Shown: positions 1 through 64,000 of the stretch, one piece after another
How positions within the stretch are numbered: position 1 is the stretch's first letter
Layout of the letters: each line of letters begins with the position of its first letter
Assembly: GCF_001697145.1 (NCBI RefSeq)
Contig: NZ_CP012719.1
Location: 1,522,501 to 1,586,500 of the forward strand
DNA length: 64,000 nt
Direction: 5' to 3'
From: Streptococcus anginosus
Lineage (GTDB): Bacteria > Bacillota > Bacilli > Lactobacillales > Streptococcaceae
The notes under the pieces: generated by a model
What the model was told of the DNA's origin: nothing
Seen by the model: the letters and a program-made list of their open reading frames with translations, nothing else
Databases searched by the model: none
Translations under genes and position numbers: made by a program

Positions 1-1361
1 GCAATCAGCTCCTCTACTAATTCAATATGGGTGTAATAATCTACAATGCGGACATTTTCGTCACCGCCATGGTCTCGACTATTCGCATTTCCAAGTCCAA
101 AGGCGACCATTGGTACCTCAAGTGCTTCAAATACCGTGTGCATCGGTCCTGTACCTGCTGTAGTTGGTAAGACAGAAACTCCTTTTTGATAGAATTTCTT
201 AGCTAGTTCAATGACATTTAAAATCGGCAACGCACTCATATCACTACGATAGCTCATTTCTCCCAAAGTATAAACTAATTCTACCTTATCAAAACCATTT
301 TTGTCGAGTTGTTTGCGAATCAGTTCCAATACTCCATGTGGTTCCAGTCCTGGCACTAAGCGAACCTCTACTTTTGCCGAAGCTTCTGACGGAAGAATCG
401 TCTTCACTCCTTGACCTTGGTAACCAGAAGTAATTCCTTCAATGTTCAAAGATGGTTCAAAGAAAATTCGATTTAAAAAAGATTTTTTCTCTTCTTGTAA
501 TAAAGGTAATTCCAAACCATAAATAGTTTCTACTTCTTCTGGACTGCGCTGAGCGTATTGTTCCACTAAAGCTAACTCTCGTTGATTAGGTGTGATTACT
601 TGATCATAAAGCCCTTCTACCTGAATACATCCATCCTTATCTCTCAAGCTAGCAAGGGCGTTCAACAAGTACCAAGAAGCCGAATCAATCACACCACCAA
701 AGCTAGAATGAATATCCACTTCCGCACTTTTGACCTTCATATCAAAGGTCACAATTCCCTTGTTCCCACCAGAAATTTCTAGTTGACCCAAAGAATTTTT
801 AATTCCTTGTTCCCAAACGAGAAGATCTGCCCCTTGCAGAAGCACCTTGTGTTTGGCTAGGTATTTTTCTAAATCAACAGAAGCAGACTCTTCTGCTCCT
901 TCCATCATAAAAATGACATTGACAGGTAACGTTTTATGCTTTTGTAAATATTTTTGCATAGCCGTCAAACGCGCGATAATATGTCCTTTGTCATCATCTA
1001 CTCCGCGACCATACATGCCACCGTCTCGAATAGATAAGGTAAATGGATCATCTGTCCAAATCTGATCGCTATCTGCCGGAACCGTGTCGTAGTGATTATA
1101 AAAAATAATTGTCTTAGCTGTAGGGTTTGAACTTTTAAACTTCGCTATCACAAATGGCGCTGTATAGTTGTCATCTAATTCCACCTCCGCACCAGCTCTT
1201 GTAAAGATTTCTTTTAGATAAGCAGCCACTTCTTGTAAACCGACTTGTTGAGCGAAGATTGATTTTTTAGCAATCAAAGTTCGTAAAATGGCGATATATT
1301 CTTGTGTTACTATATCTTGTTCAAATTTTTTAATTTGCTCTTCTTCACTTGAAAATGTCAT
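1..1361 (-). CDS. M20 family metallopeptidase (dipeptidase-like), C-terminus cut by window edge
   Basis: This is a cytosolic zinc peptidase of the M20/ArgE/DapE/PepV family, expected to hydrolyse dipeptides or N-acylated amino acids. About 453 residues are visible; the C-terminal end lies beyond base 1. Reading down the minus strand from the ATG at 1361, the metal-binding HYDTVPA motif appears near residue 90, followed by YGRGVDDDKGH and the catalytic MMEGAEES segment. A dimerisation (lid) domain follows, and then a late conserved zone with NANSRDHGG. It lies directly downstream of metQ, separated by a hairpin. In pneumococcus a similar peptidase sits between metQ and the metNI transporter genes, so a role in supplying methionine from peptides is plausible but inferred. 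There is a GGAGA-like ribosome site before the ATG. Confidence 0.85.
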   Translation of the reverse strand, partial: MTFSSEEEQIKKFEQDIVTQEYIAILRTLIAKKSIFAQQVGLQEVAAYLKEIFTRAGAEVELDDNYTAPFVIAKFKSSNPTAKTIIFYNHYDTVPADSDQIWTDDPFTLSIRDGGMYGRGVDDDKGHIIARLTAMQKYLQKHKTLPVNVIFMMEGAEESASVDLEKYLAKHKVLLQGADLLVWEQGIKNSLGQLEISGGNKGIVTFDMKVKSAEVDIHSSFGGVIDSASWYLLNALASLRDKDGCIQVEGLYDQVITPNQRELALVEQYAQRSPEEVETIYGLELPLLQEEKKSFLNRIFFEPSLNIEGITSGYQGQGVKTILPSEASAKVEVRLVPGLEPHGVLELIRKQLDKNGFDKVELVYTLGEMSYRSDMSALPILNVIELAKKFYQKGVSVLPTTAGTGPMHTVFEALEVPMVAFGLGNANSRDHGGDENVRIVDYYTHIELVEELI

Positions 1362-1385
1362 ATTTTCTCCTTATAGAATGGCGAC

Positions 1386-1417
1386 AAAACTCAGTCGGTA
1401 ATTCCAACTGAGTTTTT
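1386..1417 (-). terminator. Hairpin between metQ and the M20 peptidase
   Basis: The arms AAAACTCAGT and ACTGAGTTTTT flank an 11-base loop, and the stem has A and T runs on both sides, so it can work in either direction. On the minus strand it follows the metQ stop codon and precedes the peptidase start, so it probably reduces rather than abolishes readthrough within the methionine operon. Confidence 0.65.
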
Positions 1418-1446
1418 AGACTGAAATACAGCTAATGAAATAAAGA

Positions 1447-2298
1447 TTACCAAACCGGTTGGTCTAAACCGTCTGATGTTTCTTCAACCACTTTTTTCAC
1501 TTCATCTGAATGATAAGCTTTAATGAGTTTCTTAATGGCATCTGCTTTTGGAGATTTTTCCCAATCTTTTTTAGCTGCAATGATGTTAAACCATTGTTTT
1601 GAATTTTTATCTTTCGGTTCAATGAACAAGGCTTTTTTATAGTCCAATTTTGCTTCTGTTACAAATGTATTGTTTACAACGGCTGCATCTACTGAAGTCA
1701 ATGAGCGAGCTGTTTGACTAGCATCCAATTCTGTAATTTTCAATTTTTTCGGATTTTCTTTGATATTTGCCACAGTTGCCAATTCATTTCCAGACTTGTC
1801 TAATTTAATCAATCCTGCAGATTGCAATAAATTAAGCGCTCGACTTTCATTTGTCGCATCATTTGGAACTGCAATTTCTGCACCATTTGGAATTTGATCT
1901 ACTTTCGTATATTTATTTTTTCCATTTTTGGTACCAGAGTAGAGGCGAATTGGTGAGATATAAGTTTCAGCAGTTGCAACTAAGTTTTGCTTGTTTTCCT
2001 TGTTCCAGTTGTTCAAGAAATAGTAATGTTGGAAAGCATTGATATCCACTTCACCATCAGCGACCGCTTTATTTGGTTGCGAGTAGTCCGTAAATTCTGT
2101 AAATTTCAACTTGATATTATCTTTTTTCAACAATTCTTGAATCTTGTCCCAGCGTTTTTCCTCTGAGTCACTCTTTGTCATTACACCAACTTTAATCGTT
2201 TTGGCGTCGTCACTTTTATTTTCTGAACCACAAGCTGCTAAGCCAATCACTGCTACAGCTGCTAGAGCTGTTATTCCAAACCATTTTTTAAATTTCAT
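1447..2298 (-). CDS. metQ: D-methionine/methionine ABC transporter substrate-binding lipoprotein
   Basis: The 283-residue precursor is the extracytoplasmic methionine-binding component (NlpA/MetQ family) of a MetNIQ uptake transporter. It starts with a lysine-rich signal peptide and a lipobox LAAC with the acylated cysteine at residue 23. The mature part has the family pattern, including KVGVMTKS near the N-terminus, DGEVDINAFQHYYFLNNWN, and a VPNDATNESRALNLLQ segment. The ATPase and permease genes are not in the window and are expected to the left, beyond the M20 peptidase. A palindromic Met-box lies upstream of its promoter, which supports methionine control by a MtaR/MetR-type LysR regulator. 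Confidence 0.93.
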   Translation of the reverse strand: MKFKKWFGITALAAVAVIGLAACGSENKSDDAKTIKVGVMTKSDSEEKRWDKIQELLKKDNIKLKFTEFTDYSQPNKAVADGEVDINAFQHYYFLNNWNKENKQNLVATAETYISPIRLYSGTKNGKNKYTKVDQIPNGAEIAVPNDATNESRALNLLQSAGLIKLDKSGNELATVANIKENPKKLKITELDASQTARSLTSVDAAVVNNTFVTEAKLDYKKALFIEPKDKNSKQWFNIIAAKKDWEKSPKADAIKKLIKAYHSDEVKKVVEETSDGLDQPVW

Positions 2299-2329
2299 TT
2301 TCTGTCTCCTTTAAAAATCTTATGAAAAT

Positions 2330-2358
2330 AGTATCGCACATATTTACCTGATTGACAA
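2330..2358 (-). promoter_or_regulatory. metQ promoter
   Basis: On the minus strand a -35 box TTGTCA (2358-2353) is followed after 17 bases by GATACT (2335-2330). The transcript would start about 30 bases before metQ, whose ribosome site AAAGGAGA precedes the ATG. Confidence 0.6.
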
Positions 2359-2380
2359 ATTGTTATTTCATAACAAAGGG

Positions 2381-2397
2381 TATAGTTATAAACTATA
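2381..2397. promoter_or_regulatory. Met-box (MtaR/MetR-type operator)
   Basis: TATAGTTATAAACTATA is a perfect 7-base inverted repeat around a 3-base centre. It matches the known streptococcal Met-box (TATAGTTT-AAACTATA type) bound by the LysR-family regulator of methionine genes. It sits 22 bases upstream of the metQ -35 box, a normal place for a LysR-type activator. Confidence 0.75.
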
Positions 2398-2412
2398 ACT
2401 GTTTTGTGTAAG

Positions 2413-2443
2413 AAAACCAGCTGAAACTTTGAAACTAGCTGGC
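2413..2443 (-). terminator. Terminator of the amino-acid binding lipoprotein gene
   Basis: On the minus strand CCAGCTAGTTTC and the complementary GAAA-containing arm ending AGCTGG form a stem with almost no loop, followed by TTTTC. It lies just after the stop codon at 2455. Confidence 0.7.
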
Positions 2444-2454
2444 TTTACATTCTC

Positions 2455-3279
2455 TTATTTCACATCTGCTTCTACTGGCAAGTAACTACCGCCAAAGAAT
2501 TTTTGGGATAGTTTTTCCAGAGTTCCGTCTTTATACAACTCTTGAATACGCCTATTAACAAATGTTTTCAACTCATCTTGTCCTTTTGCTAAAAGTGGAT
2601 AAACATAAGGTTGTTGGTCACTTGGTAAATCAATCACTTTCAAGTTGTCCAGTTTTTGATTTTTAATGACTGTTTCTACACCAATTTTATCAAAAATCTT
2701 ATAATCAAACTTACCGTCGTTTAAATGACTCATAATCTGTTGAAAATCTGCTTTTGTATAGCTAATTTTCGTTGGATTGCCAGAATGTTCTTGGTTGTAT
2801 TTTTCTAATTGTGCTGCAGTCGTTGTCCCTTGTACAACTTCTGTTGTTTTCCCACCAATATCATCCAGCGATTGAATGCTTTTATCAGATTTTTTCACCA
2901 CTAAAACGTTTGGATTTTTAGCAGTTGGAGCTGCATACAAATACTTTCCTGCACGTTCTTTTGTATAGCTGATATTGTTGACCGCCATTTGGTAGCGATC
3001 ACTATCCAGACCTGCGAAAATACCTGACCACTCTGTTGTTTCAAATTTTACCTTGTATTTGTCAGAATCTTTGAAGATCGCACGAACGACTTCGATTTCA
3101 TAACCTGTTAGTTTACCATTTTCTTCATAGTTAAACGGCTTGGGTGAAGCATTCGTTGCGACTTTAATTTCTGTTTTTCCAGATGAAGTCGTTGATTTTG
3201 AATTGGAGCACGCTGCTAAAGCTCCTATTGTCAAAAGCCCAAGGGCTGTTAAAGAAGAATATTTTAACACTTTTTTCAT
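2455..3279 (-). CDS. Amino-acid ABC transporter substrate-binding lipoprotein (family 3)
   Basis: The 274-residue protein is a polar amino-acid binding lipoprotein of the SBP_bac_3 type, anchored outside the membrane. Residues 1-23 are a signal peptide ending in the lipobox LAAC with cysteine 24. The mature part begins with the family pattern [17 protein letters not shown], continues with [12 protein letters not shown], and has the SYTKERA segment. No permease or ATPase gene is adjacent, so it is either an orphan subunit or shares a transporter encoded elsewhere. Pneumococcus carries a similar gene beside metQ. The ligand cannot be read from the sequence. Confidence 0.88.
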
Positions 3280-3450
3280 ATTCCTATAATAACCTCTTTC
3301 ATTAAGATAAATCTTATCATATCAAATATTTTCCTTCTTGACTATTATTTGATTTTTATCAAAGTGATAGATTTTCTTTATCAAGTAGAGCTAAACGAAA
3401 TCAGATTTTTACCAACCATTGATACATTTGACGAATAGTGGAAAACTCAA

Positions 3451-4118
3451 TTACTTTTCTAAACTAGCTGCGCGCGTTAAAGCGACATCAATATTAGCAC
3501 AAAAGTTGTCTGCACCAACTCTATCAATAAAGCTTGCTTTTTCCATGACATGATAAGGTTGTTCGTTGACATTTGCCAAGGAGCTCTTCAAGAGCATCCA
3601 ATCCTGAAATATCCATTGCAGACACACTGCGCATACGAAGAATTAAGACATTTTTACCTTGTTCAGACAAAATAAGTCCTTGATTTGTCCAACGATGATT
3701 CCAACGGCAATTTCAAGGGTAAATCCAACAGTGATGGTCTTTGAAATAAATTTAATCAGATCATCAAAATGCAACAAACCTATGCCGATGAGCATAAGAC
3801 CAGCTAAGAAAGCAGCCACTGTCAGACCAGCCAGAACGTATTGCGCAATAATTCCATAAATGATAACAACCAAAGCGGCTGTTGGCTCACCAATCTGAAC
3901 ACGACTCCCACCTAAAAAAGGAAATGAAAAAACCAACTACAACAGCTGTATAAAGATCTTGCTCTAGATTGACCCTCGAAGCAATCGCTAAAGCAATTGA
4001 CAATGGTAAGGCAATAATTGCCACGATAATCTAGCTACAAGGTCTTTGACAAATTGTGCACCCGAATAATTCTTTACCATACTAAAAACTTAGGATTGAT
4101 ATGCTTAAAAGCGTCCAT
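3451..4118 (-). pseudogene. Decayed SulP-family anion transporter with STAS remnant
   Basis: Three separated pieces of one SulP permease can be read on the minus strand. From 4118 an N-terminus MDAFKHINPKF leads into a frame-broken stretch resembling the first membrane segments. An open segment at 3936-3643 reads GGSRVQIGEPTAALVVII and continues to VGIIVGQIKDL, the conserved transmembrane core. Next comes a piece of a C-terminal STAS domain with the pattern LRMRSVSAMDISGLDALEEL, ending at a stop at 3451-3453. Most of the middle (roughly 250 residues) is missing, and stops and shifts interrupt the rest. A functional product is very unlikely. Confidence 0.8.
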
Positions 4119-4210
4119 TTCCCCTGTTCCCAGACGCTTGCGAGAATCTTATTACCATTGTAATATAACCCCATGTAAAATCTCTAGATGACCTGAATAT
4201 GAAAACTTAC

Positions 4211-4244
4211 CAGAAAAGGCGATAGTTATTTCACCAACGCCTTT
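4211..4244 (-). terminator. Probable terminator of the XRE regulator gene
   Basis: On the minus strand AAAGGCG and CGCCTTT pair across a 16-base loop and run into TTTTCTGG. It lies just downstream of the stop at 4256. Confidence 0.5.
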
Positions 4245-4255
4245 AACAATTATTC

Positions 4256-4657
4256 TCATTCGTTTCTATCCTTTAGTGAGGAGATAGAAAAGCTGGCTAA
4301 ACCAAGTCCAAGCATTGTCAGTGCAGCCTTAGTGTCCACTTTTCCTAAAGCAGATAAAACCACTACAACAATCCCCATGGCTACTCCAAGTCCTCTCAAC
4401 ACGGTGTCAACAATATCAGATTTTCTATTTTTCTTGTTTTCTTTCATCACTGTCTGTCCTTGCATCAGCTCATCTACCGATGTATCAAACAGGTCTGCTA
4501 ATTTAGGAATGGTATTAATATCTGGATAGGATAAATCTCTTTCCCATTTTGAAACAGCCTTATCAGTGACCCCCATCTTTTCAGCCAGTTCTAATTGTGT
4601 CATCCCTTTTGCTTTCCTTAATGATGAAATCATCATACCTAGTGTTTGTTTTTTCAT
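4256..4657 (-). CDS. XRE-family regulator with a C-terminal membrane segment
   Basis: The 133-residue protein has an N-terminal Cro/C1-type helix-turn-helix (residues about 6-60), with the hallmark MTQLELAEKMGVTDKAVSKWERD and the end of the domain at FDTSVDELMQG. A short linker rich in lysine and asparagine follows. The last 50 residues are two hydrophobic stretches (LGVAMGIVVVVLSAL and AALTMLGLGLASFSI) that look membrane-embedded. This makes it a small membrane-tethered repressor. It stands alone; its target is unknown. A promoter with TTGAGT, a 16-base spacer and TACAAT lies upstream at about 4685-4715. Confidence 0.75.
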   Translation of the reverse strand: MKKQTLGMMISSLRKAKGMTQLELAEKMGVTDKAVSKWERDLSYPDINTIPKLADLFDTSVDELMQGQTVMKENKKNRKSDIVDTVLRGLGVAMGIVVVVLSALGKVDTKAALTMLGLGLASFSISSLKDRNE

Positions 4658-5072
4658 CAGATTTTTCCTCCCTCCATTTGCTAATTATATTGTAGCACCT
4701 TTTCTTACAAACTCAATCGACCAATAGTTTACTTCTCTCAACTTATAGTTTATCACTGGTTTGTCTGCTTTTTACGCTCCTTATTTGAATTTTTAGAATA
4801 AACTAAGCTACAACAAGCAGTCTTGGAAACCAACCTCACTCTTCAACTACATATTATTAGCTAGCCACCTTTTCTACCAAACTTCATGTCTACTCTATCA
4901 AAGTAAAGAAGATACTAGCTCAACATACTTACGGTCTTATAACTAAATTTCTTAAAAAACACTGAGAGATTAGTAAGTAACAAAAAAAGAGACTGGGACA
5001 AAATTATCTCAGTCTCAATCTGTATTAGTAAAAAACTCTTGACGCAGTAGCTGTCGGACTCTTTCTTCACTA
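4658..5072. other. Gene-free interval between the XRE regulator and yebC
   Basis: This 415-base stretch is AT-rich. It holds the promoter of the XRE gene at its left end and the yebC terminator at 4982-5016. No open reading frame with a ribosome site or recognisable protein similarity was seen in the middle part. Confidence 0.5.
4982..5016 (-). terminator. yebC terminator
   Basis: On the minus strand GAGACTG and CAGTCTC (with extra weak pairs inside) form a hairpin that is followed by TTTTTTTG. The arm carries the TGGGAC signature seen in several other terminators of this window. Confidence 0.75.
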
Positions 5073-5789
5073 TTAAAATCCTTCTACATTTGTATAAATC
5101 TTTTGGACATCTTCGTCGTCTTCTAAAACAGCATACAACTTTTCAAATGTTTCTAAATCTTCGCCTGATAATACCACATCAGATTGTGGAATCATTTCCA
5201 ATTCGGTAACTTGGAATTCTTCTACACCAGATTCGCGGAGAGCAGTCAAGGCTTTGTGCAAATCTGTTGGTGCTATATAAACGGTGATAGTACCGTCTTC
5301 TGCTTCAACGTCATCTACGTCTACATCTGCTTCTAACAATTGTTCAAAGACGCTATCTGCATCGTCTCCTGCAAACACAATCACACCTTTATTATCAAAC
5401 ATATAAGACACTGAGCCACTCGCTCCCATGTTTCCACCATTTTTACCAAAGGCAGAACGAACATTTGCTGCGGTACGATTGACATTTGAAGTTAGTGTAT
5501 CCACAATAAGCATTGAACCATTTGGACCAAAGCCCTCATAACGTCCTTCAGTAAAGGTTTCGTCTGTATTTCCTTTTGCCTTATCTAACGCTTTGTCAAT
5601 AACATGCTTTGGCACTTGCGCTTGCTTCGCACGTTCAATAACAAATTTCAAAGCTGAGTTCGATTCTGGATCTGGCTCTCCTTTTTTAGCTGCTACATAG
5701 ATTTCAACACCAAATTTAGCATAAACTTTTGAGTTTGCACCGTCCTTGGCAGTTTTTTTCGCCACAATATTGGCCCATTTACGTCCCAT
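5073..5789 (-). CDS. YebC/PmpR family protein
   Basis: This 238-residue cytosolic protein belongs to the YebC family, described both as DNA-binding regulators and as factors that help ribosomes through difficult sequences. It begins with the signature [20 protein letters not shown] and contains the family block [21 protein letters not shown] followed by [15 protein letters not shown]. Its length is normal for the streptococcal form, which lacks the usual AGHSKW N-terminus. It is transcribed alone and ends in a strong terminator. Confidence 0.9.
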
Positions 5790-5904
5790 TGGATGTTCTC
5801 CTTTAGATTTTCACTTTTTCAATCTTTTTTATTATATCACAAGTCAGGTTGAATTTCACTAGCAAATTATTGACAATAACCAGCTCTATAAAATAATTTT
5901 TGCA

Positions 5905-6996
5905 TCAATCTACCATTATCGGGATTTTCCCAAAATTCTGCTCTTCTAGCTGGGCATTCCCTAGCTGATAAATACAATCAGCTCGCTGGGTTAAGGAATC
6001 CCATGGTTCTTGACCGATGCGACTGACGAAGTCTGTTTTCCCTTTCATCTTTTTAAGATGTTCTCGACCTGCTTGAGTAAAGCCCAAGATATGAATACCG
6101 CTAGGCAACTGATCATTTCTTGCACCGACCAAAATATAAGTCAGAATTCGTCTGATTCGTGCTTTCGTATATCGCTTGGTTGCGACTTGTTCGACCAACT
6201 CCTCTACGCTATAACTGGTTTTCACTGCTTCCTGCAAGCGTACCGAAAGTTCTCGATTAACCTGATAAAAACTCGTCAAATCGGGATGACTGATAATCTG
6301 GTAACGCAGCAAAGGATAAAGTGCTGACCAGGTCACTTTGGGAGACTGAATCAGCAGTTCATGAGCCGGGGTAAATTTCTCCAGAAAATCTGGATAATTA
6401 AGACGCTCTCTAAGAGCCGTAGCTGAGGCATATTTTAAATTTACGACTTGCGAATGATAGCCAGCTCCTTGACGCTTGATTGGAAGAATCTCAATAGCCT
6501 TTCCAGCACAAGCTTTGGCATAAGAAAGTCCTAAAATGTGATTGGGTGTATTGCCTGTGAATTTCACACCAGCAAACTTTTCCCACATTTTCTGTGTTTT
6601 CTGTGGATAAGACAAATCATCTGGCAAACTTTGTACGTAGTCCACCATTTTCTGTTGATTATCTATATAAATCTGTGAAAAGTGTTGATAATCTAAGACC
6701 TCTTCCGTGCCAAAGGTCAACTTATTCACACTAAGGCGCTCTAAAATATCTACTGCTCCTTGTGCGAAGTAGTCAGCTGACTGAACAGCCACCAAAAATG
6801 GTAATTCAACCACCAAATCAGCGCCATTTCGCAGAGCCATTTCCGCGCGTGTCCACTTATCCACAATCGCAGGCTCACCACGTTGGACAAAATTACCGCT
6901 CATAGCAATAATTTTCAAACCTTTAGCCTGCTCTAGCAAGTATTTATGACCATTGTGGAAGGGGTTGAATTCTGCAATGATACCGGTGATAGTCAT
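5905..6996 (-). CDS. tmcAL: tRNA(Met) cytidine acetate ligase
   Basis: The 363-residue protein belongs to the TmcAL (YlbM) family, which uses ATP and acetate to form N4-acetylcytidine at the wobble position of elongator tRNA-Met. The nucleotidyltransferase core opens the protein ([17 protein letters not shown], with HNGH at residues 14-17). The family blocks [20 protein letters not shown] and [16 protein letters not shown] follow, and then [13 protein letters not shown]. The neighbouring upstream gene in related streptococci is the SAM methyltransferase at 9363-10097; here a DUF262 gene separates them. Confidence 0.9.
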
Positions 6997-7207
6997 GTGG
7001 CGCTCCTATTTACTATTCATACTCCATTATTTCATTAATCAATTAGAAAGTTATAAGACCCTACTTTTGTTTTATCAGTTTCAACAAAGAATAGATAAAT
7101 AATTTTATATCTATAATTTAGTTAACAAATTTCTTCAACAATTCCTATTTGTAAATGTTTTTCCAACACTTTTAAATAGTTTCATATCGAATTACATAAT
7201 AGAATTA

Positions 7208-9259
7208 TCATTTCAATCCTATAAATTGTTTAAAAATATCATTATTAGCGAAAGCAATTCCCCAGCGTCTATTAATATATTTTTTCAAAGATTCAGATCT
7301 TTGATAAATAGATTCAACAGTCCAATCTTCAAAGTCTCTTGCCAACTTTCTCTCTGATAAAATACCAAACTCATAACAGCAATCTCCTTTTTTTCTTTTG
7401 TCTGGATATGATTTATCAGCAAGATAACCATTCTTTTTTTTGCCAATCAACAATAAATTTGGTAAGGAATGTTTGAACTTATTTTTTTCCTTATCTGTAA
7501 AATCACCAAATTGACGATCCCAATATGTATTTCGACCTGCTTTAGGATATATATGCTCGATATTATAAAAATCACTCTCAAAATGAGAAAAGAGTTCACT
7601 AATTTTTTTCTCATACTCTGGGTCTCTTGCCTCTTCAATTAAATAAGCTTCTAAATTATACAGAATATATTTTGCAACTCGTTTATTATTTTTATAAAAG
7701 TAAAACGAATCTACTTTTGTATTATTAAAGAATTTTCCAGTAACAAATGCTTGTTTCAACTTATTAACTGTTATTCTTAACTTATTGAGATAATCCAAAT
7801 AATCATATTCTTCATTTTCACCAAAATCTCGCAATTGTATAGAGAATTCACTCAATTCAATAAATGAGAACATTTTATCATAATTGCCTTTATATTTTAA
7901 ATTACTCAAAAACAATCTTATAAGTAAAGCAGATTCAAATTGTTGTAATATTGCTATCCGTTTTTTTTCATCACAATTCTCATCGCCATACAAAGAGAAA
8001 ATAATTCTCTTCAGTGAATCTACAGGGAATATTGCGTTAAAAATAAAATTATTTTTTCTAGAATTGAGTAAGATCTTAATTCCATTTAACAATTTAGCCT
8101 CTTCAAAACTAATTGCTGAATACTGAAAAGGATTATTTAACCAAACCCATAATGTTATTTTATTAGCTAAATCATCAATATAACTTCTTATGTCATTTAT
8201 ACTGATAACTTTATTAATCACATTGCTAGCAGTAAAATAATTATCCAATAGAAAATCAACTTTACTATTTGAATTTTGGATTTTTCCCTCTTCTTCTTTT
8301 GCGCTAATATACTTTTTTAAAGGTTTATAACAATCTATTTGTTGTACCAAAAAAGAATCATCTAATCCTCGCCTAAATATACTAGTTCCTAACAAAGTAT
8401 CATTAGTATAATTGAGCTCTTCCAAACCTAAATATCTATATAGTTTTTTCCAACACTCATTAATTTGTTCTCTTAAATTAGCTTTTGCACTATCATTAGT
8501 TTGTAAAAGCATCGTTAAATAAATCAATCTATTTTTCAACAACTCCAGTTTTGATAGAGGCTTTCCTCGATTATTCATTGTCTCAAATGTAACAAAAATA
8601 TCTAATTCCTCATCAATTATGTACTTATTAAAAACAATATTGTATAAAAGTTTCTTTAGTAATTTATCAAGATTTTCAAAACTTAATTTTTTACACTGAA
8701 TGGTAAAAAATTCTTTAGCATCTTTCAAATTATTGGAATACTGATTTTCCTCCACAACAAAATCAGTATTTACTGGAAAATCATCTTTTAAAATTTCTTT
8801 AATGTAAAAAGCTAAACTATCACTAGTATTATCGTACAAAAATTTATATGTTTTATTCCCATCTTTTTCTTGCGCTATGTAATCACTATATATAGATTCA
8901 ATTGTTCTATTGGTATCTAATTTTTTATCAGTATGATACTCCTTAGCAACTTCTAAAATAGTGACTAGTAGTATAACAGCGGTAGTCAAACGCTGTTGCC
9001 CATCAACGATATAGAATGGTTTCATACGTCTTTCAGTTATTAACCATTTTTCTTTATTCCAATTACTATAAATCTTACTATCTACTTGTTCAAAAGTTAA
9101 AACACCCGCATAATGATTACGATGTTCATCAATTAATTCTATATCTTCCCAAAAATCTTGTATTTCTTTATTTTTCCATGAATATCCCCTTTGATAATCT
9201 GGAATTCTCAATAAATTTTCACGAAGTATTACATCTAAAGTTTCTAAATTACCAAGCAT
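7208..9259 (-). CDS. DUF262/DUF1524 protein, GmrSD-like putative defence nuclease
   Basis: The 683-residue protein has an N-terminal DUF262 (ParB-like, GmrS-type) domain with IPDYQRGYSW at residues 19-28, HYAGVLTF near 50 and the catalytic-type motif DGQQRLTT at 86-93. A long variable middle follows. The C-terminal DUF1524 (GmrD-type, HNH-like) nuclease part has IEHIYP with the histidine at 569 and LPNLLLI about 30 residues later. Fused GmrSD proteins are type IV restriction enzymes that cut modified phage DNA; that role here is inferred. The gene is visibly more AT-rich than its neighbours and interrupts a conserved housekeeping cluster, which suggests recent acquisition. No modification genes lie beside it. 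A ribosome site AAGAGGA precedes the start. Confidence 0.82.
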   Translation of the reverse strand: MLGNLETLDVILRENLLRIPDYQRGYSWKNKEIQDFWEDIELIDEHRNHYAGVLTFEQVDSKIYSNWNKEKWLITERRMKPFYIVDGQQRLTTAVILLVTILEVAKEYHTDKKLDTNRTIESIYSDYIAQEKDGNKTYKFLYDNTSDSLAFYIKEILKDDFPVNTDFVVEENQYSNNLKDAKEFFTIQCKKLSFENLDKLLKKLLYNIVFNKYIIDEELDIFVTFETMNNRGKPLSKLELLKNRLIYLTMLLQTNDSAKANLREQINECWKKLYRYLGLEELNYTNDTLLGTSIFRRGLDDSFLVQQIDCYKPLKKYISAKEEEGKIQNSNSKVDFLLDNYFTASNVINKVISINDIRSYIDDLANKITLWVWLNNPFQYSAISFEEAKLLNGIKILLNSRKNNFIFNAIFPVDSLKRIIFSLYGDENCDEKKRIAILQQFESALLIRLFLSNLKYKGNYDKMFSFIELSEFSIQLRDFGENEEYDYLDYLNKLRITVNKLKQAFVTGKFFNNTKVDSFYFYKNNKRVAKYILYNLEAYLIEEARDPEYEKKISELFSHFESDFYNIEHIYPKAGRNTYWDRQFGDFTDKEKNKFKHSLPNLLLIGKKKNGYLADKSYPDKRKKGDCCYEFGILSERKLARDFEDWTVESIYQRSESLKKYINRRWGIAFANNDIFKQFIGLK

Positions 9260-9362
9260 TGTTATCCTCTTTTCTTTTTAACTACCTCAAACATAACAAT
9301 ATTATTGTTTGTTTACTTTCATTGCCATTTAAAACTACTACTTTATCACTCTACTATTTCCC

Positions 9363-10097
9363 TCACTTCTCACACACAAAAAACCAACGTTTGCTTTCTT
9401 TTTTCGGTGCTTGGTCTTCAAAATCTGCATAAACCTTAACAATTTTAAATCCAGCTTTTTCTAGTAAAATATCATAGGTCAAAATTTCGTAAGTGCGCTC
9501 TTCATGGACTTCGTCGTAACGTGTGAAGCGCCCGTCTTCGTCTTGCAAGAAAAAGGTCAATTCATGCACGACTGAATGTGGCGCCTCATCGGCGTATGTA
9601 TCCCAGACCATGGCAAATTCATCAGCGTTTTCATGGTAAGAATAACCAGGAAAGACGGTATCTGTCTGGTAAGTTGAGTGCACATCAAAAATGAAAACGC
9701 CGCCTTCGTTCAAACAGTTGTAAACTTGCTGAAAGACATCACCGACTTCAACTTCATCGGCCATGTAGCAAATTGAATCAGAGTAACAAGTCACCAAGTC
9801 GTATTTCCCAGCTTGCGACAAATCAAGCATGTTGCCCTGTCTGAATTCAATAGCTTCACCTGCTTCTTTGGCACGTTTACGAGCGATTTCAAGCATCTCA
9901 TCACTCAAATCCAATCCCGTCATATCAAAGCCAGCTTTGGCAAAGCGTACGGATTGAATCCCTGTTCCACAAGCTAATTCTAAGAGCTTTTTCTTATTTT
10001 TTGGAAAATGGCGGAGCGAAAAATCGGTCCATTTATCATAAAGACTATCATCCATAATAGCATCATAGACTGATGCGAAGGTTTCATAAGTTGTCAT
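9363..10097 (-). CDS. Class I SAM-dependent methyltransferase
   Basis: The protein has 244 residues when started at MTTYETFASVYDAIMDDSLY; an earlier in-frame GTG/ATG is less likely. It has the Rossmann methyltransferase motif I LLELACGTGIQSVRF, motif II LTGLDLSDEML-like acidic end, and FRQGNMLDL. The final third matches the small-molecule methyltransferase type often found next to rsfS in streptococci. The substrate is unknown. It follows rsfS after a hairpin and may be partly co-transcribed with the cluster. Confidence 0.83.
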   Translation of the reverse strand: MTTYETFASVYDAIMDDSLYDKWTDFSLRHFPKNKKKLLELACGTGIQSVRFAKAGFDMTGLDLSDEMLEIARKRAKEAGEAIEFRQGNMLDLSQAGKYDLVTCYSDSICYMADEVEVGDVFQQVYNCLNEGGVFIFDVHSTYQTDTVFPGYSYHENADEFAMVWDTYADEAPHSVVHELTFFLQDEDGRFTRYDEVHEERTYEILTYDILLEKAGFKIVKVYADFEDQAPKKESKRWFFVCEK

Positions 10098-10145
10098 CTT
10101 ATCTAGAAGTACCAAAAAGGTACTCTTCCTTTCTTCTCATTGAAA

Positions 10146-10172
10146 GAGGTTGGGACAATGTCCTCAACCCTC
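10146..10172 (-). terminator. Hairpin after rsfS
   Basis: The arms GAGGTTG and CAACCCTC enclose GGACA...TGTCC, giving a long stem on the minus strand followed by a short TTTC. The T-run is weak, so it may attenuate rather than stop transcription into the methyltransferase gene. Confidence 0.5.
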
Positions 10173-10184
10173 ATCGTTTTTTAT

Positions 10185-10550
10185 CTACAAGGTTTGTTTC
10201 TCAAGCAATGGTGTCACATCCACACCAACGGCTTCATGCCAGAGTTTTTCAAGGTTGTAGTGATTCCGCATTTCCTCAGAAAAAATATGAACAACCACCC
10301 CGCCTAGATCCAAAAGCACCCAGCCTCCAGCAGAGTCTCCTTCTACATGGCTAGCTGATTGCCCTGCTTCTGTAACTTTTTCACGAATATTATCAGCAAT
10401 CGCTTCTAGTTGACGGCTATTCATAGAGCTGGCAATGACAAAATAGTCTGTCATCGTCGTCAATTCTTGCAAATCTAGCACAGTAATGTCTTCTGCTCGT
10501 TTTTCATCCGCTGCTTTTACAACAATTTCTAATAGTTCTTTTTTATCCAT
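10185..10550 (-). CDS. rsfS: Ribosomal silencing factor RsfS
   Basis: The 121-residue protein is of the RsfS/Iojap family, which binds ribosomal protein L14 and blocks joining of the subunits when nutrients are short. The family pattern is clear: [53 protein letters not shown]-type core and a late YNLEKLW. The gene abuts the isochorismatase gene with no gap, consistent with one operon from yqeG onward. Confidence 0.95.
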
Positions 10551-11063
10551 TTAATCCTCTTTTAAAATTTCTTCTAAATCAGCCACTTGGGCAAAACGTC
10601 CGTTCCAAGCGTTTTCATAATGCTGTATTAATTGTTCTGCTGTAATTTCTCTTTCAGCAAAGGTAGTCGTGCCATTTTTAACAACTGCCAAATCATAACC
10701 AAACTCAAACGCTACCTTAACAGTCGTATCAATGCAATAATTCGTTGCCATGCCAATGATAATCAGCCGCTCAATAGCTTGGCTATCCAGATAAGTCTGT
10801 AAATGAGTTTCTTTAAAAGCACTATTATAATGTTTATCAAAGATTTTTTCGCCAACTTCTGGAGCAATAACTCCGTAAATTTCCCAGCCATGACTTCCTG
10901 TCAGTCGTTCGTCGTCATTGTGGCGGACATAAATCACTTCAATGTTTTTCTCACGACAAGTGGCGATTGCTTTTTGCCAGACAGATAAGCAGTTATCAAC
11001 AGCATACGGTTTAGCCTCTATCAAGGCTGTTTGAATATCAATCACTAACAGAGCCATTTTCAT
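10551..11063 (-). CDS. Isochorismatase-family cysteine hydrolase
   Basis: The 170-residue protein shares the fold and catalytic triad pattern of isochorismatase/nicotinamidase enzymes: aspartate in [12 protein letters not shown] near the start, lysine in KHYNSAF, and cysteine in [20 protein letters not shown]. The exact substrate is not known. Its ATG overlaps the yqeK stop as ATGA, indicating translational coupling within the yqeG-rsfS operon. Confidence 0.87.
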
Positions 11064-11656
11064 TTGTCATCTTTCATAAAGCCAACATACGCATTATAAG
11101 TCTCAATGGTTTGTGGGAAGATAGGCAAGCCCTTATGTGCCAGGTGCTCTACCGTCCGCGCTGTTTCGTAGGCAACCGCCTTATTTAACGATTTTTTAGC
11201 AATTTCACGTGCTTGCTCCACTCCTGGAAAGTTCCGATTAGGCTCAATATAGTCTGCTACGTAGACCACCTTATCTAAATCGGACATTTGGGCAGAACCT
11301 ACGGTATGAACTTCGATAGTTCGTAAAATTTCTGGATCTGTCAATCCTAAATCTTCCTGAATTTTATAAATGCCGACCATGCCATGCCAGACATTATTTC
11401 CCCAATCTTTCAATGCTGGATCCAGAGCATACTTATCAATCAGTGCCAGAAATTCTTCGTCAGAGAGCTTTTTTGCATAATCATGGAGCAGACCTGCCAA
11501 ACCAGCTTTTTCTACATCTACACCGAAGCGCTCTGCCAAGTCAATCGCTGCTTGTTCCACTCCTAGACAATGTTTAAAACGTTTCTCTGGTAAAAGATGC
11601 TGCATTTTGACTAAAAGCTGCTCACGAGAAATTCCCACGTAAGTTTCATATCCCAT
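11060..11656 (-). CDS. yqeK: HD-domain diadenosine tetraphosphatase
   Basis: The 198-residue HD-superfamily hydrolase is of the YqeK family, which splits Ap4A symmetrically into two ADP. The metal site is visible in [19 protein letters not shown] and LLHDYAKKL, with later [23 protein letters not shown]. The start [10 protein letters not shown] is preferred because AAGAAGG lies at the right distance; it overlaps the end of nadD by 11 bases. The pairing of nadD and yqeK is widespread in Firmicutes. Confidence 0.92.
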
Positions 11657-12287
11657 TATTGTAAAGCCCTTCTTTCTCAATATAGTCTAAAACTGGCTTG
11701 GGTAGGAGAAAATTAGGCGTCCGACCTTGAGCCAGAAAATCTCGAACCATACTCGAAGAAATATCCATCAACGGCACATCTACCCAGATAACTGGATAAG
11801 AGGTACCAGCTTTATAACGGGGACGCTGAACACCAACAAATTGCACCAAATCAACTAATTCGTCAATTCGATGCCACTTGGGAAGGTAATCTACCATATC
11901 CGCTCCGATGATGAAATAATAATCTGTATCTGGATGTTTTTCCGTCAAGAATTTCATCGTATCATAGGTGTAACTAATACCCTTTCTCTCTAACTCAATG
12001 GTTTCAATTCCCAGACCTTCAATGCCTTCAATTGCCAACTTCAGCATCTTCAGTCGGTGCTTCTCATCAATCGTTGATTTCTTATCAACATGTGGTGGCT
12101 CATACTCAGGCATCAGCAAGACCTGATCTAAACATAATTGTTGCCGAACTTGATCAGCTACGACCAAATGGGCATTGTGAACTGGATTGAAATTTCCGCC
12201 TAAAATCCCAACTTGCTTTCTTTTTTTTGCTTTTACTTCTGGTTCCAACTTCACCTTGGTGAAAGGAGTCAGTAATTCAATTGCCAT
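11646..12287 (-). CDS. nadD: Nicotinate-nucleotide adenylyltransferase
   Basis: The 213-residue enzyme joins nicotinate mononucleotide and ATP to form deamido-NAD in NAD synthesis. The nucleotidyltransferase motif [16 protein letters not shown] lies at residues 26-41 (HNAH 37-40), and the second motif [10 protein letters not shown] lies near the C-terminus. An N-terminal tail of about 25 residues precedes the core, which is usual in streptococci. Confidence 0.95.
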
Positions 12288-12299
12288 AGGCTGCTTCCT

Positions 12300-12611
12300 C
12301 TAAATTTCTTTTACCTTTACTGAAATTTTGCGGTTTTCTTTTTTGCTAGACTGCTTGTACAGAATTAAAGTGCGACCAATTTTTTGAACAGTATTCACAC
12401 CGATTTCCTCTTCGAGAATTTCTGCTACTTCATGGATGTTCTCATCTGTATTTTGCAGAAGAGTTACTTTAATCAATTCTCTAGCATCTAAAGCTTGACG
12501 GACACTCGTTTTAATCTGGTCGTTGAGACCGTTTTTGCCAATCTGAATGATTGGTTTGAGACTATGAGCTTGGTTATTTAAAAAAGCCCGTTGTTTTGAT
12601 GTTAATGACAT
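12300..12611 (-). CDS. yhbY: YhbY-type ribosome assembly RNA-binding protein
   Basis: The 103-residue CRM-domain protein associates with pre-50S ribosomal particles. It starts at MSLTSKQRAFLNNQAHSL and carries the RNA-binding loop IQIGKNGLNDQ and the segment KVTLLQNTDENIHEVAE. A possible start four codons earlier lacks support. It stands between yqeH and nadD as in related genomes, after a 157-base interval that contains a long imperfect palindrome. Confidence 0.93.
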   Translation of the reverse strand: MSLTSKQRAFLNNQAHSLKPIIQIGKNGLNDQIKTSVRQALDARELIKVTLLQNTDENIHEVAEILEEEIGVNTVQKIGRTLILYKQSSKKENRKISVKVKEI

Positions 12612-12642
12612 GATAAGATACAAAGAGCGTCAAAACCTACAG

Positions 12643-12706
12643 AAAACTAGGAAATTCAGCGAAGAATCAATGATTCTAAGAGAATTTAGCTATTTTCCGA
12701 GTTTTT
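12643..12706. repeat. Long imperfect palindrome between yqeH and yhbY
   Basis: The outer arms AAAACTAGGAAA and TTTTCCGAGTTTT pair with one bulge, and an inner AGAATC-AAT-GATTCT hairpin stands at the tip. It has no clean T-run after it on the minus strand. It could be a processing site, an attenuator or a small repeated element. Confidence 0.45.
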
Positions 12707-12768
12707 AGCTCGTGTTCAATTCCTTTCTAAAAATTGGTTTAACTGTGACGGTTTTCTACTAGAATTCC

Positions 12769-13875
12769 TTAGATAATGGCTTTGCGGATCACTACTGCTA
12801 CTCCATCTGGTGCCCAGGCTGCAATCTTTGCTGGTCCTGTCACACGAATCCAGCCCAAGCCTGAAAAAACTACATCTGTTTTGGCTTCAATTTTCAACTC
12901 ATGTTTGACTAACTGAGGAAAATCTGATACTTCTTTTTTAGAGGGCGGTGTTAGCAAAGAGCCAACATGCTTTTCATAAAATTCTCCCGCTCCCGCAAGC
13001 TTGGTACGGTGCAATTTGAGCTCATTGTCAAAATAAGCCGTAAAGCCCTGCTTATCACCCGACACAAAATCAAAGCGTCCCAAGCCCCCTAAAAAGAGGG
13101 TTTGTTCAGGATTGAGTTGATATGTTTTGGGCTTGATTTCCTTTTTCGGACTGATATATTTGAGATTTTTAGCAGACAGATAATGAGCCATTTGGTGGCG
13201 GTGGATAATCCCTGGTGTGTCGTAGATATGACTGCCGTCAGCCAGCGGAATTTCAATCTTATCCAGTGTAGTTCCTGGAAAACGCGAAGTCGTAATGATT
13301 TCCTTATCCCCAGTAATTTCCTGAATAATAGCATTGATAAGGGTGGACTTACCAACATTGGTCACGCCGACCACATAAACATCTCGGCCTTTCCGATATT
13401 GCTCAATCTTTTCAATCAATTCTTTAATCGCTTGCTTGTTTTGAGCTGAAGTCAAAACTACATCAACAGGGCGCAGTCCTTCCTCGTGAGCCCGCTCCGT
13501 CAGCCATTGGGCAACCTTGCTCGTCTTAACCGACTTAGGGAGAATATCTTTTTTATTCCCGACCAACAGCACATCGTTACCAGCCACAAAGCGTGGCAAA
13601 CCCGGAATCACCGAACCATTAAAATCAAAAATATCTACTACATTGACTACGAGAGCATTGCTGTCGCCGACTTCGTGGAGAAGTCTGAGAAAATCATCGT
13701 CTGTCAATTGCACATCGGTAATTTCGTTGTAGTGACGCAGACGGAAACAGCGCTGACAATACAGCTCACCTGTCTCCATTCCCTTTTCCAAAGCCGACTG
13801 AGGGGTGTAGCCAAGCCTATCCTTATATTTTGTCTGAATCGGTGCTCCACACCCAATACAGAGAATGTCTTCCAT
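12769..13875 (-). CDS. yqeH: Circularly permuted ribosome biogenesis GTPase
   Basis: The 368-residue protein is required for 30S subunit assembly in Firmicutes. It opens with a zinc finger (C6, C9, C40, C43). The GTPase motifs are in permuted order: G4 NKKD at 107-110, G5 TSAQ at 142-145, G1 GVTNVGKS at 170-177 and G3 DTPG at 219-222. A C-terminal RNA-binding part follows. The gene begins two bases after the yqeG stop. Confidence 0.95.
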   Translation of the reverse strand: MEDILCIGCGAPIQTKYKDRLGYTPQSALEKGMETGELYCQRCFRLRHYNEITDVQLTDDDFLRLLHEVGDSNALVVNVVDIFDFNGSVIPGLPRFVAGNDVLLVGNKKDILPKSVKTSKVAQWLTERAHEEGLRPVDVVLTSAQNKQAIKELIEKIEQYRKGRDVYVVGVTNVGKSTLINAIIQEITGDKEIITTSRFPGTTLDKIEIPLADGSHIYDTPGIIHRHQMAHYLSAKNLKYISPKKEIKPKTYQLNPEQTLFLGGLGRFDFVSGDKQGFTAYFDNELKLHRTKLAGAGEFYEKHVGSLLTPPSKKEVSDFPQLVKHELKIEAKTDVVFSGLGWIRVTGPAKIAAWAPDGVAVVIRKAII

Positions 13876-13877
13876 AC

Positions 13878-14417
13878 TTAAATTCCTTTTTTATACTCAA
13901 TCGGTCCATATTTTTCGGTGATTTTTTTCAACACACGACGCTCACGAGCTCGGTTAATCTGGGTCTTTAACGAATCATGCTCAACCAGTGGCTTAACCAA
14001 AATCGAACGAATTCCGGCTCTATGAGCAGCTCGAATGTCCGTCATGAGCTGATCTCCCACCATGACTACTTCATTTTTCTCAAAATGAAATTCTTTCAGC
14101 GCCCGATCAATCCCCCAAGTGAATGGTTTCATAGACCAACAGACATAGTCAATTTCAAACTTTTCAACTGCTCGTTTGACTCGTTTTTTAGTGTTATTGG
14201 ACACCACAATAATCCGAATCCCTGCATCGCGCACATCATGGAGCCACTGCTTCATTTCTGGCGTTCCGTCGGGATTGTTCCATGCGATAAGAGTATTATC
14301 TAAATCCACCAAAACAGCCTTGATACCGTGTTTTTTTAAACTTTCAACTGTCAAATCATAAACTGCCTCAATCGCAAAATCAGGCATGTAGTTTTCAATT
14401 GCCACATTTCTCTCCAA
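13878..14417 (-). CDS. yqeG: YqeG-family HAD phosphatase
   Basis: The 179-residue HAD-superfamily (IIIA) phosphatase has motif I VLVDLDNTLIAW (D38, D40), motif II VVSNNT and motif IV VVMVGDQLMTDIRAA. Related proteins act on phosphatidylglycerol phosphate in some lineages, but the substrate here is not known. It is the first gene of the yqeG-yqeH-yhbY-nadD-yqeK-isochorismatase-rsfS operon. Confidence 0.9.
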   Translation of the reverse strand: MERNVAIENYMPDFAIEAVYDLTVESLKKHGIKAVLVDLDNTLIAWNNPDGTPEMKQWLHDVRDAGIRIIVVSNNTKKRVKRAVEKFEIDYVCWSMKPFTWGIDRALKEFHFEKNEVVMVGDQLMTDIRAAHRAGIRSILVKPLVEHDSLKTQINRARERRVLKKITEKYGPIEYKKGI

Positions 14418-14494
14418 ACATTATACTTCTACCTATTTTAACATAAAAAAAGAGTTTTCGCACCCTAGATTTTTTCATCGATTTTATGTACAAT

Positions 14495-14524
14495 TTGCCA
14501 AAAAATGTTTAAAAATGTTATAGT
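14495..14524 (+). promoter_or_regulatory. Promoter of the TVP38/TMEM64 gene
   Basis: TTGCCA (14495-14500) and TATAGT (14519-14524) are separated by 18 bases. The start codon lies 30 bases further on with ACGGAGGAA as ribosome site. Confidence 0.6.
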
Positions 14525-14554
14525 AAGAATAGAGAATTTAACACGGAGGAACTT

Positions 14555-15181
14555 ATGGCAAATACGAGTAAGAAAATGACTGCCGTCTCCCCTCTTTTAC
14601 AAAAATTTATCAACTGGTCTTCTATTGTTGGAGCAGTTGGAACAGTAATTTTCTGTATCTGGGCCTATTATACTGGCATTTTACAATCCAAAGAAACTCT
14701 GTCAGACTTTATTAAGCAAGCTGGCATTTGGGGACCGCCACTCTTTATTTTCTTACAAATCTTACAGACAGTTGTTCCTATTATTCCTGGAGCTTTGACT
14801 TCGGTTGCTGGTGTTTTTATTTATGGTCATATCATTGGAACCATTTATAATTATATCGGCATCGTCATCGGCTGTGCTATTATTTTTTACCTAGCGCGTA
14901 CCTACGGTTCTGCTTTTGTCCAATCGGTCGTCAGCAAACGCACCTATGATAAGTACATCGGTTGGCTGGATGAAGACAATCGTTTTGAGCGTTTTTTCAT
15001 CTTTATGATGATTTGGCCTATCAGCCCAGCGGATTTTCTTTGTATGTTAGCAGCCTTAACAAAGATGACCTTTAAGAAATATATGATGATTATCATTTTG
15101 TGCAAACCAATCACACTAGTCATCTACACTTACGGTTTGACATATATTATTGATTTCTTTTGGCAATTATTTTCAAAATAA
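14555..15181 (+). CDS. TVP38/TMEM64 (DedA-like) membrane protein
   Basis: The 208-residue integral membrane protein has a transmembrane segment at about 20-45 and a re-entrant family core: LQILQTVVPIIPGALTSVAGVFIYG followed by GCAIIFYLARTYG. Two C-terminal membrane segments include WPISPADFLCMLAALTKM. DedA-superfamily members move lipids or support membrane energetics; a specific role is not known here. It is monocistronic with its own promoter and terminator. Confidence 0.85.
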   Translation: MANTSKKMTAVSPLLQKFINWSSIVGAVGTVIFCIWAYYTGILQSKETLSDFIKQAGIWGPPLFIFLQILQTVVPIIPGALTSVAGVFIYGHIIGTIYNYIGIVIGCAIIFYLARTYGSAFVQSVVSKRTYDKYIGWLDEDNRFERFFIFMMIWPISPADFLCMLAALTKMTFKKYMMIIILCKPITLVIYTYGLTYIIDFFWQLFSK

Positions 15182-15183
15182 AA

Positions 15184-15215
15184 GGCAGAGCGAAACAAAC
15201 GGCTCTGTCTTTTTA
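15184..15215 (+). terminator. Terminator after the TVP38 gene
   Basis: GGCAGAGC and GCTCTGTC pair across a 10-base loop and are followed by TTTTTAT. It lies between two convergent genes. Confidence 0.75.
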
Positions 15216-16124
15216 TAAAATGCCTTTTCGTTTTTCCAATATCAAATCTTTTATAGAAATCAAGGCAACTGCTGATAAAATCATGAACATCCCGACAAAA
15301 TCCAAAAAGTAAAATTGCTCGTGCATTATGAGAAAGGCAAAAAATACAGCCGATATAGGCTCAACAGCTGCTAGAAGGCTAGATTTTACCGGTCCAACCA
15401 AACTAGTTCCTTTGAGAAATAGCGTATAGGCGATAATTGTCCCTACTAGAATAATCCCTACTAAAGCCAGATATACTTCCGTTGACAACTGCCAATGAAA
15501 ATGTGAAATACCGCTAAATGGCGTTAAGACAATGCCTGCTAACATCATACCCACTCCAATCACTGAAATACTGCCCCACATCTTTATCAGCTGAATCGGA
15601 ATAAGAATATACAAAGCGTAAGTAAAGGCTGCAAACAATCCCCAGAATAGTCCTGTAGGTGTGACAGATAACTGATTGAATTGTCCATGGGTAGCAATCA
15701 AAAAGGTTCCACCAACCGCTAATATCATAGACAATACTTCTGTCACAGTAGGTGCAACACAGTCTTTGAGACAAGTGTAAGCAAGGATTCCCACCGGACA
15801 GACATATTGTAAAACGGTTGCCGTTCCTGCATTGCTTTCATAAATAGATTTTAAATAAGCAAATTGATTGAGCAACAATCCTAATAAAGCAAACAGCGTC
15901 AAAGACATCATCGCTTTTTGATCTTTTAGCATTTCAACCAATTTTCTACGATTAGTTAGCACCATATACAATACCAACAGAAATCCTGCAATTAAAAGTC
16001 GAATATTCGTTAAAACTAAAACAGGAAATCCATGCGTCATCAAGTATTGTCCGCTCGTCCCAGACAATCCCCATGCAATTCCTGCGACTAAGGTTAAAAT
16101 GGTGCCTTTTGCTATTTTTGACAT
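15213..16124 (-). CDS. EamA/DMT-family transporter
   Basis: The 303-residue drug/metabolite transporter superfamily protein has ten predicted membrane helices arranged as two EamA repeats. The first repeat starts with GTILTLVAGIAWGLSGTSGQ and the second with PTGLFWGLFAAFTYALYILIP. Such proteins export amino acids or other metabolites; the substrate is unknown. It is transcribed convergently with the TVP38 gene, and its start lies just beyond the gatB terminator. Confidence 0.87.
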   Translation of the reverse strand: MSKIAKGTILTLVAGIAWGLSGTSGQYLMTHGFPVLVLTNIRLLIAGFLLVLYMVLTNRRKLVEMLKDQKAMMSLTLFALLGLLLNQFAYLKSIYESNAGTATVLQYVCPVGILAYTCLKDCVAPTVTEVLSMILAVGGTFLIATHGQFNQLSVTPTGLFWGLFAAFTYALYILIPIQLIKMWGSISVIGVGMMLAGIVLTPFSGISHFHWQLSTEVYLALVGIILVGTIIAYTLFLKGTSLVGPVKSSLLAAVEPISAVFFAFLIMHEQFYFLDFVGMFMILSAVALISIKDLILEKRKGIL

Positions 16125-16163
16125 ATCCTACCCCCAAGCTTTTCCATTCTATGATTATAGCAC

Positions 16164-16193
16164 AAAAAATCAGCCGAAACGACTGATTTTTTT
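16164..16193 (-). terminator. Terminator of the aspS-gatCAB operon
   Basis: On the minus strand AAAAATCAG and CTGATTTTTT (with CGTTTCGG between) form a stem with T-run. It follows the gatB stop at 16199 and precedes the DMT gene. Confidence 0.75.
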
Positions 16194-16198
16194 AGATT

Positions 16199-17632
16199 TT
16201 ACAACTTTGCCAATTCTTCATTAAGAAGTTTTTGAGCTACTTGTGGATTGGCTTGACCTCTGGTAGCTTTCATGAGCTGACCGATCAGGGACTTGGCTGC
16301 ATTCTTGTTGCCACCCTTGTAGTCGTTGATTGCTTTTTCATTATCTGCAAAGACTTGCTGGATGATTGGCAGAAGTTGTGCTGGGTCAGAAATCTGCACT
16401 AAGCCAGCTTTTTCAACGTATTCCTTGGCTGAACCACCATTCTTCGCCAAATGAACAAAGACTTTTTTGGCAATTTTAGAGGAAATCGTACCGTCAGCCA
16501 CCAAACTCAACATTTCAGTCAAGTTGACTGGTGTCAAACCGATTTCTTCAATCGTTTTATCTTCAGCATTGAGGTATTGAGCAACCTCACCTTGGAGCCA
16601 GTTTGACACAGATTTTGCGTTTCCGCCCGCTGTCACTGCAGCTTCAAAGAAGTCAGAGATACTCTTCGTTGCTGTCAATTGCTTGACATCATAGTCTGAC
16701 AATCCAAAGTCTGCCTTGTACTTAGCCCGACGTTCTTTTGGAAAGGCTGGTAAATCTGAGCGCACTGACTCAATCCAACTATCATCAATCTCAAAGTTTG
16801 GTAGGTCAGGCTCTGGGAAGTAACGATAGTCAGCCGAGCCTTCCTTGACCCGCATAAGCAGGGTTTCACCCGTTACTTCGTCATACCGACGGGTTTCTTG
16901 ACGAATTTGACCACCGCTGCGCAAAATCTCAGCCTGACGTTTTTCCTCAAAAGCCAGACCTTTGCGAACAAAGTTGAAGGAATTAAGATTTTTTAGTTCT
17001 GTCTTGGTTCCAAATTCTTCTTGACCATAAGGACGGATAGAAATATTGGCATCCACGCGCATGGACCCTTCTTCCATTTTGACATCAGAAATGCCAGTAT
17101 ACTGGATGATTTCCTTGAGAGCTGTCAGATAAGCATAGGCTTCTTCTGGACTTCGCATATCCGCTTCTGAAACAATCTCAATCAGCGGCACGCCTTGGCG
17201 GTTAAGGTCAACATAAGAATAACCATCACTGCCGTGAGTGTTCTTTCCAGCGTCTTCTTCCAAATGAGCCCGCTCAATGCGAATTTTCTTAGTCGTACCG
17301 TCTTCTAATTCGATCTCAATCCAGCCATTGTAGCCAATTGGCTCGTCAAATTGAGAGATTTGGTAAGCTTTCGGATTATCTGGATAGAAATAATTCTTGC
17401 GGTCAAAGTGCATCTTTTGATGAATGTCCATATTGAGCGCCAGAGCAGCCTTAATACCGTAATCAATAACTCCCTTGTTCATCACCGGCAAGACACCTGG
17501 GAAAGACCAGTCAATGATATTGGTGTTGGTATTTGGATCTTCTCCGAAATGAGCCGGTGCTGGTGAGAAAATTTTTGAATTTGTTTTTAATTCAACGTGG
17601 ACTTCCAGTCCAATAATCGTTTCAAAGTTCAT
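16199..17632 (-). CDS. gatB: Asp/Glu-tRNA amidotransferase subunit B
   Basis: The 477-residue tRNA-binding and kinase subunit of GatCAB amidotransferase phosphorylates Glu or Asp on the mischarged tRNA before amidation. It has the family start [20 protein letters not shown], the blocks [14 protein letters not shown] and [19 protein letters not shown], and the acidic catalytic zone [10 protein letters not shown]. The C-terminal helical YqeY-like domain runs from about 330 to the end. It overlaps gatA by one base (TAATG), so the pair is translationally coupled. Confidence 0.96.
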
Positions 17633-19098
17633 TATTTTTCACCTCCAAAAATGACTGGTTTTTGCTTGTGGTAGTCTGTCGTTGCTTCAAAAGCAGCTGC
17701 CACTTGATAAATCGTTTCTTCATCAAAATGATTTCCAATCAATTGCAGACCAACCGGAAGTCCGTCCGCAAAGCCTGCTGGAATAGAAATACCAGGAAGC
17801 CCTGCCAAATTGACCGGAATTGTCAAAAGGTCAGCCAAATACATCGCTACTGGATCGTGACTTTGAGTTCCTAAGTCGTAAGCAACCGTTGGTGCAGTTG
17901 GTCCTAAAATCAAATCATACTTTTCAAATACCTTGGCAAAATCCTGCATAATGAGCGTCCGAACTTGACCTGCTTTCTTGAAATAAGCATCGTAATAACC
18001 AGAAGATAGACTAAATGTTCCCAACATAATCCGGCGCTTTACTTCCTCACCAAAACCTTGGCTACGAGACTTGACATAGACATCTTCTAAGTTCTCAATC
18101 TCATCTGCCCGATAGCCATAACGAATCCCATCGAAACGTTGCAAGTTAGAGCTGGCTTCAGAGGAAGCGATGATATAGTAAACCGCTACCCCATATTTGC
18201 TGTGCGGCAGGCTGACTTCTTCAACAATCGCTCCCAGACTTTCCAAATGTTTAGCAGCTGCCAAAATGCGTTCCTTGACTTTTTCATCAATCCCTTCACC
18301 CATATATTCTTTTGGAAGAGCAATTTTCAATCCTTTAATATCTTGACCAATCTTGCTAGTGAAATCAGGAACAGTTCGTTGAGAAGAGGTTGAGTCTTTT
18401 TTATCATTGCCTGCAATTACGCCCAAAAGCTGAGCATTTTCTTTGACCGTCTGAGCAAAAGGTCCGATTTGATCCAACGAGCTACCAAAAGCAATGAGCC
18501 CAAAGCGAGAAACTCGTCCATAAGTTGGCTTCAGTCCGACCACTCCGTTAAAGGAAGCTGGCTGACGGATCGAGCCACCGGTATCAGAACCTAGAGACAA
18601 GCGAACCTGACCAGAAGCAACTGCTGTCGCTGAACCACCAGATGAACCACCGGGAACTTTGGTAGTGTCCCAAGCATTTTTTGTAGTCTTAAAATAAGAA
18701 TTTTCACTGGAGCCACCCATGGCAAATTCGTCCATATTGGTCTTACCAATGACAATCATATCTTTCTCATGGAGTTTTTCGACACTGGTTGCATCAAAAA
18801 TTGGCTTATAATTGTAAAGAATTTTTGACGCAGCTGTCGTTAAAATCCCCTTAGTAGAAATATTGTCCTTAACAGCTAGTGGAATCCCGCTCATAAGATT
18901 ATCTGCATCAATTCCCTTCGTGTCTACTGCTGCTGCTTGCGCCAATGCTTCTTCTTCACTAATCGTAATAAAGCTATCAACTGCACTTTCTCGACTCTTA
19001 ATATCTTCCAGAGTAGCTTTCGTCAGCTCAACTGCGGAAAGTTCCTTTTTGACAAGGAGATCATGCAATTCTTCAATTGTTTTTTGATTCAAAGTCAT
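17632..19098 (-). CDS. gatA: Asp/Glu-tRNA amidotransferase subunit A
   Basis: The 488-residue amidase subunit generates ammonia from glutamine. The Ser-cisSer-Lys triad is visible: K77 in [12 protein letters not shown]152 in PGGSSGGSA and S176 in [12 protein letters not shown]. Together with GatB and GatC it converts Glu-tRNA-Gln to Gln-tRNA-Gln and, if Asp-tRNA-Asn is made, Asp-tRNA-Asn to Asn-tRNA-Asn. It overlaps both gatC and gatB by one base. Confidence 0.96.
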
Positions 19099-19400
19099 TA
19101 GGCGTCTCCTCCGTCATCTAGAATAGCAGGCACTTTGATATAGCCTCGCTCTTTTTCAGGCACATTTTGGAAAAGTTCTTCTCGATTCCAACCTGCAACT
19201 GCTACATCTTCACGCATATAGTTGACATTTTCTGCCACGTTTGATGTAAAAGGCACACCAGTTGTATCAACTTCGTTTAACAACTCCACCATGTCCACAA
19301 TTTTTGACAAAGTTGTCGCAAATTCTGCTGTTTCTTCAGGTGAAAAAGCGAGTTTTGACAGGTTGGCAACATGCGTTACTTCCTCTTGAGTAATTTTCAT
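19098..19400 (-). CDS. gatC: Asp/Glu-tRNA amidotransferase subunit C
   Basis: The 100-residue stabilising subunit wraps around GatA and GatB. The family pattern [18 protein letters not shown] and the C-terminal [13 protein letters not shown] are clear. It is the first gat gene after aspS, separated by 76 bases without a terminator. Confidence 0.95.
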
Positions 19401-19476
19401 CTCTGTTTCCTTTCTCTTCTTTTATTTTTCAGCATAACCGAAAAACAATCATCTTCTTATTTTATCACAAATAGGC

Positions 19477-21216
19477 TTAGTTCTTCAATTCCAAATGAAG
19501 TTCTTTCACTTGACTCGCATCTACTTGGCTGGGACTTTCTAGCATCGGATCAAAACCAGTTCCATTTTTAGGAAAGGCGATGACTTGGCGGATATTTTCT
19601 TCCCCAACCAAAATCATAACCAAGCGATCCAAGCCTAGAGCCAGGCCACCGTGTGGTGGGAAGCCGTACTCCAAGGCTTCTAGAAAGAAACCAAAGTCCC
19701 GCTCGTAATCTTCTTTTTCCATGCCCAAGAGTTCAAACATAGCTTCTTGACTCTTTCGATCATGAATCCGCAGGCTACCACCCCCAATTTCATAACCATT
19801 AAGGACAATATCATAGGCATGACTTTTGATTGAAGCTAAATCTTCTTTCTCATTTTCAAAAATTCCTTGGGTGAACGGGTGGTGCATAGCTTGATAGCGT
19901 CCCTGCTCCTCATTCCACTCTAGCAAAGGCCAATCTAATACCCAAAGGAAGTTCAGTTGACTCTGATCGATTAAATCTAATTGTTTGGCAATCTCCAATC
20001 GCAAGTGCCCCAAGGCTTCCTGAGCTTGTCTTTTCTTGGCAATGACCAGTAAAAGCAAATCACCGTCTTGCGCTTCCAATCGGTCTAGGAAGGCAGCTGC
20101 TTCTGCTTCAAAAGTCGAAGCCAAATCCCCTTGAAGTTCACCTGCTTCCACTTTAAGACTAGCAAACCTACTAGCTCCAAATTCTTTCATTTCTTGATAG
20201 AAATGACTGAGCTGCTTCTTCGTGAAAGAATCCGCAGCATCAGGAACACAGATACCCCATAATTCTTCGTGACGAGCAAAAGCCTGCTTCAGCAAAAGAG
20301 AGGAATTATCCTGACAGAGAGCGGTCAGATTTTTCAGTTCCAAACCAAAACGCGTATCCGGCTTATCCGTACCAAAGCGGTTCATGGCTTCTTCATAACT
20401 GATAGTCGGAAAAGCCTCTGTCAGTTCCAAACCATGAGTTTTCTTGACAACCGCTTTGAGCATCTCTTCTACAAGCATGCGAATGTCTTTTTCACTAGCA
20501 AAACTCATTTCCATATCGACCTGAGTAAATTCAGGCTGACGGTCTCCCCGTAAATCCTCATCTCGAAAGCAGCGAACAACTTGATAATAACGCTCCAGAC
20601 CAGCTCCCATTAGGAGTTGCTTCAGCATTTGCGGACTTTGAGGCAAGGCATAAAATTGATTTTTAAAAACTCGGCTAGGAACCAAAAAGTCTCTGGCTCC
20701 TTCTGGCGTGGACTTCGTCAAATAAGGCGTCTCTACTTCCAGAAAATCCTTACCGTTTAAGTAGTCACGAATTGTGCTGGTTACTTGATGACGAAGTTTG
20801 AGGTTCTCTGTCATCTTACTCCGACGCAAATCCAGATAGCGGTACTTCTGCCGCAACTCTTCTCCTGTATGGGCGTGCTGATCGAGTTCAAAAGGAAGAG
20901 GCTTACTACTTGCAAGGATTTGAATTGCCTCTGCTCGCAGCTCCACCTGTCCAGACTTGATAGCTTTGTTGACAAAGCGGGCTTCTCGCTCGACAACTTC
21001 TCCTGTAACAGCAATCACATCTTCTTTATGTAGATGTTCAATTTCAGTAAAAGCCGGACTATCACCTGCGACAAAAACTTGAAGCAGTCCTTCTCGGTCT
21101 CGTAGCTCTATAAAAGCCAATTTCCCATGATTTCGGATATTTGCAACCCACCCAGTCGCTATCATTTTCTGACCAACTTGTTCCAAACCGTAGTTTCCAA
21201 TAAAAACTTCTTTCAT
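19477..21216 (-). CDS. aspS: Aspartyl-tRNA synthetase, probably non-discriminating
   Basis: The 579-residue bacterial-type class II synthetase has an N-terminal OB anticodon-binding fold (WVANIRNHGKLAFIELRD), motif 2 FRDEDLRGDRQPEFTQVDME, a GAD insertion domain at about 290-410 and motif 3 GGLALGLDRLVMIL. Its place as first gene of a T-box-led operon with gatCAB suggests that it charges both tRNA-Asp and tRNA-Asn, leaving GatCAB to amidate the latter. Histidine 30 in RNHG sits where non-discriminating bacterial enzymes have His and discriminating ones usually have Leu, which fits this view but is not proof. Many streptococci have another aspS elsewhere; that cannot be seen here. Confidence 0.9.
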   Translation of the reverse strand: MKEVFIGNYGLEQVGQKMIATGWVANIRNHGKLAFIELRDREGLLQVFVAGDSPAFTEIEHLHKEDVIAVTGEVVEREARFVNKAIKSGQVELRAEAIQILASSKPLPFELDQHAHTGEELRQKYRYLDLRRSKMTENLKLRHQVTSTIRDYLNGKDFLEVETPYLTKSTPEGARDFLVPSRVFKNQFYALPQSPQMLKQLLMGAGLERYYQVVRCFRDEDLRGDRQPEFTQVDMEMSFASEKDIRMLVEEMLKAVVKKTHGLELTEAFPTISYEEAMNRFGTDKPDTRFGLELKNLTALCQDNSSLLLKQAFARHEELWGICVPDAADSFTKKQLSHFYQEMKEFGASRFASLKVEAGELQGDLASTFEAEAAAFLDRLEAQDGDLLLLVIAKKRQAQEALGHLRLEIAKQLDLIDQSQLNFLWVLDWPLLEWNEEQGRYQAMHHPFTQGIFENEKEDLASIKSHAYDIVLNGYEIGGGSLRIHDRKSQEAMFELLGMEKEDYERDFGFFLEALEYGFPPHGGLALGLDRLVMILVGEENIRQVIAFPKNGTGFDPMLESPSQVDASQVKELHLELKN

Positions 21217-21269
21217 ATTCTCTACCTCTTTCTAAATTCATTTCAGTTAAATCGTCAACTTGCCGCAAA

Positions 21270-21440
21270 TTACTTATAGAAATCTACGCCCGTAGCTCTA
21301 GATACTAAAAGTAGGAAGCATTTTTTGTTTACGGCTTTTGTCCAACTGACAAAATTACCACCGCTCCTCTAAGTACTAAGAATTATAAGGAACATTGACT
21401 TTACTACGTGAATCTATGACCATAGCTCTAAACGCTAAAA
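21270..21440. repeat. Imperfect direct repeats in the aspS leader
   Basis: Two copies of a roughly 40-base unit, at 21270-21310 and 21401-21440, match at about 30 of 41 positions and share AATCTA, TAGCTCTA and CTAAAA blocks. A weaker third copy lies at 21351-21381. They stand between the T-box terminator and the aspS start. The unit at 21401 can also pair with sequence at 21444-21455 through AGAGCTAT. Confidence 0.5.
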
Positions 21441-21455
21441 CATTCAGAGCTATAG

Positions 21456-21750
21456 AAAAACGGCTTCCGCCTGTAAAACAGACGAAAGCCGTGGTACCAC
21501 TGTTATTCGTTGCATTGCAACCTCTAGCTCGTAACGTGAGCAGACGTTTGCGCTTTGATTCACACAAATTTCTTGCAATGATATAATAGTTTTAGACAAT
21601 ATCATCCTTTACCATAAATAGCATAGAAAAAACCATTATATCATTGACAGTATGTTCTTCGGATTTTGCTTCCTTGGTGCTGCTCTCAGCTTTCAGCACT
21701 CTCTGTTCAAGTCAACAAGCCTACTCTACTGCTTTTTTACTTTTAAATTG
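21456..21750 (-). promoter_or_regulatory. T-box riboswitch leader of aspS-gatCAB
   Basis: On the minus strand the leader has a stem I region with AGTA, an AGAGAG bulge and a GTGCTG...CAGCAC distal stem. The specifier area is CCGAAGAACATACTG. The T-box core GTGGTACCACG stands at about 21503-21490, and a terminator ACGGCTTTCGTC/GGCGGAAGCCGT with TTTTT lies at 21492-21456. The 5' base of stem I (CAGTA) overlaps the pncA stop codon and pairs with TACTG after the specifier. Uncharged tRNA should stabilise the antiterminator and let transcription reach aspS. The codon read is either GAA (Glu) or AAC (Asn), which overlap. Confidence 0.87.
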
Positions 21751-22301
21751 TTATCTATTATAGTCGAACCTAAAACATTTTGCAAGTGGTTTAGTGCAAA
21801 TTTATGATTTTCCTCCGAAAGAGAAGCTACAGCAGACTCTACCACCTCAATTTGATACCCTAAATTATAGGCATCAATAGCTGTGTGGAGAACGCAAATA
21901 TCCGTCAGAACACCTGTCAGAATTACCGTATCTACTTTTCTTTCTCGCAAGCGAATATCCAAATCTGTCCCCGAAAAAGCAGAATAATGTCGTTTATCCA
22001 TCCAAAAGACGCGAGAATCTGCTTTATGCTCCTGATAGAAATCAGCCAATGATCCATAAAGGTTACGTCCACTAGTCCCCTTGATGTTGTGTGGCGGAAA
22101 GAGTTTACTCTCTGGGTGAAAACTATCCCCCTCATCATGGGCATCAATTGCAAAAAAGATATAATCTCCTCGATCAAAAGCAGCCTTTGTTACCTGTGCA
22201 ATGGTTTCAGAAATTGACTGAGCTGGCACACCTGCTGTTAATTTCCCATCATCCGCTACAAAATCCACCGTATAATCAATCGAAATCAATGCTTTTGTCA
22301 T
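21726..22301 (-). CDS. pncA: Nicotinamidase-like isochorismatase-family hydrolase
   Basis: The 191-residue protein fits nicotinamidase (nicotinamide to nicotinate, NAD salvage). It has the nucleophile-activating Asp in LISIDYTVDF, the metal-site pattern FAIDAHDEGD, the catalytic lysine in DKRHYSAFSG and the cysteine in TGVLTDICVLHTAIDA. It starts on the last base of the codY stop (TGATG), so it is coupled to codY, as in other streptococci. Its 3' end carries the promoter of the next operon. Confidence 0.87.
   Translation of the reverse strand: MTKALISIDYTVDFVADDGKLTAGVPAQSISETIAQVTKAAFDRGDYIFFAIDAHDEGDSFHPESKLFPPHNIKGTSGRNLYGSLADFYQEHKADSRVFWMDKRHYSAFSGTDLDIRLRERKVDTVILTGVLTDICVLHTAIDAYNLGYQIEVVESAVASLSEENHKFALNHLQNVLGSTIIDNNLKVKKQ
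21757..21785 (-). promoter_or_regulatory. Promoter of the T-box operon inside the pncA 3' end
   Basis: On the minus strand TTGCAA (21785-21780) and a perfect TATAAT (21762-21757) are separated by 17 bases. Both lie within the last codons of pncA, and transcription would begin near 21750, just before stem I of the T-box. Confidence 0.65.
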
Positions 22302-23089
22302 CAGTAATCTCTCTTTTTAATCTCTTCAAAGACATCTGGAATAAGGACTTTAAGATAGGTTCCTTTCATTCCTAGAGAGCGACTTTCAATAATACCTGCA
22401 CTCTCTAGTTTGCGTAGAGCATTGACAATCACTGAGCGAGTGATGCCAATACGATCCGCAATGACCGATGCTGTTAACTGACCTTCATTGCCGTTTAATT
22501 CACCCAAAATAGCTGAAACAGCTCGTAATTCTGAATAAGACAAAGTATTCACAGCCATGGTTACCGCTGTTCTGCGACGAATATTTTTTTCATCTTCTTC
22601 TCGTTGGAAATTGAGTAACTGAATACCAACCACTGTACTTGCAATTTCTACTAAGATTAGATCATCATCGTCAAATTCTTTATCATTGCGCCAAACAATC
22701 AAGGTCCCTAAGCGAATCCCTGAAACGTGGATAGGTGAAATTGTCGTCAAGCCATCTGGAAATTCATCTTTGGTTTCGACAGGAAAAATTGACAAATCAT
22801 GATTGACAGGAAGATTGGCTTCTGTGTCATACATTAAATTCGCTGTGCGAACATATTCTTCTGGGAAGATTTTCGTTTGATAAAATGCTTCCACTCGGTC
22901 ATTATTCGTCTTGTAGCGCATGAAATACCCCAAAAGACGCCCTTTACTGTTTACAATGCAGGCATTGCAATCCATAATTTCAGCTAACTGCTGGGTAATT
23001 GCATTGTAAGGTAATTCATCCTGTAATCGCTCATCTGAACGACGCAAAATAGATGTAATTTTTCGTGTTTTTGCTAATAAGTTTGCCAT
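22301..23089 (-). CDS. codY: GTP- and branched-chain-amino-acid-sensing repressor CodY
   Basis: The 262-residue global nutrient regulator has an N-terminal GAF ligand domain (about 1-160) starting [18 protein letters not shown], a linker, and a C-terminal winged helix with [31 protein letters not shown]-type recognition region. CodY represses amino-acid uptake and synthesis genes when nutrients are plentiful. A 14-of-15 match to the CodY box lies at its own promoter, suggesting autoregulation. Confidence 0.97.
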
Positions 23090-23115
23090 AATTTACCTCG
23101 CATATAATCTTATTG

Positions 23116-23144
23116 ATTATATCATAAAGCGCTTTAATCTTCAA
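23116..23144 (-). promoter_or_regulatory. codY promoter
   Basis: On the minus strand TTGAAG (23144-23139), a 17-base spacer and a perfect TATAAT (23121-23116) precede codY by about 27 bases. Confidence 0.65.
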
Positions 23145-23145
23145 C

Positions 23146-23160
23146 AATTATCTGAAAATT
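23146..23160. promoter_or_regulatory. CodY box at the codY promoter
   Basis: AATTATCTGAAAATT differs from the consensus AATTTTCWGAAAATT at one position. It lies one base upstream of the codY -35 box. Confidence 0.75.
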
Positions 23161-23224
23161 GTTTATTGAGATACAATTGTGTGCAATTAGTCCTGCTAAG
23201 TTTATTACTCTTTTATTTCAGCAA

Positions 23225-23247
23225 CAAAAAAAGCAACCTTCGGCTGC
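23225..23247 (-). terminator. Aminotransferase terminator
   Basis: On the minus strand GCAGCC and GGTTGC pair around GAA and run into TTTTTTTT. It lies just after the stop codon at 23254. Confidence 0.65.
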
Positions 23248-23253
23248 TCTTCA

Positions 23254-24468
23254 TCATCTCCGGTATTGTCTTAGGAAACGAGTCATCTTTTCTTGAATTT
23301 GTGCCAGTTCATCTACACGAGGCAGATAAACAATCCGGAAATGATCTGGATCTTTCCAGTTAAAGCCTCGTCCGTGCACCAGCAAAATCTTTTCTTGCTT
23401 TAAGAAATCAAGCACGAATTGCTCATCGTCATCTACTCGATACATTTCCCTATCAATTTTAGGAAAAATATAAAGACCAGCTTTAGGTTTTGTTGCCGAC
23501 AAGCCTGGAATTTCATTGATAGCCTTGTAAATAAAGTTTCGTTGCTCATAAATGCGCCCACCAGGAAGCAGCAATTCATCAACTGATTGATAACCACCAA
23601 GCGACGTTTGTACCACATGCTGAGATAAGACGTTTGAGCACAAACGCATATTGGATAGCATGTTTAGCCCTTCAATATAATCTTTCACGTGATATTTAGG
23701 ACCAGATAACACCATCCACCCGACACGAAAACCCGCGATACGGTGTGATTTAGACAAGCCGTTCATGCTGACACAAAAGAGGTCAGGAGCCAAACTGGCG
23801 ATAGCCGTATGTTTCTCACCGTCCATCACTAAACGGTCATAAATCTCATCTGCAAAAATAATCAAGTTGTTTTGCCGCGCAACTTCAACAAGTTCTTCCA
23901 ACACCTCTTTAGGATACAAAGCTCCTGTCGGATTGTTGGGGTTGATAACGACAATAGCCTTTGTATTAGAAGTAATTTTCGATCTAATGTCATCAATATC
24001 TGGGTACCAATCAGCAGCTTCATCACAAAGATAATGAACTGCATTCCCTCCTGCTAAACTGACCGCTGCGGTCCAGAGTGGATAATCCGGCATCGGAACC
24101 AATACCTCATCGCCATTGTCTAGCAAACCTTGCATAGACATGACAATCAGCTCGCTGACTCCATTTCCAAGGTAGACATCGTCAATATCAACATTTGGAA
24201 TATTCTTTAACTGGCAATATTGCATAATAGCTTTCCGAGCAGAAAAAATCCCTTTCGAGTCAGAATACCCCTCGCTATCACGTGCATTCATAATCAAGTC
24301 ATGAATCACCTCATCTGGCGCTGTAAAACCAAACTCAGCTGGGTTTCCTGTATTCAAACGGAGGATTTTCTCACCGTTTGCGCGCATCCTCATGGCTTCT
24401 TCTAAGACAGGACCACGAATATCATAAGCCACATGTTCTAATTTTGTTGATTTATTAAATTCTTTCAT
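23254..24468 (-). CDS. Class I/II pyridoxal-phosphate aminotransferase, alanine-type
   Basis: The 404-residue cytosolic aminotransferase has the fold type I pattern: LRLNTGNPAEFGF near the start, PNNPTGALYP, ADEIYDRLVMDG and the PLP-lysine site SMNGLSKSHRIAGFRVGW. The sequence resembles AlaT/AspC-like enzymes that interconvert pyruvate and alanine; the exact donors are inferred. The start MKEFNKSTKLEHVAYD is preferred because GAGG stands nine bases before it. It lies upstream of codY with a separate promoter and a weak CodY box. Confidence 0.88.
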   Translation of the reverse strand: MKEFNKSTKLEHVAYDIRGPVLEEAMRMRANGEKILRLNTGNPAEFGFTAPDEVIHDLIMNARDSEGYSDSKGIFSARKAIMQYCQLKNIPNVDIDDVYLGNGVSELIVMSMQGLLDNGDEVLVPMPDYPLWTAAVSLAGGNAVHYLCDEAADWYPDIDDIRSKITSNTKAIVVINPNNPTGALYPKEVLEELVEVARQNNLIIFADEIYDRLVMDGEKHTAIASLAPDLFCVSMNGLSKSHRIAGFRVGWMVLSGPKYHVKDYIEGLNMLSNMRLCSNVLSQHVVQTSLGGYQSVDELLLPGGRIYEQRNFIYKAINEIPGLSATKPKAGLYIFPKIDREMYRVDDDEQFVLDFLKQEKILLVHGRGFNWKDPDHFRIVYLPRVDELAQIQEKMTRFLRQYRR

Positions 24469-24500
24469 CGAATTTTTCCTCATTTCAAAAGAGTCAATTT

Positions 24501-24526
24501 ATTATAACGCAATTTTTCTAAAAAAT
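24501..24526. promoter_or_regulatory. Aminotransferase promoter region with a weak CodY box
   Basis: A perfect minus-strand TATAAT lies at 24506-24501. Just upstream, ATTTTTCTAAAAAAT (24512-24526) matches the CodY box at 12 of 15 positions, in an AT-rich context that raises the chance of coincidence. Confidence 0.4.
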
Positions 24527-24561
24527 CTAAAAAACTTCTTGTAAAGTCTGCATGAAAATGC

Positions 24562-24590
24562 TTTACTTTTTTCATGTAAAGGGTTACAAT
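24562..24590 (+). promoter_or_regulatory. Promoter of the universal stress protein gene
   Basis: TTTACT (24562-24567), a 17-base spacer and TACAAT (24585-24590) stand 30 bases before the start. An inverted repeat CATGAAA...TTTCATG (24551-24576) overlaps the -35 region and may bind a regulator. Confidence 0.55.
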
Positions 24591-24619
24591 ATAACTAAAG
24601 AAAGAATGGAGGTATTCCT

Positions 24620-25072
24620 ATGCTACAAAGATATCAAAACATTATGGTCGCTGTTGACGGTTCTCACGAAGCTGAGCTTGCCTTTGAAAAGGGTGTAAAT
24701 GTTGCGCTTAGAAATAATTCACGCCTAACGATCGCCCATGTGATTGATACACGTGCCTTGCAAAGCGTTTCTACATTTGATGCAGAAGTCTATGAAGAAT
24801 TGCAAGAAGATGCAAAGAAACTCATGGATCAATATGCTGAAAAAGCCAAAGAAGCCGGCGTGGGAAATGTTGTCACAGTTGTTGAAATGGGAAATCCGAA
24901 AACCCTTCTTGCCACTGATATTCCAGAAGAACAAAAAGTTGATCTCATCATGGTCGGTGCTACTGGGCTCAATGCCTTTGAACGGTTACTGGTTGGTTCC
25001 TCATCTGAATACATCTTGCGTCATGCAAAAGTTGACTTACTTGTTGTTCGTGATAAGGAAAAAACATTATAA
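24620..25072 (+). CDS. Universal stress protein (UspA family)
   Basis: The 150-residue nucleotide-binding protein begins NIMVAVDGSHEAELAFEKG and ends with the ATP-binding signature MVGATGLNAFERLLVGSSSEYILRHA followed by DLLVVR. This pattern marks the ATP-binding subgroup. The function is a general stress or energy-sensing role. The gene is monocistronic; its original terminator is split by the IS element just downstream. Confidence 0.93.
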   Translation: MLQRYQNIMVAVDGSHEAELAFEKGVNVALRNNSRLTIAHVIDTRALQSVSTFDAEVYEELQEDAKKLMDQYAEKAKEAGVGNVVTVVEMGNPKTLLATDIPEEQKVDLIMVGATGLNAFERLLVGSSSEYILRHAKVDLLVVRDKEKTL

Positions 25073-25110
25073 TACAAAGATAAAGAGAGATTGGCATAAA
25101 CTGAACTGGA

Positions 25111-25155
25111 CCCCAAAAGTTAGACAGAAAAAAATCTAACTTTTGGGGTGTTTTT
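25111..25155 (+). terminator. Terminator-like hairpin at the left end of the IS
   Basis: CCCCAAAAGTTAGA (25111-25124) and TCTAACTTTTGGGG (25135-25148) form a perfect 14-base stem followed by TGTTTTTAT. It overlaps the left inverted repeat and can stop transcription entering from usp, protecting the transposase from outside promoters. Confidence 0.75.
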
Positions 25156-25158
25156 ATT

Positions 25159-25674
25159 ATGAAATTAACTTATAAAGATAAAGTTCAGATCTATGAACTT
25201 AGAAAACAAGGGCGCAGCTTCAAAGAGCTTTCAAATATATTTGGGATAAAAATTACCAATCTTCAGTACATGATTAAATTGATTGATCGTTATGGAATGG
25301 AAATCGTCAAAAAAGGAAAGAATTGTTACTATTCACCTGAACTAAAACAAGAGATCATTGATGAAGTTCTACTTGAAGGTCGTTCACAAATAAGGGTCTC
25401 TCTAGATTATGCTCTTCCAAGTGTTGGAATGTTGCCTAATTGGATAGCACAATATAAGAAAAACGGGTATACTATTGTTGAGAAAACAAGAGGGAGACCG
25501 CCTAAAATGGGACGTAAACCAAAGAAGAAACCCGAAGAGATGACAGAGCTAGAGCGACTTCAGGAAGAATTAGACTATTTAAGAGCGGAGAATGCCATTC
25601 TAAAAAAGTTGAGAGAACTCCGATTGAGGGACGAAAAGGATCAAGAAGAAAAGCAGAAATTGTTCAAGGATTAG
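25159..25674 (+). CDS. IS3-family transposase OrfA
   Basis: The 171-residue DNA-binding protein of the element has two helix-turn-helix units (residues about 5-50 and 60-110) and a C-terminal leucine-zipper-like coiled coil ([21 protein letters not shown]). The slippery heptamer AAAAAAG in codon phase A-AAA-AAG lies at 25602-25608 inside the coiled coil. A -1 shift there enters the orfB frame directly, giving an OrfAB transposase fusion. Confidence 0.92.
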
Positions 25675-26498
25675 TGACAGAGTTTGCCTTAGAGATTCTT
25701 CTAAAGATTATTAAGCTAGCTCGTTCAACCTATTATTACCAGCTAAAGCAACTAGATAAAAGCGATAAAAATCATGATATTAAAGCTGAAATTCAAGCTA
25801 TTTTTACTGAGCATAAAGGAAATTATGGTTATCGCCGAATAACACTCGAATTAAGGAATCGTGGTTTTGTAGTGAACCATAAAAAGGTCCAACGTCTGAT
25901 GAAGGCTCTTGGTTTAAGTGCTCGAATTCGTCGTAAACGTAAGTATTCTTCCTATCAAGGAGAAGTTGGCAAGAAAGCAGATAACCTTATTCAACGCCAG
26001 TTTGAAGCATCCAAACCAATGAAAAAGTGCTACACAGATGTGACAGAGTTTGCCATTCCAGCAAGCAGTCAAAAGCTCTACTTATCGCCAATCTTAGATG
26101 GCTTTAATATCGCCTATAATCTTTCTACGTCACCGAATTTGATACAAGTGAAAGATATGCTAGAACAAGCCTTCACAGAGGAACATTACGAGAATACCAT
26201 TCTTCATAGTGATCAAGGATGGCAGTATCAACATCAGTATTATCATCGTTTTTTAGAGGATAAAGGAATCCAACCGTCCATGTCACGTAAAGGAAACAGT
26301 CCAGATAACGGTATGATGGAGTCCTTCTTTGGTATTCTTAAGTCTGAGATGTTTTATGGTTATGAGAAGACGTTTCACTCACTTGAGCAATTGGAACAAG
26401 CTATTGTAGACTATATTGATTATTACAACAACAAACGGATTAAGGTAAAACTAAAAGGACTTAGCCCTGTGCAATACAGAACTAAATCCTTTGGATAA
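25674..26498 (+). CDS. IS3-family transposase OrfB (catalytic part)
   Basis: The DDE integrase-type catalytic domain is reached by -1 frameshifting from orfA at 25608; the GTG at 25674 is only a nominal start. An HTH_21 segment with HKGNYGYRRITLELRNRG lies near residues 45-65. The catalytic residues stand in CYTDVTEF (D), LHSDQGWQYQ (D) and MMESFFGILKSEMF (E). The length is normal, with no internal stop. Confidence 0.93.
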   Translation: MTEFALEILLKIIKLARSTYYYQLKQLDKSDKNHDIKAEIQAIFTEHKGNYGYRRITLELRNRGFVVNHKKVQRLMKALGLSARIRRKRKYSSYQGEVGKKADNLIQRQFEASKPMKKCYTDVTEFAIPASSQKLYLSPILDGFNIAYNLSTSPNLIQVKDMLEQAFTEEHYENTILHSDQGWQYQHQYYHRFLEDKGIQPSMSRKGNSPDNGMMESFFGILKSEMFYGYEKTFHSLEQLEQAIVDYIDYYNNKRIKVKLKGLSPVQYRTKSFG

Positions 26499-26548
26499 AT
26501 TAATTGTCTAACTTTTCGGGGTCAGTACAAACCAGTCTCTCCTCTTTT

Positions 26549-27937
26549 TTATTCTTCATTTTTTTCACAATTCCGTTGATAAGCTTGAATTTGACGTTCA
26601 AGCTCTTTTTTGATAGCAGGCTCCGGTGCATAATTTTTTTCCCAATCATCTGGTTTTAAAATTTTATGAGTAACTGGGTCAAAGTGCGCTTTACCATCTG
26701 GGAAGAGTTTCCCCATATTCGCTTGGTGTACAATTTCAAATAAACGCTCAGGATCTACTCCCATTAAAACAAAACTACCATAAGTAAAATACAACATATC
26801 AATCAGTGCATCTACTTGCCCAACTAAGGACATCTCTGCTTTGCTCTTCTTTTTGACTTTTTCAGCAGCTTTGTTCACAGCTTCGTGCAAAGATTGAACA
26901 GACTGATTGAAAATTTCTTCTGACGGACTGGCTGCCCGTAAAAATTCTACTAATTCTTCTACCTTGAAACCTGCACGATGACGAGCACCTTCTGTTGTCC
27001 ACAGGATGGGCTCTTCCTGCGTGCATTCATCCATTATCCCATGAAATTCTTTGACCTTATTAAAGTGGTGGTCGCTACTGACAAAGACTTTTTCACTGGC
27101 CAAAATGCCAAAATGCTCCAAAGCCTTATGAATCCCGTCTTGACTATTGCTGCTGGTTGTGTGTTTCGCAACTTCTTTCACTCGGCTGGTTCCATTTCCC
27201 ATGGCGATGGACATACCAACCCCCGCTAACATTTCAACATCATTATCAGAATCACCAAAAGCCATGACTTGATTGATGTCAAAACCGTATTCTTTTCCGA
27301 CCAGCTTAATTCCTTCTAACTTTGACATTCCTTGATTGACGATATCAGCTGCGAAAGGACTGCTACGAGTAAACTTTAAATCTGGAAAATCTACTTCGAT
27401 AGCTTGTGTTTCTTTTGGTGTTGCCAGCATCAGTACTTGATAAATCGGCTCTTGAATAGATTTCAATAAATCATCCTGTTGTTGAGGAAGTGCCTTACTA
27501 ATCACATTGTTGAAACTTTTATTGACCAAGTGTGTCATCTTCTTCGGAACAAAGTGACTGGTCCATTGAGAAAACTTGCTCATGCCAAAGCTCATGATTT
27601 TGGAGCCAACCACTCCTGATTTTGTCCCAAATGAAATTTCTATTTTATGCTGGCGAGCATACTGAATCAAGTGACGCAAACTGGTTTTATCAATTGGCTT
27701 CGCAGAAATGACTTTATCTTTTGAAAAAATATATTGTCCATTATAGGTTACTGCAAAGTCCAAATCCAACTGCTCCATAAAAGATTGAACAAAAAATGGA
27801 CCCCGACCTGTCGCTAAACCAACTAAAATACCTTGCTGTTTTAAACTATGAATCGCTTGTTCTGTGGATTTCAAGACTGTCCGACTATCATTTACTAACG
27901 TCCCATCAATATCAAAAAAGACTGCTTTAATTTCCAT
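26549..27937 (-). CDS. Cof-type HAD hydrolase fused to a MazG/PRA-PH-like domain
   Basis: The 462-residue protein has two parts. Residues 1-270 are a Cof-type (IIB) HAD phosphatase: DIDGTLVNDSRT, ATGRGPFFV and AFGDSDNDVEMLAGVGMSIA are all present. Residues about 280-462 resemble an all-alpha nucleotide pyrophosphohydrolase, with KVEELVEFL and VDALIDMLYFTYGSF giving the EE...D metal pattern. The combination suggests clean-up of a phosphorylated nucleotide or sugar, but no substrate can be assigned. The gene converges on usp and the IS. Confidence 0.82.
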   Translation of the reverse strand: MEIKAVFFDIDGTLVNDSRTVLKSTEQAIHSLKQQGILVGLATGRGPFFVQSFMEQLDLDFAVTYNGQYIFSKDKVISAKPIDKTSLRHLIQYARQHKIEISFGTKSGVVGSKIMSFGMSKFSQWTSHFVPKKMTHLVNKSFNNVISKALPQQQDDLLKSIQEPIYQVLMLATPKETQAIEVDFPDLKFTRSSPFAADIVNQGMSKLEGIKLVGKEYGFDINQVMAFGDSDNDVEMLAGVGMSIAMGNGTSRVKEVAKHTTSSNSQDGIHKALEHFGILASEKVFVSSDHHFNKVKEFHGIMDECTQEEPILWTTEGARHRAGFKVEELVEFLRAASPSEEIFNQSVQSLHEAVNKAAEKVKKKSKAEMSLVGQVDALIDMLYFTYGSFVLMGVDPERLFEIVHQANMGKLFPDGKAHFDPVTHKILKPDDWEKNYAPEPAIKKELERQIQAYQRNCEKNEE

Positions 27938-28001
27938 TCATTTCTCATCTCTTTCTTTTATGATACAATAATTATAGCATAGATTCAGGAGAAGCTCACT
28001 T

Positions 28002-28964
28002 ATGACCAAAAAAATTTTAGTTTTACATACTGGCGGTACTATTTCCATGCAGGCGGACATTACTGGAAAAGTCGTCACAACTGAACACAATCCCATGAAC
28101 CATGTCACAGTTCCTCTAGAAGGTATTCAAGTGACAGTTCTTGATGTTTTCAATATTCCTAGCCCTCACATAACACCACAGCACATGCTGCAATTGTATC
28201 AAAAAATCAAGACAGACGGGAAGCATTTTGACGGGGTTGTCATTACTCATGGAACGGACACTCTGGAAGAAACAGCTTATTTTTTGGATACCATGGAACT
28301 TCCAGATATTCCTGTCGTCTTGACCGGTGCCATGCGAAGCTCCAATGAACTAGGAAGTGACGGAGTTTACAATTACTTATCTGCACTTCGTGTAGCAAGT
28401 GATGACAAAGCACGCGGAAAAGGCGTTCTAGTGGTTATGAATGATGAAGTCCATGCTGCCAAATACGTGACAAAAACGCATACGACCAATGTCAGCACTT
28501 TTCAAACGCCAACTCATGGACCACTCGGACTGATTATGAAGCAAGAAATCCTCTATTTCAAAACAGCTGAACCACGCGTTCGTTTTCATTTAGATAAAAT
28601 TTCTGGGTTAGTACCGATTATCCCAGCCTATGCTGGAATGAAAACTGAACTGCTTGATATGCTAGACTTGGAAAAGATAGACGGTCTCATCATTGAAGGC
28701 TTTGGCGCTGGAAATCTACCACAAGAAGTTGCCCAAAAGCTCAGAAAACTTGCGAATTCTGGATTGCCAATTGCACTTGTATCACGTTGCTTTAACGGGA
28801 TTGCAGAGCCAGTTTACGCTTATGAAGGAGGCGGTGTAAAGTTACACGAATCAGGAATCATGTTTGTCAAAGAGCTGAATGCTCCTAAAGCTCGTATCAA
28901 GCTGCTAATCGCCCTGAATGCTAGACTTCAAGGGCAAGAATTAAAAGACTACATGGAAGGCTAG
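28002..28964 (+). CDS. ansA: Type I L-asparaginase
   Basis: The 320-residue amidohydrolase converts asparagine to aspartate and ammonia. The catalytic threonines are visible in LHTGGTISM (T10-T13) and THGTDTLEETAYFLD. The lack of a signal peptide and the length place it with cytosolic type I enzymes. It has its own promoter region shared with the divergent HAD gene and a ribosome site AGGAGAAG. Confidence 0.92.
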   Translation: MTKKILVLHTGGTISMQADITGKVVTTEHNPMNHVTVPLEGIQVTVLDVFNIPSPHITPQHMLQLYQKIKTDGKHFDGVVITHGTDTLEETAYFLDTMELPDIPVVLTGAMRSSNELGSDGVYNYLSALRVASDDKARGKGVLVVMNDEVHAAKYVTKTHTTNVSTFQTPTHGPLGLIMKQEILYFKTAEPRVRFHLDKISGLVPIIPAYAGMKTELLDMLDLEKIDGLIIEGFGAGNLPQEVAQKLRKLANSGLPIALVSRCFNGIAEPVYAYEGGGVKLHESGIMFVKELNAPKARIKLLIALNARLQGQELKDYMEG

Positions 28965-29293
28965 GTTCTTACATAGATAAAAAGCTCCGATATTTCGAAG
29001 CTTCTTAGGATATTTTATGTTTAGGAGATTTATGAAAAAAAGTTTTTAGCTCTTTTGTTTTTAGTTATTTGCCATATATTTTTGATTCCTTTCCTGTTTT
29101 TTTGAATGTTTTGTTATAATTTACTTTAATGTTTACTGTCATTGGACTTACCTCTTTCTTTTTGATGAATTTAGTATAGCCCGAAAAACTTAAAGCAGAC
29201 TTATAGATTTCTTTCAGAAAACTTAATTTAAAAAACTTCATCCAAATGAAAATGGTGAAGTTTTTTTGTTTTATACATGATGATAGACTCAAA
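28965..29293. other. ansA-recG interval with a broken short secreted-peptide frame
   Basis: A good ribosome site TTAGGAGATTT precedes an ATG at 29032 and a run of seven A. In the present frame it stops after MKKSF. With one extra A it reads MKKKFLALLFLVICHIFL and ends after 24 residues, which looks like a bare signal peptide. The rest holds a bidirectional terminator. A 75-residue frame on the minus strand lacks support. Confidence 0.35.
29231..29268. terminator. Bidirectional terminator between ansA and recG
   Basis: AAAAAACTTCATC and GGTGAAGTTTTTTT form a 9-base stem with A and T runs on both sides, suitable to end recG on the minus strand and ansA on the plus strand. Confidence 0.75.
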
Positions 29294-31309
29294 TCAATCC
29301 AAATAATCCTGTTGTTCCAAATGAAGTGCTACAATATACCAGTCTGCATTCGTTCGCCAATCAGGAGTGGACACAATTTGACTGGCGACCTTTCTGGCCT
29401 CTTCTAAAATTGGATAATCCTCCAAAATATCCGCTACCTGAAATTCCGGCAAACCAGACTGACGAGTGCCAAAGATTTCACCAGAACCACGCATTTTCAA
29501 ATCTTCCTCAGCTAAGACAAAACCGTCAGTTGTTTCCGTCATGATTTTCATGCGTTTCTTGCCAGATTCCGTCTTGGGATTAGCCACGAGAACCGCATAA
29601 GACTGCTTATTCCCACGACCTACTCGACCACGTAACTGATGAAGCTGACTGAGCCCAAATCGATCCGCATCCATGATTAGCATGACCGTAGCATTGGGCA
29701 CATTGACACCGACTTCAATAACAGTCGTGGAAACCAGAATGTCCGTTTTCCCTTCCTTAAAATCCTGCATAATGGCATCTTTTTCATCGCTCTTCATTTT
29801 ACCATGTAGTAGTGCTACATGAGCTTTGTCACCGAAATAAGCCTTTAGTTCCTTTTCCAAAGCAATCGCATTTTTCAGATCCAGCGCTTCTGACTCCTCA
29901 ATCAAAGGAGAGATGACATAGATTTGAGCACCTCGTTGCAGCTCTTTTAGCAACCAATCCAGAACTACTTCCAGCTGCTCATGCTTGACCCAACGGGTGA
30001 TGATTGGCTTACGTCCTGCTGGCATTTGATCAATAATGGACACATCCATATCGCCAAAAGCAGTAATAGCAAGCGTCCTAGGAATGGGCGTTGCAGTCAT
30101 CATGAGGACATCAGGATTATTTCCTTTTTCTCGCAAAATTCGCCTCTGCCCCACTCCAAAGCGGTGCTGTTCATCAATAATCACCAGACCGAGCTGATGA
30201 TATATCACACTTTCTTGAATCAAAGCATGAGTGCCGACAATCATATCCACCTGACCAACCTCAATAGCTTCTAGTGCCTGTCTGCGTTCTGCTGGCTTCA
30301 TTCCTCCTGTCAACAGAATTATCCGCAGTTCAGGAAAAAGTTGGCTCAAGCTATCAAAGTGCTGCTCTGCCAAGATTTCAGTCGGTACCATGAGAGTAGA
30401 TTGCAAACCAGCTGTATAAGTAGCATACATAGCTAAACCTGCAACCACCGTCTTTCCGCTTCCGACATCTCCCTGCAAGAGCCTGTTCATGTGAGCTGGC
30501 GATTTCATATCCTGTAAAATCTCGTTTAGACTGCGCTCTTGAGCAACTGTCAGCTCAAAAGGTAGAGTAGCTTTTTTATTTTCTAGCAAGTCTGCCTGCC
30601 AAGGAATAATTAAGCCCTGACTAACATCTTTTGTTTCACATTTGAGAACCTGCAATTGCATTTGAAAATAAAAAAGCTCTTCAAACTTGACCCGACGCAA
30701 GGCTTGTTTGTACTCTGTTAAGTCTTTTGGAAAATGCATTGCTCGTACAGCCTGACTACGTTCCACTAACTGATAGCGCTCCAGCAGAATTTGAGGCAGA
30801 TTTTCTTCCAACAGAAGTTCTAAGCTTTGGTCAAAAGCTGTCTTAATGACCTTCACCAAACTAGCTTGACTAATCCCTTGTGCCACTCGATAAACAGGCT
30901 GCAAATCATCTTCTACTTGTGCTAGAATTTTCATCCCGGTCAAACTAGCCTTTGCCTTATCCCATTTTCCGAAAATAGCAATGGTTGAGCCAACCTCCAC
31001 CTTGTCTGCTAGATAAGGTTGATTAAAGAAGTTGACTGCAAGTACCACCTCTCCCTGCTTTATGGTAAAACGCAGGCGATTGCGCTTGTAGCCATAGTAC
31101 TGGACATTTGCTGGTGTAGTCACCACCCCTGAAATAACTGCCTTTTCACCATCTTCCAGTTCTAACACATTCTTACTTTTAAAATCTTCATAGCGAAAGG
31201 GAAAATAGAGCAGCAAATCTTGCAGGCTTTCAATTCCCAGCTTAGTAAATTTTTCAGCAGATTTCGGTCCTACACCCGGCAGAACCGTTAAAGGTTGGTG
31301 TAAATTCAT
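29294..31309 (-). CDS. recG: ATP-dependent DNA helicase RecG
   Basis: The 671-residue helicase remodels stalled replication forks and branches Holliday junctions. It has an N-terminal wedge/OB domain (about 1-180) and two RecA-like domains with LLQGDVGSGKTVVAG (Walker A), IIDEQHRFGVGQR (DEQH), TATPIPRTLA and QLHQLRGRVGRG. The start MNLHQPLTVLPGVGP, preceded by AGAGGAATT, fits the family better than the longer frame beginning 19 codons earlier. It is the last gene after acpS and alr. Confidence 0.95.
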   Translation of the reverse strand: MNLHQPLTVLPGVGPKSAEKFTKLGIESLQDLLLYFPFRYEDFKSKNVLELEDGEKAVISGVVTTPANVQYYGYKRNRLRFTIKQGEVVLAVNFFNQPYLADKVEVGSTIAIFGKWDKAKASLTGMKILAQVEDDLQPVYRVAQGISQASLVKVIKTAFDQSLELLLEENLPQILLERYQLVERSQAVRAMHFPKDLTEYKQALRRVKFEELFYFQMQLQVLKCETKDVSQGLIIPWQADLLENKKATLPFELTVAQERSLNEILQDMKSPAHMNRLLQGDVGSGKTVVAGLAMYATYTAGLQSTLMVPTEILAEQHFDSLSQLFPELRIILLTGGMKPAERRQALEAIEVGQVDMIVGTHALIQESVIYHQLGLVIIDEQHRFGVGQRRILREKGNNPDVLMMTATPIPRTLAITAFGDMDVSIIDQMPAGRKPIITRWVKHEQLEVVLDWLLKELQRGAQIYVISPLIEESEALDLKNAIALEKELKAYFGDKAHVALLHGKMKSDEKDAIMQDFKEGKTDILVSTTVIEVGVNVPNATVMLIMDADRFGLSQLHQLRGRVGRGNKQSYAVLVANPKTESGKKRMKIMTETTDGFVLAEEDLKMRGSGEIFGTRQSGLPEFQVADILEDYPILEEARKVASQIVSTPDWRTNADWYIVALHLEQQDYLD

Positions 31310-31412
31310 AATTCCTCTTTCAGTTCTGTTTTTCAAGAGTTTGTAAAAGCAGATTGGAACAACCATGCTGAAAATAGCTTTCTAGATTTTTCCAACTGCT
31401 TTTTAGTTTCAA

Positions 31413-32519
31413 TCAATTTTTATAAACTCTAGGCACACGATCACTAATCAAGCAAACCACCTCGTAGTTGATTGTTCCTCGTTTTTCTGCTACATCTGTT
31501 GCCGAAATAGATTTTTTACTGCTTTCTCCGATAAAAACAACAGGTGTACCAATAGGATAAGCTTTAGGTAGACGAACAGTAATCTGATCCATAGACACAC
31601 GCCCAACAATAGGACAAGGTTGCCCGTCAATCAAAACATTAAAACCTTGCATATCTCGTGTCCAACCGTCTGCATATCCTAACGGGATCGTTCCAATATA
31701 CTGCGAATTTTCACTTGTATAAGTAGCTCCATATCCCACATCTGCCCCTGCTTCCAGCTGCTTGACATGAACTAATTCCGACACCAGAGAAAGAGCCGGC
31801 TTCATTTCATAAGGAAGCTGCAAGGTACGACCGCTAGGATTGAGACCATAGATAATATCACCCAGACGCACCGCTTTCATCACAGTCTCTGCATGCCAAA
31901 GAGTCGTTGCAGAATTACTAGCGTGAACAATCGGTGGAACGGTTTCTAATTGCTCTAAAATTTCTTTAAAACGTGCCAACTGTGCCTCAAATTTATGGGT
32001 ATCTGCTTCATCAGCTGTTGCAAAATGGGTGAAGATGCCTTCTACCTGAGCACCCGCTTTTTCCAAACGATGAATGGCTTCTTGAGCGTCTTGACTATCT
32101 CGAAAACCAATCCGTCCCATTCCAGAATCAATTTTTATGTGAACAACCAAGCTAGCTACATCTATATTTGACTTCAAGAGCAAATCAATCCATTCTAAAC
32201 TAGCAACCGTACAGGTCACTTTGCGCTCAATTGCCAATGAAATGGCATGAACATCTGACACTCCTAATACCAAAATCTTTTTCGTAATGCCAGCATCACG
32301 CAACTCTACAGCTTCATCAATATTGGAAACACAAAAGCCATCTACAATTGACTCAATATAGCGTGTAACAGCAACCGCACCGTGACCATAAGCATCTGCC
32401 TTCACCACAGCCCACTTTTCCACATCGTTTGGAATGTGGGCAGCAATTTGCTTAATATTAAAGCTGATAGCAGCTAAATCAACAACGGCCTTAGTAGGTC
32501 GATGATTACTCGTTTTCAT
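31413..32519 (-). CDS. alr: Alanine racemase
   Basis: The 368-residue PLP enzyme makes D-alanine for peptidoglycan. The cofactor lysine is K40 in [11 protein letters not shown], the fold type III barrel continues with [13 protein letters not shown], and the second catalytic residue is the Tyr of VGYGATYTS. The start [19 protein letters not shown] overlaps the end of acpS by 14 bases; the much longer open frame upstream is read out of acpS sequence. Confidence 0.95.
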
Positions 32520-32871
32520 GATGTTCCTCCAAAATAACACTAGCTGTAACAATATTTCCTGCATGGCTGAGCGACACCCAGACCTTGCCAGAAAAAGGCG
32601 ATTTGGTAAAAACGGGCGCTCCCTTTTCATCGTTTAAAATTTCTAAATCCTGAAAAGTGACACAGCCAATACCAGTCCCCCACGCTTTAGAAAAAGCCTC
32701 TTTAGCAGACCAACGTCCCGCCAAATATTCCATTTTTCGCTTGCCCGTCAGCTTTTCAAATCGGTCAAATTCTGCAGCTGTCAAAATCTTTTGGGCAAAG
32801 CGAGCATTTTTTTCGTAAACTTTTTGAATAGAAGAAATTTCCTCTATATCAATACCATGTCCTTTAATCAT
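32506..32871 (-). CDS. acpS: Holo-[acyl-carrier-protein] synthase
   Basis: The 121-residue phosphopantetheinyl transferase activates the acyl carrier protein. It starts [16 protein letters not shown] and has the catalytic segment [15 protein letters not shown]. The ATG is very close behind a terminator-type hairpin and lacks a good ribosome site, which is odd for an essential gene. A GTG eight codons earlier would lie inside that hairpin. Confidence 0.93.
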
Positions 32872-32875
32872 CTTT

Positions 32876-32912
32876 TTAAAAAGAGGCTGGGACACAAACG
32901 TGTGCCAGACTC
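32876..32912 (-). terminator. Hairpin with T-run between aroG2 and acpS
   Basis: On the minus strand GAGTCTGGCACAC and GTGTCCCAGCCTC pair with two mismatches and are followed by TTTTT. It should end the secA-aroG1-aroG2 transcript, yet it stands only a few bases before the acpS ATG. Confidence 0.7.
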
Positions 32913-32981
32913 AGTTACTTTCTAAAATAAAACTTAATGCGCTAATACTATCAGATTTTACAAATCCACTCCCCATCTTTT

Positions 32982-34022
32982 TTATTTTTCATTTTTAGAT
33001 AGGGTAGTATAAATTTCCTTGACCAGTCTGACTGTATTATCCCAACCCAAACAAGGGTCTGTAATCGATTTTCCAAACACTTCAGGCTCATTTTGACGGC
33101 CGTCTTCTAAGTAAGACTCAATCATAAATCCGCGTACAACTTTTTTGATTTTATCATTCCAGTCACGATTGATTAGGGTTTGACGGACAATCCGAATTTG
33201 TTCTAAATAACGTTTGCCTGAGTTATCATGATTGGTATCAATCATAATAAAAGGGTACTCTAGTCCCATTTCTTCATACTGTTGAATATCATTTAAGAGA
33301 TTTTCATAATAGAAATTGGGAATATTTTTACCATATTCATTTATAGACCCACGCAAAATAGCATGCGCCAAAGAATTGCCAGATGTCTCTACTTCCTGAC
33401 CGTGATATAGGAAAGTTTGCTTATTTTGCGCTACATAAATTGCATTGAACAGAACATTCATATTACCTGACGTTGGATTTTTCATTCCAATAGGTGCGTC
33501 AAGACCACTCGCTACAAAGCGATGTTCTTGATCTTCCACAGATCGTGCTCCGACAGCATGATAACTCACCAAATCATCTACTAAAATCAAATTAGACGGA
33601 TACAGCATTTCATCAGCAGTTGTTAATCCAGTCTCTGTGATAACACGATAATGCAGATTACGAACCGCCTTAAGCCCATTGATTAAACTTGGAGCCGCCT
33701 TTACATTTGGCTGGTGAACCAATCCTTTATAACCGTCACCATTGGTTCGAGGTTTTGCTGTGTAAACACGCATGACCATAAAGAGTTTGTCTGCTACTTT
33801 CTTTTGCAAATCAGACAAACGACGAGCATATTCTAAAACTGCGTCTTCGTTATCCGAAGAACACGGACCGATGACCAACAAAAGTCTATCATCTTTTCCA
33901 CGGAGAATAGCGGCCAGTTCTTTATCTCGCTTTTCCTTAATGATCAAAGCTGCTTCAGATAATCGTGTCGTCTCTTTAATACGATCAATATCAATTTTCT
34001 GACCCTTTTCAATAAATGTCAT
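32982..34022 (-). CDS. 3-deoxy-7-phosphoheptulonate synthase (second copy)
   Basis: The 346-residue class I (AroAI-beta/AroG-type) DAHP synthase joins phosphoenolpyruvate and erythrose 4-phosphate, the first step of aromatic amino-acid synthesis. It has LLVIGPCSSDNEDAVLEYA, MRVYTAKPRTNGDGYKGL, GARSVEDQEHRFVASG, and the IMIDTNHDNSGK metal site. It follows its paralog by one base, so both are co-transcribed and probably coupled. Confidence 0.93.
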   Translation of the reverse strand: MTFIEKGQKIDIDRIKETTRLSEAALIIKEKRDKELAAILRGKDDRLLLVIGPCSSDNEDAVLEYARRLSDLQKKVADKLFMVMRVYTAKPRTNGDGYKGLVHQPNVKAAPSLINGLKAVRNLHYRVITETGLTTADEMLYPSNLILVDDLVSYHAVGARSVEDQEHRFVASGLDAPIGMKNPTSGNMNVLFNAIYVAQNKQTFLYHGQEVETSGNSLAHAILRGSINEYGKNIPNFYYENLLNDIQQYEEMGLEYPFIMIDTNHDNSGKRYLEQIRIVRQTLINRDWNDKIKKVVRGFMIESYLEDGRQNEPEVFGKSITDPCLGWDNTVRLVKEIYTTLSKNEK

Positions 34023-34023
34023 A

Positions 34024-35055
34024 TCATTTTCCTAATGTATCATAAATCTCATGTACAAGCTGTGCTGTATTATCCCAACCCAAACAAGGGTCTGTAATGG
34101 ATTTTCCAAACACTTCAGGCTCATTTTGACGACCATCTTCTAAGTAAGACTCGATCATAAAGCCACGTACAACTTTTTTGATTTTCTCATTCCAATCACG
34201 GTTGATTAGGGTTTGACGGACAATCCGCACCTGCTCTAAATACTGTTTTCCAGAATTATCATGATTGGTATCAATGATGATAAAAGGATTTTCCAAGCCC
34301 ATTTTTTCATATTGGTCAATCGTGTCTAGCAAATTATCATAGTAATAATTTGGAATGTTTTTTCCATACTCATCAAGTCCACCACGCAGAATAGCATGTG
34401 CCAGAGGATTCCCTGAAGTTTCTACTTCCTTACCAGCAAACAAGAAACTTTGCTTGTTTTGCGCTGCATAAATCCCATTAAACATGACATTAAGATTGCC
34501 AGACGTAGGATTTTTCAAGCCAGTCGCAACATCAGCTCCACTCGCTACAAAACGGTGTTGCTGATCTTCCACAGAACGCGCCCCAACAGCCATATATGAA
34601 ATCAAATCATCTACCAACGGAAGATTTTCTGGATAGAGCATTTCATCGGCTGTCGTCATTCCTGTCTCCGTAATGACACGATAATGCAAATTCCGAACAG
34701 CCTTAATCCCGTTGATTAAGCTTGGAGCAGCCTTAGCATTCGGTTGATGAATCAATCCTTTATAACCATCGCCATTAGTACGAGGTTTTGCCGTATAAAC
34801 ACGCATGACCATGAAAATACGGTCTTTCACCTCTTCTTGGAGGGCAGATAAACGTTTTGCGTATTCCAGAACAGCAGCCTCATTATCAGAAGAACATGGA
34901 CCAATAACCAACAGAATGCGGTCATCCTCTCCACGAATAATGGCATTTAACTCGCGATCTCGTGCCTCTTTTTCAGCTAAAGCCTCTCCTTCCAACTTTG
35001 ATAAATTGCGAACCTTTGCTACATCAATTGGCTCGCTAGTTGCCTTAAATGTCAT
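34024..35055 (-). CDS. 3-deoxy-7-phosphoheptulonate synthase (first copy)
   Basis: The 343-residue paralog of the next gene carries all the same blocks (LLVIGPCSSDNEAAVLEYA, MRVYTAKPRTNGDGYKGL, IIIDTNHDNSGK). The two proteins differ mainly near the N-terminus and in scattered surface positions, so they may be isozymes with different feedback control. It begins 22 bases after the secA stop. This secA-DAHP-DAHP arrangement is known from other streptococci. Confidence 0.93.
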   Translation of the reverse strand: MTFKATSEPIDVAKVRNLSKLEGEALAEKEARDRELNAIIRGEDDRILLVIGPCSSDNEAAVLEYAKRLSALQEEVKDRIFMVMRVYTAKPRTNGDGYKGLIHQPNAKAAPSLINGIKAVRNLHYRVITETGMTTADEMLYPENLPLVDDLISYMAVGARSVEDQQHRFVASGADVATGLKNPTSGNLNVMFNGIYAAQNKQSFLFAGKEVETSGNPLAHAILRGGLDEYGKNIPNYYYDNLLDTIDQYEKMGLENPFIIIDTNHDNSGKQYLEQVRIVRQTLINRDWNEKIKKVVRGFMIESYLEDGRQNEPEVFGKSITDPCLGWDNTAQLVHEIYDTLGK

Positions 35056-35077
35056 AATCTTCCCCTCTTTACACTAC

Positions 35078-37597
35078 TTATCTGTGGCGTCCATGACAAT
35101 TTTTAAATTTCTTACCAGAACCACATGGACACAAGTCATTGCGCTTCACTTTTGTCAAATCAATATCGCTAGGTAAGCCAGAGTGTTGTGCTGAAATATT
35201 GCGTGTCGCTGTTGTGCTGATATGATGCTCCGTACGTGGACGTTCTTGCTCGTGAATTTGAGCCTTCATCATCAAACGCGTCACATCAAATTCGATCGAA
35301 CCAATCATGTCATTAAACATACGGAAACTTTCAGCTTGGTATTCAACGACTGGGTTATTTTGAGCATAACCACGAAGTCCAACTGCGTTCCGAAGTTGAT
35401 CCAAAGCATCAATGTGATCAGTCCATTTGCTATCTACAACGCGTAAAATCAGAACTTTTTGGAATTCTCTGACGGACTCTTCATCGCGAAGTTTTGCTAC
35501 TTGACTATCATAAACTTCCAAGGCACGTTTGTATAAATCAGCCTTGATATCTTCATCAGACAAGCCTTCTAAATCTGCGATTTCAATAGATTCTTCTGGA
35601 ACAAGATTGTATTTTGCAAAATTAACAATTGATTCTAATTTTTCATCTTGTTCTGCACGACTGTTGCCATCCACAAAACGGTTGATTGTTCGCTTCATCA
35701 TGGCATGAATTTCCGGTGCCAAATCACGATCAGCCGTAATGACATCATAGCGCTGCGCATAGATAATTTCACGTTGCTCACGCATAACATCATCATATTG
35801 AAGGACTTGTTTACGTGTATCATAGTTGTTCCCTTCAACACGCTTTTGAGCTCCTTCTACTTGGCGCGTCAGCATACGAGATTTGATGACAGACTCTTCT
35901 TCGCTAAGGTTCATGCGATCCAAAACAGCTTTAATCCGTTCCGATCCAAAGCGACGCATAAGTTCATCTTCAAGTGATAGGTAGAATTGTGATTCACCAG
36001 GATCTCCTTGACGACCTGAACGACCACGAAGTTGATTATCAATACGACGGCTTTCATGGCGCTCTGTACCAATAACACAAAGTCCACCAAGCTCACGAAC
36101 ACCTTCACCAAGCTTAATATCTGTACCACGACCGGCCATATTGGTTGCAATCGTTACAGCACCTCGCTGACCAGCATTCATAATGATTTGCGCTTCTTTA
36201 TAGTGATTTTTCGCATTCAATACTTCATGAGGAACTCCAGCTTCGACTAATTTTTTAGAAATATAATCACTCGTTTCAACAGCAACTGTCCCAACAAGTA
36301 CAGGTTGTCCTTTTTCATGACGAGCTTTCACATCTTGGACAACTGCTTTAAATTTTGATTCAATACTTGGATAAAGAAGGTCTGGGTGATCAATACGAGC
36401 CACCGGACGGTTGGTAGGAATCGGAATAACTCGAATGTTATAAGTTTCGCGGAATTCTTCTTCTTCTGTCTTGGCCGTTCCCGTCATCCCCGACAATTTC
36501 TTATACATACGGAACAGATTTTGGTAAGTGATAGAAGCTGAGGTCTTCGTTTCATCTTGAATTGGTACACCTTCTTTAGCTTCAATTGCTTGGTGGAGTC
36601 CATCAGAATAGCGACGACCTTCCATTGTCCGACCTGTAAATTGATCCACAATCAAAATTTCTTGCTCTTCACTCACCACATAGTCAATATCTAACAGCAT
36701 GATATAGTTTGCACGAAGGGCATTGTCAATAAAGTGAGTCAGTGCTACATTTTCAATATCATACAAGTTTTCTAACTTGAAGTAGCTTTCTGCTTTATCA
36801 ATCCCAGAGTCAGAAAGTCCAATGGTTTTAGACTGCACATCAATGATGTAGTCATCTTTATTAAGAGACTTCACAAAGCTATCCGCCATGTGATAAAGTT
36901 GGTTCGTATCAGACGAAGTTGGTCCTGACACAATCAAAGGCGTACGAGCTTCGTCAATCAAAATGGAGTCTACTTCGTCAACCAAAGCGTAGTTGAGCGG
37001 GCGTTGCACCATGTTTTCAGCGCGCACTACCATGTTGTCACGCAAATAGTCAAAACCAATCTCTGCATTGGTTGAATACGTGATATCACATTCATAGGCT
37101 TCTTTTTTCTCTGCGGATGACTTGGCAGCAAGATTGATACCGACAGAAAGCCCCAACCAAGAGTACAGTTCCCCCATTTCCGTTGCGTCACGCTCTGTCA
37201 GATATTCATTTACTGTGACAACGTGAACCCCTTCTCCAGACAAGGCGTTCAGATAAACTGGCATGGTCGCTGTCAGGGTTTTTCCCTCCCCTGTACGCAT
37301 TTCTGGCACATCTCCATGGTGTAAGACAATCCCACCCATAATCTGTACTGGGTAAGGGAAAAGTCCTAACACACGCTTTGCACCTTCACGAACAACCGCA
37401 AAAGCTTCATAAAGCAAGTCATCTAATGACTCGCCATTTTGATACCGTTGTTTAAATTCATCCGTCTTTGCTTTCAAAGCTTCATCTGACAAAGCAGCCA
37501 TTTCATCTTCATACGCCATGACTTTCTTTGCCATTTTTTCTAATCTTCTTAATTCACCTTTATCATTTTCGATAATTTTTCTTAAAATATTCGCCAT
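35078..37597 (-). CDS. secA: Preprotein translocase ATPase SecA
   Basis: The 839-residue motor of the Sec pathway pushes precursor proteins through SecYEG. It has Walker [18 protein letters not shown], the DEVD box [29 protein letters not shown] and the helical scaffold. The last residues form a zinc site [15 protein letters not shown] that binds SecB or lipids. The length is normal for the housekeeping SecA. Confidence 0.97.
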
Positions 37598-37642
37598 TTC
37601 TTTCCTTACTTGTTACAATTCTTATTTTAAAATGTTCTTTTC

Positions 37643-37671
37643 ATTATAGCATTTTTCACTATATCTTTCAA
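37643..37671 (-). promoter_or_regulatory. secA promoter
   Basis: On the minus strand TTGAAA (37671-37666), a 17-base spacer ending TGC, and TATAAT (37648-37643) form a consensus promoter with an extended -10. Confidence 0.7.
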
Positions 37672-37686
37672 GAAAATAAAAGGATA

Positions 37687-37718
37687 AAAACGGCAGTTCC
37701 ATTCAAAACTGCCGTTTT
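37687..37718 (-). terminator. Terminator of the APC permease gene
   Basis: AAAACGGCAGTT and AACTGCCGTTTT form a perfect 12-base stem over 8 loop bases; it works on both strands and follows the permease stop codon. Confidence 0.85.
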
Positions 37719-37724
37719 ATGTTC

Positions 37725-39572
37725 TTACTCTTTTAAGTGATAAGAATAACTGGCTACAACGACATTTTCATGCCATTTGAGGAAATATTTCAATTTCAAG
37801 CTCATTTGATTATGTAGCATGTTTTGCCAACTATGATTTGGAATGAACTGTGGCACTAATACCGTTACGGTATAACCTTTCTTCTGCGCACCACGAGCGA
37901 TTTTTGTTACATACTGTACGGTTGGTCTGATGATATTACGGTAGCTTGTTTCCACATTTACAAATTGAATATCTGGAAAATATTGTTTAAATTCACTGGC
38001 TACTTCTTCATCTTTTTCTTGTGTTTCTTTGGTAGATACATGCATGGCAATCACCTCATCACCAATGCTACGCGCATAATTCATCGCACCGACACTAACA
38101 CGCGTGACATTTCCAACAAGCACCAAAACCAGATTTCCTGCATAGTCTACGTGTTCAATTTCTTCATTCAAACGTAGCTGTTTCGCCACTTTATTGTAAT
38201 GATTTTTGATACTCAAGAAAATCCATAATAAAACGATGATAATCGGAAAGAATGGCCAAATATCTCGCAAACGAAAAAGTAGCAAAATTGCTACAATGGT
38301 GTAACAAATAGCAGCGCCTAAAATATTTGCTACTGAATATTTCAAGAAATGTTTTCCATACTGCTTGCGCCAATGCACGACCATTCCCGTTTGAGAAAGA
38401 GCAAAAGGCACAAATACACCAATGGTATAAAGTGGAATGAGCCGTTCAGTATTCCCATTAAAAATTAGCAAAAGAAGAATAGCACCGATAGCTAAAGTCA
38501 GAATCCCATTTGAATAACCAAGGCGTGCTCCTTTTTCCATATACATGTGTGGCATATATTTATTTTTTGCCATATTGTAGGATAACATGGGAAAGGCCGA
38601 AAAGCCTGTATTAGCCGCTACAGCAAGGATGAGAGCTGTTGATAATTGGAAAATATAAAATAGAAGTCGTCCAACAGGTGAATTTCCCAAAATAGCTTGC
38701 GCCATTTGAGCGAGCGTTGTAACGCCTTTTACCGGAACAATGCCAATCCAGTAGTTTAAAAAAGTAATACCAGCAAACATGAAACCTAAAATGGCTGCCA
38801 TAATTGCCAAGGTTTTCGCTGCATTTTCAGCTTTGGGTGTTTTGAAAAATGGTACAGAATTTGAAATAGCTTCCACACCTGTCAGAGAAGCCGAACCACT
38901 CGTGAAAGCGCGTAGCAGGAGCACTAAGCTGACACCCGAAATAGATTTTCCGATAGGAGCTGTTGCATGGTAGGATAAGTTCCCCAGTAATAATTGCAAT
39001 AAACCAAAGCCAATCAAGAAAACAGTACTTGCAATAAACAAATAGACTGGTATCATCAGAGAAACCGCAGATTCTCGCAGTCCGCGTAAGTTCATTAGCA
39101 TTAAAACCAACACTAAAATAATCGAAATGTGCAAATTGTACGGATGCAAAGCAGGAATTGCTGACGTAATCGCATCCGCACCAGACGAAACAGATACCGC
39201 TACTGTCAACATATAATCAACTAGCAAACTACCACCTGAAACTAGACCAGCTTTAGGGGAAAGATTTTCCGTTGTGACCATATAAGCCCCACCGCCTTGT
39301 GGGTAAGCATGAATCACCTGACGATATGAAATGGTTAAACTAGCCAGCAAAATCAGCACCACAATACCGATTGGCAAAGACCACCAAATTGCACCAGCAG
39401 ATACGGATACCAAAACCAAAACAACTTGTTCAGGACCATAGGCAATCGAAGACAGAGCATCGCTTGACAGCATAGCCAAGGCTTGTAGCTTAGTGAGTAA
39501 ATTCCCTTCATCTCCCTCATCGCTTGATTTTAAAGGTCGACCAATAAAAATATTCTTCAACTTGGAAAACAT
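37725..39572 (-). CDS. APC-superfamily amino-acid permease
   Basis: The 615-residue secondary transporter has about 12 membrane helices (residues 25-455) and a cytosolic C-terminal domain of about 150 residues. The family core appears in LLTKLQALAMLSSDALSSIAYGPEQ, HAYPQGGGAYMVTTENL and FTSGSASLTGVEAISNSVPFFK. The soluble end resembles domains that regulate related permeases. The substrate is unknown. Two CodY-type motifs overlap its promoter, which fits an amino-acid uptake role. Confidence 0.85.
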   Translation of the reverse strand: MFSKLKNIFIGRPLKSSDEGDEGNLLTKLQALAMLSSDALSSIAYGPEQVVLVLVSVSAGAIWWSLPIGIVVLILLASLTISYRQVIHAYPQGGGAYMVTTENLSPKAGLVSGGSLLVDYMLTVAVSVSSGADAITSAIPALHPYNLHISIILVLVLMLMNLRGLRESAVSLMIPVYLFIASTVFLIGFGLLQLLLGNLSYHATAPIGKSISGVSLVLLLRAFTSGSASLTGVEAISNSVPFFKTPKAENAAKTLAIMAAILGFMFAGITFLNYWIGIVPVKGVTTLAQMAQAILGNSPVGRLLFYIFQLSTALILAVAANTGFSAFPMLSYNMAKNKYMPHMYMEKGARLGYSNGILTLAIGAILLLLIFNGNTERLIPLYTIGVFVPFALSQTGMVVHWRKQYGKHFLKYSVANILGAAICYTIVAILLLFRLRDIWPFFPIIIVLLWIFLSIKNHYNKVAKQLRLNEEIEHVDYAGNLVLVLVGNVTRVSVGAMNYARSIGDEVIAMHVSTKETQEKDEEVASEFKQYFPDIQFVNVETSYRNIIRPTVQYVTKIARGAQKKGYTVTVLVPQFIPNHSWQNMLHNQMSLKLKYFLKWHENVVVASYSYHLKE

Positions 39573-39601
39573 CTTTTTCTCCTAAATTTTCAATATCAGC
39601 T

Positions 39602-39645
39602 ATTATAACGCTTTTCTGAAATAGTATCAACGTTTTCTGAAAATG
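39602..39645 (-). promoter_or_regulatory. Permease promoter with CodY-like boxes
   Basis: On the minus strand TTGATA, a 17-base spacer and TATAAT (39607-39602) form the promoter. CGTTTTCTGAAAATG (39631-39645) matches the CodY box at 12 of 15 positions next to the -35, and a second partial copy TTTTCTGAAA lies in the spacer. Confidence 0.6.
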
Positions 39646-39775
39646 ACATCATTTCTTAATATAACTGACAATTCCTGCAAAAATATAAGGATTATACAGA
39701 TAGGATTGTTTCACAGATACCTTTAAAAATCTGTAGAACAGTAGAGAACTACGCCATAATGCTTTACCTTATGAT

Positions 39776-39807
39776 AAAAGAGGTCAAGGACTTTTCCTCA
39801 ACCTCTG
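39776..39807 (-). terminator. manA terminator
   Basis: On the minus strand AGAGGTTGAGGA and the complementary TCCTTGACCTCT pair and run into TTTTAT, just after the manA stop. Confidence 0.7.
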
Positions 39808-39824
39808 ATGTTCTATAAAAGCTA

Positions 39825-40769
39825 TTACGGATGACTAACAATCATTTCAAGGTCTTGTCCCTCAAAAGTCCATGCTTCCACATCGCTTGGCAGGATAAAA
39901 TGGTCTCCTTTTGCGATTGGATACGTTTCTCCATCTACGGTCAGCACACCTCGCCCTGCTAGCACACTTACTAGTAAATAAGCAACTGTTTTCTCGATAT
40001 CCACTTTTCCTGATACTTCCCATTTGTAAACAGCAAAGAAATCACTAGCTACTAAAAGCGTTGACGTCAAATCATCTGCTTTCAGCGTAACTGGGCGGCT
40101 ATTGGCTGGCGCACCGATATTGAGCACATCAATGGACTTTTCCAAATGCAGCTCGCGCAGATTGCCTTTAGCATCTTTTCGGTCAAAGTCGTAGACACGA
40201 TAGGTAGTGTCGCTAGACTGTTGCGTTTCTAAAATCAAAATACCTGAGCCAATCGCGTGCATAGTACCACTTGGAACATAGAAAAAATCTCCAGCCTTGA
40301 CTGGCACTTTGGTTAAGAGCTTGTCCCATTCTTTCTTTTCAATCTGCTGGCGTAATTCTTCTCGTGATTTGGCATTGTGCCCGTAGATAATTTCTGCTCC
40401 TTCATCTGCAGCAATCACATACCAGCACTCCGTTTTTCCTAATTCTCCTTCGTGCTCCATAGCATAATGATCATCTGGATGAACCTGAACACTCAACCAA
40501 TCATTAGCGTCCAAAATTTTGGTTAAAAGCGGAAAAACAGGCTCACTACTATTACCAAATAACTCTCGATGCTCTGCATAGAGCTGATCTAAGCCCGTAC
40601 CAGCAAAACGACCGTTTTTTATGGTAGATACGCCATGCGGGTGAGCCGAAATCGCCCAATATTCGCCTACTTTATCACTGGGAATTTCATAGCCAAATTC
40701 ATCTCGTAGCCTCGTTCCTCCCCAGATTTTTTCATGCATAACAGATTGTAAAAATAATGGTTCTGACAT
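39825..40769 (-). CDS. manA: Mannose-6-phosphate isomerase, class I
   Basis: The 314-residue zinc enzyme interconverts mannose 6-phosphate and fructose 6-phosphate. It has the zinc-site segment SVQVHPDDHYAMEHEGELGKTECWYV and VPSGTMHAIG. The second of two adjacent ATG codons is preferred, seven bases after GGAGG. It lies after the GntR regulator of the beta-glucoside PTS genes and may be read from the same transcript. Confidence 0.93.
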   Translation of the reverse strand: MSEPLFLQSVMHEKIWGGTRLRDEFGYEIPSDKVGEYWAISAHPHGVSTIKNGRFAGTGLDQLYAEHRELFGNSSEPVFPLLTKILDANDWLSVQVHPDDHYAMEHEGELGKTECWYVIAADEGAEIIYGHNAKSREELRQQIEKKEWDKLLTKVPVKAGDFFYVPSGTMHAIGSGILILETQQSSDTTYRVYDFDRKDAKGNLRELHLEKSIDVLNIGAPANSRPVTLKADDLTSTLLVASDFFAVYKWEVSGKVDIEKTVAYLLVSVLAGRGVLTVDGETYPIAKGDHFILPSDVEAWTFEGQDLEMIVSHP

Positions 40770-40801
40770 CATTTCCTCCTTTTCATTGTACAAATAATGA
40801 C

Positions 40802-41527
40802 TTAAATATTTTTAACATCTAAAAGAGAATATCCTCTCGTGTCAAAGCGATTGCGACTTCTCGAATATTCAATCGGACGTCCATTTTCCAGATAAACAAC
40901 TTGCTCCACCTGTAAAATCGGGTCTGTCTCTTGGCAAGCTAAATAGGTTTTGTCATATTCATCTGGCTTTTCAGCTGTGATATGGCGATAACTCCCGGCA
41001 AATTTTAAGTTTAACTCATCCCATAGATAAGCATAGATAGACTGAAGCAAAATCTCCTCATTCAATCCTGGTACCAAGTCACACGGCATATACGTGTGTT
41101 CCAACACATAAGGTTGCTCATCCAACAGACGCAAACGTATGATTTTGTAAACCGGTGCCGTTACTTCCACTTGCAGGCGCTCTGCAAGATCAGCTTCTGG
41201 AAATTCAACTGCAAATTGAATAATCTGGCTCGTTAATTTTCGCTCATCATTTTTTAAATCTTGACTCAAGCCATTGTAGTTATTCAAGCGAAATTTTGAA
41301 TCTTCTTTATCCCAAAAGGAGGAATTTAACACTCTCGTTCCATTTCCTTGTTTAGAAAAAATGAGTCCTTCAATGGTTAAAATCTCAACGGCTTTTTTGA
41401 TGGTCATTCGGCTGACGCCAAATTCTTTTGATAATTCGGACTGAATAGGCAACATGGAGTCTACTGGGTAGACTCCACTTGCAATTCTATCTCGAAGTAT
41501 ATTGGCGATTTCTTCGTATTTAGGCAT
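40802..41527 (-). CDS. GntR-family regulator with UTRA domain
   Basis: The 241-residue transcription factor has an N-terminal winged helix (SELSKEFGVSRMTIKKAVEIL, residues about 5-70) and a C-terminal UTRA effector domain that binds a sugar phosphate (VYKIIRLRLLDEQPYVLEHTY and the late SRSRNRFDTRGYSL). It follows the PTS EIIC gene. It probably controls the three bgl-locus promoters, which share similar dyads containing GTATAGA or its complement. Confidence 0.9.
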   Translation of the reverse strand: MPKYEEIANILRDRIASGVYPVDSMLPIQSELSKEFGVSRMTIKKAVEILTIEGLIFSKQGNGTRVLNSSFWDKEDSKFRLNNYNGLSQDLKNDERKLTSQIIQFAVEFPEADLAERLQVEVTAPVYKIIRLRLLDEQPYVLEHTYMPCDLVPGLNEEILLQSIYAYLWDELNLKFAGSYRHITAEKPDEYDKTYLACQETDPILQVEQVVYLENGRPIEYSRSRNRFDTRGYSLLDVKNI

Positions 41528-41560
41528 AAGATAGCTCCTGCAAATCTGTCTTTCATCTCA

Positions 41561-42829
41561 TTATAATACAGAATCAGGTTGTTTGTCCAGCATACGAAGG
41601 AATGGATACCAGATCAATCCAACAATCACCATATCCACTAACTGAAGGACACCACCTAAAATGGAATTGGTTGCTAGCATTCCGCTAAAGAATACGGGCA
41701 CCGTCCAAGGAACTGCCACTCCTGTTGGAGCTGGAACAATTCCTACTGCCATCACAATATAGTTAAACGCAGTCACAACAATCGGTGCTAAAACCCATGG
41801 AATCAGAATAGTCGCATTCAAAACGATTGGCAAGCCAAAGATAACTGGTTCATTGACATTGAATAACCCCGCGCCAAGAGCAAGTCGTCCAACGTCCTTA
41901 TACATTTTCTTTTTCAGAATAAAAGCCATAATGATAACTACAGCTAGCGTCATCCCAGAACCACCTAAACCAACAGTAAAGGTTTCCATAAATGATTTGG
42001 AAATAATGTGTGGCAAATGCTTGCCAGCCTGATAAGCCTCTAAGTTATCCAACATCAATGTATTCCAAATTGGATCCATGACAGAATTAACAAGAATTTG
42101 TCCATGAAGTCCAAAGAACCATAAAAATTGAACAAAGAAGATTGCCACTAAAGTTGCCCAGATACTACTTCCCAAGCCAACCAGCGGCGTTTGAATAACC
42201 TTATAAATAATATCATGAAGATTTGCATTGAAAAATCCTGTCAAACCAGCATTGACAAACAAGAATATGGAAAGAGTCAATACGGCAGGAATCAAAGCCG
42301 CAAACGACTTGGCTACTGCAGGCGGAACGCTGTCTGGCATTTTAATCTGCCAACCTTTTTTCGTTGCCCAGCAGTAGATTTCCGCTGCCAAAAATGCAAC
42401 CAGCATTCCAAGGAACATCCCTTTTGCCCCTAAACGGTTTAAACTCAAGACGCCTGAAATTTTTTCACCTTTTTCTGACATGGTATAAAAAGGTGTCAAA
42501 AGAAGAAAACTAGAAAAGGAAACGGCTCCTCCAAAGATTCCCTCTACATCATAAGATTTTGATAAATAATAGCCAATACCAAACGTTACAAACACTGTCA
42601 TAATAGACATTGTTGCACTTTGACCGCTACCAAACAGATTAGATAAAGTTGCTTTCGTTGCATCATTAAAAAATGGCAAATTGTTAAATACTACTACGAT
42701 TGAGCCAAACATCGTTAATGGAAAGGAGAGCATAAAAGCATCCCGTAAAACAGCCAAATAACGATTGGAAGCGAGCTTGTTTGCCAATGGCAACAACTTA
42801 TCACCGATTTGATCTAGAAACTTGTTCAT
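41561..42829 (-). CDS. PTS EIIC component, cellobiose/lactose family
   Basis: The 422-residue membrane transporter subunit has about 10 helices and the family pattern LFGLHGQILVNSVMDPIWN and LFNVNEPVIFGLPIVLNA. It takes up a beta-glucoside as the phosphate ester together with the EIIB and EIIA proteins encoded at 44835-45149 and 44504-44824. The ATG at 42829 with GAGGGAAG upstream is chosen over the TTG one codon earlier. Confidence 0.93.
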   Translation of the reverse strand: MNKFLDQIGDKLLPLANKLASNRYLAVLRDAFMLSFPLTMFGSIVVVFNNLPFFNDATKATLSNLFGSGQSATMSIMTVFVTFGIGYYLSKSYDVEGIFGGAVSFSSFLLLTPFYTMSEKGEKISGVLSLNRLGAKGMFLGMLVAFLAAEIYCWATKKGWQIKMPDSVPPAVAKSFAALIPAVLTLSIFLFVNAGLTGFFNANLHDIIYKVIQTPLVGLGSSIWATLVAIFFVQFLWFFGLHGQILVNSVMDPIWNTLMLDNLEAYQAGKHLPHIISKSFMETFTVGLGGSGMTLAVVIIMAFILKKKMYKDVGRLALGAGLFNVNEPVIFGLPIVLNATILIPWVLAPIVVTAFNYIVMAVGIVPAPTGVAVPWTVPVFFSGMLATNSILGGVLQLVDMVIVGLIWYPFLRMLDKQPDSVL

Positions 42830-42863
42830 CAATCTTCCCTCTTTTTCTTTTTTTGATACTCTA

Positions 42864-42892
42864 ACTATACTATATTTTTTGTAAAATGTCTA
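42864..42892 (-). promoter_or_regulatory. EIIC promoter
   Basis: On the minus strand TAGACA (42892-42887), 17 bases and TATAGT (42869-42864). The -35 box is part of the GntR-type dyad. Confidence 0.6.
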
Positions 42893-42936
42893 TACTTTTT
42901 TAATAAAAGATTGACTTTTTTCTAAAAAAGTATAGA
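42889..42936. promoter_or_regulatory. Operator dyad in the divergent EIIC/bgl promoter region
   Basis: TCTATACTTTTTT (42889-42901) and AAAAAAGTATAGA (42924-42936) form a perfect 13-base inverted repeat with a 22-base spacer. One arm covers the -35 of the EIIC promoter and the other covers the -10 of the bgl promoter (TTGACT 42911-42916, TAGAAT 42933-42938, 16-base spacer). The nearby GntR protein is the likely ligand. Confidence 0.7.
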
Positions 42937-42972
42937 ATTATATTATAGAGAATTTTTTAAAGGAGAAAATAT

Positions 42973-44370
42973 ATGACATTTCTAACATTTCCAAAGGGAT
43001 TTTTCTGGGGGACTGCTTCCAGCGGTCCGCAAACAGAAGGGCGTTTTGAGGGGGACGGAAAGGGAGAGAATATCTGGGACTATTGGTACGATAAAGAGCC
43101 CGAAAAATTCTTCAATCATATTGGCCCAGATAAAGCTTCTTATAATTATCAGTATTACAAAGAAGATGTGCAATTGATGAAAGCAACAGGGCATAATTCT
43201 TTCCGCACTTCTATCCAATGGAGTCGCCTAATCCCTGAAGGCGTTGGTGCTGTTAATCCAAAAGCTGTGGATTTTTACAACTCATTCATTGATGAACTGA
43301 TTGCAAATGGTATTGAGCCATTTATCAACTTGTACCATTTTGACATGCCAATGGCACTGCAAGAAAAAGGCGGTTGGCTCAATCGGGAAACGGTTGATGC
43401 TTATGTAAATTTCGCAAAAACCTGCTTTGAGTTATTTGGAGACCGTGTCAAATATTGGTTTACACATAACGAGCCGATTGTCCCTGTTGAAGGTGGCTAC
43501 CTCTATAACTTCCATTATCCTAACGAAGTCAACATGAAACACGCTGTTCAAGTGGCTTTTTATGAAATGCTCGCCAGTAGCTTAGCTGTCAAAGCCTATC
43601 ATGAAAACCAAGACGGAAAAATCGGGATCATCCTTAACTTAACTCCAAGCTATCCGCGTGATGAAAACAATCCCGAAGATGTCAAAGCTGCTCAGATTGC
43701 GGATGCTTTCTTTAACCGCTCTTTCTTAGATCCTGCTATCAAGGGCGAATATCCGGCTGACTTGATTGCCCTTATTAAGGAATTAGACATGGTGCCAGAA
43801 CACACAAGTAAGGATTTGCAGACTATTAAAGAAAACACCATTGATTTGCTTGGTGTCAATTATTACCAGCCACGTCGGGTTAAAGCAAAAGAAAATCCTG
43901 CCGGTAAAGATCCGCAGAATCCTATGCCAGATGATTTCTTTGACTACTACGATATGCCGAATAAAAAAATGAACCCTTATCGCGGTTGGGAAATCTATGA
44001 AAAAGGGATTTACGATATTATGATTAACGTTCGTGATAACTACGGTAATATTCCTTGCTACATCTCAGAAAATGGTATGGGCGTTGAAGGTGAGGAGCGC
44101 TATATCAATGCCAATGGTCAAATCGAGGACGATTACCGTATTTACTTTATCAAAGATCATCTCCGTTACCTTCATCAAGCAATTAACGAAGGAGCTAACT
44201 GCCTTGGTTATCATCTCTGGACCTGTATGGACAATTGGTCCTGGTGCAATGCCTATAAAAATCGCTATGGACTTATTGCCGTTGACCTAGACCAACAAGG
44301 TAAACGAACGATTAAAAAATCGGGTTATTTCTTTAAAGAACTGTCTGACAAAAACGGTTTTGAAGATTGA
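42973..44370 (+). CDS. 6-phospho-beta-glucosidase (glycoside hydrolase family 1)
   Basis: The 465-residue cytosolic enzyme splits the phosphorylated beta-glucoside brought in by the PTS. Family 1 features are clear: the N-terminal FPKGFFWGTASSGPQTEG, acid/base glutamate in FTHNEP, nucleophile glutamate in ISENGMG and a C-terminal KNRYGLIAVD. The phosphate-binding end is typical of the 6-phospho type. The gene is transcribed away from EIIC and ends in a strong terminator. Confidence 0.94.
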   Translation: MTFLTFPKGFFWGTASSGPQTEGRFEGDGKGENIWDYWYDKEPEKFFNHIGPDKASYNYQYYKEDVQLMKATGHNSFRTSIQWSRLIPEGVGAVNPKAVDFYNSFIDELIANGIEPFINLYHFDMPMALQEKGGWLNRETVDAYVNFAKTCFELFGDRVKYWFTHNEPIVPVEGGYLYNFHYPNEVNMKHAVQVAFYEMLASSLAVKAYHENQDGKIGIILNLTPSYPRDENNPEDVKAAQIADAFFNRSFLDPAIKGEYPADLIALIKELDMVPEHTSKDLQTIKENTIDLLGVNYYQPRRVKAKENPAGKDPQNPMPDDFFDYYDMPNKKMNPYRGWEIYEKGIYDIMINVRDNYGNIPCYISENGMGVEGEERYINANGQIEDDYRIYFIKDHLRYLHQAINEGANCLGYHLWTCMDNWSWCNAYKNRYGLIAVDLDQQGKRTIKKSGYFFKELSDKNGFED

Positions 44371-44377
44371 ATTTAGC

Positions 44378-44413
44378 AAAACTCCCCAAGGTATCGGAAC
44401 CCTTGGGGAGTTT
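44378..44413 (+). terminator. Terminator of the 6-phospho-beta-glucosidase gene
   Basis: AAACTCCCCAAGG and CCTTGGGGAGTTT form a perfect 13-base stem. The T-run is short, but the stem is very stable. Confidence 0.75.
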
Positions 44414-44425
44414 GAGTTATCTTAA

Positions 44426-44486
44426 AAATAAAAAATAAACCTATAACATGTAACTAGTTTGCACAAATGTTATAAGTTTATTCTTA
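44426..44486 (-). terminator. Terminator of the EIIB-EIIA operon
   Basis: On the minus strand AATAAACTTATAACAT and ATGTTATAGGTTTATT pair with one mismatch over a loop of about 17 bases and run into TTTTTTATTTTT. Confidence 0.65.
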
Positions 44487-44503
44487 GGAGGTTTAGCAAT
44501 AAA

Positions 44504-44824
44504 TTATTTTTCTTCTAGCTTTTTATATAATTCAAGCATTTCTAATGCCACTTCACGTAATGTCATCGTTGTCATCAAATGGTCTTGTGCATGAACCATG
44601 ATAATCTCGATCTTAATCTCAACACCACTTGCATAATCTTGCAACAATTTCGTTTGCGCGTGATGCGCTTCAACCAACTCTGTATTCGCAGCTTCCAATT
44701 TTTGAGAGGCTTCATCGTAGTGACCAAGACGCATCACTGCAAATGCTTCGTGTACTGTTGCACGCGCCGTTCCACTATGAAGAATGATTTCAAACGCTGC
44801 TACTTGTAATTCTTCTGTATTCAT
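44504..44824 (-). CDS. PTS EIIA component, lactose/cellobiose family
   Basis: The 106-residue cytosolic phosphocarrier is a three-helix-bundle protein: ELQVAAFEIILHSGTARATVHEAF, then EAHHAQTKLLQDYASG. The phosphorylated histidine lies in the late VHAQDHLMTTMTLREVA. It pairs with the EIIB upstream and EIIC across the bgl gene. Confidence 0.92.
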   Translation of the reverse strand: MNTEELQVAAFEIILHSGTARATVHEAFAVMRLGHYDEASQKLEAANTELVEAHHAQTKLLQDYASGVEIKIEIIMVHAQDHLMTTMTLREVALEMLELYKKLEEK

Positions 44825-44834
44825 AAAACCCTCT

Positions 44835-45149
44835 TTATAGATTGTCCGTTACCACTTTGGCTAAGGCTGCGACCCCTGTTGGGATAGGCACATAGGCTTG
44901 AGGCGGAATTTGAACAACTGGGCGTCCAACTCTTTCACCGAGGTCAGCAAATTGTTTGAAATACATTCTTGTTTGAGGACTAATTAAATAAAGATCAAAC
45001 GCTGCAGATTCAATCACTTTATTTCCTTCTGTTGCACCAATTGCTTCAACGGTAATGTCTTGTCCTTGACCTTGAAGGTATTCAGTTGTCTTTTTTGCCA
45101 TAAGAGAGGAAGACATCCCTGCCGCACAGATAATTAACGCTTTTGCCAT
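44835..45149 (-). CDS. PTS EIIB component, cellobiose family
   Basis: The 104-residue domain protein accepts phosphate on cysteine 8 in MAKALIICAAGMSSSLMAKK. The long open frame upstream of this ATG is not used, since the promoter and ribosome site AAGGAGAA lie inside it. It is followed by EIIA after 10 bases. Confidence 0.92.
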   Translation of the reverse strand: MAKALIICAAGMSSSLMAKKTTEYLQGQGQDITVEAIGATEGNKVIESAAFDLYLISPQTRMYFKQFADLGERVGRPVVQIPPQAYVPIPTGVAALAKVVTDNL

Positions 45150-45216
45150 GAAAATTCTCCTTAAAATATTGTATATTAGGTAATTTTTTATTAACGAATT
45201 ACCTATCATTGATATT

Positions 45217-45273
45217 AGTATAGCACAGTTTTTGTTAAATGTCTAGTCTTTTATATATAAAGATTATACTTTT
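45217..45273 (-). promoter_or_regulatory. EIIB promoter with GntR-type dyad
   Basis: On the minus strand TAGACA (45245-45240), 17 bases and TATACT (45222-45217) repeat the architecture of the EIIC promoter. The -35 again lies in an imperfect dyad, TGTCTAGTCTTTT and AAAGATTATACTTTT (45240-45273), similar to the one at 42889-42936. Confidence 0.6.
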
Positions 45274-45289
45274 CAAAAAATTTAATAAC

Positions 45290-45327
45290 AAAAAACTCTT
45301 TCCGGTCAAATTTTGACTAGAAAGAGT
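45290..45327 (-). terminator. Terminator of the ABC exporter operon
   Basis: On the minus strand ACTCTTTC and GAAAGAGT with an inner GTCAAA/TTTGAC pair form the stem and are followed by TTTTT. Confidence 0.75.
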
Positions 45328-45358
45328 CCCTATTGCAATTTATCGTTTGTCATTTCCT

Positions 45359-47119
45359 TTACGCATATTCTGCGTCTTCATCAAATTGACTATTGTAAAG
45401 ATCAGCATAGAAGCCGTTTTGTTCCATCAATTGTTCGTGATTGCCTTGTTCAATGATATTGCCATCTCGCATAACCAAAATTAAGTCAGCATTACGAATC
45501 GTTGACAAACGGTGAGCAATGACAAAGGAAGTCCGTCCTTCCATTAGTTTATCCATCGCTTTTTGAATCAGCTCTTCCGTCCGTGTATCAACAGATGAAG
45601 TCGCTTCGTCCAAGATAAGCAATGGAGCATCCTTAAGAAGGGCACGCGCAATGGTTAGCAATTGCTTTTGCCCAACAGAGAGGCTCACAGTATCGTCCAG
45701 CACCGTATCATATCCTTTTGGCAAAGTCTTAATGAAGTGATGAACCCCAACAGCTTTGGCAGCTGCCACAACTGCTTCGTCAGAAATATTTTTCTGATTG
45801 TAAATCAAATTTTCCTTAATCGTTCCCTCAAATAACCAAGTGTCTTGAAGAACCATGGAGAAGGCATCATGTACCTCAGAGCGTTTCATTTGCTTCGTAT
45901 CAATACCATCAATCGTAATCCGCCCTTTCTCAATCTCATAGAATTTCATCAGCAAATTGACGATCGTCGTCTTCCCAGCACCGGTCGGACCGACAATGGC
46001 AATCTTTTGCCCTGCTTTTGCATTGGCAGAAAAATCATGAATAATCGTTCGATCTGGATTGTAACCAAAGAATACATTATCAAAGGCAACATCGCCTTTT
46101 AAGGTCGTGAGTTGTTGCGCCTTGTGCTCATCGTTTTCCATTTCAGGCTCTGCTAAAAATTCAAACACGCGTCCCATAGCAGCGCTAGCTTGTTGAAGAG
46201 TGGTAATCCCTTGCGCAATTTGTGACAACGGTTGAGAGAAAGTCCGTACATACACCATAAAGGCAACAATCGTTCCCATAGTGACATCGCCATTCAAGGC
46301 CATGCTCGCTCCAACCAAAACAACCATAACGTAACCGAAGTTCCCTACAAACATCATAAGCGGCATCATAATCCCTGAAATAAATTGGGATTTCCACATG
46401 CTGTTGTAAAGATTCGTATTGAGCGTTTGAAAGGCTGCTTTAGATTCCTCTGCGGCATTGTAGCTGACAATGACATTATGCCCAGAGTACATTTCTTCTA
46501 CATAGCCATTAACGCTGGCAAGATTTTCTTGTTGTGCTCGAAAAAATCGTTGAGATTTGCCCATAATCAAAGCAACAAAGACAAAGCCAATCAAGACTGA
46601 GCCAATCGTTACAAAGGAAAGGATGACATTGTTGTAAAACATCATAAAGAGAACAGCAATAAGAAGTAAACTTGAGGATATGACTGCTCCTAAACTTTGG
46701 TTCAAAGACTGTCCGACCGTATCCACGTCATTGGTGACCCGTGAAAGAGTATCCCCTTGAGAATGGCTGTCAAAATACCGCAATGGTAATTTATTGATTT
46801 TTTCAGCAATAGCAGTCCGCAAACGCTTGGAGAAATGCTGAATAACAGATGAAATGATAAAAGATTGAACGTAATTTAACAAAGCACCTGCTGCATACAA
46901 AATCGCTAGGAAAAGAGCAATGTTGGAGATTGCTTTCAAATCAATCTGACTTCGCATTCCCTCTGTGATAAGGTTGGTAATTTCTTTTAATTTGTCCGGT
47001 CCATAAACTGTAATAATACTAGACACTGCCGCTCCCACAAATGCAATGAGCAATGGAAGCTGAAAACCTTTGAGATAAGGTTTCACTTGGCTAAATAAAG
47101 ATGATTTTTTATTTTCCAT
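45359..47119 (-). CDS. Heterodimeric ABC multidrug exporter, subunit 2
   Basis: The 586-residue half-transporter has six membrane helices (about 20-320) and a C-terminal ATPase with Walker A VGPTGAGKTTIVNLL, a variant signature LSVGQKQLLTIARAL and Walker B LLILDEATSSVDT. It starts at MENKKSSLFSQVKPYLKG and overlaps subunit 1 by 11 bases. Related pairs (SatAB of S. suis, LmrCD-type) pump out fluoroquinolones and other drugs; the substrate here is inferred. Confidence 0.9.
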   Translation of the reverse strand: MENKKSSLFSQVKPYLKGFQLPLLIAFVGAAVSSIITVYGPDKLKEITNLITEGMRSQIDLKAISNIALFLAILYAAGALLNYVQSFIISSVIQHFSKRLRTAIAEKINKLPLRYFDSHSQGDTLSRVTNDVDTVGQSLNQSLGAVISSSLLLIAVLFMMFYNNVILSFVTIGSVLIGFVFVALIMGKSQRFFRAQQENLASVNGYVEEMYSGHNVIVSYNAAEESKAAFQTLNTNLYNSMWKSQFISGIMMPLMMFVGNFGYVMVVLVGASMALNGDVTMGTIVAFMVYVRTFSQPLSQIAQGITTLQQASAAMGRVFEFLAEPEMENDEHKAQQLTTLKGDVAFDNVFFGYNPDRTIIHDFSANAKAGQKIAIVGPTGAGKTTIVNLLMKFYEIEKGRITIDGIDTKQMKRSEVHDAFSMVLQDTWLFEGTIKENLIYNQKNISDEAVVAAAKAVGVHHFIKTLPKGYDTVLDDTVSLSVGQKQLLTIARALLKDAPLLILDEATSSVDTRTEELIQKAMDKLMEGRTSFVIAHRLSTIRNADLILVMRDGNIIEQGNHEQLMEQNGFYADLYNSQFDEDAEYA

Positions 47120-48875
47120 TTTCCAATTCCTCCTTTGATAATTGTGAGTAAGCAATTTCTTGGTAAACTGCGTTCGTTGCCAGCAATTCTTTATGAGTAC
47201 CCTGACCGACTACTTTTCCTTTATCCAGTACCAAAATCTGATCAGCATCCATAATCGTTGAAATCCGCTGCGCCACAATCAATCTGGTTGTGTCCTTCAC
47301 TTTTTTCGCTAATTCTTCCCGCAAAATGCGGTCTGTCTTATAGTCCAGCGCTGAAAATGAATCATCAAAAATCAAAATTTCAGGCTTGCGAGCAAGCGCA
47401 CGCGCAATTGCCAAACGTTGCTTTTGCCCACCAGAGAAATTGGTCCCGCTTTGTGCGACCTCTGAGTGCAGACCACCTTCTTTTTCTTCAACAAATGATT
47501 TCGCTTGTGCCAAGTCCAACGCAGCCCACATTTTTTCATCATCCAATGGACTTTCATTGCTTTGTCCAAAGTCCAAATTACTCTTTATATCACCAGAGAA
47601 GAGGACAGCTTTTTGTGGAATGTAGCCAACTTTATTATGCAAATCTTCTAGCTGATAATCTTTGACGTTTACGCCGTCTACTAAAATTCTTCCTTCTGTC
47701 ACATCATAAAAACGAGGAATTAAGCTAATTAGAGTAGATTTCCCAGAACCGGTTGAACCAATGAAAGCTACGGTTTCACCTGCTTTTGCTGTAAAGCTGA
47801 CATGCTCAATGACAGCCTCAGAGTTTTTAGCATAGCGGAAAGACACATTGTCAAATACCACTTCTCCTTTAATATCTTTAGCTTCTTTAGGGTGTTCTGG
47901 AGACTCAATCGTTGAATATAAATCAAGCACTTCATTAATCCGTCCAGCAGACACCAAGGTACGAGGTAGAATGATAAAAAGAGCCGCCATGAGCATGAAG
48001 CCCATTACCACTTGCATGGCATAAGACATAAAGACTACCATATCACTAAAGATAGGCAATCGCTCTGGTAAAGCTGCGTCTTGAATCAAGTAAGCCCCAA
48101 TCCAATAAATCGCTAAAGTCAATCCGCTCGAAATCCCCATCATAATTGGATTTAAAATTGCCATGAGACGACTGACAAAGAGATTCAAACGAGTCACTTC
48201 ATCATTGGCTCCTGCAAACTTGTCATCTTGATAGTCTTCAGCATTGTAAGCCCGAACAACACGAATCCCTGTTAGACTTTCACGCGTAATACTGTTCAAC
48301 TTATCAGTCAACCGTTGAATAACGGATTGCTTTGGAAAGGCAAGCGTCATCAGAACTGTTGTCATGATAATATTCACAATTACCGCCACAATAACTGCCC
48401 AGAGCCAATATTCTGATTTCCCAATGATTTTCGTAATCGCCCAAATCGCCATAATCGGTCCACGAGTCACAACTTGCAAGCCCATTGTAATCATAAGTTG
48501 AATTTGCGTAAGATCATTGGTTGTCCGGGTCAAAAGACTCGGAATAGAAAATCTCTTAATTTCGGCATCTGAATAATCCAGTACACGATTGAAAATATCC
48601 GACCGCAAACTCGTCGTAAAGCTAGCTGCTAATCTAGCCGCTATAAAGCCAACTACTACTGCACTTAGAAAGCTCGCAAAAGATAAGCCAATCATTTTCA
48701 AACCTGGATTCCACAGGTCAGAAACTACTGTCCCTCTCGTCTGTAGGAGTTCCGTAATTTTTGAAATATAAGTTGGAACCTCTAATTCCAAATAAACTGT
48801 TAAACAAGTAAACAAGATACTAATGACAATCATCCCTACTTCTTTAGCAGTTAAACGTTTAAATAATTTAAACAT
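47109..48875 (-). CDS. Heterodimeric ABC multidrug exporter, subunit 1
   Basis: The 588-residue half-transporter has six membrane helices and an ATPase with IGSTGSGKSTLISLI, the normal signature FSGGQKQRLAIARAL and Walker B ILIFDDSFSALD. The residue after Walker B is Asp rather than the catalytic Glu, while subunit 2 keeps Glu but has an altered signature. That split is the hallmark of heterodimeric exporters with one degenerate ATP site. It overlaps the marR gene by 8 bases. Confidence 0.9.
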   Translation of the reverse strand: MFKLFKRLTAKEVGMIVISILFTCLTVYLELEVPTYISKITELLQTRGTVVSDLWNPGLKMIGLSFASFLSAVVVGFIAARLAASFTTSLRSDIFNRVLDYSDAEIKRFSIPSLLTRTTNDLTQIQLMITMGLQVVTRGPIMAIWAITKIIGKSEYWLWAVIVAVIVNIIMTTVLMTLAFPKQSVIQRLTDKLNSITRESLTGIRVVRAYNAEDYQDDKFAGANDEVTRLNLFVSRLMAILNPIMMGISSGLTLAIYWIGAYLIQDAALPERLPIFSDMVVFMSYAMQVVMGFMLMAALFIILPRTLVSAGRINEVLDLYSTIESPEHPKEAKDIKGEVVFDNVSFRYAKNSEAVIEHVSFTAKAGETVAFIGSTGSGKSTLISLIPRFYDVTEGRILVDGVNVKDYQLEDLHNKVGYIPQKAVLFSGDIKSNLDFGQSNESPLDDEKMWAALDLAQAKSFVEEKEGGLHSEVAQSGTNFSGGQKQRLAIARALARKPEILIFDDSFSALDYKTDRILREELAKKVKDTTRLIVAQRISTIMDADQILVLDKGKVVGQGTHKELLATNAVYQEIAYSQLSKEELENGK

Positions 48876-49326
48876 TCGTTTCTCCTTCTTCTAATTTTTC
48901 AATATTCTGGTAAAATTTTCCCATTACCTGAAAAAAAATGACCAGATCCTCTTCTGAAACGCCAGCTAACAGACAACGATCCATTTCATCAAAGAAATCA
49001 CGAATTTTATCCATGCGTTCTTTTGATTCCGGCGTCAAACGAATAATCTTAGCGCGTTTATCGGTCTCACTCACTTCCAGATAAATCAAGCCATTTTTCA
49101 CCATCCGCTTCATTAAATTACTGGCAACGGACTTAGTAATGCCCAACTCCTGCTCAATATCTTTAATAAAGGTCATCTTGTCACAATCTTCGCGGTGGTT
49201 CACAAAATGCAATACCTGCCCCTGTGGACCCGCCATAAATTCAATTCCTCGCTCTTTGGCAATCTTTTGAATCATAAGATGCGTTTTTCGCCCAAATCGC
49301 TTGAATTCCAATAATGGTTTTTCCAT
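48868..49326 (-). CDS. MarR-family repressor of the ABC exporter operon
   Basis: The 152-residue winged-helix regulator has LGITKSVASNLMKRMVKNGLI as recognition region and the wing VSETDKRAKIIRLTPES. It is the first gene of a marR-ABC-ABC operon like satRAB of S. suis, and likely represses its own operon through the three GTTYTC-WW-GAGAAC-type palindromes upstream. Confidence 0.9.
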   Translation of the reverse strand: MEKPLLEFKRFGRKTHLMIQKIAKERGIEFMAGPQGQVLHFVNHREDCDKMTFIKDIEQELGITKSVASNLMKRMVKNGLIYLEVSETDKRAKIIRLTPESKERMDKIRDFFDEMDRCLLAGVSEEDLVIFFQVMGKFYQNIEKLEEGETNV

Positions 49327-49345
49327 TTTGACTTCCTTTCAAATA

Positions 49346-49359
49346 GTTCTCTAGAGAAC
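49346..49359. promoter_or_regulatory. MarR operator 1
   Basis: GTTCTCTAGAGAAC is a perfect 14-base palindrome 20 bases from the marR start, between the promoter and the gene. Confidence 0.75.
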
Positions 49360-49365
49360 CAAATG

Positions 49366-49379
49366 GTTTTCATGAGAAC
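49366..49379. promoter_or_regulatory. MarR operator 2
   Basis: GTTTTCATGAGAAC matches operator 1 at most positions. It starts 20 bases further away, on the same helix face, immediately after the -10 box. Confidence 0.72.
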
Positions 49380-49380
49380 T

Positions 49381-49408
49381 ATTTTACTATATTCTAAGTG
49401 AATGTCAA
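49381..49408 (-). promoter_or_regulatory. Promoter of the marR-ABC operon
   Basis: On the minus strand TTGACA (49408-49403), 16 bases and TAAAAT (49386-49381) stand between operators 2 and 3. Confidence 0.65.
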
Positions 49409-49415
49409 GGAAAAA

Positions 49416-49429
49416 GTTTCTATGAGAAC
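49416..49429. promoter_or_regulatory. MarR operator 3
   Basis: GTTTCTATGAGAAC lies just upstream of the -35 box, so the promoter is bracketed by operators. Confidence 0.65.
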
Positions 49430-49447
49430 TAATTTCCAAACAAATTA

Positions 49448-49474
49448 AAACTCAGCTCTATAAAAGCTGAGTCG
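49448..49474 (-). terminator. Terminator of the deformylase-like gene
   Basis: On the minus strand ACTCAGCT and AGCTGAGT pair over TTTATAG and run into TTTTAATTTG. Confidence 0.65.
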
Positions 49475-49482
49475 TCAGATTA

Positions 49483-49893
49483 TTAAATCAAAATCCCTTC
49501 CAAATGATCCAGTTCATGCTGGCAGATTTGTGCGGGAAAATCTTTCAAAGTCAGTGTTTGCTTTTGCCAATGCTGATCCAAATAGTCAACTGTAATTTCC
49601 TTATAACGAGTCGTCAAACGACTACCCGCAAGTGACAAACAGGATTCTTCCGCTCGGTAAGGAGATAACTTTCTTTTCAAAATAGGATTGAATATGATAA
49701 CAGGCACCATACCATACATAAAAATAATAACTTGTTTCTGAACTCCAATCATATTGGCTGCCATGCCGACACACTTATCTTGATTTGCTTTTAAGGTATC
49801 AAACAAATCTTGTCCAATTCCGACATCCTCTTTACATGCTGGTTGTGCTTTCTGCTGCAAGAACAACATATCTTTTACAATTGGTTTAATCAT
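49483..49893 (-). CDS. Peptide-deformylase-like protein, probably not a normal deformylase
   Basis: The 136-residue protein has two of the three deformylase motifs: ESCLSL in place of EGCLS and ICQHELDHLEGIL with the HExxH metal site. In motif 1 the usual GxGLAAxQ appears as VGMAANMIGV, so the conserved active-site glutamine is replaced by methionine. Streptococci have a longer functional deformylase elsewhere. This short paralog may be inactive or act on a different substrate. The start MIKPIVKDMLF is the family start. Confidence 0.78.
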   Translation of the reverse strand: MIKPIVKDMLFLQQKAQPACKEDVGIGQDLFDTLKANQDKCVGMAANMIGVQKQVIIFMYGMVPVIIFNPILKRKLSPYRAEESCLSLAGSRLTTRYKEITVDYLDQHWQKQTLTLKDFPAQICQHELDHLEGILI

Positions 49894-49957
49894 TTTCTTT
49901 CTCATCAAAAAAGAGCAAGCTTATTCAATATTCACTCACTTGCTCTCAATTACTCAA

Positions 49958-50857
49958 TTATCCTTTGGCTTTTTCGCTGACTTTTTTAGCTAAGACAAAG
50001 TTTCCAAGTGTTGCTGACCCATTTCCTGCAACTGCTGGCGTCACAATGTAATCACGCACATCTGGAACAGGCAAATAACCATTCAACAAAACTGTGAACT
50101 TTTCACGAACACGATCCAACATGTGCTGTTGCGCCATAACACCTCCACCAAAGACAATCACATCAGGGCGGAATGTCACCGTTGCTTGAATTGCTGCTTG
50201 CGCAATGTAGTAGGCTTGAATATCCCAAACAGAACTGTTTAGTTCAATATTTTCACCTCGAATACCTGTCCGAGCCTCTAAACTAGGTCCAGCAGCCAGC
50301 CCTTCTAAACAGCCATTATGGAAAGGACACACCCCATTAAATTCTTTTTCTACATCCATTGGGTGTTTTGCAACGTAGTAATGTCCCATTTCTGGATGAC
50401 CCGTCCCACCAACAAATTCACCACGTTGAATGGCGCCAGCACCAATTCCCGTTCCAATAGTATAATAGACCAAATTTTCAATTCGTCCGCCTGCATTATT
50501 TCGTGCCACTACTTCACCATAAGCAGAGCTATTAACATCTGTCGTAAAGTAAATCGGTACATTTAAAGCACGTCGCAAAGCACCGACAATATCGACATTT
50601 GCCCAGTGTGGTTTAGGTGTCGTTGTAATAAAACCATACGTTTTTGAATTAGGGTCAATATCAATCGGTCCAAAAGAACCAACTGCAAGACCGGCTAAAT
50701 TCTCAAAACGAGAGAAAAATGCAATCGTCTTATCCAACGTTTCAATCGGTGTGGTCGTTGGAAATTGTGTTTTCTCAACTACTTCAAATTTTTCATCCCC
50801 AACTGCACACACAAATTTTGTACCACCAGCTTCTAGGCTTCCATACAATTTTGTCAT
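49958..50857 (-). CDS. scrK: Fructokinase (ROK family)
   Basis: The 299-residue sugar kinase phosphorylates the fructose released from sucrose 6-phosphate. The ATP-binding start LYGSLEAGGTKFVCAVGD and the ROK zinc site GHYYVAKHPMD...CPFHNGCLEG are present. It starts at MTKLYGS and has an extended -10 promoter (TGCTATAAT, 50901-50896) of its own, after the scrA terminators. Confidence 0.93.
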   Translation of the reverse strand: MTKLYGSLEAGGTKFVCAVGDEKFEVVEKTQFPTTTPIETLDKTIAFFSRFENLAGLAVGSFGPIDIDPNSKTYGFITTTPKPHWANVDIVGALRRALNVPIYFTTDVNSSAYGEVVARNNAGGRIENLVYYTIGTGIGAGAIQRGEFVGGTGHPEMGHYYVAKHPMDVEKEFNGVCPFHNGCLEGLAAGPSLEARTGIRGENIELNSSVWDIQAYYIAQAAIQATVTFRPDVIVFGGGVMAQQHMLDRVREKFTVLLNGYLPVPDVRDYIVTPAVAGNGSATLGNFVLAKKVSEKAKG

Positions 50858-50962
50858 TTCAAAACCTCTTTTAATTTTGTTTTCTTCTCTATTCATTATA
50901 GCATATCCTCGTATGACTTCTGAGTAAAAATCTTACTTTTTCTTCTCTTTTTCAAAGAAAAG

Positions 50963-51001
50963 GGAGTGGGAAAGAACCGGAAAGAGTTCGTTTCCCACTC
51001 C
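50963..51001 (-). terminator. Strong hairpin between scrA and scrK
   Basis: GGAGTGGGAAA and TTTCCCACTCC form a perfect 11-base stem over about 17 bases, with CTTTTC following on the minus strand. It belongs to the TGGGA-type hairpins seen repeatedly in this window. Confidence 0.7.
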
Positions 51002-51003
51002 TG

Positions 51004-51063
51004 CACAGTTGATTGACAACTTTGAGACATGAAGCGAGCAAAGAAAACAATCAACCGCTGTGT
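51004..51063. repeat. Second long hairpin in the scrA-scrK interval
   Basis: CACAGTTGATTG and CAATCAACCGCTGTG pair with a small bulge; an inner CTTTG...CAAAG pair stands in the loop. There is no T-run, so it is a structural or processing element rather than a terminator. Confidence 0.45.
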
Positions 51064-51090
51064 TAATGTGTTTTGTTAACTAAAAGTGAA

Positions 51091-51116
51091 GAAGCTGAAC
51101 TTTTTGTTCAGCCTCT
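51091..51116 (-). terminator. scrA terminator
   Basis: On the minus strand GAGGCTGAAC and GTTCAGCTTC pair around five A and are followed by a weak TTCACTTTTAG. It lies just after the scrA stop. Confidence 0.65.
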
Positions 51117-51131
51117 TATCACATTACAAGG

Positions 51132-53030
51132 TTAGGCTTTTAGCTCAATCACAGCATCGCCTTTCGCTACTGTACCCTCTGCAACAGGAGTAACAGAAGC
51201 ATAATCAGCTGTGTTGGTAATAATCACCATAGTTGTGTCATCAAGACCAGCGGCTGCAATTTTCGCAGCATCAAATGTACCAAGAACATCGCCAGCTTTC
51301 ACCTTATCACCTTGAGCAACTTTTTGATCAAATCCGTCACCGTTCATAGAAACTGTGTCAATACCTACGTGAATCAAGATTTCAGCACCTTTTGTCGTTT
51401 TCAAGCCATAAGCGTGACCAGTTGCAAATGCGATTGTCACTTCTGCATCCGCAGGAGCATACACAACACCTTCACTAGGTTTCACCGCAACTCCTTGTCC
51501 CATAGCACCGCTAGAGAATACTGGATCATTGACATCTTTCAAGTCAACCATTTGACCAACGATTGGAGAAACGATTGTTTCATCAGAAAGGACTGGCGCA
51601 GCTGCTTCATTAGCTTCTACTACTTCTTTTGCTTCAGTCACTTCTTCTTCAGCATCTTTGTAACCAAATGCGTAAGTCAAACCAAATCCAAGACCAGTAG
51701 TTACAAGTACCATAAAGATATATTGAAGAACTTGACCATTCAGATAGAGAAGCGTACCTGGGATAATAGTAATACCAAATCCAGTACCAGCAAGTCCAAG
51801 AATAGAAGCTAACCAACCACCAGCAGCACCGGCAACAAGACCAAGTACAAATGGTTTACCATAACGTAAGTTTACCCCGAAAATAGCTGGTTCAGTAATT
51901 CCAAGACCTGCAGAGAGAGCAGCCGGGAAGGCAAGAGCTTTTAGTTTTTTAGATTTTGTTTTTACACCAACTGCAAGAGTTGCACCCGCTTGGGCAGTCA
52001 TAGCAGCTGTGATGATCGCATTAAAGGCATCTTTTCCTTCATTTGCAATCAATTGTGCTTCTAGTAAGTTGAAGATATGGTGAACACCAGTTACCACGAT
52101 AAGCTGATGCACACCGCCAAGGATGAGACCAGCTAAGCCAAACGGTAAGGCAAGAATAGCTTTTGTCGCAGCAAGAATGACATTTTCAAGTGAGTGGAAA
52201 ATTGGACCAATGACAAAGAGCCCAAGAACTGACATCACAAGGAAGGTCAAGAATGGTACAACAAGCAAATCAAGCACATCTGGAATTTTCTTATGCAACC
52301 ATTTTTCAAGTTTCGCACCAAGTAGTCCAATGAAGAAGGCTGGCAATACTGAGTTTTGATAACCAACTACTGGAATGAAACCAAAGAACATGATTGGCTT
52401 TGCAGCACCAGAAGCTACATCCCAAGCATTTGGAAGAGCGGTATTTACCAACATCAAACCAAGTACAATACCGATCACTGGATTCCCACCGAATACACGG
52501 AAAGCTGACCAAGAAATCAAAGCTGGGAAGAAGGCAAATGCTGTATCTGTCAACACAACTGTGTAAGTATAGAAGTCTGACGCAGCAAAGGCTTTTGAAG
52601 TTGTTCCAAATAACCCAAGAATCGTATCATTATTAATCGCACCACGAATCCCCATGAAGAGACCTGTTGCTACGATTGCTGGCAGGATTGGCACAAATAC
52701 GTCACCAAATGTACGAACGGCACGTTGGAACCAATTCCCCTTTTTAGCTGCTTCTGCTTTTTGCTCACCAGTTGAAGACGTAGGCAAACCAAGCGCTACC
52801 ACTTCATCATAGATTTTATTCACTGTACCAGTACCAAAGATAATTTGATATTGACCTGAGTTAAAGAAAGCTCCCTGAACCTTTTCAAGATTCTCAACTC
52901 TGTCTTTATCAATCTTAGCTTCATCTTTGACCATGACACGCAGACGGGTCGCACAGTGAGCAACACTACTTACATTGTCACGTCCGCCAATGGCCTCAAT
53001 GACTGCTTTTGCAATGTCCTTATTTTCCAT
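51132..53030 (-). CDS. scrA: Sucrose-specific PTS EIIBCA
   Basis: The 632-residue multidomain permease takes up sucrose as sucrose 6-phosphate. The EIIB domain (1-90) has the phosphocysteine C26 in VAHCATRLRVMV, the EIIC domain (about 105-460) has the sucrose-family membrane core, and the C-terminal glucose-type EIIA domain (about 490-632) has the histidine in ILIHVGIDTVSMNGDGF. The second ATG is chosen because AAGGAG stands six bases before it. It is divergent from scrB. Confidence 0.95.
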   Translation of the reverse strand: MENKDIAKAVIEAIGGRDNVSSVAHCATRLRVMVKDEAKIDKDRVENLEKVQGAFFNSGQYQIIFGTGTVNKIYDEVVALGLPTSSTGEQKAEAAKKGNWFQRAVRTFGDVFVPILPAIVATGLFMGIRGAINNDTILGLFGTTSKAFAASDFYTYTVVLTDTAFAFFPALISWSAFRVFGGNPVIGIVLGLMLVNTALPNAWDVASGAAKPIMFFGFIPVVGYQNSVLPAFFIGLLGAKLEKWLHKKIPDVLDLLVVPFLTFLVMSVLGLFVIGPIFHSLENVILAATKAILALPFGLAGLILGGVHQLIVVTGVHHIFNLLEAQLIANEGKDAFNAIITAAMTAQAGATLAVGVKTKSKKLKALAFPAALSAGLGITEPAIFGVNLRYGKPFVLGLVAGAAGGWLASILGLAGTGFGITIIPGTLLYLNGQVLQYIFMVLVTTGLGFGLTYAFGYKDAEEEVTEAKEVVEANEAAAPVLSDETIVSPIVGQMVDLKDVNDPVFSSGAMGQGVAVKPSEGVVYAPADAEVTIAFATGHAYGLKTTKGAEILIHVGIDTVSMNGDGFDQKVAQGDKVKAGDVLGTFDAAKIAAAGLDDTTMVIITNTADYASVTPVAEGTVAKGDAVIELKA

Positions 53031-53067
53031 TTGCATCTCCTTATTGAAAATAATTAAAATTTATGAA

Positions 53068-53082
53068 AGCGATTTAATCGCT
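53068..53082. promoter_or_regulatory. Operator near the scrA transcription start
   Basis: AGCGATTTAATCGCT has perfect 6-base arms and stands just downstream of the scrA -10 box, a blocking position for the ScrR repressor. Confidence 0.6.
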
Positions 53083-53094
53083 CCTACGACTATT

Positions 53095-53122
53095 ATTTTA
53101 ACATGATTTCAAAATATGTCAA
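53095..53122 (-). promoter_or_regulatory. scrA promoter
   Basis: On the minus strand TTGACA (53122-53117), 16 bases and TAAAAT (53100-53095). The neighbouring AAAACGCTTGACA resembles another LacI-type half operator. Confidence 0.65.
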
Positions 53123-53159
53123 GCGTTTTGCAGAAATTTAATTTTTTTCTATTAAAAAG

Positions 53160-53188
53160 TTGATTTTTTCAGAGAAAACGTTTACTAT
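53160..53188 (+). promoter_or_regulatory. scrB promoter with cre/ScrR-type site
   Basis: TTGATT (53160-53165), 17 bases and TACTAT (53183-53188) form the promoter. AGAAAACGTTTACT (53173-53186) lies in the spacer and matches the LacI/CcpA-type cre pattern at 12 of 14 positions, so CcpA or ScrR may act here. Confidence 0.6.
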
Positions 53189-53221
53189 ATAAGTAAGAAA
53201 ACTATCTTGGAGGACAAAAGA

Positions 53222-54679
53222 TTGGCTTGGACTACTGAACAACGTTACAAACGCTATGAACAATGGACTGAAAACGAAATCCAACAGATAAAAAATAAAA
53301 TCGCTACATCACCTTGGCGTGCTACCTACCACGTAGAGCCTGATACGGGACTGCTGAATGACCCAAATGGTTTTTCCTATTTTGACGGAAAATGGATTGC
53401 CTTCTATCAAAATTTTCCATTTGGTGCAACTCATGGGCTCAAGTCCTGGGTACAACTGGAAAGTAATGACCTCGTACACTTCACAGAAACCGGTGTTCGT
53501 GTTCTGCCAGACACCCCATTAGACAGTCACGGTGCTTACTCTGGCTCTGCTATGCAGTTTGACGACAAACTTTTCCTATTCTATACTGGGAATGTCCGTG
53601 ATGAGAATTGGGTTCGTCACCCTTACCAAATCGGCGCTTTGCTGGACAAAGACGGACATATTCAAAAACTAAACAAGATCTTGATTGAACAGCCTCAGGA
53701 CACTACAGATCATTTCCGTGATCCTCAGATTTTTAACTACCACGGACAATTTTATGCCATTGTTGGGGGACAAAACCTTGACAAAAAAGGCTATATCAAG
53801 CTTTATAAAGCGGTTGACAACGATTATACAAACTGGGAAGAAGTCGGTAATTTACACTTTGAAAATGATAACACCGCCTACATGATGGAGTGCCCAAATC
53901 TTGTCTTTATTGATGAGAAGCCTGTTTTGCTCTACTGTCCTCAAGGTTTATCAAAAGAAATTGTCCCTTATGACAATATTTATCCAAATATGTATAAAAT
54001 AGGTCAATCGTTTGACATAAAGAAAGCAACAATTATTAAACCTAGTCCTCTGCAAAATTTAGATTATGGATTTGAATGCTACGCCACTCAAGCTTTCAAT
54101 GCTCCAGATGGCCGTGCCTTAGCTGTCAGCTGGCTGGGTTTGCCAGATATTGCCTATCCATCTGACCGTTTCGACCACCAAGGAACATTCTCTTTGGTCA
54201 AAGAATTAACCCTAAAAGACGGTAAACTCTATCAATACCCTGTCCCAGCTATCACATCCTTACGCACAGATAATATCCAAACGTTTGCTAACCAAGCGCA
54301 AACAAAGAACTGCTATGAATTAGAACTAGAATTTACAACTGATTCACAAACTGAGATCGTCCTTTTTGCAGATCAAGAGCATAAGGGGCTACGCATTTGC
54401 TTTGACATCAAAAATGGTCAAGTAACAGTTGACCGTAGTCAAGCCGGTGAGCAATACGCTCTTGAATTTGGTACCGTTCGTAGTTGTACGATTGAAAACC
54501 AAGCTACAACCGCTACTATCTTCATTGATAAGTCAGTTTTTGAAATTTTTATTAACAAAGGAGAAAAAGTATTTTCAGGCCGCGTTTTCCCTCATGAAAA
54601 CCAAAACGGTATTTTTATCAGCGAGGGAAATCCAACTGGAACTTACTATGAGTTAGATTATGGTCGCGAAGTTAACTGA
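53222..54679 (+). CDS. scrB: Sucrose-6-phosphate hydrolase (glycoside hydrolase family 32)
   Basis: The 485-residue enzyme splits sucrose 6-phosphate into glucose 6-phosphate and fructose. The nucleophile D47 lies in GLLNDPNGFSYF, with FRDPQIF and the acid/base region MMECPNLVF following; a beta-sandwich ends the protein. The start is a TTG, eight bases after GGAGG; a TTG five codons earlier overlaps that site and is less likely. The 3' end overlaps scrR by 20 bases. Confidence 0.93.
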   Translation: MAWTTEQRYKRYEQWTENEIQQIKNKIATSPWRATYHVEPDTGLLNDPNGFSYFDGKWIAFYQNFPFGATHGLKSWVQLESNDLVHFTETGVRVLPDTPLDSHGAYSGSAMQFDDKLFLFYTGNVRDENWVRHPYQIGALLDKDGHIQKLNKILIEQPQDTTDHFRDPQIFNYHGQFYAIVGGQNLDKKGYIKLYKAVDNDYTNWEEVGNLHFENDNTAYMMECPNLVFIDEKPVLLYCPQGLSKEIVPYDNIYPNMYKIGQSFDIKKATIIKPSPLQNLDYGFECYATQAFNAPDGRALAVSWLGLPDIAYPSDRFDHQGTFSLVKELTLKDGKLYQYPVPAITSLRTDNIQTFANQAQTKNCYELELEFTTDSQTEIVLFADQEHKGLRICFDIKNGQVTVDRSQAGEQYALEFGTVRSCTIENQATTATIFIDKSVFEIFINKGEKVFSGRVFPHENQNGIFISEGNPTGTYYELDYGREVN

Positions 54680-55625
54680 TGTTGCAAAAATTGCTGGGGT
54701 CAGCCCAACCACTGTGTCTCGTGTAATTAACAAAAAAGGTTACCTCTCAGAAAAAACGATTACAAAAGTCAATGAGGCCATGCGCGAGTTGGGATACAAG
54801 CCCAATAATCTCGCTCGTGGCTTACAAGGAAAATCCGCTAAGCTGATTGGACTGATTTTCCCAAATATCAGTCACGTCTTTTATGCCGAACTCATTGACA
54901 AATTAGAACATGAGTTATTCAAAAGAGGCTACAAGACAATCATCTGCAATAGCGAGCACAATTCAAGTAAGGAAAAAGAGTATCTGGAGATGCTAGAAGC
55001 CAATCAAGTGGATGGCATTATCTCAGGCAGCCACAACTTAGGCATCTCTGATTATGACCGTGTAACAGCTCCCATTATCTCTTTTGACCGCAACTTATCC
55101 CCTTCCATTCCTGTTGTATCTTCGGACAACTATGCTGGTGGTGTCTTGGCTGCAGAAACCTTGGTCAAATCCGGTGCCCAAAATATCATTATGATTACCG
55201 GAAATGATAATTCAAACTCCCCGACAGGTCTCCGCCATGCAGGTTTTGCTTCCATTCTACCTGATGCACCAATTATCAATGTATCAAGTGACTTCTCTCC
55301 TATTCGCAAAGAAATGGAAATCAAAAATATTTTAAAACATAGAGAGCCTGATGCCATTTTTGCTTCAGATGATCTGACAGCCATTTTAATCATGAAAGTT
55401 GCTCAAGAATTGGAAATCAAAATTCCAGAGGATCTAAAAGTCATCGGCTACGACGGAACTTATTTTGTAGAAAACTACTATCCCCAACTAGCCACCATAC
55501 AGCAACCATTGAAAGATATAGCTTGTTTGCTGGTAGATTTGTTGCTCCGAAAAATTGCTGGTGAAGAAGTTGTGACAACCGGCTACTTTCTTCCCGTGCA
55601 CCTCTCTTCAGGAAAGAGTATTTAA
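54660..55625 (+). CDS. scrR: LacI-family sucrose operon repressor
   Basis: The 321-residue repressor has an N-terminal helix-turn-helix (LTDVAKIAGVSPTTVSRVIN) and a periplasmic-binding-protein-like effector domain. It should sense a sucrose-derived sugar phosphate and bind the operators between scrA and scrB. The ATG lies inside scrB, so translation is coupled. A strong terminator follows. Confidence 0.94.
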   Translation: MVAKLTDVAKIAGVSPTTVSRVINKKGYLSEKTITKVNEAMRELGYKPNNLARGLQGKSAKLIGLIFPNISHVFYAELIDKLEHELFKRGYKTIICNSEHNSSKEKEYLEMLEANQVDGIISGSHNLGISDYDRVTAPIISFDRNLSPSIPVVSSDNYAGGVLAAETLVKSGAQNIIMITGNDNSNSPTGLRHAGFASILPDAPIINVSSDFSPIRKEMEIKNILKHREPDAIFASDDLTAILIMKVAQELEIKIPEDLKVIGYDGTYFVENYYPQLATIQQPLKDIACLLVDLLLRKIAGEEVVTTGYFLPVHLSSGKSI

Positions 55626-55640
55626 TTCTGTAAGATAGTG

Positions 55641-55679
55641 AAAACCCACTTAAGATTTCTCAATACTTAAGTGGGTTTT
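55641..55679. terminator. Terminator after scrR
   Basis: AAAACCCACTTAAG and CTTAAGTGGGTTTT form a perfect 14-base stem over an 11-base loop. It can serve both strands. Confidence 0.85.
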
Positions 55680-55684
55680 AGTGT

Positions 55685-56391
55685 CTATTCGTTGTCTTTA
55701 TATTTTTCTGCCAGAAGCACATCATCAATAGCCTGCGCACAGCCACCGTGGTCGTTGTCTGCCACAACAATATCTGCTAAATTTTTGATATTCTCATTGG
55801 CATTTCCCATAGCAACACCAAAACCTGCTTCGCGAATCATGCTTTTATCATTGTTATTTTTTCAGACAATAAAGTTTCATAAGATTGATCTCGATCCCTT
55901 GCCGTAAAGTGATAAATATTGATTTTGTCAAAATGTTCTCTTTCCTTCACTAACAAATCGTAAATATTATCCACCAAGATAGCTGTTTTATCATAAAGTT
56001 CAGTATAGATTTCCATATAGTAGTTAGCAATATCCTCAAAATGTGATTTTTGAAGATAGCCTTGTCCGTCAATCATACAAACCAGCATCAAATCTTGAGC
56101 TTCTGCTATCGCCTTCACCTTATCCACTGCTAAAGCAGGCAAGGTTTGCTTGGCTAAAACGCATTTGGCCTCCAAATCATAAATCAATGCACCACTTGCA
56201 AGAATAGCATAGCGAATTCCTCGCAAATCTTTTTTATAAAGACCTAGTTCTGACAGAGAGCGCCCTGTTGAAAGTGCAACTTGTTTTCCAGCTGCATGCG
56301 CTCTGTCAATAGCTGCAATACTACTTTTAGCAATCGTCTTTTGACTGGTCAAAAGCGTTCCATCCATGTCAAATGCAATCAATTGATACAT
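55685..56391 (-). pseudogene. Cof-type HAD hydrolase, internally deleted and frameshifted
   Basis: The N-terminal part from MYQLIAFDMDGTLLTSQKT is normal for about 184 residues (motif II LSTGRSLSELGL is present) and then hits TGA at 55837. A few bases on, in another frame, the family C-terminus resumes as MIREAGFGVAMGNANENI and ends DVLLAEKYKDNE. About 40-50 residues between them, including the GDxxND metal motif, are missing. The protein is therefore unlikely to be active. Confidence 0.82.
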
Positions 56392-56446
56392 AACATTTCT
56401 CCTTTTTTCTACTAAAATTAGTATAGCATAAAAGCTCAAAAATAGT

Positions 56447-56496
56447 AAAAAAGCTCAAAACCATGTTATCAAAAACGTTGGTTTTAAGCTTTTTTA
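56447..56496. terminator. Terminator of the opp operon
   Basis: AAAAAAGCT and AGCTTTTTT with inner AAACCA/TGGTTT pairs form a stem usable on both strands; it lies after oppF. Confidence 0.7.
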
Positions 56497-56576
56497 TTGT
56501 CGTTCATTCCTTAATTTTAACTAGAGACTAAGTTCTTATTTAACCTCTTTAATTGTCAACAAAGTTGAAGATCTAT

Positions 56577-57500
56577 TTACAATTCTTTTTTATACTTTTC
56601 AACTTCTGCTTTATTAGCCCAGACAAAGTGTCCTGGACGAATTTCAACCATTTCTGGCTTATCTACTGAATAATCATGTTGAGCAGCATCATAAACCTTC
56701 AATACTTTCTTCCGCTCCAATATTGGGTCTGGAATTGGGACAGCAGATAGCAATGACTGCGTATAAGGATGGATTGGATTATTGAAGAGTTCTTCTGTTT
56801 CAGCCACTTCTACAATCACACCCTTATAAATAACAGCAATACGGTCTGAGATAAAACGTACAACTGATAAATCATGGGCAATGAAAAGATAAGTCAAGCC
56901 TAGATCTTTTTGGAATTTCTTAAGAAGATTCAAAACTTGCGCGCGCACAGAGACATCAAGCGCTGAAATCGGCTCATCTGCAATGACAAAATCTGGTTCC
57001 ATAACAAGCGCACGGGCAATCCCAATCCGCTGACGTTGACCACCAGAAAATTCATGCGGGTAACGTGTTAAATGCTCTGATAACAATCCAACTTCATGAA
57101 TAATATCTTTCACTTTTTTCTTGCGTTCTTCTTCATCTTTAAATAAATGGAAATTATACAAGCCTTCCGAAATGATATAATCAACTGTCGCACGTTCATT
57201 CAAACTAGCAGCAGGGTCTTGGAAAATCATTTGAATTTTACGAATGATTTCTGACTCTTCTTCTTTTGATTTTTTGCCATTGATTTTTTTCCCTTCAAAG
57301 AAAATCTCTCCATGACTCGTATCATTTAAACCAATAATCGCACGACCAATTGTCGTTTTACCAGAACCAGATTCTCCTACAAGTGAAAACGTTTCTCCTT
57401 TATTGATAAAGAAATTAGCATTTTTAACAGCAACAAATTTCTTGCTTCCCTCACCGAAGGAAATTTCCAAATCTTTAACTTCTACTAATTTTTCAGGCAT
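56577..57500 (-). CDS. oppF: Oligopeptide ABC transporter ATPase OppF/AmiF
   Basis: The 307-residue ATPase has Walker [16 protein letters not shown], the signature [15 protein letters not shown] and Walker [13 protein letters not shown], followed by the OPP-type C-terminal extension ([16 protein letters not shown]). It is the last gene of oppBCDF; the system imports peptides for nutrition and for signalling in streptococci. Confidence 0.95.
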
Positions 57501-57510
57501 TTCCTTCCTC

Positions 57511-58578
57511 CTAGGCGTCTAAATGGGCAAAGCCCATTTTTAAGCTAATTTTTTCGTGCAAATCATCAATAACAGCTGGCTTATTCACTTTTGGAGCATT
57601 TTCATGAAGCAACCATGTTTTTGCCCAATGCGTATCTGACACATAGATTTGAGGCGGTTTTTCCTCAAAATCAATTTCCATCGCATAATCTGAACGCAAG
57701 GCAAATGCATCTCCTTGTAAATGTGAATAAAGAGATGGCGGCGTTCCAGGAATTGAATACAACTCACCCTTATCATCTGCCAACTGAGGCAGACTAGATA
57801 ACAAACTCCAAGTGTAAGGATGACGTGGATCGTAAAAGACTTCTTCTACTGTTCCGTATTCAACGATTTCACCAGCATACATAACCGCAACCTTATCTGC
57901 AATACTTGCTACCACTCCCAGGTCGTGGGTGATAAAAATAGTTGTGAATTCATACTCGTGTTGCAAAGATTTCAACAAATCAATGATTTGTGCCTGAATC
58001 GTAACGTCAAGCGCTGTCGTTGGTTCATCACAGATAAGGATATCAGGTCGACAAGCAAGCGCAATAGCGATAACAATCCGTTGACGCATTCCTCCTGAAT
58101 ATTGGAATGGGTATTCATTAAAACGCTTTTCAGCATCAGGAATGCCGACCTTATTCATATAGTCAACAGCCATTTCTTTTGCTTCTTTTGGCGTTTTCTT
58201 TTGATGCTTGATAATCACTTCTGTAATTTGGCTACCAATTGTGTTAATAGGGTCCAAACTCGTCATCGGATCTTGGAAGATTGTCGCAATTTTAACACCG
58301 CGTATAGGTTCCCAATCTTTATTAGACTTCAATTTTGTCAAATCTTGCCCCCGGTAATCAATCGTTCCTTGAGCAACTCGACCATTTTCCTCTAACATTC
58401 CTGTAAATGTCTTTGTCAAAACAGACTTACCAGAACCAGATTCCCCTACAAGTGCAAGAACTTCACCTTCAATGAGGTCAAGCGAAACACCACGAATAGC
58501 TGTTAAGACCTTATCACGAACGTCAAATTCCACGACAATATCGCGAGCAGTCAATATTACATTTTTTTCTTGTGTCAT
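57511..58578 (-). CDS. oppD: Oligopeptide ABC transporter ATPase OppD/AmiE
   Basis: The 355-residue ATPase has Walker [16 protein letters not shown], a signature variant [15 protein letters not shown] and Walker [13 protein letters not shown], and the OPP extension [14 protein letters not shown]. It pairs with OppF; the genes are 10 bases apart. Confidence 0.95.
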
Positions 58579-58586
58579 ATTTACTC

Positions 58587-59513
58587 CTATCTATGTGTAC
58601 GTGGATCACTAGCATCCGCTAAGTTTTGACCGACAACGAATAATGAGAGGGAAACCAAAATCAAGGTTGTCAATGGAATCCAGAAAAGATACGCATTTGT
58701 TGTCACGTTTTGTGAATAATCTGAAATTAACCGTCCCAAACTTGGTACTGTGACAGGAAGCCCCAAACCAAAGAACGATAGAAATGCTTCATAAGAAATG
58801 AAACTTGGCAGCAGTTGTGAAGCCGTGGTCACAATAACAGAAACCAATTGTGGCATGATATTTTTTACAATGATTTTCAGTGTTGGCGTACCCAAAGTTC
58901 GGCTGGCAAGGTTATATTCCAAGTCGCGATAACGCATGATTTGGATACGAATCGTATAAGCAATCCCAACCCAACCTGTGATGGTCATAGCAAAAATCAA
59001 GTTCCAGAAACCAGCACCAATTGAATAAGTCAAGACAATGACAATCAAGAGAGATGGGATGTTAGAAATGATATTGTACACTTCCATCATGATACGGTCA
59101 ACGGTTTTGGAAATTCCCCAGATACCACCAATCACAATACCAATAACTAAGTTAATCACAGTTGCAATGACAGAAATGAGGATAGAGTTACGAGCTCCAA
59201 ACCATACTCCGTCAAAAAGGGATTTCCCGTTGCTATCTGTACCAAACCAATATTGACCATTTGGTTTAATATAACGCGCACCGAAATCATTCACCTTGCT
59301 GACATCGTTAAAGTCAAAATCTGAGAAAATCGGATAAATGAAACTCATCAAAATAATAGCGACCAAAATTCCCAACATGATAACTGTTGATTTCTTTTTT
59401 AGGAACTGACGCATAACTGATTTCCAGTAAGAATAGGCTGGAGCATCAATCGTTTCAGAGGCAAAATCATCGCGTTTGACAAATTGGAACTTAGTCTTAT
59501 CAATTGTAGCCAT
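58587..59513 (-). CDS. oppC: Oligopeptide ABC transporter permease OppC/AmiD
   Basis: The 308-residue permease has six membrane helices, the OPP N-terminal segment near residue 30 and the coupling loop [22 protein letters not shown]. It overlaps oppB by one base. Confidence 0.94.
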
Positions 59514-61009
59514 TATTTACCTCCTTTTGATGTTAATTTAATACGTGGATCAAGTACTGTCATCAGAATATCACCCAATAGAAGAGCGAAGATAGAAAGA
59601 CATGTAAAGATAAAGACAAGACCAACGACCATAGAGTTATTTGAAGCTTTAACAGAGTCAATCAACATCTTACCCATACCAGGGAAAGCGAAGACTGTTT
59701 CAGTCAAAGTTGCACCTGTAATAACCCCAATAACTGAGTTTGGAATGCTGGATACAAGTGGCACCATGGCATTTTTGAAAATATGTTTATTTGAAATTTC
59801 TTTTTCAGAAAGACCTTTTGCACGTGCAAAACGAACAAAATCTTGTGATTGCAAGTCAATCATATAACGACGAATCCAAACGGCTGTCCAAGGCGCACTC
59901 AAGAGTCCAAGAATGACTGCCGGCAGCACATAAGAGCGCCAATCACCTGCTCCCAAAATAGGGAATGAATCAGGCAAGCCAATCGCTGAACCGATCAGCC
60001 GAATGATATAAACTAAAGCAATAGTTGGCAGTGACATCAAGAAAGTCAATGCACCGGTTGAAATACTATCAAATAACGTATTTTTAAAGCGAGCCATATA
60101 AGATCCAAGTGGAACGGCAATTAAGTAAGACAAAGCCAATCCAATCAAACCAACAATAGAAGAGCTCACAATCATCGATGGATATTGATAATTGCTCTCT
60201 GTTGCCGTATAAGGGTCATCTTTTCCGTAATTAGCAACATCGCGTGCATCAGCTTGTTTTGGAGACTTATATGTACGCGTATAAATATTAACAGATGAAG
60301 TTTTCTTTCCTGTTGGGAATTGAACTTCTGATGTTTTTGTTTGACCTTGCCCTTGTGAAATAACCTGTAAAACAGGAAGATTGGCATAGGTTGGATAGGA
60401 GATTCCCAGATTTAATCTCACAAAATTTTGGTGGATATATGGAAACTGACTATTGAAGTACAATAAATATTTATGTTTCGTTCCAGAACCAACAACGGAC
60501 CAACCAATAGCAGGATCGTTTTCAATGCGAATATATCGCTTCAAGTTCGGATTAGAAGCATCTTTCACAGCACCGGTATGGTCAATTTGAATCAAATTAC
60601 CATAGAAACCAAGAACGCGTTCATAGACTGGAACTTCACGAGTTGCATAAAATTGCTTGCTTTCTTTAAATTGCTGCAATTTCCAACCGCGTCCCAGCTT
60701 TTTGATGTAAGCTTCATAGATTTTTTTATTTGCATTAGTAGGTTCTACTGTTACAGAGGAATTCTCTTTACTAGCTTTTTCTTGCAATTCCTTCGTATCA
60801 TAGTAGTCAATGTAACCCATACGCTCAAAAATCGTATTTTCGTAATTGGCTTTTTTATCAGGAGTTGTCGCTATTTTGTTATAGTTCGGGTCCTGTTTGA
60901 AAATCAACTTCCTAGGCACCATAGTATAGATAATGGTGTAAGTCAGCGTTGTTACCATGAAAATAGATACTAAAGAGCGTAAGATACGCATAAAAATATA
61001 TTTCTTCAT
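59513..61009 (-). CDS. oppB: Oligopeptide ABC transporter permease OppB/AmiC
   Basis: The 498-residue permease is longer than typical OppB because a soluble extracellular loop of about 240 residues lies between helix 1 (12-30) and helix 2 (about 280). This is the AmiC form of streptococci. The coupling loop with [15 protein letters not shown] is near the end of the membrane core. Confidence 0.94.
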
Positions 61010-61383
61010 TTACCGTTTCCTTTAAAATCCCAAAAGAACTTTCCCTCCTGTTAGAGAAAGTTCTGATGAGAAGTTTATTTTACATGATCTGCTAATTCTT
61101 TTTTATTTTAATGATTCAGCATGAGTCACATCAGATATTCCACTTTAATAACTATGGTTAAGTTATTAAACATAACCTGTCAGCCAAGACCGAAGGAAGA
61201 GTTAGAGAAATGCCATACCTACGACAAATACCTATTTTCAACTTTAGAATACCTTCAATTTTTAAACTGATTGTTTAAAATTATATCATAATTCTGGTCA
61301 ATTGTAAAATCAATTGTCAGAATATTTTTATCATAATTGAACTTTTTTTGTTTTTCTGTTAAATTTTATCTAATTTTTTTCAA
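61010..61383. other. oppA-oppB interval with a vestige of another binding-protein gene
   Basis: The 374-base stretch holds a hairpin near oppB and, at 61075-61104 on the minus strand, an orphan end KKELADHVK with stop, identical in ending to the two complete binding-protein genes nearby. The remainder is AT-rich with no coding signal. Confidence 0.65.
61029..61064 (-). terminator. Hairpin upstream of oppB
   Basis: On the minus strand AGAACTTTC and GAAAGTTCT pair over 12 bases and are followed by TTTTGGG. The short T-run suggests partial readthrough from oppA into oppBCDF, as known for ami operons. Confidence 0.6.
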
Positions 61384-63363
61384 TTATTTAACATGATCTG
61401 CAAGTTCTTCTTGAGCTTTTTTATTAGATTTTGATCGCTCTTTATTCCATTTAGTCATAGCTTTCTTGTACTGATCTTGTGTAACAGGCTCATCTTGGAG
61501 TTCAAGATATTTATATAGAATGATTTCACTATTCCCTTTGTTTCCTGACCAAGCAAATGGATTAGTAAATGGCACTGTGCGAGAAAGAATTGGACGACCA
61601 GTCAAGGTTGTTGTCGGAATAACCAAAGCATTATCAGTCAACCAAGCTTGGGCTGCAGCATATTTTTCATAACGTGCATTCGTATTGTTGGTTTCTTTTT
61701 CAGCCTCATTCAACAACTTTTCATATTCGTTCATACCAACTTGTGCTGCAGCAGCGTTGTTCGTGCCTGCATCAAATCCTAGATAAGTCTTAGTGCTTTC
61801 CCCGCTTGAAGGTTTGATAACATCAAGATAGGTAGATGGGTCTTGGAAGTCTGGACTCCAACCAACATTATCAGAAAGATCCCAATCTTCTGCCGCTGCA
61901 GATTCGGCAAAGTAAGTAATATTATTTACATCATCTTTAGACATTTGTTGAATATCAATTACAACATTTTCTTTACCAAGATTCTTTTCAATTGATTGCT
62001 TCAATGATTGCACGCGTTGAACTTTATTAGTCGCTGTTTGGTCAACTGGCATATCAATGTGGATTGGGAATTGAACGCCGTCTGCTTGAAGCGCCGCTTT
62101 AGCTTTGGCTAATTTTTCCTTGGCTTTGGTTGGATTGTAAAGTCCGTCTTGCGCATCATTTAAGTTGACATCTTTCCAACTTTCATCGTAGCTGACTAAT
62201 TTTTCTTTGACTAATTCTCCAAAGCTCTTGTCATCTGTTTGAACAAACGTTGGTGGTACAAAGAGGTTACGAAGCATCTTCGTTGCACCATCTTTACCAT
62301 TTACTTGTGACGCATAAGCTGTGCGGTCAAATGCAAATGTAATGGCTTGACGGAAGTCTTTATTTAGCAAAGCTTTCTTAGTAGAAGTCTTTTGAGCATC
62401 TGTTGTCTTTGAAGTATGTTTGTAAGATTGACGGTCAATGTTTGTAGCTACTAGGTAAGTCGTTGCATCTTGCGGAGTATAAACGATGTTATCTTTGTAT
62501 TTCTTGCTGACAGAAGCATAACTTGGACTTGTTGGAAATACTTTGGCATTAGTAAATGAACCATCGCTAAATCCTTTAGCAAGTTTGTCCTGATCTTGAC
62601 CATCATAGTAAGACAACTTGATGTTATCAATGTGCACATTTTTCTTATCCCAATAGTTTGGATTTTTCGCAAATTCGACAGATGATTTTGCTGTGATAGA
62701 TTTTAGCAAGTATGGTCCATTATAAAGAAGACTAGATGGATCTGTTGCTTGTGCAAATTTATTGCCTTTTGATTTCAAAAATTCTGCATTAACTGGTGCT
62801 AGAACACCCATTGTTGTTTTTGAGTTCCAAAAACTTTCTGGTCGATTAAGAGTGTATTGAACCGTGTAATCATCGACTGCTTTGATACCGACAGAAGAGA
62901 AATCTTTATTTTCACCTTTCATGTAAGCATCCAAGCCTTTAACAGAATCTTGCACCAAGTAAATAGCATCAGATTTATTGTCTGCAGCATATTTTAAGCC
63001 CGTTACAAAGTCTTGTGCCTTAACCTCTGCATACTCTTCGCCTTCTGATGTGTACCATTTCACACCCTTACGAAGTGTATAAGTATAAGTCAAGCCATCT
63101 TTAGAGACGATCCAATCCTTCGCCACAGAAGGAACTAGATTTCCATAACGGTCATTTTCCAAAAGTCCGTCAATAACATTGCTGGTAAGATTTGCAGTAG
63201 CTGCTTTCCCAGTTGTCAAATAGTTCAAATTATCTGGATCTTGCTCATAAACATATGAGAATGTTTTGTTCCCTGAGCCTGTTTTAGAGCTAGAACAAGC
63301 TGCTAGGGTTCCTGTTGCAAGCAAGGCTAGCGCTGCTAGGGTAATGATTTTACTTTTCTTCAT
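61384..63363 (-). CDS. oppA: Oligopeptide-binding lipoprotein OppA/AmiA
   Basis: The 659-residue family 5 substrate-binding protein is anchored outside the membrane through cysteine 23 of the lipobox LAAC. It has the family block ATANLTSNVIDGLLENDRYG and the DWSLRKGVKW-like segment TYTLRKGVKWYTSEG. It captures peptides for OppBCDF. The start MKKSKIITLAALALLATG follows GGGAGGAA. A CodY box lies next to its promoter. Confidence 0.95.
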   Translation of the reverse strand: MKKSKIITLAALALLATGTLAACSSSKTGSGNKTFSYVYEQDPDNLNYLTTGKAATANLTSNVIDGLLENDRYGNLVPSVAKDWIVSKDGLTYTYTLRKGVKWYTSEGEEYAEVKAQDFVTGLKYAADNKSDAIYLVQDSVKGLDAYMKGENKDFSSVGIKAVDDYTVQYTLNRPESFWNSKTTMGVLAPVNAEFLKSKGNKFAQATDPSSLLYNGPYLLKSITAKSSVEFAKNPNYWDKKNVHIDNIKLSYYDGQDQDKLAKGFSDGSFTNAKVFPTSPSYASVSKKYKDNIVYTPQDATTYLVATNIDRQSYKHTSKTTDAQKTSTKKALLNKDFRQAITFAFDRTAYASQVNGKDGATKMLRNLFVPPTFVQTDDKSFGELVKEKLVSYDESWKDVNLNDAQDGLYNPTKAKEKLAKAKAALQADGVQFPIHIDMPVDQTATNKVQRVQSLKQSIEKNLGKENVVIDIQQMSKDDVNNITYFAESAAAEDWDLSDNVGWSPDFQDPSTYLDVIKPSSGESTKTYLGFDAGTNNAAAAQVGMNEYEKLLNEAEKETNNTNARYEKYAAAQAWLTDNALVIPTTTLTGRPILSRTVPFTNPFAWSGNKGNSEIILYKYLELQDEPVTQDQYKKAMTKWNKERSKSNKKAQEELADHVK

Positions 63364-63395
63364 GAATATTCCTCCCAAAATCATTATTTTTATAC

Positions 63396-63424
63396 ATTCT
63401 AGCACACAAAATATAAAAAGTAAA
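63396..63424 (-). promoter_or_regulatory. oppA promoter
   Basis: On the minus strand TTTACT (63424-63419), 17 bases ending TGC and TAGAAT (63401-63396): an extended -10 promoter. Confidence 0.65.
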
Positions 63425-63427
63425 TAG

Positions 63428-63442
63428 AATTTTCTAAATTTT
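63428..63442. promoter_or_regulatory. CodY box upstream of oppA
   Basis: AATTTTCTAAATTTT matches the CodY consensus at 12 of 15 positions, three bases upstream of the -35. CodY control of ami/opp genes is known in streptococci. Confidence 0.55.
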
Positions 63443-63504
63443 ATGACATATTTTTAAAACCTAGTATCAAAGGGATTATGTTAATCTTACAATTTTATAG
63501 ATAG

Positions 63505-63550
63505 AAAAAAGCAGATGAAACCCACTTTTAAGTGAGTTTCACCTGCTTTT
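63505..63550 (-). terminator. Terminator of the second OppA gene
   Basis: AAAAGCAGATGAAAC and GTTTCACCTGCTTTT form a long stem with a small mismatch; it follows the stop at 63560. Confidence 0.75.
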
Positions 63551-63559
63551 ATAAATGTA

Positions 63560-64000
63560 TTATTTTACATGATCAGCTAATTCATCTTGAGCTTTTTTAT
63601 TAGACTCGGCTTTTTCTTTTTGCCATTTCTTCTTAGCTGCTTCATAGTCTTTCTTAGTGACAGTATCGTTACCGACTTTAATGTATTTGAAGTAGGTTGA
63701 GCTACCTTTACTACCTGTTTGCGCAAATGCACCTGAGAACGGTTGAATGCGTGACACAAAAGTTCCGGCACCTGTTGAAGCCATTGTTGGTAAGACAAGT
63801 GAACTGTCTGTTAACCAAGCTTGTGCTGCTGCATATTTTTCATAACGTTTTGCAATGTCTGTTGTTTCTGCACCTGCTTCATCGACTAATTTATTATATT
63901 CGTCCAAGCCAACTGCTTTAGCACCAGCATTTTCACTACCAGAGTCAAATCCAAACCAAGTTTTCGTATTATCAGAAGATGTTGATTTCAAAATGTCAAG
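63560..64000 (-). CDS. Second oligopeptide-binding lipoprotein, 5' part beyond the window
   Basis: The last 146 residues of an OppA/AliA-type binding protein are visible. They align with the C-terminus of the neighbouring OppA: LDEYNKLVDEAGAETTDIAKRYEKYAAAQAWLTDSS and the same end QDELADHVK. The gene is a tandem paralog upstream of oppA; such copies widen the range of peptides bound by one permease. Confidence 0.9.
   Translation of the reverse strand, partial: LDILKSTSSDNTKTWFGFDSGSENAGAKAVGLDEYNKLVDEAGAETTDIAKRYEKYAAAQAWLTDSSLVLPTMASTGAGTFVSRIQPFSGAFAQTGSKGSSTYFKYIKVGNDTVTKKDYEAAKKKWQKEKAESNKKAQDELADHVK

Follow-up and report, generated by a model that had tools for sequence, protein, structure and literature searches.

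A T-box leader with an asparagine specifier before a second aspartyl-tRNA synthetase gene and gatCAB in Streptococcus: a probable stand-in for AsnA

The closest described counterpart of the leader considered here belongs to a transamidation operon of Clostridium acetobutylicum, whose T-box has overlapping GAA and AAC codons (Saad 2012, 2013, as summarised in PMC4052509 and PMC4206432). There, as in the streptococci discussed below, the T-box stands before genes for tRNA-dependent asparagine synthesis, GAA and AAC overlap, the organism has more than one aspartyl-tRNA synthetase (AspRS) and the regulatory logic, so far as those summaries convey it, is similar. Unlike it, the streptococcal operon is aspS2-gatCAB and occurs where asnA is missing, its GAA half lacks conservation, a -10 element of its own precedes gatC and the binding of two tRNAs is only hypothesised. 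Deinococcus and Thermus, by the summary in one of those papers (PMC4206432), also have, in addition to AsnRS and GatCAB, a second and non-discriminating AspRS for tRNA-dependent asparagine synthesis, but theirs is of archaeal type whereas the streptococcal paralogue is of bacterial type and groups, on a long branch, with Enterococcus AspRS and the products of Streptococcus aspS1. Extra AspRSs occur in 15 genera outside Deinococcus-Thermus, and the section that deals with them names Clostridiaceae, Actinomycetales and Amycolatopsis, not Streptococcus (PMC4206432). A 2008 T-box survey, in the part that bears on this, says that it found amidotransferase genes to have no T-box ahead of them (PMC2494555).

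How does the Streptococcus anginosus locus compare? The window, i.e., the whole stretch of 64,000 nucleotides that was analysed, contains:

21757..21785, minus strand: candidate leader promoter (TTGCAA, 17 nt, TATAAT; consensus scan, 10/12)
21475..21738, minus strand: T-box leader (Rfam RF00230, 54.7 bits, E 4.5e-11, whole model covered)
21648..21731, minus strand: Stem I, from its basal helix CAGTA/TACTG up to the AG-bulge helix (RNAalifold, 34 distinct sequences)
21479..21507, minus strand: antiterminator with T-box bulge TGGT at 21499..21496 (AACAGTGGTACCACGG located; Rfam alignment)
21455..21492, minus strand: intrinsic terminator, 15-pair stem and T tail
19477..21216, minus strand: aspS2, second aspartyl-tRNA synthetase gene, with His30 (NCBIfam TIGR00459, 693.6 bits)
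19098..19400, minus strand: gatC (TIGR00135)
17632..19098, minus strand: gatA (TIGR00132)
16199..17632, minus strand: gatB (NF004011)

A sequence-only reading of the window had proposed a T-box ahead of aspS-gatCAB, and this is borne out by the RF00230 match, the terminator and the four genes, all of which exceed their NCBIfam cut-offs. What it could not show from the window alone is that the genome has another aspS besides this one, and AsnRS as well, but no asnA. We consider it quite probable that the leader is a transcriptional T-box riboswitch which senses tRNA-Asn and turns on AspRS2, the enzyme that with GatCAB would make asparagine on tRNA-Asn in place of AsnA.

The leader scores below the RF00230 gathering score of 93 and is thus absent from a default scan, but a low score is usual in this genome since eight of its nine RF00230 matches are below 93 and one is above. 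Its first 13 nt run into the end of the upstream ORF, and the promoter-like site lies within the 3′ end of that hydrolase gene (21726..22301). The stretch with this site recurs in the leaders of relatives, and we infer that it may serve as promoter. The T-box hallmarks are present: a Stem I that carries a specifier loop and an AG bulge, a TGGN bulge, an antiterminator (its pairing with CTGTT read by eye) and a competing terminator. Among the 34 distinct sequences, which are from related genomes, the Stem I helices flank the specifier loop on both sides and have compensatory pairs, one basal pair being U-A, C-G or U-G and the pair that ends the top helix U-A or C-G. The GA motif that the Rfam consensus has at the base of Stem I is missing from this leader in the Rfam alignment. 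The fold of a 301-nt leader is -87.2 kcal/mol, 4.15 SD below dinucleotide shuffles, none of 100 of which was as good. A plasmid search with the leader gave zero matches.

Which codon does the loop display? In the usual T-box register a single base separates a conserved GAA from the codon, and a purine comes next. The window loop is GAA G AAC A, which in that register has an asparagine codon, and its parts are:

21658..21660, minus strand: conserved loop triplet GAA before the specifier (0 changes on a 35-leader tree)
21657, minus strand: variable base before the specifier, G in the window (G 35, A 2, C 1 of 38)
21654..21656, minus strand: specifier AAC (Rfam alignment register; AAC in 38 of 38 leaders)

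The specifier region had earlier been read as CCGAAGAACATACTG; that was right, and it sits at 21662..21648 on the minus strand. Covariance model alignment with Rfam places the specifier on AAC. Of the overlapping GAA and AAC pointed out in CCGAAGAAC, only the second GAA overlaps AAC, as G at 21657 makes a GAA (21657..21655) one base upstream of the AAC frame; the first is the loop triplet conserved ahead of the specifier. An aspartate (GAC) specifier was considered and discarded: GAAGAACA lacks that triplet, and the codon in the Rfam register is AAC. The specifier fits the host tRNA-Asn(GUU). With AAC in register and aspS-gatCAB downstream, the proposal of an asparagine-specifier T-box tied to transamidation, like that reported from C. 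acetobutylicum, holds.

Does the leader sense one tRNA or two? According to a passage in the TBDB paper one frame is preferred and neighbouring frames are allowed (PMC7778990). It has been proposed that a one-base shift lets the loop also read tRNA-Glu by GAA, the operon then answering both tRNAs and balancing two amino acids. The window does have GAAC, there is the C. acetobutylicum precedent, as far as summarised (PMC4052509), and the base before AAC is G in 35 of 38 aspS2 leaders against one of 18 in the asparagine T-boxes that a search ahead of 40 asnA genes from other Lactobacillales yielded, where it is T in nine and A in eight (16 read by script and two by eye; Fisher p 2e-10, kinship ignored). 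Those asnA-linked leaders are otherwise alike in register, GAA-N-AAC, and in bulge, and precede different genes. One ancestral G, or weak selection, would explain the enrichment. The acceptor ends are also relevant: the tRNA-Asn of the window's genome has U1-A72 and G73 and its tRNA-Glu has A73 (ARAGORN, the tRNA-Glu ends trimmed by eye), likewise in ten other aspS2 genomes, and so the TGGT bulge of the window forms a G-U wobble with tRNA-Asn and a Watson-Crick pair with tRNA-Glu. However, TGGT as evidence for tRNA-Glu was ruled out, and is uninformative on this point, because all 18 asnA-linked asparagine T-boxes have it. In the mutans group seven leaders combine GAAC with a TGGC bulge (a combination that S. 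ratti has), which fits G73 of tRNA-Asn and mismatches A73 of tRNA-Glu (tRNA-Glu read in four of the seven genomes). On the aspS2 tree of 35 leaders, eight positions of GAA-N-AACAT have no changes and N, the base that makes the GAA, has three; over 238 leader columns the mean is 2.16 changes and the median 2. Nature has even provided the variants: AAAC in S. sanguinis ATCC 10556 and S. massiliensis, and CAAC in S. ferus, all before intact aspS2 genes. The survey of streptococcal aspS-gatCAB leaders thus finds GAAC common (35 of 38) with AAC invariant, while the base on which the GAA depends varies. By the definition of a two-codon T-box adopted here, both codons being kept by selection, this loop falls short. 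The Asn half of the sequence-only reading is well supported; its Glu half, as a conserved function, is not supported, and we think a leader evolved to answer both tRNAs unlikely, though it is possible that the window leader also binds tRNA-Glu in this species without evolution having kept it.

A variation on this is that the second codon drifts, the base before AAC setting which second tRNA the leader samples. It would be Glu in most species, Gln via CAAC in S. ferus and none of use in the AAAC species, and if so, with the T or C of the bulge, close streptococci would differ in sensing Asn only or the Glu/Gln branch of that amidotransferase as well. We regard this as a long shot.

A further consideration is the glutamine side. 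Between aspS2 and gatC is a promoter-like element:

19459..19467, minus strand: extended -10 element TGATAAAAT before gatC (conserved in 34 of 35 aspS2 loci)

Of the 35 loci, 34 have this extended -10, TGnTA[AT]AAT, after the stop codon of aspS2. The sole exception is G112, where the aspS2-gatC link has been lost and gatC still has the element. It also precedes gatC, with no T-box core, at all 13 loci with a located start in 12 genomes without aspS2 (16 loci were surveyed, one of them G112 and two lacking a located start). Matches in shuffled sequences are 3.5% before gatC and 1.5% after aspS2; in this recheck 12 of the 13 gatC starts could be located, each with the element. It seems, from this distribution, that a T-box-aspS2 unit was placed in front of an older gatC promoter. 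With its own -10 element gatC would not make glutamine supply depend on the switch, which weakens the earlier suggestion of balancing Asn and Gln supply and leaves the Gln branch without need of a second sensor. The idea that Gln-tRNA supply has to be safeguarded by a Glu or Gln sensor in the operon was likewise rejected as unnecessary. In G112 (L008, L285) aspS2 and gatC are about 32 kb apart if the contig is circular, and a remnant resembling the last part of aspS2 is retained on the gatC side, which looks like the trace of an element's insertion there.

What of asparagine itself? The window's genome has a further AspRS gene (C1:1927468-1929192), 51% identical to the AspRS of the window, and because of it the latter is a second AspRS gene, here named aspS2. 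A true AsnRS is present (467.9 bits, over cut-off), and neither asnA nor asnB was found in that genome. At a threshold of E 1e-200 or better, aspS2 is in 38 of 284 Streptococcus genomes; two of the copies are damaged, that of G415 by truncation and that of G494 by stop codons, and the other 36 are free of stops. This T-box leader stands before all 38. Of the same 284 genomes 240 have asnA: none of the 38 with aspS2 and 240 of the 246 without it, the 44 genomes lacking asnA hence including all 38 with aspS2 (Fisher p 3e-41, kinship ignored). The pattern is unchanged in a 147-genome sample of the 284, two of which have asnB. Mapped on a tree built from the other AspRS gene of 63 genomes, aspS2 has three changes and asnA has five; three independent aspS2/asnA pairs are opposite in nearly all pairings (p 0.25), and three pairs put significance out of reach. 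One genome, G055, sits amid asnA-bearing genomes and has aspS2 and no asnA, while its aspS2 nests inside the S. sanguinis/cristatus clade, as if aspS2 had been transferred in and asnA lost; the asnA loss is less sure because the genome is 90% complete. In the aspS1 tree the window's genome clusters with G494, G112, G384 and G415. Broken copies of aspS2, with a frameshift or stops, are seen in L060/L197/G415 (S. intermedius SK54) and L199/G494, where asnA is also absent. The G415 and G494 leaders are still recognisable, and these cases look like natural losses of the pathway. Six Streptococcus genomes have neither asnA nor aspS2 (G004, G141, G260, G353, G401 and G480), four of them forming one clade near the mutans group; they are predicted to be asparagine auxotrophs. 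That they rely on a lone His-type non-discriminating AspRS was ruled out, as their AspRS has Leu. Within the window itself, in a genome without asnA, an asparaginase-like gene is at 28002-28964 on the plus strand, below NCBIfam cut-offs.

All this points to a swap of asparagine pathway within one genus, with a T-box-controlled second AspRS and GatCAB in 38 of the 44 asnA-less genomes, and predicts a tRNA-dependent asparagine pathway for S. sanguinis, for mutans-group species and probably for those of the anginosus group. Saad's 2013 work reportedly includes genomic comparisons, which could already list streptococci. Among the matches listed from the openly licensed PMC literature, with passages of PMC9437257, PMC9026213, PMC3412718 and PMC4919913 also consulted, no title or abstract reports the streptococcal leader or the aspS2/asnA exclusion.

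For such a pathway AspRS2 would have to accept tRNA-Asn. Is there any sign of it? In 2006 Bernard is said to have found His in non-discriminating bacterial AspRSs where discriminating ones have Leu, at an anticodon-domain position that we take to be H31 of P. aeruginosa. His is at this position in all 54 aspS2 products matched (55 loci were given, some genomes being in two collections) and Leu in all 63 of aspS1. In structure alignments His is found in 4wj3, whose chain is named Asp/Asn ligase and which we take to be the Pseudomonas enzyme, and Leu in 1eqr and 1efw, presumably E. coli AspRS and Thermus AspRS1 respectively. At 57 AspRS loci outside the aspS2 set, Nitrospirota and Elusimicrobiota have His and Bacillota have Leu (for six of them the script printed the next residue, the motif itself being NLG). 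T-box cores are upstream at four of these 57 loci, and no gatC was seen beside any by a weak motif, a similar version of which missed gatC in four of 11 loci. A second marker of non-discriminating AspRSs, usual though not universal, is a Gly about 50 residues further on; the window AspRS2 has Arg there (alignment read by eye). A protein tree, quickly made, puts aspS2 on a long branch and groups it with Streptococcus aspS1 and Enterococcus AspRS (SH-aLRT 98), which suggests an old Lactobacillales duplicate with changed function, though a long branch can mislead. On the tRNA side, bacterial GatCAB is described as needing U1-A72 in tRNA-Asn (PMC4206432, in the passage concerned), the pair that the tRNA-Asn of these genomes has. 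The tRNA-Glu and tRNA-Asn genes adjoin at L140 (G000:C1:1995800-1996100), and do so in ten other aspS2 genomes.

Put together, the switch would work as follows. Uncharged tRNA-Asn would make two contacts, its anticodon GUU with the AAC of Stem I and its free 3′ end with TGGT in the bulge; the antiterminator would form, and aspS2 would be transcribed with read-through into gatCAB. AspRS2, accepting tRNA-Asn besides tRNA-Asp, would then make Asp-tRNA-Asn, and GatCAB would amidate this to Asn-tRNA-Asn. Since neither AsnA nor AsnB was found, AspRS2-GatCAB would be the cell's route to asparagine. Given external asparagine, AsnRS would charge tRNA-Asn, the terminator would form and the mis-acylating enzyme would be off, while GatCAB, presumably needed constantly for Gln-tRNA-Gln, would stay on from its own promoter. 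Counting against this tRNA-Asn reading are the G enrichment before AAC, the contact of TGGT with G73 being a wobble only, the Arg at the second marker, the dependence of the exclusion on about three independent events, and also G112, in which aspS2 is no longer beside gatC.

Some of these points would be accommodated if the T-box answers tRNA-Asn and AspRS2 is simply an ordinary aspartate enzyme, the operon only raising the supply of Asp- and Gln-tRNA and asnA having been lost by a coincidence of descent. In its favour, besides the few independent events and the Arg at the second marker, aspS2 stands with gatCAB, whose ordinary Gln-tRNA task would need no second AspRS, and the six genomes with neither asnA nor aspS2 imply that streptococci can live without either. 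However, an asparagine specifier makes little sense for an aspartate enzyme, the His/Leu difference separates aspS2 from aspS1 with no exceptions in the sequences read, none of the 38 aspS2 genomes has kept asnA, and G055, within an asnA-bearing clade, has the one and not the other. We judge this quite improbable. That the leader is a decayed, non-functional relic is scarcely credible, for despite its low Rfam score, its additional hairpin and the recognisable leaders before broken aspS2 in G415 and G494, the Stem I pairs are maintained with compensatory changes, the bases of loop, specifier and bulge hardly change and the window aspS2 is an intact ORF.

The leader and its surroundings have some other features. 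An 18-nt inverted repeat (21576-21593 and 21629-21646, 35 nt spacing) would form a long additional hairpin in the part of the leader that separates Stem I from the antiterminator. Leaders like that of the window share it (L007, L008 and L199, and in altered form L197), and S. sanguinis-type leaders do not. On the plus strand a promoter-like site at 21559-21587 (11/12, with TG before the -10) is directed out of the leader and an antisense transcript from it is possible; promoter-like sites in the region number eight against 4.9 in shuffles. Between terminator and aspS a 20-nt motif is present in two copies, 21281-21300 and 21411-21430 (chance expectation 0.03), and a similar one is 3′ of aspS2 in G112 (L008), so that it is possibly a short repeat element. 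Further off, at 25159-26498 on the plus strand, two adjoining ORFs resemble, from their translations, an IS3-type transposase pair.
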